Virus record (IMG/VR): IMGVR_UViG_3300025132_000335
Coordinates: 1 to 22,587 of that record
Length of the DNA stretch: 22,587 bases
Direction: 5' to 3' (one strand)
Source of the DNA: a virus
Shown: piece after piece, positions 1 to 22,587 of the stretch
Layout: every line of letters starts with the position of its first letter
Position numbering within the stretch: position 1 is the stretch's first letter
Notes under the pieces: model-generated
Database searches by the model: none
What the model saw: only the letters and a program-made list of their open reading frames with translations
Told to the model about the DNA's origin: nothing
Program-made: the position numbers and the translations under genes

Positions 1-1
1 A

Positions 2-430
2 ACTTGGAAATTATCTAAACCGACCCAAGAACAAATCAATAAAGTAGGTCGTAATAGCAGATTTATTACTATCGAAAAATCTAGGTCTGGAAGAATGGGG
101 ACTCAAATGATAATGAAGATGAAAGATGATCTTACCTTTGCTATCGCTGATTACACTCCTGAAGTATCTGATGATTCTGGTTCTCCTACTACTGTTCAGG
201 ATAAGGTTCTTCAAAAGCTAAGAAAAATTCATCCAGAAACTTATACCATAAATCAAATGATTCACGATCCAATGGTTGATGGTAAAGATGCTGCGATAAG
301 GAAATCATTCCAAAGATTAATCAAGAAAGGTCTTATTGAACTTATAGAAGATGATAATTCTAATAAGTCTTATAGAGCAGTCCTCGCTCGCGGGGCGTTG
401 ACATATCCTGTCTCATTGGAGGAATCGTAG
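2..430 (+). CDS. Replication-type ATPase/helicase, C-terminal fragment (cut by window edge)
   Basis: The reading frame is open from the left edge of the window, so this is the 3' end of a larger gene; the first internal ATG (95) is not the real start. The visible 142 residues begin with a beta-rich segment containing SRFITIEKSRSGRMG, which resembles the last strands of RepA-like/RecA-fold replicative ATPases, where a basic 'EKSR' stretch precedes the end of the core. After an acidic linker (about residues 50-65), the part from VQDKVLQKL to LIKKGLIELIEDD has the pattern of a winged-helix domain (helix, helix, recognition helix, wing). The P-loop would lie upstream and cannot be checked. The gene is followed directly by the TGGGACAA repeat cluster, which fits a replication initiator or helicase next to its origin. 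The family assignment is inferred from a short fragment; a primase-helicase or another AAA-type phage protein is equally possible. Confidence 0.5.
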   Translation, partial: TWKLSKPTQEQINKVGRNSRFITIEKSRSGRMGTQMIMKMKDDLTFAIADYTPEVSDDSGSPTTVQDKVLQKLRKIHPETYTINQMIHDPMVDGKDAAIRKSFQRLIKKGLIELIEDDNSNKSYRAVLARGALTYPVSLEES

Positions 431-449
431 TCGTACCAATAGATTTCAG

Positions 450-577
450 TGGGACAACTATGTGAGACAAAATAGATTGTCCCATTGTTTTTGGAGCGTA
501 GGACAACTTTACTTGTCCCATACCCTTGTCCCATACCAGATCAATGTTGTGGAGCGTGATTATAGAGAATGGGACAA
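450..577. repeat. Iteron/operator-like cluster of TGGGACAA repeats
   Basis: Seven copies of one 8-bp word lie in 128 bp. Exact TGGGACAA occurs at 450-457 and 570-577 on the plus strand. Exact TTGTCCCA (the same word inverted) occurs at 477-484, 513-520 and 526-533. One-mismatch copies are TGAGACAA at 463-470 and TAGGACAA at 499-506. Copies 499-506 and 513-520 form an inverted repeat with GGACAA/TTGTCC arms and a 6-bp centre. A second word, TGGAGCGT, occurs at 492-499 and 550-557. The cluster lies between a replication-type gene and a small putative RHH gene, so it is a candidate replication origin (iterons) or multi-site operator. The repeats are seen directly; the function is inferred. Confidence 0.7.
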
Positions 578-668
578 TTTTAGCCACTCTCCCCAGGGAA
601 AATACTCTTTAACATTAATAAAGTATCAATGTATCGAATTTGTGATAACATTAGTTAAAAAGATATTT

Positions 669-959
669 ATGGCTGAAGCTGGCAAGAAACCTCACGGAAA
701 CAAAAAGTATTACCACGTTCTTATAGATATAAACAGAGGAGAGCTATTTGATGAATACATTCGTACGAAATTAAAAATCAAACCTACTTCTTGGATAAGA
801 GATGTAGTTTATAAATTTTTACAAGACAAGATTGATAAAGAAGTGTATGATGAAGCATTGAAAAAAGATCAGGAAAACTGGAATAGAGCCATTCAAAACC
901 GATTACAAGGAAGAGCACTATCAAGGATTCTTAATTCAATCAAGAAAAAAAATGAGTGA
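669..959 (+). CDS. Putative ribbon-helix-helix DNA-binding protein
   Basis: This encodes 96 residues from ATG 669. A longer frame with a GTG start at 462 exists, but it runs through the repeat cluster and its extra N-terminus is not protein-like, so ATG 669 is preferred. Residues about 14-52 show the pattern expected of a ribbon-helix-helix fold: a short strand (YYHVLIDI), a first helix (RGELFDEYIRTKL), a turn with KPTS, and a second helix (WIRDVVYKFLQDKI). The C-terminal half is a charged helix ending in a basic tail. RHH proteins are typically dimeric repressors or plasmid/phage copy-control proteins. The seven-copy repeat cluster 90-220 bp upstream is an attractive target. The gene overlaps the next one by 8 nt (ATG at 952 before the TGA at 957-959), so the two are translationally coupled. 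The fold call comes from pattern only. Confidence 0.55.
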   Translation: MAEAGKKPHGNKKYYHVLIDINRGELFDEYIRTKLKIKPTSWIRDVVYKFLQDKIDKEVYDEALKKDQENWNRAIQNRLQGRALSRILNSIKKKNE

Positions 960-1233
960 TTCTAAAAAATTAAAACGATTAAGAGAGATTAGACGTAAAA
1001 ATTTAGAAAAAAACTTATTAGATGTTCAATTAAAAGGACAAGATCATTATGTTTTTATAAACGACAGAAAAAAAGCACAGTTAGTTAGTAAAGACGGGCA
1101 ATGGGTTACTGAACATATAAGAACATCTATTCTTAAATTTAATTATGAGATTGATAAAATTAATACATTATTGGTGCGAGATTTTACTAATGATGAGCTT
1201 AACGAATACGAAAAAACTTTTTTATCGGATTAA
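952..1233 (+). CDS. Hypothetical 93-residue protein
   Basis: I do not recognise this protein. It begins with a strongly basic helix (KKLKRLREIRRKNLEKNL), followed by a segment with probable strands (HYVFINDRKKAQLVSKDGQWV) and a final helical part with an acidic end. The basic N-terminus would suit nucleic-acid binding, but no named motif is visible. Its ATG overlaps the end of the putative RHH gene, so it belongs to the same transcript. Its last 35 nt (1199-1233) overlap, in antisense, the end of the minus-strand gene 1199-1480, so the two transcription units converge inside coding sequence. Codon use and AT content match the neighbours. Confidence 0.6.
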   Translation: MSDSKKLKRLREIRRKNLEKNLLDVQLKGQDHYVFINDRKKAQLVSKDGQWVTEHIRTSILKFNYEIDKINTLLVRDFTNDELNEYEKTFLSD

Positions 1234-1480
1234 TAAATTTAGGTTTTTCTTTTCTCATTTCTGCTACAACACGATTAGCTTCTAGTTCTATCAATCTATT
1301 TAACAAAGAGGCCATAAAAATATCTTGATCGAATTTTTTTCTAACAAGATGAGTACAATATCTTTTTATATCAACAAAATCATCAGCTTTCATTATTTCT
1401 CTACATTGCATTTCAATCTCTAGTTCCAACTCTGGAGGTGCTGGTTCGATATTTATGTTGAGAAATTTAGTGATTTTCAT
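1199..1480 (-). CDS. Hypothetical 93-residue helical protein
   Basis: This protein of unknown function has 93 residues. A short N-terminal strand-like part (MKITKFLNINIEP) is followed by predicted helices: PELELEIEMQCREIMKADD, then KRYCTHLVRKKFDQDIFMASLLNRLIELEANRVV. It ends in a basic tail (FINPIKKFFRIR). There are two cysteines and no recognisable catalytic motif. Its ATG (1480) overlaps the TGA of the upstream gene 1477-1638 (ATGA), so the pair is translationally coupled. Its 3' end runs 35 nt into the convergent plus-strand gene. The amphipathic, charged composition and good coupling argue that it is real. I have a weak memory of similar small proteins in marine cyanophages, which would need a search to confirm. 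Confidence 0.6.
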   Translation of the reverse strand: MKITKFLNINIEPAPPELELEIEMQCREIMKADDFVDIKRYCTHLVRKKFDQDIFMASLLNRLIELEANRVVAEMRKEKPKFINPIKKFFRIR

Positions 1481-1638
1481 GTTGAAGGAAAAAGTTGTTT
1501 TTCTAAAATTGCAACTGCTTTATCATCAAGAGTATTTGTAGTTTGCTTGGCGATTGATTTCAATAAATCTACGACCAATCTCTTAACAGCAGTTGTTGTT
1601 AAAAAGGTCATTAAAATCGGTTTTAGAATCTTATACAT
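1477..1638 (-). CDS. Small 53-residue protein, probably membrane-associated
   Basis: This short gene starts at ATG 1638 (MYKILKPILM...) and ends ...EKQLFPST before a TGA that overlaps the ATG of the next gene (1480). Residues 1-31 are hydrophobic and amphipathic with scattered lysines (KPILMTFLTTTAVKRLVVDL), consistent with a membrane-associated helix. The C-terminal part is polar (QTTNTLDDKAVAILEKQ). The 4-nt coupling with the following gene and the absence of any other frame in 1481-1638 support it. I recall very similar 'MYK..KP.L.TFLTTTAVK.LVVDLL' proteins in marine cyanophages, with no known function; that is memory, not a search. There is no Shine-Dalgarno sequence: a poly-T stretch precedes the ATG. 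Confidence 0.65.
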   Translation of the reverse strand: MYKILKPILMTFLTTTAVKRLVVDLLKSIAKQTTNTLDDKAVAILEKQLFPST

Positions 1639-1705
1639 AAAAAAAATATGTGTTACTTTCCAAACATAGCTAAAATGCTAGTATTGGACAAGAATCTTAA
1701 CTTTT
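1639..1705. promoter_or_regulatory. Divergent promoter region
   Basis: Only 67 bp separate the starts of the minus-strand gene at 1638 and the plus-strand operon at 1706, so both promoters must lie here or inside the flanking genes. The stretch is AT-rich and holds plausible -10-like hexamers reading rightward (TAAAAT and, about 8 bp further on, TAGTAT), but no good -35 box. The position argues for a promoter more strongly than the sequence does. No ribosome-binding site precedes the ATG at 1706. Confidence 0.35.
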
Positions 1706-1963
1706 ATGGCTGAAGAGAAGGAAGAAAAAGAAGGTATTGATTGGGGTGATCTATTTGGTCACGCTATTCGATTTCTAATTTTGACTTGGAGTTTATCAAT
1801 GATGACTCTTGGATACATGGGAAAGGTAAGGATTGATGGAGCGTTCACGGCTGGACTCGTAAGTGGGGTGCTAGGTTCGTACGGCATTTCCGTGGGAAAC
1901 AAGAAAAATGGCAATTCTCCTAAAATTGTGGATAATAGTAAAAATAAGGTAGGTATCAAATGA
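1706..1963 (+). CDS. Small membrane protein of unknown function
   Basis: This encodes 85 residues. A very acidic N-terminus (MAEEKEEKEGIDWGD) is followed by a hydrophobic helix at about residues 17-37 (AIRFLILTWSLSMMTLGYMG). A second, glycine-rich, weaker hydrophobic stretch lies at about 45-62 (GAFTAGLVSGVLGSYGISVG). The C-terminus is polar and lysine/asparagine-rich. A small, possibly two-helix membrane protein in a phage could be a holin, but no endolysin gene accompanies it and the charge pattern is not diagnostic. It is the first gene of a four-gene plus-strand operon; its stop overlaps the ATG of the next gene (ATGA at 1960). The following genes encode exported proteins, so a role at the host envelope is plausible but unproven. 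Confidence 0.65.
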   Translation: MAEEKEEKEGIDWGDLFGHAIRFLILTWSLSMMTLGYMGKVRIDGAFTAGLVSGVLGSYGISVGNKKNGNSPKIVDNSKNKVGIK

Positions 1964-2484
1964 AAAGACTAATTCCATTTTTATTCTTGGTTTCAACTCC
2001 TGCTTATGCTGATATAACGCACAGCATACAAAACGTAGTGTCTGTCAGTACTTTAGGTGCTTCATCTACAGCTACAAGAATGGGAACTACATTCTCTTCT
2101 TCTGGTACAAACATCACTCCAACATCTAACTCTGTTGATAACGCTATTGGTACGTTAAATCTTGCAGCTACAGCTATAACGGATGGAGTACCAGCCTTAG
2201 ATTATGACACTACTTACGCTGTAAAAAATGCTGGAGATGCTTATTCTCTAACAGAAACTTATCTAGAAGGGGATGCTATACCAGATTTTCTTGGTGCTAC
2301 CGTCACAGATGGTGTAATAGATGCTCTTCCTGTTTTTGGAGAAACTGTTAGTTTTTCTGGTGGTGATATTGGCGATACTGAAATGACATTAAATTCTGCT
2401 GGTGAGATGGCGATAACATTAACTGATGCTGGAGCAGGTGTTACTGCACAAATGCAAAGTACGATAACTTTAGAAATTGATTGA
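1960..2484 (+). CDS. Secreted protein, unknown function (first of three)
   Basis: This encodes 174 residues with a classic Sec signal peptide: MKRLIPFLFLVSTPAYA followed by D, with an A-Y-A cleavage site at about residue 17. The mature part is rich in Ser, Thr, Gly and Ala, low in charge and without cysteine, suggesting an all-beta extracellular or periplasmic protein. A segment at about residues 86-106 (YAVKNAGDAYSLTETYLEGD) is clearly repeated in the next gene (WEVKAPGEAFSITENFLAPG), and SGTNITP matches QGTNVQP there, so the two are diverged paralogues. The gene is coupled at both ends (ATGA at 1960; TGATG at 2482-2486). I recall comparable signal-peptide proteins in marine cyanophages; their role is unknown. 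Secretion by the host or a virion-decorating role are both possible. Confidence 0.7.
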   Translation: MKRLIPFLFLVSTPAYADITHSIQNVVSVSTLGASSTATRMGTTFSSSGTNITPTSNSVDNAIGTLNLAATAITDGVPALDYDTTYAVKNAGDAYSLTETYLEGDAIPDFLGATVTDGVIDALPVFGETVSFSGGDIGDTEMTLNSAGEMAITLTDAGAGVTAQMQSTITLEID

Positions 2485-2912
2485 TGAGGTGGTTTGTACT
2501 TTTATTCTTCGCAATACCTAGTGCAAATGCAGGAAGCATCACACCTTCGTTTACAACAGGTCAAATGGAGAGTTCGAGTTCCAGTAAGACTATTATTGTG
2601 GAAACAATCGTTACTGAGAATTATCGGACAGGATATTCGTATTCTATGCAAGGTACTAATGTGCAACCTGCGGAAGGAACAATCATATCTCCCGATGCTA
2701 CTTATACAAATACTCAGACATTCAATGGAGTTTCATTTAAATGGGTGACTCCAGATTTAACTACCAAACCTCAATGGGAAGTAAAAGCTCCAGGAGAAGC
2801 CTTCAGCATTACAGAAAACTTCTTAGCACCTGGGTTAGATGCGGTATCCACGATCCAAAGAACTATCAATACAGAAAGTCAAAGCACTTCGCTAAGTATC
2901 TTCTCGCAATAA
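2484..2912 (+). CDS. Secreted protein, unknown function (second of three)
   Basis: This encodes 142 residues from ATG 2484, which overlaps the stop of the preceding gene (TGATG). A TTG three bases upstream is in frame, but the coupled ATG is the better start. The signal peptide is MRWFVLLFFAIPSANA, with cleavage before GS. The mature protein is Ser/Thr-rich and probably beta-structured. Its WEVKAPGEAFSITENFLAPG segment matches the previous protein, which shows this frame is real through its C-terminal third, including the region where the next gene overlaps. It ends ...STSLSIFSQ at TAA 2910-2912, which lies inside the hydrophobic core of the next protein's signal peptide. No enzymatic motif is seen. 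Confidence 0.7.
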   Translation: MRWFVLLFFAIPSANAGSITPSFTTGQMESSSSSKTIIVETIVTENYRTGYSYSMQGTNVQPAEGTIISPDATYTNTQTFNGVSFKWVTPDLTTKPQWEVKAPGEAFSITENFLAPGLDAVSTIQRTINTESQSTSLSIFSQ

Positions 2913-3511
2913 GTTTCCTACTTACATCTCCTATAAAAGCTAATACCGTATCATCCCCATCTGCATCTTCTTCTGGAACGGTTATAAATAATGGATACCA
3001 AACAATAAATGGAAACTTCCCTACCCATAGATATTCAAACGGTATTCAATGCCAACTACCAACTTTGGCTATCACTCCCTTTGTCACTAAAGGAGAAAAT
3101 TTTAGCTTACCAAGAGTTACAACAACCCGAACCAATATTTACGACCTTTCAGAAGATGCTAACGGTAATCTTCTTAATCCTGGTCGTGTCCTTTATCAGT
3201 CCGAACAGCCAAGATTAGATCAAACAGTATATAACCTAAATTACGGAGTAACCGCTAGTTTTCAAATACCACTTGGAGGTCATGGTTTTAATAAGGCTTG
3301 CTTGAAAGCTGCTGAAACTCAAATAAAAGGACAAGAGTTTGCACTACAGAAAGCAAAATTAGAAGCTAATTTAGCAAGAATGAAGATATGTGCAGAGCAG
3401 TTTAAGCTCGGTGTAAAGCTAGTAGGGGAAGATGCTATAAGCTGTAAAAACGTAGTATTAACAACGATACCCAATCAAGTAGTACCACATACTCACAAAT
3501 TGACCCAGTAG
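2774..3511 (+). CDS. Secreted protein, unknown function (third of three); start unresolved
   Basis: The body of this protein is convincing. A signal-peptide-like segment (KHFAKYLLAISFLLTSPIKA) encoded at about 2882-2941 is followed by a Ser/Thr-rich stretch, NGIQCQLPTLAITPFVT, a helical region (KACLKAAETQIKGQEFALQKAKLEANLARMK) and a C-terminus with GVKLVGEDAISCKNVVLTTIPNQVVPHTHK. Cysteines occur at IQC, KAC, KIC and ISC. The problem is the start. The only ATGs upstream in frame (2741, 2774) would add 36-47 residues before the signal peptide, and those residues are encoded inside the real C-terminal part of the preceding gene. No ATG, GTG or TTG lies in frame just before the signal sequence. 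A non-canonical start, a frameshift from the upstream gene or a sequence error are the options. I give the nearer ATG only as a formal start. Confidence 0.6.
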   Translation: MGSKSSRRSLQHYRKLLSTWVRCGIHDPKNYQYRKSKHFAKYLLAISFLLTSPIKANTVSSPSASSSGTVINNGYQTINGNFPTHRYSNGIQCQLPTLAITPFVTKGENFSLPRVTTTRTNIYDLSEDANGNLLNPGRVLYQSEQPRLDQTVYNLNYGVTASFQIPLGGHGFNKACLKAAETQIKGQEFALQKAKLEANLARMKICAEQFKLGVKLVGEDAISCKNVVLTTIPNQVVPHTHKLTQ

Positions 3512-3545
3512 ATAAGTTACGGGTATTAGACTCATCTACGGATAT

Positions 3546-4163
3546 TTATTCTACATCTTTTTTCTTCTTTGTCAGCTTTTTAATTATGTTTTTTACTAAG
3601 GGTTTTACGACATTAAGGAGTAATGGAGTAGTGGCAGCAACGCTAGCAATGAGAGCAGTGCTAACAAGCTGTGGAGGATTTGGTATGTATTGATCTTTGA
3701 ACGGTACGTCTTCATAAAGAGTGATACATTCAATTCCATCTTCTCCCCTTTTATAGCCTTTTATACGTTCCAAACGCTTTTCATTAACAAAACTTCCTAC
3801 TCTTAAATTTCTTTTGCTAGGGCAAGGTTCTATTTCTAGCTTCTTATCTTTCTTAGGCTTGATAGTTTTACTTTTAGTTTCTTGTGCAGGTTGAGGTGTT
3901 GAAACTGGCCTTTCCTCTGTAAAAATAATTTCATTTGGATCGTATCGCATGGGATTATACGAGGGGATCTGACCCTCTGGACAGACAGTGTACGTTCCGT
4001 TAGGATCTGCAATTAGTAAAGAAGGATTTCGTGTAGTTTCTAAATCTCTATGAAATAAATTACAACCTGGTATTTTACCTTCTAATTTATGTTTTATAAA
4101 ATATGGAGCGTCTGGTATATCAATAGTCGGTATTGTTATCTCAGGCAGCTTAATCGTAGGCAT
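3546..4163 (-). CDS. 205-residue tail-anchored protein of unknown function
   Basis: This is the last gene of the long minus operon. The N-terminus has a striking periodic Pro/Ile pattern (IKLPEITIPTIDIP, residues 4-17), as in extended beta or fibre-binding peptides. The middle (residues 85-110) is a Pro/Lys/Thr linker (TPQPAQETKSKTIKPKKDKK). The next domain contains CPSKRNLRVGSFVNEKRLER and GIECITLYEDVPF. Cysteines lie near residues 34, 61, 114 and 146. A hydrophobic helix at about 170-190 (LVSTALIASVAATTPLLLNVV) followed by a very basic tail (KNIIKKLTKKKKD) makes it look tail-anchored in a membrane. The start overlaps the zinc-ribbon gene (4150-4163). I recall related proteins in marine cyanophages, also uncharacterised. 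It converges on the plus operon ending at 3511, with 34 bp between and no clear terminator hairpin. Confidence 0.7.
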   Translation of the reverse strand: MPTIKLPEITIPTIDIPDAPYFIKHKLEGKIPGCNLFHRDLETTRNPSLLIADPNGTYTVCPEGQIPSYNPMRYDPNEIIFTEERPVSTPQPAQETKSKTIKPKKDKKLEIEPCPSKRNLRVGSFVNEKRLERIKGYKRGEDGIECITLYEDVPFKDQYIPNPPQLVSTALIASVAATTPLLLNVVKPLVKNIIKKLTKKKKDVE

Positions 4164-4311
4164 CTCTTTTTTTCAAAATCTCTACTTCTGAAAAACATTT
4201 AGGGCAAGATAAGTTAGTCATTACAGAAAAATCAGGATAAGTTGGCATGGAATCATCTATATCAATATCACCACCCCAAATTAATTCATCATCGCACCAA
4301 TAACATTTCAT
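4150..4311 (-). CDS. 53-residue zinc-ribbon protein
   Basis: This short gene starts at ATG 4311, overlapping the TGA of the preceding gene (ATGA), and its stop at 4150 lies 14 nt inside the next gene. The protein begins MKCYWCDDELIWGGD and contains a second cysteine pair in NLSCPKCFSEVEI. The arrangement CX2C (C3, C6) - 29 residues - CX2C (C36, C39) is that of a small zinc ribbon with knuckle-like turns. It is otherwise acidic, with no membrane segment. Short proteins of the 'CYWC..ELIWGGD ... NL.CP.C' type are, as I recall, widespread in marine cyanophages. Function is unknown; zinc-dependent protein or nucleic-acid contact is the usual guess. The coupling on both sides and the intact cysteine pairs make this a confident gene despite its size. 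Confidence 0.8.
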   Translation of the reverse strand: MKCYWCDDELIWGGDIDIDDSMPTYPDFSVMTNLSCPKCFSEVEILKKRDAYD

Positions 4312-4526
4312 TTGATAATTGGCATAGAGGGGCCAGTAACCTTTGGTAAACCCTTATCTAATACTTTAGGCATCATATCTTGTACATTACCAAGAATCTG
4401 ATTCATTACCTTTGCTTTGAATTGTTCTGAAGTTACATACTTGTAACCAAAGTACGCTCCACCACTCATGGAGGCTACCATTACAAATGAGATAATACTC
4501 AAAACATTAGCGATTTTTTGGAACAT
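4308..4526 (-). CDS. 72-residue single-pass membrane protein
   Basis: One N-terminal hydrophobic helix (about residues 6-30, IANVLSIISFVMVASMSGGAYFGYKYV) is followed by an amphipathic region (TSEQFKAKVMNQILGNVQDMMPKVLDKGLP) and a short proline-containing end (VTGPSMPIIK). The layout could be a signal anchor with a periplasmic tail, or a small virion or lysis-related membrane protein. It lies between the coiled-coil gene and the zinc-ribbon gene in the operon and is coupled to the latter by an ATGA overlap. I have the impression that 'SFVMVASM.GG...GY.YVTSEQF' proteins are common in cyanomyoviruses, which supports reality but gives no function. Confidence 0.75.
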   Translation of the reverse strand: MFQKIANVLSIISFVMVASMSGGAYFGYKYVTSEQFKAKVMNQILGNVQDMMPKVLDKGLPKVTGPSMPIIK

Positions 4527-4558
4527 GATTAAAGAAGCATTTACAAGAGCGTTAGCAC

Positions 4559-4792
4559 CTATTTCTTTGATGGTGCTTTTCCTGATTGTGGGTTTAAGTC
4601 CACTTTACCTGATTGCTGGTTTAATGACTCGTTCTTTTTCAACAGTAACTCCCCAAACTGAACCCCACCCTGCAAAGCGTTAATATTTATATTTGCTGCA
4701 TCTAATTCTTTTTGTGCATTATCTCTTGTCTGAACTTGCCTAACAAGTTCTTCTTTCCATTCAGCAACTTGTTTCTGTGTGATTTCTTGCAT
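4559..4792 (-). CDS. Small coiled-coil protein
   Basis: ATG 4792 gives 77 residues (MQEITQKQVAEWKEEL...). A TTG at 4816 would extend it by eight residues into the upstream gene, but the ATG, 8 nt after the upstream stop, is preferred. Residues about 3-55 form a heptad-like, charge-rich helix (VAEWKEELVRQVQTRDNAQKEL...ANININALQGGVQFGELLL), and the rest is a disordered Lys/Ser/Gln tail with two copies of a QSGK motif. Small helical proteins of this kind commonly follow fibre genes in marine phages and could be trimeric stalk, assembly or lysis accessory proteins. No direct evidence selects one. It is transcribed with the 865-residue fibre gene upstream. Confidence 0.65.
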   Translation of the reverse strand: MQEITQKQVAEWKEELVRQVQTRDNAQKELDAANININALQGGVQFGELLLKKNESLNQQSGKVDLNPQSGKAPSKK

Positions 4793-4800
4793 GGTTTTAT

Positions 4801-7398
4801 CTAAACTATAGACCAAACAGCACCAGATGGCACTGTAATGGTTACACCATTAGCAATAGTAGGATCAACAGCAATCGCATTATAACCAGTGGTTAGTGTT
4901 TGAGAAGTGCCTATTTCAGCCTTCATTTCAATAATTCCATTACTACCAGAGATTCTTGGTGCGGTAATAGCTCCAGTAAACGTACCACCACCAGCTACAC
5001 CACTAAATCCTGTAATATATCCAGCACCATTTGTTATTGCGTTATTGTTAAGAGAGATATTTGCTGATCCATCAAAGCTAACCCCTGCAATAGTTCTTGC
5101 ATTTTCAAGGGCTGTGGCCGTAGCTGCATTACCAGTTGTGTCTTGATTCAGTGTTCCTACAACAAAATCTAAAGTTCCGTCACCATCTTGATAAGTAACT
5201 GTAATCCCTGTCTCTGTATTGCCAGTGACCATGCCACCAACAATATCTTGAACTTGCTCATTTGTTAAAGTCGCAGTTATAAACCCTGCTCCGTTTGTTA
5301 ACTGGTTCGTATTTGTTACGTTAGTCGCACCAGAAGCAATACCATCAAGTTTTGTACCATCTGCTGCGACATCTCTTCCATCTACTGTTCCTCCAACAGC
5401 AATATTTGAACTGAAACTTGCTGCTCCAAAAAATTCGTGAATTGTTCCAGAGCTATTGATTCTAAAACGATCAGTAGGATTATCTATATCCCTAATTCGG
5501 AAACTACCATTTTCATTTTTTATTTCAAAATCACTTTCACTATCTGTGTCATTAAGAGTAATTTTTGGTAATATTGAACTTATTGTTAAATTTCCAGTTG
5601 AAGTGATAGCTCCTGTTATGTCAATACCAGCCCCAACGTCTAAGTTGCCAGCTATATCTACAGTTCCATCAGTGGCTACTTCTAATCTATTAGCATTATT
5701 ATCAATATCTCTTACAGTAAAAATACCACCACGATTTTGAAGTGCAAAATCACTTTCAGCATTATTGTCACTTAATATTAAAGAAGGCTGTGCATTTTCA
5801 AGAGTTAAGTCTCCAAAAGAGCAATTTCCAGTAGTCGTAATTGCTTGACTACCAAAATCAGGGGAAATCTTTGTACCTAATATCGCTGCACTTGTGCTTA
5901 TATCAGCATTTACGATAGTGTTATCAGCTATCTTAGCTGAAGTTATTTGACTATCATTTATCTTAGCTGTAGTAATCGAATTATTATTTAATTTTGCGTT
6001 TGTAATTGCACTATCTGCAATCTTGGCTGTCGATACAACCCCATTATCAATAGTAAAAGTAGCTCCAGAACTACTGACAGTTATATCACCTTTATCTCCA
6101 TCAGCGAGCATAATACCGCCATCAAGTTTTGTACCATCAGTAGCCAAGTCTCTGCCATCAACAGTTCCTGATACGGATATATTGCCTGTAACGTCAATTC
6201 CATCAGTTATTTTCAAAATAGAGTTATCTTCTTCGTTTTTTAACGTAAGAAAACCCGCACTATTCCATTGAATAAACGCTTTATCTGTTGTGTTTTCTTT
6301 AAATCTTATATAAGGATTAACTGAACCACCTAAAGATATTTTTCCATTATCACTACTATTAATAGTTAAAGGAAATACACTAGATGAAGTAAGAGTTAAA
6401 ACACCTGTAAATGTATCATTTATGTTTGACCTTAAAAAATTTGCCGAAGATATGCCATCTAAAGTATCCGCATCAAGCCCAGAACCAGCACCATCTACAG
6501 TTTTTATCTTAGTTAATAAATCTGATGCCGATAACCTGTCTGCTGGTATTGTTCCAGCATTTATATTTGATGCGTTACTGTAATATGATCCATGCTCTCC
6601 GTCTAAAGTATCTGCATTTGTGCCAGAAGTGGTTACAGTTACCGAATTTACTATAAATTCACATTCTGCGGATTCTATAGTTACCGTTCCGTCTTCGTTA
6701 TAAGCATAGTTTCCAATAGAGACTGTGTCATTTGCAGCCAAATAAAGCATTGTCTCAATTTTATTATTTGAAAACTTGCCGTAGTTAGCACCTCTATCGT
6801 AATCGTATGTTCTTGTACTTAATATTTCAGTTCCATTTTTTTGAACATAAGCTCTCATTGTATTTCTTGAACTAGCATGGGAATTGTCATAGACCATGTT
6901 TGCATAGATTCTGTACCATCCTGCTGCTAAAACAGTAATTACCCCACTTGAGTGAGAAAATTTACTACTATCATTGTGTTCTTCTAAATTAAAATTTACT
7001 GTAAAAGCATTACCAGAACCTTGTGCTATCGCAGCATCTACATTAGTTTTTAGATGACAAACAAAATTATCAAACAATCCATTACCTGTTAAATTTGAAC
7101 CATCAATAGCTGGCAAAGCTCCTGTTAATTTAGAGGCTGCCATAGTATCTATTTTTGCGTTTGTAACAGCACCATTGTCTATTGTGAATGTCGCACCTGA
7201 GTTTGACACTGTAATATCGCCCTTGTCTCCATCACTTATACCGCCTCCACCGCTTCCAGATATTTCAGCTATACTTCCGTCATCTTTTTTGGTAAATAAT
7301 TTACCATTATCAGTTCTAACCGCTACTTCTCCAACAACTAAATCGCTAGTTCCTGGATCGCTACCACTTCCTCTTTTAAGTTTAATTATGTTAGACAT
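4801..7398 (-). CDS. Large repeat-rich tail fibre with C1q-like domain (865 residues)
   Basis: Domains in order: residues 1-45, a short N-terminal domain (SNIIKLKRGSG...LVVGEVAVRTDNGKLFTK) of the type found at the start of many phage fibres and Mtd-like proteins; a glycine-rich linker; about 55-108, GDKGDITVSNSGATFTIDNGAVTNAKI; about 109-251, a beta-jelly-roll segment resembling C1q/TNF (VITVLAAGWYRIYANMVYD ... KIETMLYLAANDTVSIGNYAY); TLDGEHGSYY-type fibre repeats; a second GDKGDITVSSSGATFTIDNG block followed by four 10-residue 'TAKI' repeats (456-495); two similar beta modules containing ESDF and RDIDN; and a C-terminal tip ending GVTITVPSGAVWSIV. The block and repeat structure predicts a long trimeric fibre with internal duplications. 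A strong Shine-Dalgarno sequence precedes it. Receptor binding, perhaps through the C1q-like domain, is inferred. Confidence 0.8.
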   Translation of the reverse strand: MSNIIKLKRGSGSDPGTSDLVVGEVAVRTDNGKLFTKKDDGSIAEISGSGGGGISDGDKGDITVSNSGATFTIDNGAVTNAKIDTMAASKLTGALPAIDGSNLTGNGLFDNFVCHLKTNVDAAIAQGSGNAFTVNFNLEEHNDSSKFSHSSGVITVLAAGWYRIYANMVYDNSHASSRNTMRAYVQKNGTEILSTRTYDYDRGANYGKFSNNKIETMLYLAANDTVSIGNYAYNEDGTVTIESAECEFIVNSVTVTTSGTNADTLDGEHGSYYSNASNINAGTIPADRLSASDLLTKIKTVDGAGSGLDADTLDGISSANFLRSNINDTFTGVLTLTSSSVFPLTINSSDNGKISLGGSVNPYIRFKENTTDKAFIQWNSAGFLTLKNEEDNSILKITDGIDVTGNISVSGTVDGRDLATDGTKLDGGIMLADGDKGDITVSSSGATFTIDNGVVSTAKIADSAITNAKLNNNSITTAKINDSQITSAKIADNTIVNADISTSAAILGTKISPDFGSQAITTTGNCSFGDLTLENAQPSLILSDNNAESDFALQNRGGIFTVRDIDNNANRLEVATDGTVDIAGNLDVGAGIDITGAITSTGNLTISSILPKITLNDTDSESDFEIKNENGSFRIRDIDNPTDRFRINSSGTIHEFFGAASFSSNIAVGGTVDGRDVAADGTKLDGIASGATNVTNTNQLTNGAGFITATLTNEQVQDIVGGMVTGNTETGITVTYQDGDGTLDFVVGTLNQDTTGNAATATALENARTIAGVSFDGSANISLNNNAITNGAGYITGFSGVAGGGTFTGAITAPRISGSNGIIEMKAEIGTSQTLTTGYNAIAVDPTIANGVTITVPSGAVWSIV
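5914..6033 (-). repeat. Four tandem 30-bp (10-residue) repeats inside the 865-residue fibre
   Basis: Residues 456-495 of the fibre read as STAKIADSAI, TNAKLNNNSI, TTAKINDSQI, TSAKIADNTI, followed by a degenerate fifth unit (VNADISTSAAI). The period is exactly 10 residues (30 nt). Such 'TAKI' decapeptides are typical of phage fibre shafts, where each turn contributes to a triple-stranded beta or coiled structure. DNA identity between units is modest, so this is an old array. Confidence 0.75.
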
Positions 7399-7402
7399 TG
7401 GC

Positions 7403-7411
7403 TCACCTCCC
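7403..7411 (-). promoter_or_regulatory. Strong Shine-Dalgarno site for the 865-residue fibre
   Basis: On the coding strand GGGAGGTGA lies 4 nt before the ATG at 7398. It is the best Shine-Dalgarno match I noticed in the window, while most genes here rely on coupling or have none, suggesting this fibre is made in quantity. Confidence 0.7.
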
Positions 7412-7423
7412 TATATATAGATT

Positions 7424-9241
7424 TTAGTAAGTACCTCCGTCTATGTCGAATCCAGAAGTAGAGCCATCTTCTAAAAATGTAACCAAATCAGATAAAGCAA
7501 CCTGTTTCATTGCACCGCCATCATTTATAACCATACGATCTGTTACTGCAAAAGTTGTTGATGTTGCTGTTGTATTACCATCTAAAACATTTAACTCAGT
7601 TGTTGTTACTGTCGCACCATCTAATATTTGGACTTCAGCTTGTGTAAGATCAGCTAAAGCACTTGCAGTATTAGCACCCATTGTTGCCAATTCTGTAAGT
7701 TCAGAATCTAAAGGCTGCTTATTATTTAACTGTGTCTGAATAGCAGAAGTAACACCATCTATATAATTAATTTCTGTGGTTGTTGCTGTGACACCATCTA
7801 ATTTGTTTATTTCGGCAGTCGTAGCAGTAACGCCATCTAATTTATTTATTTCAGATGTAGAAGCGGTTACACCATCCAGGATATTTATTTCAGCAGTTGT
7901 TACAGTCGCACCATCTAACTTATTTAATTCTGCTGTGGTTGTTGTTAAGCCATCAATTATTGAAACTTCAGTTCCAGTAAGATCAGCAAGTGCTGAAGCT
8001 GTACCACTAGACATTGTTGCAAGCTCTGTTAATTCAGCATCTAGTGGCTGCTTGCCATCTAACTGAGTTTGTATGCTTGATGTTGCATCTACTCTATTTA
8101 ATTGTGCAGTTGTTCTAGTGCATCCATCTAATATCTGTACTTCAGAACTTGTTAAATCAGCTAAAGATTGAGCCGTATTTTGGTTCATAGTCGCAAGCTC
8201 TGTAAGTTTTGCACTCTTAGCTTCAACATTTGTTCCAATTACAAGCCCTAATGCAGTTCTGGCAGCACTAGCAGAGGTTGATCCTGTACCTCCATCTGAT
8301 ACTGCCAGAGTTCCTGTTATTGAACTAGCAGCAAGGTTAACAGCTAATTCTGTGGATTCAAAAACAATTCCTCCATTAGCTTTAAGATCAGCAGCTAAAT
8401 TATTACCATTTTTTGATAAACCCTCACCAGCAGAAATTTGTCCAGCACCAGAGAATTGAGAAAAAACTAAATTATTTGTTCCAACAACAGCCGAACCTTT
8501 ATTAGAACTACAAACAAAACCATTTTCTGCATGTGTTGTACCTTGCTCTACAAATACAAAAGAACCAGCAGCGTCAGCACCAGCAGGTAAATCATCTGTT
8601 CTTGTCCATGTACTAGCTTTACAAAGGTACAGTCCATTCTCTGAAGCTGTGTTTTGCTCTTTAACAAGTACTCTTTCATTAGCAGAAATAGCAACACCAT
8701 CAATAGTTTGAGTTCCAGAAAGTGTAATATTTGCTGTAGTTACAACTTTAACTGAATCTTTAACATCAAGTCCTTGAGCAACTCCATCTACATAACCTTT
8801 ATTTGCTGCCATGTGGTCAGCACTGGGGTCAGCTACGTTTGTTATAGTTTGATTATTAAATGAAACAGCACCAGTAGGAACAGCCATCTGATCTAGTCTA
8901 TTTACCCTTACACCAGTATCAAAATCACTTATCTTTGTATGTGCAATACTTGGAATATCAGCAGCGACTAAACTTCTAAATGTAGGTGCAGCAGCAGATC
9001 CAGTGGTAGGGCCAGATAAAATTGTATTTGCACTTCTTGTATCTGTTTTATTAAAAAATCCTCCAGCACCACCAATTACAATTATTGAACTTGCAGCAGG
9101 AGGTGTAGAACCATCGTCACCAAAACCATAGTAGAGTTTATTATCATTTTCGTTATAAGCTAATTCTGAAGGAGATAAACTTGAAGGAGCACCAGCCGAC
9201 CCACTAGCTGATCTTTTTTTGATTCTTATAGTGTTAGACAT
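7424..9241 (-). CDS. Repeat-rich tail fibre (605 residues)
   Basis: The N-terminal domain (residues 1-45: SNTIRIKKRSASGS...SLSPSELAYNENDNKLYYG) is the same type as in the 865-residue fibre and probably docks the fibre on the tail. About 80-110 is a linker (LVAADIPSIAHTKISDF). About 110-270 contains the common phage-fibre module with VTTANITLSGTQTIDGVAI, RVLVKEQNTASENGLYL and TWTRTDDLPAGADA. From about 330 there are three copies of a module 'LTELATM..NTA.ALADLT..EVQILDG', separated by IQTQL(D/N)GKQPLD spacers, and a run of five 13-residue repeats. The protein ends ...STSGFDIDGGTY. This is a long fibrous virion protein, probably a trimer. Its AT-rich but low-complexity coding sequence gives long open antisense frames that are not genes. 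The ligand is unknown. Confidence 0.8.
   Translation of the reverse strand: MSNTIRIKKRSASGSAGAPSSLSPSELAYNENDNKLYYGFGDDGSTPPAASSIIVIGGAGGFFNKTDTRSANTILSGPTTGSAAAPTFRSLVAADIPSIAHTKISDFDTGVRVNRLDQMAVPTGAVSFNNQTITNVADPSADHMAANKGYVDGVAQGLDVKDSVKVVTTANITLSGTQTIDGVAISANERVLVKEQNTASENGLYLCKASTWTRTDDLPAGADAAGSFVFVEQGTTHAENGFVCSSNKGSAVVGTNNLVFSQFSGAGQISAGEGLSKNGNNLAADLKANGGIVFESTELAVNLAASSITGTLAVSDGGTGSTSASAARTALGLVIGTNVEAKSAKLTELATMNQNTAQSLADLTSSEVQILDGCTRTTAQLNRVDATSSIQTQLDGKQPLDAELTELATMSSGTASALADLTGTEVSIIDGLTTTTAELNKLDGATVTTAEINILDGVTASTSEINKLDGVTATTAEINKLDGVTATTTEINYIDGVTSAIQTQLNNKQPLDSELTELATMGANTASALADLTQAEVQILDGATVTTTELNVLDGNTTATSTTFAVTDRMVINDGGAMKQVALSDLVTFLEDGSTSGFDIDGGTY
7745..7939 (-). repeat. 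Five tandem 39-bp (13-residue) repeats in the 605-residue fibre
   Basis: The units read TTAELNKLDGATV, TTAEINILDGVTA, STSEINKLDGVTA, TTAEINKLDGVTA and TTTEINYIDGVTS. The period is 39 nt, and adjacent units are similar enough at DNA level that unequal recombination could change copy number. Similar single copies occur after the other ILDG modules of the same protein, so the array appears to have grown from a dispersed module end. Confidence 0.8.
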
Positions 9242-9244
9242 GGC

Positions 9245-9499
9245 CTAAAAGTTTCCTCCGTTGACGAGTGTAAGTTTGGTAGTAGTTGCGTCTGCTTTAA
9301 ATTTAGCAGAAGTTGAGTCATAGTAAATGACAGAGCCATTAATTTTGCTGGTTTGATCTATAACAATACCAGTTGGCCCTTGTGGGCCTTGAGTGGCTAC
9401 AGTAACCACAGTGGCATTGCCCTCATTAACTGTAACAGTATTAGTAGTTTCGTTAACTTCTACAGTATTTTTGGTTTCTGAAATCGTAACTGTATTCAT
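9245..9499 (-). CDS. Small virion protein with nonapeptide repeats and collagen-like linker
   Basis: This encodes 84 residues. After Met come four 9-residue repeats (NTVTISETK, NTVEVNETT, NTVTVNEGN, ATVVTVATQ), then a short collagen-like stretch GPQGPTG, then a C-terminal domain (IVIDQTSKINGSVIYYDSTSAKFKADATTTKLTLVNGGNF). Proteins with this TVTV-repeat plus GPQGP plan are frequent between fibre genes in marine phages and are presumably adaptors or short fibres. The ATG overlaps the upstream stop (ATGA). The codons for the terminal NGGNF include GGAGGA, which can also serve as ribosome-binding site for the 605-residue fibre starting at 9241 (11 nt spacing). Confidence 0.7.
   Translation of the reverse strand: MNTVTISETKNTVEVNETTNTVTVNEGNATVVTVATQGPQGPTGIVIDQTSKINGSVIYYDSTSAKFKADATTTKLTLVNGGNF
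9389..9496 (-). repeat. Four 27-bp (9-residue) repeats
   Basis: Residues 2-37 of the 84-residue protein consist of four nonapeptides built on N-T-V-x-V-x-E. The first three are close; the fourth (ATVVTVATQ) is degenerate and leads into the GPQGPTG linker. The alternation of hydrophobic and polar residues suggests stacked beta strands. Confidence 0.65.
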
Positions 9500-9837
9500 G
9501 CTGTATAACCCTCTGACATAAATATAGTACCTTCTAAATAATATTCTTTCAAACCAGCAGAATTTGTAAGAGCAACGTCATATTTTAAAACATCTGGAGT
9601 AAATGTTCCTGTCTGTGTATCAGTAAGTGCTATATCTACCGTTCCAGTGCTTCGATTAGTGTAAGTTACAGCAAAATCAGCATATTTATTAGATCGTGGT
9701 TCATCCCAAACTTGAGCAGCAACAGTAAATCCATCTAAATTTATCGCAGCATTATTATTATCCTTGAACACAAGTTGTACACTATGATCTGCTCTTCTTT
9801 GTACAGTCATATTATATGTTCCAGGAGTAATTGCCAT
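9496..9837 (-). CDS. Small beta-sandwich virion protein (BppU-N-like)
   Basis: This encodes 113 residues, largely predicted beta structure: MTVQRRADHSVQLVFKDNNNAAINLDGFTVAAQVWDE, then TVDIALTDTQTGTFTP, then YDVALTNSAGLKEYYLEGTIFMSEGYTA. The pattern 'D.S..L...DN.G..INL.G.T..A.V.D', with a C-terminal Y-x-L-x-G-x-I-x-M-x-E-G, matches the small Ig-like domain found at the N-terminus of lactococcal BppU-like baseplate proteins and as stand-alone proteins in marine phages. It probably attaches fibres to the tail tip or forms a small upper-baseplate ring. It is coupled to the preceding gene (TAATG at 9837) and the following one (ATGA at 9496-9499). The family call is from pattern only. Confidence 0.65.
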   Translation of the reverse strand: MAITPGTYNMTVQRRADHSVQLVFKDNNNAAINLDGFTVAAQVWDEPRSNKYADFAVTYTNRSTGTVDIALTDTQTGTFTPDVLKYDVALTNSAGLKEYYLEGTIFMSEGYTA

Positions 9838-10019
9838 TAGCTTGCCTCTTCGGGTGTGTTACCTTCTGCAACCCAAGCTAAATATTCTCGATAATCTTCA
9901 TTGTCTGAAGCAGCAGGTATTGATTTTGGCAGCCAATCACCAAGAAAAGGTTGAACAGAATGAACATTACCTGTTTCTGAATCTTTATAAGTTCTGTATT
10001 TTGTGATTTTTGTTGCCAT
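9837..10019 (-). CDS. 60-residue fibre-partner protein (copy B)
   Basis: This small polar protein, starting MATKITKYRTYKDSETGN, ends with DWLPKSIPAASDNEDYREYLAWVAEGNTPEEAS. The C-terminal motif Y.EYLAW...GNTPEEA is common at the ends of phage fibre-assembly or fibre-associated proteins ('Y..W...GN.P.PA'). It follows the 388-residue fibre by 2 nt and overlaps the next gene by one base. The protein at 11188-11367 has the same plan (W[IL]P ... Y.(D/E)YL.W ... EEA) and the same position after a paralogous fibre, so the two are duplicate copies. A fibre-specific chaperone or a small capping subunit is the likely role. Confidence 0.7.
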   Translation of the reverse strand: MATKITKYRTYKDSETGNVHSVQPFLGDWLPKSIPAASDNEDYREYLAWVAEGNTPEEAS

Positions 10020-10021
10020 AA

Positions 10022-11188
10022 TTACATATCAGCATGAAAAGCGATAAAACCGCCAGTTTCGTCAATAGTTAAACAGGCTACTTCACCTTTACCATTATCA
10101 TCAGTTAGTCCTGATGATTGTAAAGCGACTTGTCTCTCATTGGCTCTATCTATTGATAAATTAGATATTTCCCTATCACGAGGTTCAACATCAAAGTCAC
10201 CTAAAGCACTATATTCTAAAGTTGGTGTTGTTCTCATTATTACTCTACAGTTATAAATAAAACGAGCATCTGTATCAGAGTTATAAAAACCCATTAATGC
10301 ACCACTAAATGCTCCACTACCAACATAATCGTGTCTTTGATAAAATCTTTGGCAATATTCAAGTGATTTGTAATATGGGCAGCGTTCAAATTCAGTAGCG
10401 ACAGGACTTACTTCAAACTGACAGCCTGTAATAAACCAAGTAGCACCAGCATTTTCTGGTAAATAAACGTGTCCAGCAGGTGTTCTTTTAGTATCACTTG
10501 TAGTCCACTCGTTTAATGTGCCTGTTTCTGTGTCAGACCCATAACCTAAACCCCATTCAATTCGGAAACCAGTGTTTTGTGGGTCTGTTGCAGATTGGCC
10601 TCCGCTAGTTGGGCCTGTTATTGTGATAGTTTTTCTTTCCCAAGTGTTAGCAGAATCTATCGTATAACTTGTGTAATAAAAATAATTAGCACTAGTTCCA
10701 TAATATTGAAACCAAAGAGGGTATGTGCCAGTAATACTTCCTTTTACATAAAAAGACAAAGTACACGTTTTTGCATTAGCAGACCCCCATCTCAAGACAG
10801 TTACGTCTTGTTTCTCCATCATGTAATAGAACTGATTATTAACATCGGCTGATGTAGGTTGAGATTCTACTGTTGTTACTAATATTTTCGATGAAGTTCT
10901 AAAACCTAAGTTTGCTGGTACGTCAGTAGATTGACCATGTGACCACCTACCTGATCCAGAATCAATATCTGTTTTAAATCTATCAACGCTACGATAACCA
11001 ACAGTTGTATCAACAATGACTTGTGCAGTACCCCTTTGAGCTACTTCATGTCCACCATTTATAATGAAATTTTTGTTGCCTAAATTATTAGAAACATTAG
11101 CTGTACACGTTCCATCAGAATTGTTGATAGTGATAGCAGCAGTACTAGCTCCTACACCCTTAACAGAATTTACTTTAATTTCAGACAT
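10022..11188 (-). CDS. Tail fibre/receptor-binding protein (copy B, 388 residues)
   Basis: The N-terminal part (residues 1-35, SEIKVNSVKGVGASTAAITINNSDGT) resembles short attachment domains of marine phage fibres. It is followed by NKNFIINGGHEVAQRG, then a predicted carbohydrate-binding-module-like beta sandwich (TCTLSFYVKGSITGTYPLWFQYY ... TWERKTITIT), and FITGCQFEVSPVATEFERCPYYKSLEYCQRFYQRHDYVG. The rest is a beta-rich tip. Every one of these landmarks recurs in the 358-residue protein at 11370-12446 (NRNLFINGGMLVWQR; VSFYGKV; FTGFQIELGSEATDFEHR; CQRYYHSSYDYG), so the two are paralogues with different C-terminal tips. The ATG overlaps the stop of copy A's small partner by one base. Binding of a surface glycan is inferred from the domain type. 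Confidence 0.75.
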   Translation of the reverse strand: MSEIKVNSVKGVGASTAAITINNSDGTCTANVSNNLGNKNFIINGGHEVAQRGTAQVIVDTTVGYRSVDRFKTDIDSGSGRWSHGQSTDVPANLGFRTSSKILVTTVESQPTSADVNNQFYYMMEKQDVTVLRWGSANAKTCTLSFYVKGSITGTYPLWFQYYGTSANYFYYTSYTIDSANTWERKTITITGPTSGGQSATDPQNTGFRIEWGLGYGSDTETGTLNEWTTSDTKRTPAGHVYLPENAGATWFITGCQFEVSPVATEFERCPYYKSLEYCQRFYQRHDYVGSGAFSGALMGFYNSDTDARFIYNCRVIMRTTPTLEYSALGDFDVEPRDREISNLSIDRANERQVALQSSGLTDDNGKGEVACLTIDETGGFIAFHADM

Positions 11189-11367
11189 TAATCAGCCTCC
11201 TCTATGGTGTTAGTTTTTGCCCATTCTAAATAATCATAATAGTCTGAGTTTGTTGGATCTACTGGAATCCATTTATATGGAATTTCATTGCTGTCTTTGT
11301 CTTTGTACTTAAGAATTATATCTTCATCTATAGTGTCTGTGCCAGCTACTTTTACTTTTTTATACAT
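11188..11367 (-). CDS. 59-residue fibre-partner protein (copy A)
   Basis: This short gene fills what would otherwise be a 180-bp gap between the two fibre genes. It starts at ATG 11367, 2 nt after the stop of the 358-residue fibre, and its TAA (11188-11190) overlaps the ATG of the 388-residue fibre. The protein starts MYKKVKVAGTDTIDEDIIL and ends PYKWIPVDPTNSDYYDYL then EWAKTNTIEEAD. Its C-terminal half matches copy B at 9837-10019: W-I/L-P, a short spacer, a Tyr-rich Y.(D/E)YL.W motif and a final EEA(D/S). The N-terminal halves share little beyond a YKD stretch. The role is probably fibre assembly or attachment. Confidence 0.75.
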   Translation of the reverse strand: MYKKVKVAGTDTIDEDIILKYKDKDSNEIPYKWIPVDPTNSDYYDYLEWAKTNTIEEAD

Positions 11368-11369
11368 GG

Positions 11370-12446
11370 TTAAAACTCCGCATCTTGTATGGCATGAGCC
11401 GACATATATTTACCTGTATTTGCACCAGTGCCTTGCATTTGAAGGTTAGCACCACCCATTCCTATAGAAGTTGTGCCAGCGTTTACATCATTGTTATCAT
11501 CTCTGTTTCTCCATTTATTAGCAGCACCAGTTGTGCTGTATATAGTAACTGAAGGTCTAGCTCTCATAGTGCAAGGAGTAGATGCTCTAAGTCTAATAAA
11601 TGCACCTGAAATTGCAGCAACGGCATAAGATCCATTATCTGTATTTGCACCAGCGTATGTACCATAATCGTAAGACGAATGATAGTATCTTTGACATCTT
11701 CCTAATTCATCATGAAAAGTTCTATGTTCAAAGTCTGTAGCTTCAGAACCTAGTTCTATTTGAAATCCTGTGAAATATGCTGTTCTACCTATTTGACCTA
11801 TTTCAAATGCAGCCATAACATTAGTGCCACCAACTGTTGGAACTGTAAAAGTTTTTGTAAATCTTTGCCAACTTGTCGTTAATGAAGGATTACTGTCTGT
11901 GCTTGTAAAAGAAACCTGATTTGAATTGCTAAATTTACTTTCTCTAAAGTTAATAAGAACATTAACAGCTTCCGTTCCAGAATCTACTTTGCCATAAAAA
12001 CTTACTGTTACAGTGTTACCAGCAACCATAGGTTGAGAACTGCCTGTTGCACATAACTCAATAGGCTGTCCTATAGATAAATCATTACTACTGTAAGTTA
12101 ACTTTGCAGAATATTTAAACCCTGCTGGTGCATCAGTGCTTCTTGCATAAGTTATACCAGAACCAGCACCCCAAAATCTGTCAGCACAATAACCTCCATC
12201 AGTAGTTGTCGAGCTATTTCTTTGCCAGACAAGCATACCTCCATTAATAAATAAATTTCTATTACTAAATGCACTACCGCTTACACCACTAACAGATTGC
12301 AAACTGTTGCTTGAATCTTTAGTTGTTATTACTCCGTCAACATCAGTGCTAGGAAGTTTTAATGTTCTGTCTGCTGTAGGGTTAGTATCTGGTGCAGATA
12401 TTGAAACACCATTACCACTTGAATGTTTTAATTTAATTGAACTCAT
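11370..12446 (-). CDS. Tail fibre/receptor-binding protein (copy A, 358 residues)
   Basis: Residues 1-45 (SSIKLKHSSGNGVSISAPDTNPTADRTLKLP) form a short N-terminal domain seen in many marine phage fibres. The next part is NRNLFINGGMLVWQR, then CADRFWGAGSG, and a beta-sandwich with VTVSFYGKVDSG and WQRFTKTFTVP that looks like a carbohydrate-binding module. FTGFQIELGSEATDFEHRTF and CQRYYHSSYDYG precede a tip domain rich in Gly/Thr/Asn. It is paralogous to the 388-residue protein two genes downstream but has a different tip, as expected for duplicated receptor-binding proteins. It overlaps the S74 fibre gene by 4 nt (ATGA). Each copy is followed by its own small partner gene. Confidence 0.75.
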   Translation of the reverse strand: MSSIKLKHSSGNGVSISAPDTNPTADRTLKLPSTDVDGVITTKDSSNSLQSVSGVSGSAFSNRNLFINGGMLVWQRNSSTTTDGGYCADRFWGAGSGITYARSTDAPAGFKYSAKLTYSSNDLSIGQPIELCATGSSQPMVAGNTVTVSFYGKVDSGTEAVNVLINFRESKFSNSNQVSFTSTDSNPSLTTSWQRFTKTFTVPTVGGTNVMAAFEIGQIGRTAYFTGFQIELGSEATDFEHRTFHDELGRCQRYYHSSYDYGTYAGANTDNGSYAVAAISGAFIRLRASTPCTMRARPSVTIYSTTGAANKWRNRDDNNDVNAGTTSIGMGGANLQMQGTGANTGKYMSAHAIQDAEF

Positions 12447-13384
12447 GCAGCCTCCAATGCAGCAACTTTAGTTTCTAATGTTTCGATTTTACCTACTGCT
12501 TCCTGTAGTGCAGCGGTAAGTAACGGAACTATAAATGAATTGTCAGCACCTTGATAGTAAGGGTTATTATCAGAATCAACTTGATCTTTAGTTCCTGATA
12601 CGGCTTCTGGTACGACTACTTGCAATTCATGTGCCAAAAATCCATCTATTGTATTTCCAGCATCATCTTTGAAATTAAATCGACAAGGTTTTAAGTCTTT
12701 TAACCTTGTAATGCCATTAGACAAAGTAGCTACATTTTCTTTAAGTCTATAATCAGATGTAGTTTGGTAAGCAACTCTAGTAGCATTTATATCTACTTGG
12801 CCTTTAACTAAACCATTACGTCTATATTGTGTAATATTTCCACTTGAATTTCTATTTTGCATCAAATTAAAATTATCTGTCTTAGAAAGAAAAAGACAAG
12901 TACCTAAACTTGCATTGTATTGAAAACAAGCACCTTCATCACCACTAGTTGTTCCTACTGTTACTCTGTTTGGATTATGTATCTTAAAATGACCATCAGA
13001 ATCAATTTGCATATAATTTGTGTAAGTTCCGCTAAAATCTCTTCCAAATTTTAGAGCAGCATTATTAGAAGCAATTATCGCATTATTACTACTGTCATTA
13101 CCCATATAAAGTGCAGCGGTAACAGATGCTGGTCTATTTATTGCAAAAATTTCATGACTAGCTGTTTCTGATCTGATTTCAAATGGTTTATCAGGAGAAG
13201 TTGTGCCTACACCAATACGACCACTTGCATCAACGTGTAATCTTGTTGAGCCTCCTGTATTTACATTTACAATATCTGTTCCAAATGAAACTCCTGTATT
13301 GCTGTCTGTACCTGTAAAAACAGGTGCGGAAGCTGAACCATCAATTCCAGAAATACCAGTTGTTCCGTTAATGTTTAATGCCAT
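12443..13384 (-). CDS. Fibre protein with C-terminal S74 intramolecular chaperone
   Basis: This encodes 313 residues. Residues about 1-80 are a fibre N-terminus (ALNINGTTGISGIDGSASAPVF ... GRIGVGTTSPDKPFEIRS), and the GRIGVGTTSP box is typical of these proteins. The C-terminal 104 residues form a peptidase S74 chaperone domain: TTSDYRLKENV carries the Ser-Lys dyad (S210 and K215, the spacing known from endosialidase-type domains), followed by LKPCRFNFKD, DGFLAHELQ and VPEAV, and a terminal coiled coil (GKIETLETKVAALEAA). In this family the domain trimerises the fibre and then cuts itself off just before the serine. The catalytic residues are intact here, so cleavage after residue 209 is expected. 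The gene lies between the 209-residue fibre and the duplicated cassette. Confidence 0.85.
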   Translation of the reverse strand: MALNINGTTGISGIDGSASAPVFTGTDSNTGVSFGTDIVNVNTGGSTRLHVDASGRIGVGTTSPDKPFEIRSETASHEIFAINRPASVTAALYMGNDSSNNAIIASNNAALKFGRDFSGTYTNYMQIDSDGHFKIHNPNRVTVGTTSGDEGACFQYNASLGTCLFLSKTDNFNLMQNRNSSGNITQYRRNGLVKGQVDINATRVAYQTTSDYRLKENVATLSNGITRLKDLKPCRFNFKDDAGNTIDGFLAHELQVVVPEAVSGTKDQVDSDNNPYYQGADNSFIVPLLTAALQEAVGKIETLETKVAALEAA

Positions 13385-13386
13385 AA

Positions 13387-14016
13387 CTACAAGATAACAA
13401 GGATTGCACCGCTTGGCACGGTTATAGTCACACCAGAATTAATTGTTGGTGAAACTGAATGAGCGTGTTTACTAGCAGTGATTTCATAATTTTGAGTGAC
13501 GTTTTGATCGTTCTCAAATACCCACTGATCGTTACCACCACCTGTAGCTCCAGCACCACCACCAACGGCTGTAAAAATAGTACCATTAAATATCTCAGCT
13601 TCAGTAGTAGTTGAGTTAAATCTTATATCTCCAGCAGCAGGGCTACCAGGTCTTTGGGCTGTCGTTCCAACAGGTAATCTAAAGGCTGAAGTGTAGTTAT
13701 TGATTATTGGCCCTGTAAACGTAGCTCCTGTAAGGGTTGCTAAACCTAAATTAGGCAGCGTAATATTACCAACAGTTGTAAATGATCCCAAGCCAGAACT
13801 TACAGATGTACATATTTTTAATTCATTAGTGCTTGTATTTATATGAGGTTGAAAAGCAGCTACGTTTTCTGCACCAGTTGGATCGCCACTTGCAGAGTTT
13901 AAAGTTCTTAATGCTTCAAATATATCCTTCATCGCAGCACGGACTTCCGCACCAGTACCGTTATCAGGATGAAAATTATTTCCTGTCTCTTTACCTGTCT
14001 CTACAACTCTAGCCAT
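13387..14016 (-). CDS. Small tail-tip/fibre protein (209 residues)
   Basis: This is the first gene after J. The N-terminal part (ARVVETGKETGNNFHPDNGTGAEVRAAMKDIFEALRTLN) is helical. The middle carries LPNLGLATLTGATFTGPI and LPVGTTAQRPGSPAAGDIRFNSTTTEAEIFNGT, a motif common in phage fibre and structural proteins ('LP.GTTAQRP..P..G.IR.N'). After a glycine-rich linker the C-terminal 40 residues read QNYEITASKHAHSVSPTI then SGVTITVPSGAILVIL. The last 14 residues match the end of the 865-residue fibre (GVTITVPSGAVWSIV). Its place directly downstream of J suggests a tail-tip decoration or short fibre. Confidence 0.7.
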   Translation of the reverse strand: MARVVETGKETGNNFHPDNGTGAEVRAAMKDIFEALRTLNSASGDPTGAENVAAFQPHINTSTNELKICTSVSSGLGSFTTVGNITLPNLGLATLTGATFTGPIINNYTSAFRLPVGTTAQRPGSPAAGDIRFNSTTTEAEIFNGTIFTAVGGGAGATGGGNDQWVFENDQNVTQNYEITASKHAHSVSPTINSGVTITVPSGAILVIL

Positions 14017-14043
14017 TTAACAAGAAATGTTTTTCCCATTGTA

Positions 14044-17000
14044 CTATCCTTTGCCAAATCCGACAGCTTGGAACGTAAATTGTTTTCCATTGATAGGATT
14101 GCCAGAACTATCTTTGAACACAATAGTAAAACCTGTGCCAGTTATATTAGATACTTGGAAAAATTCTCCAGCACCTAAATTAAGAGCAGTAATACCAATA
14201 GAGGGAGGATTACTGTTTGCAGTAGCATCAAGTCCAGTAGCTCCTGTAAAAAATGAATTAGTAAAGGGTACGTTTGTAGATCCATTAGCTGTAACTACAT
14301 TGCTCTGTTCAGTTCTTCTTAATAGTGATGCAGTAAAACCAAGCTCAGTAATCTTTATGTTTTGTGCTGGATCGTCTGAACTTAATTCTGATTTAAATTT
14401 AAAACCTCTGCCTTTATACGTTCCATTAGCAAAAGTATTAAATGTTTTATTGGTAAAGTCTGAAGTTGCATAATTTGATCCGCTAGGAGCAGTATTTGTT
14501 ACAGCAACGAGAATTTTTGCATTAACATTTGTAGCTTCTGATCCATCAAAATCTGTCCAAGTATCAATTAATTCTGTTCTTTGGTCGAATAAAGTACCAG
14601 CATAAAATCCCTCTGTAAGAAAATGACGTTTAAGGTCTAAACTAAATACACCACCTAAATCAACAATATTATCAAAATCATAATGACCTTTCATATTACG
14701 TTTAACTATCACATCTCCTGATGTAGTCAAAGCAGCACTGGCTGTTACCGTAAAAGTATTTGTATCTACAACAGAAGCAACTGCAAAATCTCCATCTACA
14801 GAATTACCAGTATCGTAATCTATTTCAACAACTTGCCCTTGAGTAACTCCATGAGAAGCAACAGTAAGAGTAACAGTTGTTCCTGATTGAGCATACGTTC
14901 CAGTTAACCTAGCTGGATTTGTAAGCATTAATGAATTACTTGCATTATCAAAATTAATATTAGTTTTATCGCCTTGAAACTTAGGATTATCATTATCTTC
15001 TCTTCTTGTTAAAGCTGTTAACTCTGATAAATTATCAGGAAGATCAAGAACGATACTTGTTTCACCTTTACTAAATCTACCTCCATCATCTTGGAATTTT
15101 AAAATATATTCTCCTTCTAAAAAAGGAACTACAGCCTGTGTGGAGTTTCCAGGTAAAGCATCTACTAAGTCAACTGCATTAGCAAAAGTTCCTGTGCCAT
15201 CTGTCTTTGTAGAATGTCTTACATAGACAAATCCACCATGAGTAACATCAATATCTTCTGCTACATCCCATCTAAGTCTTACCAATTTATCAGAGAAAGG
15301 CTCCATTGTTAGATTCTTAACGTCACCTGGAACAGCAGTTTTACCAACAGCGTTAAAGGTTATATCAGTAGAAGTTGCACTTAACTGTAATCCTGCATTA
15401 TAACTAAACACTTCTATCTCATACGTTCCAATGGAGGTGTTAAATATTTCAAAATCAGGAGCAGAAACAGTAGTGGATACAAAGTTTCCATCTTCAAATC
15501 TGTAGTTGACCTGATACTGAGTTACACCGTCAATAGGAGCCCAACTTATTATTAATTTAGAAACTGCTCGATTATTTATAACCACTAATTTTTCTTCAGC
15601 TACAAGTGCAGATGGAGGTTCTTTTGGAAGATTTAAAACAGATACAGTTCTTTCAGTTAAAGTAAAATCTTCCCTTTCAATGAAATTGTATTTTTCATCT
15701 ACATACGATAGTGCTGTTATTACATAATTTATACCATCTTCTTCAGTTACAGTTATGACTCTAAATTTCTGAGGCAAAACATCGTCATTCTCTAGCAACC
15801 AAACACTATTAACATTAGGAATTTGACTAAAAGAACCTCCTAATGGAATTACTCCGTTAATAATATCGCCAGCAACAGTTCTTTGTTCAACTGACCCATC
15901 AGGTAATACTACTGATATTTTGGCGTTATTACTGCTATCTAAGTCAGTTTCAAGAAAATCATCAACAGTTATAGTTGTTTCAGTCGCTGCTTTTATTCTT
16001 CCTCCTCTTCTTATTCCAGAACGCACAGGGTCAGCAATTTCTATAACTGCACCTGGTCTTACAACTACACCAGAATCAATAGAAGTAGCAAAAGTAACTA
16101 CTTCTGATTCATGCTGTTCTGCGAAAAGAATTGCTTTTCCTAATCTGGCTGCCTGTCCTCTAGAAGTACACCCAAAAGCCTTAACTTGTTTGGTTATTAT
16201 TCCATATTTATCTATAGCATCATCATCTTCAACAAACTCAAAATCCATTTGCCTCGTATCCATGTTCAAGTAAGAAACAGCTATTGCTGTATGTCTGGTT
16301 TTCAAACTGGAACCAGAGTAACTAAATCCTTCTTCAGTAACATTTGCTAGGGTAAATAAATAACTACTATCTTTAGGGCTATCTTGAGCAAGCGTTATTG
16401 TTCCTGCTGTCCAAATAGGCATACAACGCATAATACCTGCTATCTCATTTATTAAATCAAAAGCTGATGTTGAAGATTGAATATTTACGTTACAGCTAAA
16501 TCTTGGCTCTCTTCCTGTTCCAAAACCACTTCTAACTAATGTATTTGCAAATTTACTTGCAGTTACAAAGGAAAATAAGTCTAAGTTTTCATATCGTTTA
16601 GCATCAGTACTTTGATCGGGAGAAATATGCACACCAAATCCGTATCTGTGCTCTGTTAGAAGATCAAGTAACACCATTGCAGGGCAAGAAGTCCATTGGG
16701 CTGCTCCCATAACACCATTGAAAATATAACCATTTGGATAAACTATTCTGCCTGTATTACTATCTACAGTTGGCGTTCCAGAACCATTTGCACCTGCTCC
16801 TGGAATTCTTACTTTTATGCCTCTAATTCTATACTTCCTAGTGGGTATAGAAGAAAACTGCATAGAGTCTAATCGTAGTGACGCATATGCACTATTAGGG
16901 TATCTATTATTAGAATCGACTATTGTTGTAAAACTTGTCCACTTAAATGCGTTTTGCAGACTAGAACTCGTACTATCATTTGTAACTCTAGTAACCTTAA

Positions 17001-17679
17001 TATCAACAGTATCTCCAGGATCTTTAAATATGCTGTTGTTTATATTTATACTGTATTGCTTTTGGTAGGCATCAGCAGTTCTACCTTTGATAGTATCATC
17101 AATTTTTGTACTATATCCACCAGAATTGTAAGAAAGAGCTATTTTTAGTCTTACTTTCGATCCAAGTAAATCACCATTCTTTTTTGAGTGTTGTATTTGG
17201 TCAAATGTTACTGTTACTTTAATTCTGTCAATATTTAGACTTTCTGTATTAGTAGCTTGAATTTGTCTTATAACAGGAGTATCTTTTTTTACAACAACAT
17301 CTACAGAGTTTGTTGATGCGTTGCTCAATATTCCTTTAATTTTTCCTTGATTTGCAGTTCCAAATCTGGGAATAAACTCTACATTTTGAAAATTAAAGTC
17401 TTTTGATTTTGTACTAGCAGAATTAGCAGACTCTCTTAAAACAGGAGTGTCATTCAAAAAAACATCTTTTAATGCAGCTTTATTGTATGTAGTTGTATGC
17501 TGAGTTCTTCCTTCTTTTGAAGCAGTAGCAAAACCTTCTATTTCTCCTTCAGAAAATAAGTCAAGAAAAGTACCAAATTGCCTACTATGAAGGGTATCTT
17601 TAGCAATGGTAGGATCAGGAGGTTTACGAGGACTAAATAAACCACCAGATCCAATAATATTTTTTGGTAAATCCGTCAT
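14044..17679 (-). CDS. J: Tail tip/host-specificity protein J (central tail fibre)
   Basis: At 1211 residues this is close to lambda J (1132). The N-terminus (GSGGLFSPRKPPDPTIAKDTLHSRQFGTFLDLFSEGEIEGF) is a classic J signature. The next several hundred residues correspond to the hub domains (DSMQFSSIPTRKYRIRGIKVRIPG; CPAMVLLDLLTEHRYGFG; residues about 280-620, containing GVVVRPGAVIEIADPVRSG). Two fibronectin-III-like domains follow at about 686-780 and 780-885 (SKLIISWAPIDGVTQYQVNYR; VRLRWDVAED). A small beta insert lies at about 925-985 (VTLTVASHGVTQGQVVEIDY). The C-terminus ends ...GKQFTFQAVGFGKG, a common J-type ending. J forms the trimeric tail tip through which DNA leaves, and its distal part contacts the receptor. 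Its ATG overlaps the I stop. Confidence 0.9.
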   Translation of the reverse strand: MTDLPKNIIGSGGLFSPRKPPDPTIAKDTLHSRQFGTFLDLFSEGEIEGFATASKEGRTQHTTTYNKAALKDVFLNDTPVLRESANSASTKSKDFNFQNVEFIPRFGTANQGKIKGILSNASTNSVDVVVKKDTPVIRQIQATNTESLNIDRIKVTVTFDQIQHSKKNGDLLGSKVRLKIALSYNSGGYSTKIDDTIKGRTADAYQKQYSININNSIFKDPGDTVDIKVTRVTNDSTSSSLQNAFKWTSFTTIVDSNNRYPNSAYASLRLDSMQFSSIPTRKYRIRGIKVRIPGAGANGSGTPTVDSNTGRIVYPNGYIFNGVMGAAQWTSCPAMVLLDLLTEHRYGFGVHISPDQSTDAKRYENLDLFSFVTASKFANTLVRSGFGTGREPRFSCNVNIQSSTSAFDLINEIAGIMRCMPIWTAGTITLAQDSPKDSSYLFTLANVTEEGFSYSGSSLKTRHTAIAVSYLNMDTRQMDFEFVEDDDAIDKYGIITKQVKAFGCTSRGQAARLGKAILFAEQHESEVVTFATSIDSGVVVRPGAVIEIADPVRSGIRRGGRIKAATETTITVDDFLETDLDSSNNAKISVVLPDGSVEQRTVAGDIINGVIPLGGSFSQIPNVNSVWLLENDDVLPQKFRVITVTEEDGINYVITALSYVDEKYNFIEREDFTLTERTVSVLNLPKEPPSALVAEEKLVVINNRAVSKLIISWAPIDGVTQYQVNYRFEDGNFVSTTVSAPDFEIFNTSIGTYEIEVFSYNAGLQLSATSTDITFNAVGKTAVPGDVKNLTMEPFSDKLVRLRWDVAEDIDVTHGGFVYVRHSTKTDGTGTFANAVDLVDALPGNSTQAVVPFLEGEYILKFQDDGGRFSKGETSIVLDLPDNLSELTALTRREDNDNPKFQGDKTNINFDNASNSLMLTNPARLTGTYAQSGTTVTLTVASHGVTQGQVVEIDYDTGNSVDGDFAVASVVDTNTFTVTASAALTTSGDVIVKRNMKGHYDFDNIVDLGGVFSLDLKRHFLTEGFYAGTLFDQRTELIDTWTDFDGSEATNVNAKILVAVTNTAPSGSNYATSDFTNKTFNTFANGTYKGRGFKFKSELSSDDPAQNIKITELGFTASLLRRTEQSNVVTANGSTNVPFTNSFFTGATGLDATANSNPPSIGITALNLGAGEFFQVSNITGTGFTIVFKDSSGNPINGKQFTFQAVGFGKG

Positions 17680-18281
17680 TCGTCTGCTTTAACTTGATCG
17701 GTGTCTATTGAACCAGAAATTGCTACAGATCCAGTAATAATTTCTCCGTACACTATAGGAACAGGAGTTCCTGCTCTACTTGTATTTTGAGTACCTGCAA
17801 AGTTAAAAGAAAGTCTAGGATCATCTTCGGGAACTTCAAGTTTTGGAGTAGGAAATAGCATATCACTAACTCCACTTAAAACTAGAGCACCTCCTAAATA
17901 TGTAGCAGCTTTAGCAATTCCACTGGTAAATGTCAAAGCTCTAAATGGGGCTTGAGAGATAAAAGCTCCTCCTGTTGCAAAAGCTATTCCTATCAATGCA
18001 GCACCTAATAGTATCTTTCCAATGCCTCTACCAGCACCAGTAATAACGGGAACAATATGTATATCTGCTTGTTCTCCTATTGGATGGTGTATTTCTTCTT
18101 TGTCAATCGCATAATCACCAACTTTTACTTGGTAATATTTTGGATTCATATATTTTTCTATCTGAGGAAAGTTATTAATCAAAAAACTTACAGCTTTTGA
18201 AATATTACTTGCTTGAATTTCAAATTCTTTATGACCTACAAATTCTGCAAGTTCACCGTATAGTTTTAATTTACGCAACAT
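17676..18281 (-). CDS. I: Tail assembly protein I
   Basis: This encodes 201 residues. The N-terminal 80 residues (LRKLKLYGELAEFVGHKEFEIQ ... VKVGDYAIDKEEIHHPIGEQADIHIVPVITGAG) have the ubiquitin-like beta-grasp pattern of lambda I. The middle is a hydrophobic, glycine/alanine-rich stretch (about 85-150, GIGKILLGAALIGIAFATGGAF ... ATYLGGALVLSG). The end has PRLSFNFAGTQNTSRAGTPVPIVYGE, the conserved C-terminal motif also seen at the start of J-type hubs. Lambda I is needed for tail-tip assembly and is not abundant in the finished virion. The gene overlaps K (by 11 nt) and J (ATGA). Length and synteny match lambda. Confidence 0.85.
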   Translation of the reverse strand: MLRKLKLYGELAEFVGHKEFEIQASNISKAVSFLINNFPQIEKYMNPKYYQVKVGDYAIDKEEIHHPIGEQADIHIVPVITGAGRGIGKILLGAALIGIAFATGGAFISQAPFRALTFTSGIAKAATYLGGALVLSGVSDMLFPTPKLEVPEDDPRLSFNFAGTQNTSRAGTPVPIVYGEIITGSVAISGSIDTDQVKADE

Positions 18282-18972
18282 AACGATACCTACCTCCAGT
18301 ACATTTTTGTAACCATTGAGAATAAGGCTCTCTACAAGATAGTCTATCGGTTAAATGATGTAAAACATCTCCATTTAAAAAAATAGCTACATGATTTAGA
18401 CCTGGCGATCCAATCGACATTAATATAGCGTCACCGTTTTCTAACTTTTCGTCTGACCTTAATTCTCTAAAACCAGTTCTCCAAGCACAACTTTCAAACA
18501 ATGGATTTGAAATAAATTCTTCTGGTGTTATAGGTCTATCCCAATCTTTTAAAACAATATTTTTTTCTTCCTTATACCAATCTCTTACTAAACTCCAACA
18601 ATCGGTAAGACCCCATACCCATTGACGACCCAATAGAGGTGGTTTATATCCACAAGGTTCTAAATATGCCCATTGTTCTGTTTTAGGATTAACAATATGC
18701 CACGGAAGATTGCTTTGTTCACAACTAATCTTATCTGCCTGACTAGGTGTAGGCGGTGTTATTGGATGACTATGAACAACAGCCGTAATTTCACCTGTAT
18801 TATCTGCTTTTATATAATCCTCTGGGTCGATTATGAAACATTGATGTTCTGTCATAGATAAATTACGACAAGGAAAATAACTTTCTTTACCTTTAATATT
18901 TAAAAGCAAACCACAAGATTCTTTTGGATCTTCACGTTGTGCATGAAGTAACGCTTTATATTTCCAACTCAT
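18271..18972 (-). CDS. K: Tail tip protein K with JAMM and NlpC/P60 domains
   Basis: This encodes 233 residues with two peptidase-type domains, as in lambda K. The N-terminal JAB/JAMM domain shows E18 (ESCG), H67-x-H69 (VVHSHP), S77 and D80, the full metal-binding set. The C-terminal NlpC/P60-like domain has the catalytic cysteine C125 in WGLTDCWSLVRDWY and H194 in LNHVAIFLNG, with H205/H206 as the likely third residue. The lambda homologue is essential for tail-tip assembly; the NlpC/P60 part may cut peptidoglycan during DNA entry, and the JAMM part may process a tail protein. It starts at an ATGA overlap with L and runs 11 nt into I. All key residues are present, so both domains look active. 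Confidence 0.9.
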   Translation of the reverse strand: MSWKYKALLHAQREDPKESCGLLLNIKGKESYFPCRNLSMTEHQCFIIDPEDYIKADNTGEITAVVHSHPITPPTPSQADKISCEQSNLPWHIVNPKTEQWAYLEPCGYKPPLLGRQWVWGLTDCWSLVRDWYKEEKNIVLKDWDRPITPEEFISNPLFESCAWRTGFRELRSDEKLENGDAILMSIGSPGLNHVAIFLNGDVLHHLTDRLSCREPYSQWLQKCTGGRYRYVA

Positions 18973-19562
18973 GTTATAAAGCTACCGATAGCAGGAAAAT
19001 CTTTCCTTGTGCATTGACGTTGAGGTGCTCTTACTCCCACCATATCTATTGCTGCTGCTAATTCAAATTCTACTATTTCTCTAGTTTCTGTTGCTTTTCT
19101 ATCTATTTTGTATATTTCTCTTGGAAACTCTGCTGTAGGATCTGGTGTGCCAAAAGGATTTACTTGAACGCCAGCGTCATTAAAAGGAAAATTTACCGCA
19201 TCAATATAACGTGCCAAAGTTCTTATTCTTATTACCGTAGCTCCCGCTAAATCATTCCCTGCTGTTACTTTGTTTACGTTAAGCAATATAGCTGTAATAG
19301 TTCCTAAAGCATTACTAACAGTTAGTTTAGGTCTTGGTAATTGACCTTTTTGAAAAGCAAAACCTTCTGCTTTAATAGGCATTTTTAAGTATTGATTACC
19401 TGCCCAAATAATATCACCATTATTATTCAAATTTGTACCATTGTGAAATCTATAAATTTGACTAGAGCCATGTAATTCTTCATCTGTTTCAAGAGTAAAC
19501 AATTCAATAATTGATGAAGGATTTATTTTTTGAAGCTCAGTAATAATAGGAGCAGTGCTCAT
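18969..19562 (-). CDS. L: Minor tail protein L, short form without Fe-S cysteines
   Basis: Homology to lambda L is suggested by synteny (between M and K) and by the N-terminal region (IITELQKINPSSIIELFTLETD ... YRFHNGTNLNNNGDIIWAGNQYLKMPIKAEGF ... LPRPKLTVSN), a widespread L-type signature, together with REIYKIDRKATETREIVEFELAAAIDMVG. At 197 residues it is shorter than lambda L (about 230). It ends almost directly after APQRQCTRKDFPAIGSFIT, with a single cysteine. In lambda the C-terminal domain holds a [4Fe-4S] cluster bound by four cysteines, and that domain is absent here. The stop overlaps K's ATG, so the end is genuine and not obviously frameshifted. Confidence 0.85.
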   Translation of the reverse strand: MSTAPIITELQKINPSSIIELFTLETDEELHGSSQIYRFHNGTNLNNNGDIIWAGNQYLKMPIKAEGFAFQKGQLPRPKLTVSNALGTITAILLNVNKVTAGNDLAGATVIRIRTLARYIDAVNFPFNDAGVQVNPFGTPDPTAEFPREIYKIDRKATETREIVEFELAAAIDMVGVRAPQRQCTRKDFPAIGSFIT

Positions 19563-19930
19563 GGTTCAAATACCTCCCTAAATGTTGCCTGGATCGTTGC
19601 TCTATTATTAAATGGTATCGACTTGTTCCACCCTTCGCAAACAAACCTTTGAGCTACTGCTTCTCCTGGTGGAGTAAAATCAAAACTATCACTATCATTT
19701 GCTTTACCTGCTGCGTTTGCACGGGCATCTAAAAAAGTCTCAATTATATCCGCATCTGTTTCTGACACATTAAAAGTAAATTGATAAACTTTTGGATTTA
19801 AATGTTGTGTTAATCCAAAATTAAGTCTGTGTTCATAACCATCACCAAAAGCCACTGTACGAACTTTAGGTGCTGATGTTTTTCTTTGCCCGTATGTAGG
19901 TTTTATAGCTGGAAATGTTGAAACAGCCAT
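19559..19930 (-). CDS. M: Minor tail protein M
   Basis: This 123-residue protein has the lambda M / Phage_min_tail pattern: FPAIKPTYGQRKTSAPKVRTVAFGDGYEHRLNFGL, then YQFTFNVSETDADIIETFLDARANAAG, then FDFTPPGEAVAQRFVCEGWNKSIPFNNRATIQATFREVFEP. Lambda M joins the tail tip complex just below the tape measure during initiator assembly. It overlaps the tape measure stop by one base and L by 4 nt. Length and order agree with lambda. Confidence 0.85.
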   Translation of the reverse strand: MAVSTFPAIKPTYGQRKTSAPKVRTVAFGDGYEHRLNFGLTQHLNPKVYQFTFNVSETDADIIETFLDARANAAGKANDSDSFDFTPPGEAVAQRFVCEGWNKSIPFNNRATIQATFREVFEP

Positions 19931-21942
19931 TATCCAAGTAATCCTCCAGGTCTTTGTTGTTGTATTATTTCAGATTGTACTGCTACAGATATAAGACGGC
20001 CAAGTTCTCTACCTCTATCTTCATCACCTTCTACATTAGAACCAGAAGCATCTACATTTACAACAACATTTGTTCCACCACCTAGATCGTGATTTGGAAT
20101 AATATTTCCAGAAGATGCAGGTGTAAACATTTCTGGGCCACGTTCTCCAACTATATAACTCTTACCTTTACTAACAGGGCCACCTGCTGCTCTGCCAGGA
20201 AAACCAGGAAATATACTTGTTAGCAATGAGTTAACACCAAATTGAATAAGTGATCTTTGAATCTGTGTAAATACACTACGAGCAACATCACCAAGAGTTC
20301 TAGTTCCTTGTATTGCACCTTCTATAGCATCAACAAGACCTGTTTCTACAGTTGATGCAATACTCGCATATAATGAATCTATTTTTACTTGTGCTTGCCT
20401 TAATCTATCAGCTTCTATAATTCTGTCTTTATCAGTTTTAAGTAATTCTTTATTTGTTTTTAATTGTTCTTGTAAACTAAATTTTCTGATTTCTAAAAGC
20501 ATTATTTTGTCAGTATATGTTTTTGAAGATGCTTTTTCCGCTTCAAGAATTTTACTGACTGAATCTAGTTCGTTTTGAAGTCCTATTTCTACGTTTTTAG
20601 CTGACAATTCAAATAATGATATTTGTTTAGCTAATGCAGGATTTAAACCATCTCGCCTAAGTTCTAATATTCTTTTCTCCATCTCAAACTGTGCAAAAGT
20701 AGTAGCTTTTAATTGGTTATGCTCTACTGCTATTTCTTTATCTATTCTCATTCCTGCTTCTTTTTCTGCTCGTATTTTTATATTACTTTTTAAAATTTTC
20801 TCCTCTATTGCTAATCTTTTTGCTTCGGCTCTACCTTGTTCCGTCATAAGATAGTTAGTTTCAAAACCATTTACAGTTACACTTCTATCTAAAACTGATT
20901 GTGCTTGCCTATTTTGAGCTAATGATTTTACTAAAGGATTATCGCTTCCCAACTGTGACTGTGCTTTACTTAAATCTCCCCCTGCAAAACTAAATACTTT
21001 ATTTAAAATATTTGCTAATCCTGCTTGAATTTTTAAGAATTGAGCAGCCATACCTCCTGTTATTAATTTCATAGTTTCAGCAAATTCTCTTAATGCTCTT
21101 ACTCCGTCATTACCAATAACTTTTGCTGTTTCTTTTGTAATCTCAGCCAACGCAGCTTGTTTTCCTTCTAATTGTTCTATTAGTTTTATTTCGGCTGCTC
21201 TGGAACTATTTATAATTTTTAACTTTTCAATACTTTGATCTATATTTGCATTGGCAGGACTAAGAGCATCTCCCAACTCAACCATGCCATCTCTAAGATT
21301 AGTGACCATTTGCAATCCTGCGGTTGCAACAAGACCTCCTGCAAAGCCTCCCATCTGACCACCAACTTTTGTTCCTAAAAAGCCACCACCAAAACCAGCA
21401 ATACCTCCAGCTATTCCTTGTCCGAACAACAACGGAAACGCACCAGAAATAGCTCCGCTTGTAAATGCTGCTTTATTGCTTCTGTTATTAAATTTATCTA
21501 GCCTAGTTGCTTGAGCCTGTACTTTATTATTTGTAATCTGTGCTTTTGTATTTTTTATTATCTGAGTTGTTTCTCGACCTATTGCTTGAGATTGTTTATT
21601 TGATGCTGCTAAAGCTAATTTATGTTCTTTGGTACCAATTTTTAAATTTTTTGAATAGTCCTCTAAAGCGTCTGCTGCTGCTATTTGTTGATTAGTAGTT
21701 TTACCAAAAGCTCCTGTAGATTTATTAACAGCTTGAACAAGATCATCCATATCTTGTTTATATTTTTTAATTTCTTTACGAAGCCCTTTTCCTCCTTTCC
21801 CTCCAATATTGCGAGGGTTCATTATATCTACACCACGAATTTTATCTATACTTGCACTTAACTCATTTACTTTCGTTTTTAATCTATCAAGACCAGACTG
21901 ACCTTTTACTCTTAAATTTATATTTACTCCGTAATCAGCCAC
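19930..21942 (-). CDS. H: Tail tape measure protein H
   Basis: This encodes 670 residues starting with GTG (21940-21942). The N-terminal 150 residues are helical and charged (VKGQSGLDRLKTKVNELSASIDKI). Residues about 155-210 are glycine/alanine-rich and hydrophobic (AAFTSGAISGAFPLLFGQGIAGGIAGFGGGFLGTKVGG), the membrane-active region typical of tape measures. About 240-560 is a long, coiled-coil-rich rod. The C-terminus carries RSVFTQIQRSLIQFGVNSLL and the strongly conserved RAAGGPVSKGKSYIVGERGPEMFTP box of lambda-type tape measures. If the usual figure of about 0.15 nm per residue holds, the tail would be near 100 nm, shorter than lambda's; this is an estimate. It follows the chaperone pair and precedes M, as in lambda. 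Confidence 0.9.
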   Translation of the reverse strand: MADYGVNINLRVKGQSGLDRLKTKVNELSASIDKIRGVDIMNPRNIGGKGGKGLRKEIKKYKQDMDDLVQAVNKSTGAFGKTTNQQIAAADALEDYSKNLKIGTKEHKLALAASNKQSQAIGRETTQIIKNTKAQITNNKVQAQATRLDKFNNRSNKAAFTSGAISGAFPLLFGQGIAGGIAGFGGGFLGTKVGGQMGGFAGGLVATAGLQMVTNLRDGMVELGDALSPANANIDQSIEKLKIINSSRAAEIKLIEQLEGKQAALAEITKETAKVIGNDGVRALREFAETMKLITGGMAAQFLKIQAGLANILNKVFSFAGGDLSKAQSQLGSDNPLVKSLAQNRQAQSVLDRSVTVNGFETNYLMTEQGRAEAKRLAIEEKILKSNIKIRAEKEAGMRIDKEIAVEHNQLKATTFAQFEMEKRILELRRDGLNPALAKQISLFELSAKNVEIGLQNELDSVSKILEAEKASSKTYTDKIMLLEIRKFSLQEQLKTNKELLKTDKDRIIEADRLRQAQVKIDSLYASIASTVETGLVDAIEGAIQGTRTLGDVARSVFTQIQRSLIQFGVNSLLTSIFPGFPGRAAGGPVSKGKSYIVGERGPEMFTPASSGNIIPNHDLGGGTNVVVNVDASGSNVEGDEDRGRELGRLISVAVQSEIIQQQRPGGLLG

Positions 21943-21976
21943 AGAAATAACAAAACTTTATTTTAGTGTACCGCTT

Positions 21977-22141
21977 TTAGCGTTTTCTTGCTTGTGATTT
22001 ATTCTTTGCATCTTCATACGCTTTATCTTCGTATTCTTTCTTTAACTCATAGTAAGCAAGCCAATTTATATATTCTTCCTGCGTTAATTTATTAGTAAGT
22101 TCTTGAATAGTCATTCCTAGCTCTGAAGCTAAGAAAAACAT
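21977..22141 (-). CDS. Tail assembly chaperone T-like segment, probably made as a frameshifted G-T fusion
   Basis: This frame, lying +1 to the G-like gene, encodes FMFFLASELGMTIQELTNKL then TQEEYINWLAYYELKKEYEDKAYEDAKNKSQARKR. ASELGMTI.EL and E(E/F)..W.AYY.L are hallmarks of the T-type part of lambda-like chaperones. The frame stays open upstream to 22165 (just after an in-frame TAA at 22168-22166), and the residues encoded before the first ATG (22141), VRNDWFF, also look conserved, so this part is probably reached by ribosomes shifting from the G-like gene. Independent initiation at ATG 22141 (54 residues) or ATG 22114 (45 residues) cannot be excluded. In lambda the G-T fusion bridges the tape measure and major tail protein. 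Confidence 0.7.
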   Translation of the reverse strand: MFFLASELGMTIQELTNKLTQEEYINWLAYYELKKEYEDKAYEDAKNKSQARKR

Positions 22142-22157
22142 AAAAAACCAATCGTTT

Positions 22158-22511
22158 CTAACTTTTTAAATCTGCCTTCGCTTCCTCCAACTTATATTCA
22201 GAACCAGAGTTTAACATCGCAAGTTGAATATCTTGCAAAGTAGCTGCATTTACTTCTCTTCGTAATGAAGCCTTATGACCATCTTGAAATAATCGTTTAC
22301 CATCTTTATCTAATGCTTTTGTAATCATAAGATCCAAAGCAAAATCATCATTAGTTCCACTATTTCCAGATTTCGCAACAATCGCTTCTCTCTCTGCAAT
22401 AGTTAATGGATTCCAGTAAATTTCTAAAACTGTTTCTTCTTCCTTTTTTAATTCATACAAATATTTTTGGCTTACACCAAATTTGTTTTTGAGAAGTTCT
22501 ATTGCTTCCAT
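22158..22511 (-). CDS. Tail assembly chaperone, G-like
   Basis: This encodes 117 residues. The start (MEAIELLKNKFGVSQKYLYELKKEEETVLEIYWNPLTIAEREAI) and later KALDKDGKRLFQDGHKASLRREVNAATLQDIQLAML follow the usual pattern of phage tail chaperones ('...Y.RPLT..ER......D..G..LF...D...LR......L..I...IL'). Its position directly before the T-like frame and the tape measure, together with the slippery end KADLKS, identify it as the lambda G equivalent. Lambda G coats the tape measure during tail assembly and is absent from the virion. A sigma70-like promoter may lie just upstream; no Shine-Dalgarno sequence is visible. Confidence 0.85.
   Translation of the reverse strand: MEAIELLKNKFGVSQKYLYELKKEEETVLEIYWNPLTIAEREAIVAKSGNSGTNDDFALDLMITKALDKDGKRLFQDGHKASLRREVNAATLQDIQLAMLNSGSEYKLEEAKADLKS
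22161..22170 (-). promoter_or_regulatory. Putative +1 frameshift site (TTTAAAAAGT)
   Basis: In the G-like frame the sequence is GAT TTA AAA AGT TAG. A lysine tRNA on AAA (22166-22164) can slip one base forward onto AAA (22165-22163) with full pairing, entering the T-like frame one codon before the stop. The same stretch contains T TTA AAA, a canonical -1 heptamer, but the -1 frame ends after about ten unrelated residues. A -2 slip would need pairing on TAA and is poor. Confidence 0.5.
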
Positions 22512-22533
22512 AAATTTATTAGATTGCTATTCT

Positions 22534-22564
22534 ATTATACTAGGCGTTTGCTGAAAATTGACAA
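22534..22564 (-). promoter_or_regulatory. Candidate sigma70-type promoter before the chaperone gene
   Basis: Reading leftward, TTGTCA (22564-22559) and a perfect TATAAT (22539-22534) are separated by 19 bp. The alternative TAGTAT two bases... earlier gives a 16-bp spacer. Transcription would begin near 22527, about 16 nt before the chaperone ATG. The perfect -10 box in an otherwise gene-packed operon makes it worth noting; the long spacer lowers confidence. Confidence 0.4.
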
Positions 22565-22587
22565 GATATTATTCCAATGAAATGACT
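22540..22587 (-). CDS. Possible end of the upstream tail gene (partial)
   Basis: One minus-strand frame is open from the right edge to a TAG at 22542-22540 and encodes SHFIGIISCQFSANA. In lambda order the gene before G is the major tail tube protein, and a beta-strand ending of this kind would suit it. A second frame is also open over this short distance (ending ...SKRLV), so the choice is uncertain. Confidence 0.3.
   Translation of the reverse strand, partial: SHFIGIISCQFSANA

Follow-up and report, generated by a model that had tools for sequence, protein, structure and literature searches.

What is the role of a dense cluster of short repeats that lies between the end of a replication gene and a small gene for an RHH-like protein? 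The window analysed here is the whole 22,587-base IMG/VR virus record IMGVR_UViG_3300025132_000335, a genome fragment of an uncultured marine phage. A first-pass annotation had described seven copies of an 8-bp word at 450-577 and had suggested either a replicon control region, made of iterons and a copy-control protein, or an operator with several sites that serves a lysogeny or replication switch. Following the analyses below, we consider it highly probable that positions 408-577 are the replication origin of this tailed marine phage, or the initiator-binding core of that origin, and that the C-terminus of the primase-helicase reads it.

All seven copies of TTGTCCCA/TGGGACAA, five of them exact and two with one mismatch, are where they had been described (Table 1), and no further exact copy occurs elsewhere in the 22.6-kb window. 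Shuffling gave an expectation of 16.5 sites with at most one mismatch per window, or 0.094 per 128 bp, and the Poisson probability of seven or more in a 128-bp stretch is 1.2e-11, which places the cluster beyond chance, as had been claimed. The reported inverted-repeat pair with a 6-bp centre is that at 463/477, and the pair at 499/513 has a 6-bp centre likewise. The count of seven has to be revised, as relatives reveal an eighth site, with two mismatches, 42 bp to the left of the others. The complete array (> < < > then < > > <) is dyad-symmetric about position 492, with spacings of 42, 13, 14, 22, 14, 13 and 44 between the starts of its eight sites, and its two sets of iterons have opposite orientations. 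In Rfam nothing came above threshold: the one match, to a microRNA family, has 26 bits where the gathering score is 100, and is caused by the inverted repeats. Another repeat, T(T/G)TGGAGCGT, occurs in the spacers at 489-499 and 547-557 in the same orientation; it is also present in the left spacer of relatives L041 and L044. Directly right of site 8, at 582-598, lies AGCCACTCTCCCCAGGG, which is near-invariant among relatives and is kept in L077 too (about 3995-4012) despite the diverged flanking DNA.

Table 1. Positions in the window of the array sites and of the features around them
Feature	Positions	Strand	Remarks
Initiator gene, 3' part	2-430	+	primase-helicase; 142 aa in window, 710 aa in relatives
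Predicted winged-helix domain, proposed array binder	194-379	+	fragment residues 65-126; AlphaFold2 and Foldseek
Codon AGG, Arg of AI-R-K, proposed specificity residue	299-301	+	tracks word in 81 loci
Site 1	408-415	+	CTGTCTCA, degenerate, inside 3' end of initiator gene; TTGTCCCA in 34/46 aligned relatives
Site 2	450-457	-	exact TTGTCCCA
Site 3	463-470	-	TTGTCTCA, one mismatch; exact in L041, L043, L044
Site 4	477-484	+	exact
Dyad centre	485-498		length differs among relatives
Site 5	499-506	-	TTGTCCTA, one mismatch
Site 6	513-520	+	exact; same in 46/46 aligned relatives
Site 7	526-533	+	exact; same in 46/46 aligned relatives
Site 8	570-577	-	exact
A+T-rich tract, candidate unwinding element	601-660		A+T 73-83% per 30 bp; 64% over the whole window
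RHH-like gene, right of array	669-959

Most relatives come from a search that used an alignment of divergent initiators (A4) and was blind to the repeats; it gave at least 571 related stretches, 80 of which were kept. The eight-site geometry is kept in 85 of 90 loci (the 80 kept A4 loci and earlier relatives), and five fall outside it. Geometry fit scores were 35-40 of 40 for real arrays and at most 27 for the best shuffled segments, with a few fits (L366, L367, L368) mis-assigning one site near the centre. Spacings between cores in the relatives are 43-47, 13-14, 12-14, a variable centre, 13-14, 13 and 45-46, and the central gap measures 22-24, 33-34, 54-55, 67 or 78 bp from core to core; a difference by whole helical turns between these lengths is suggestive only (P about 0.05). 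Alignment columns within sites have a mean minor-allele fraction of 2.4%, against 13.3% in the spacers, and 83% of them are invariant against 27%. In divergent relatives the rep reading frame, at its 3' end, contains the array, whose geometry is retained; selection therefore acts on the DNA. The cluster is kept in relatives that have both flanking genes, and the repeats are not spread out: all six exact copies in a 42.5-kb relative belong to one cluster. More distant relatives (L324 and L330, about 40% identical in the C-terminal domain) also carry TTGTCCCA arrays, of a different geometry.

The left neighbour had been taken for a replication-type ATPase, and in relatives the complete gene indeed encodes a primase-helicase. 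The full-length protein of L029 (4297-6429) consists, in order, of a primase part that matches phrog_1156 at the N-terminus, PriCT_2 (3.6e-13), a RecA-like AAA_25 ATPase (1.4e-19) and a C-terminal domain; the domain search found no DUF927 or D5 type. The fragment in the window is 98-99% identical to its nearest relatives. Among 50,697 phage records there was no relative covering most of the initiator, the best match by score being the RecA-family ATPase of S-CBS4, with 28.6% identity over 30% of the query. For the C-terminal domain, AlphaFold2 gave helices at residues 65-75, 83-87 and 96-108 and strands at 112-116 and 122-126 (mean pLDDT 76.5, and about 82-92 across most of this domain), and Foldseek matched it to winged helices of the MarR/Fur/MecI type (probability 1.00, best E 0.0075). 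The domain is predicted from these models to be a winged helix.

A link between this domain and the array is suggested by the variation of the word. Its core, TGTCC, is near-invariant and is followed by CA, CC or AG. These two bases are alike across the sites of one array, the word drifting in concert, with a similarity of 0.82 within an array versus 0.46 for the same site between word classes. Over 81 loci, the third residue of an AI-X-K motif in the predicted recognition helix (residues 96-108) goes with the word: arginine with CA (52/52), lysine with CC (11/11), and histidine or glutamine with AG (18/18). Only one of 510 well-filled alignment columns has residue sets that are disjoint across the three word classes, and it is this one; it is also the sole column where both CC lineages share a residue missing from all CA rows. 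When the winged helix is left out of the tree, lysine with CC requires two branches (starred on the tree) and thus two independent lineages, and the close sisters L366 and L367 differ both in the word and in the residue. One further array, with TA (L440), has arginine, a word switch without a matching residue change, and L324 and L330 have alanine or serine at this position beside their TTGTCCCA arrays. Of the independent switches, two to CC and one to AG are accompanied by the residue and the one to TA is not, and because they are so few a sign test cannot reach 0.05 and formal significance is out of reach. Since the residue covaries with the word, the winged helix of the initiator is the likely reader, and from this covariation and the analogies discussed below the array is very probably bound by the initiator's own C-terminus.

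Multi-site arrays of short words can act as operators, and this array is upstream of the RHH gene. An operator, bound by the initiator or another regulator and silencing or timing the small genes at 669-1233, is nevertheless very unlikely in our judgement, because the genes downstream vary among relatives while the array persists and because the position 3' of helicase genes recurs with different genes downstream. The location inside the rep frame in divergent relatives also argues against it, and so, weakly, does the failure to find a promoter-like site between array and RHH gene, the region 300-1000 holding one such site against 2.3 expected. The lysogeny or replication switch of the first-pass annotation is disfavoured on the same grounds. 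Many relatives, for example L012 and L029-L037, have a short reading frame (MTTQQRIEAAKQRIAELERL...) between the array and the RHH gene, which is absent in the window.

A role of the RHH protein in copy control or partition, with the array as its binding site, is less probable still. The gene adjoins the array, 63 of 77 relatives have a homologue no more than 2.5 kb away, and the fold model is compatible with RHH, although Foldseek matches to ParD1 and SegB were weak (E above 2) and did not confirm the RHH fold for the 669-959 protein. However, a homologue was not found within 2.5 kb in the other 14 of the 77, some being short contigs; the distance of the gene differs among relatives, reaching 2.4-3.4 kb from the rep end in L153 and L140; and the array also occurs in satellites and in other phages that lack an RHH protein. 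In L077 the base before TGTCC became G at seven of the eight sites (GTGTC-) while the putative DNA-contacting strand of the RHH protein, HGNKKYYHVLIDINRG, stayed the same, and in L110, L171 and L175 the strand is altered and the array word is not. It is the AI-X-K residue of Rep that follows the word. The proposed replicon control region remains the best reading, with repeats that behave as iterons, but the RHH protein as its copy-control protein is not supported. Nothing in these analyses points to the plasmid-like replication that had been suggested.

The least probable explanation is a stem-loop origin with the repeats as paired arms, of the type of pRN1. The initiator of that plasmid combines AEP primase, helicase and winged helix, its origin is a stem-loop of 100 nt located 3' of the gene, and this mode of origin has been proposed for phages too (PMC4234260). 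The array does fold better than dinucleotide shuffles (z -2.4), but this is due to the sites alone, because controls with the sites kept and the spacers shuffled fold equally well (z of the array against them -0.1 to +1.5), and changes at sites 3 and 5 mismatch their partners with no compensation. The spacers, whose dyad complementarity is 33%, likewise speak against an extended base-paired stem.

Returning to the array as an iteron origin, we infer this function from the computed array, its geometry and how well it is conserved, the word that changes in concert, the residue that goes with it and the predicted fold. The primase-helicase would bind each 8-bp site via its C-terminal winged helix, and the arginine of AI-R-K in the recognition helix would read the dinucleotide that follows TGTCC. 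The two mirror-image sets of four sites would be occupied by eight initiator C-termini, and two helicase assemblies might then load in opposite directions. Nearby DNA would melt, perhaps in the A+T-rich tract right of the array, and both strands would be primed, so that replication may be bidirectional. A comparable A+T rise right of the array is present in L029, L044, L077 and L110, and the dyad centre is not A+T-rich. GC skew, which had been proposed as a check for an origin, has no turning point at the array. As the window is a genome fragment, the phage may also have an origin elsewhere.

The closest parallels are the origins of the SaPI/PICI satellites (SaPIbov1, SaPI5, EcCICFT073), which are directly 3' of rep and have opposed iteron sets (PMC6092414, PMC7581432); a PICI rep with its ori drives plasmid replication, as studied by comparison with rep- or ori-mutated constructs (PMC6092414). 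The present array is also directly 3' of its initiator gene (sites 408-577, gene end 430; 85 of 90 relatives alike), with two opposed sets of short iterons, and the satellites' self-loading helicase with a C-terminal DNA-binding domain (PMC6092414, PMC7581432) has a predicted counterpart here. Unlike the satellites, the phage has an AEP-like/PriCT_2 initiator with a RecA-like AAA_25 domain and not a DUF927 or D5/Primase_Cterm helicase, eight sites with dyad spacing, and an A+T-rich tract to the right of the array instead of between the sets. The word of EcCICFT073 is GGTAGACA versus TTGTCCCA here, and E. coli DUF927 satellites use TTGTCCCA as well. A PICI satellite is ruled out by the phage's own tail genes, which occupy the minus strand of the window and encode a tail tape measure, minor tail proteins and the central tail fibre J. 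A tail-associated protein encoded at 12443-13384 contains the endosialidase chaperone domain Peptidase_S74 (E 3.5e-9). Because of the different helicase class, the tail genes and the lack of an A+T-rich centre, the locus is not a SaPI/PICI member, and by analogy it would work like their origins.

The alpha protein of phage P4 has a C-terminal winged helix, and the iteron sites at its ori and crr lie in both orientations. Alpha, a primase-helicase, binds the iterons of its origin before it unwinds the DNA and primes (PMC4234260), a combination resembled here with a predicted winged helix. The phage initiator does not belong to the P4 alpha family (Toprim primase, SF3 helicase and winged helix), having an AEP-like primase and a RecA-like AAA_25 domain, and the word differs. 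The archaeal plasmid pRN1 (ORF904) shares an AEP primase-helicase with a C-terminal winged helix and an origin directly downstream (PMC4234260), but it has an SF3 helicase and a stem-loop origin without iterons. At the putative SCCmec Cch2 origin, the repeats bound by the C-terminal domain follow the gene directly (PMC7581432); they are three AAGTG direct repeats and form no dyad array, and the helicase is of the D5 type.

We also looked for the word more widely, scanning IMG/VR for paired or triple copies of TTGTCCCA and genomes for three direct copies. Only mixed-orientation arrays were used, because many direct-copy matches are plain tandem repeats in coding DNA. The mixed-orientation pattern was found in 34 contigs, versus 1 for a scrambled word and 5 for the reversed word AACAGGGT; at least three of those five are iteron arrays beside primase-helicase-like genes, with DUF5906 confirmed for two. 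Arrays of TTGTCCCA adjoin other primase-helicases, those of the Toprim-AAA_25, Prim-Pol-AAA_25, Prim-Pol-DUF3987 and VapE types and those of Escherichia DUF927 satellites. A literature search by DNA word returned unrelated papers only.

Other phages and satellites have arrays in the same position, 3' of primase-helicases. Immediately 3' of that gene and in both orientations, Rhizobium phage 16-3 (L361, 2536-2903) has TGTCACG fifteen times, Roseobacter phage CRP-811 (L362, about 2557-2721) TTTGTAG eleven times, and Klebsiella phage P12620-1 (L365, about 3654-3932) TTGGTTCA eleven times, against shuffled maxima of 3-5 for the word counts in named phages. Judged from their sequences, these three arrays are likely origins. 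Marinobacter PS3 has GGTCACC/TCACCCC seven to eight times, and Pseudomonas Haddon CTGTCCC six times, 3' of the helicase gene. No array above chance was found in S-CBS4, ctyzp037, Mae-JY30, Mano or U10; the first two carry distant AAA_25 proteins.

Some occurrences of the word are in other settings. In L198, L225, L236 and L295 (Prevotella, Bacteroides, Desulfamplus and a Bacteroidetes MAG), similar cellular genes of about 470-550 aa carry TTGTCCCA direct repeats in or at their 3' coding part; by eye we take these genes to be AlbA-like. A Bacteroidales contig (L287:1083-1439) has sixteen alternating TTGTCCCA/TGGGACAA copies with spacings of 12 and about 29-32, and no replication gene was recognised on it. 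Four TTGTCCCA sites in L101 (11393-11661) adjoin a T7-like RNA polymerase gene, not a helicase gene. E. coli Ec1117 (L315:5098-7392) has a satellite with DUF927, SSB and TTGTCCCA iterons, and DNA like this module is present in 772 of 5,426 complete E. coli genomes, in 60 of the 772 over at least 80% of the query.

Perhaps TGTCCCA is a recurring origin word of unrelated primase-helicase classes (AEP-AAA_25, Toprim-AAA_25, Prim-Pol, VapE and DUF927), with a single recognition-helix residue switching specificity within one class, an idea that we hold tentatively and regard as rather doubtful. The C-terminal domains of these classes have no common detectable profile: comparison of profiles, built from shallow alignments, gave no detectable homology across initiator classes except between two VapE groups and, weakly, in two other pairs. 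If the word does recur across classes, this could reflect descent from a common winged helix that has gone unrecognised, convergence, or a reading factor that the classes share.

Since similar arrays lie 3' of primase-helicases in tailed phages of Pseudomonas, Marinobacter, Rhizobium and Roseobacter, a look at the DNA that follows the helicase gene could reveal origins of this kind in many phage genomes. These results point to a likely origin and its likely reader for a large group of uncultured marine phages, with at least 571 related stretches, and the putative one-residue switch in DNA recognition (arginine, lysine, or histidine and glutamine against CA, CC and AG) is now directly testable.
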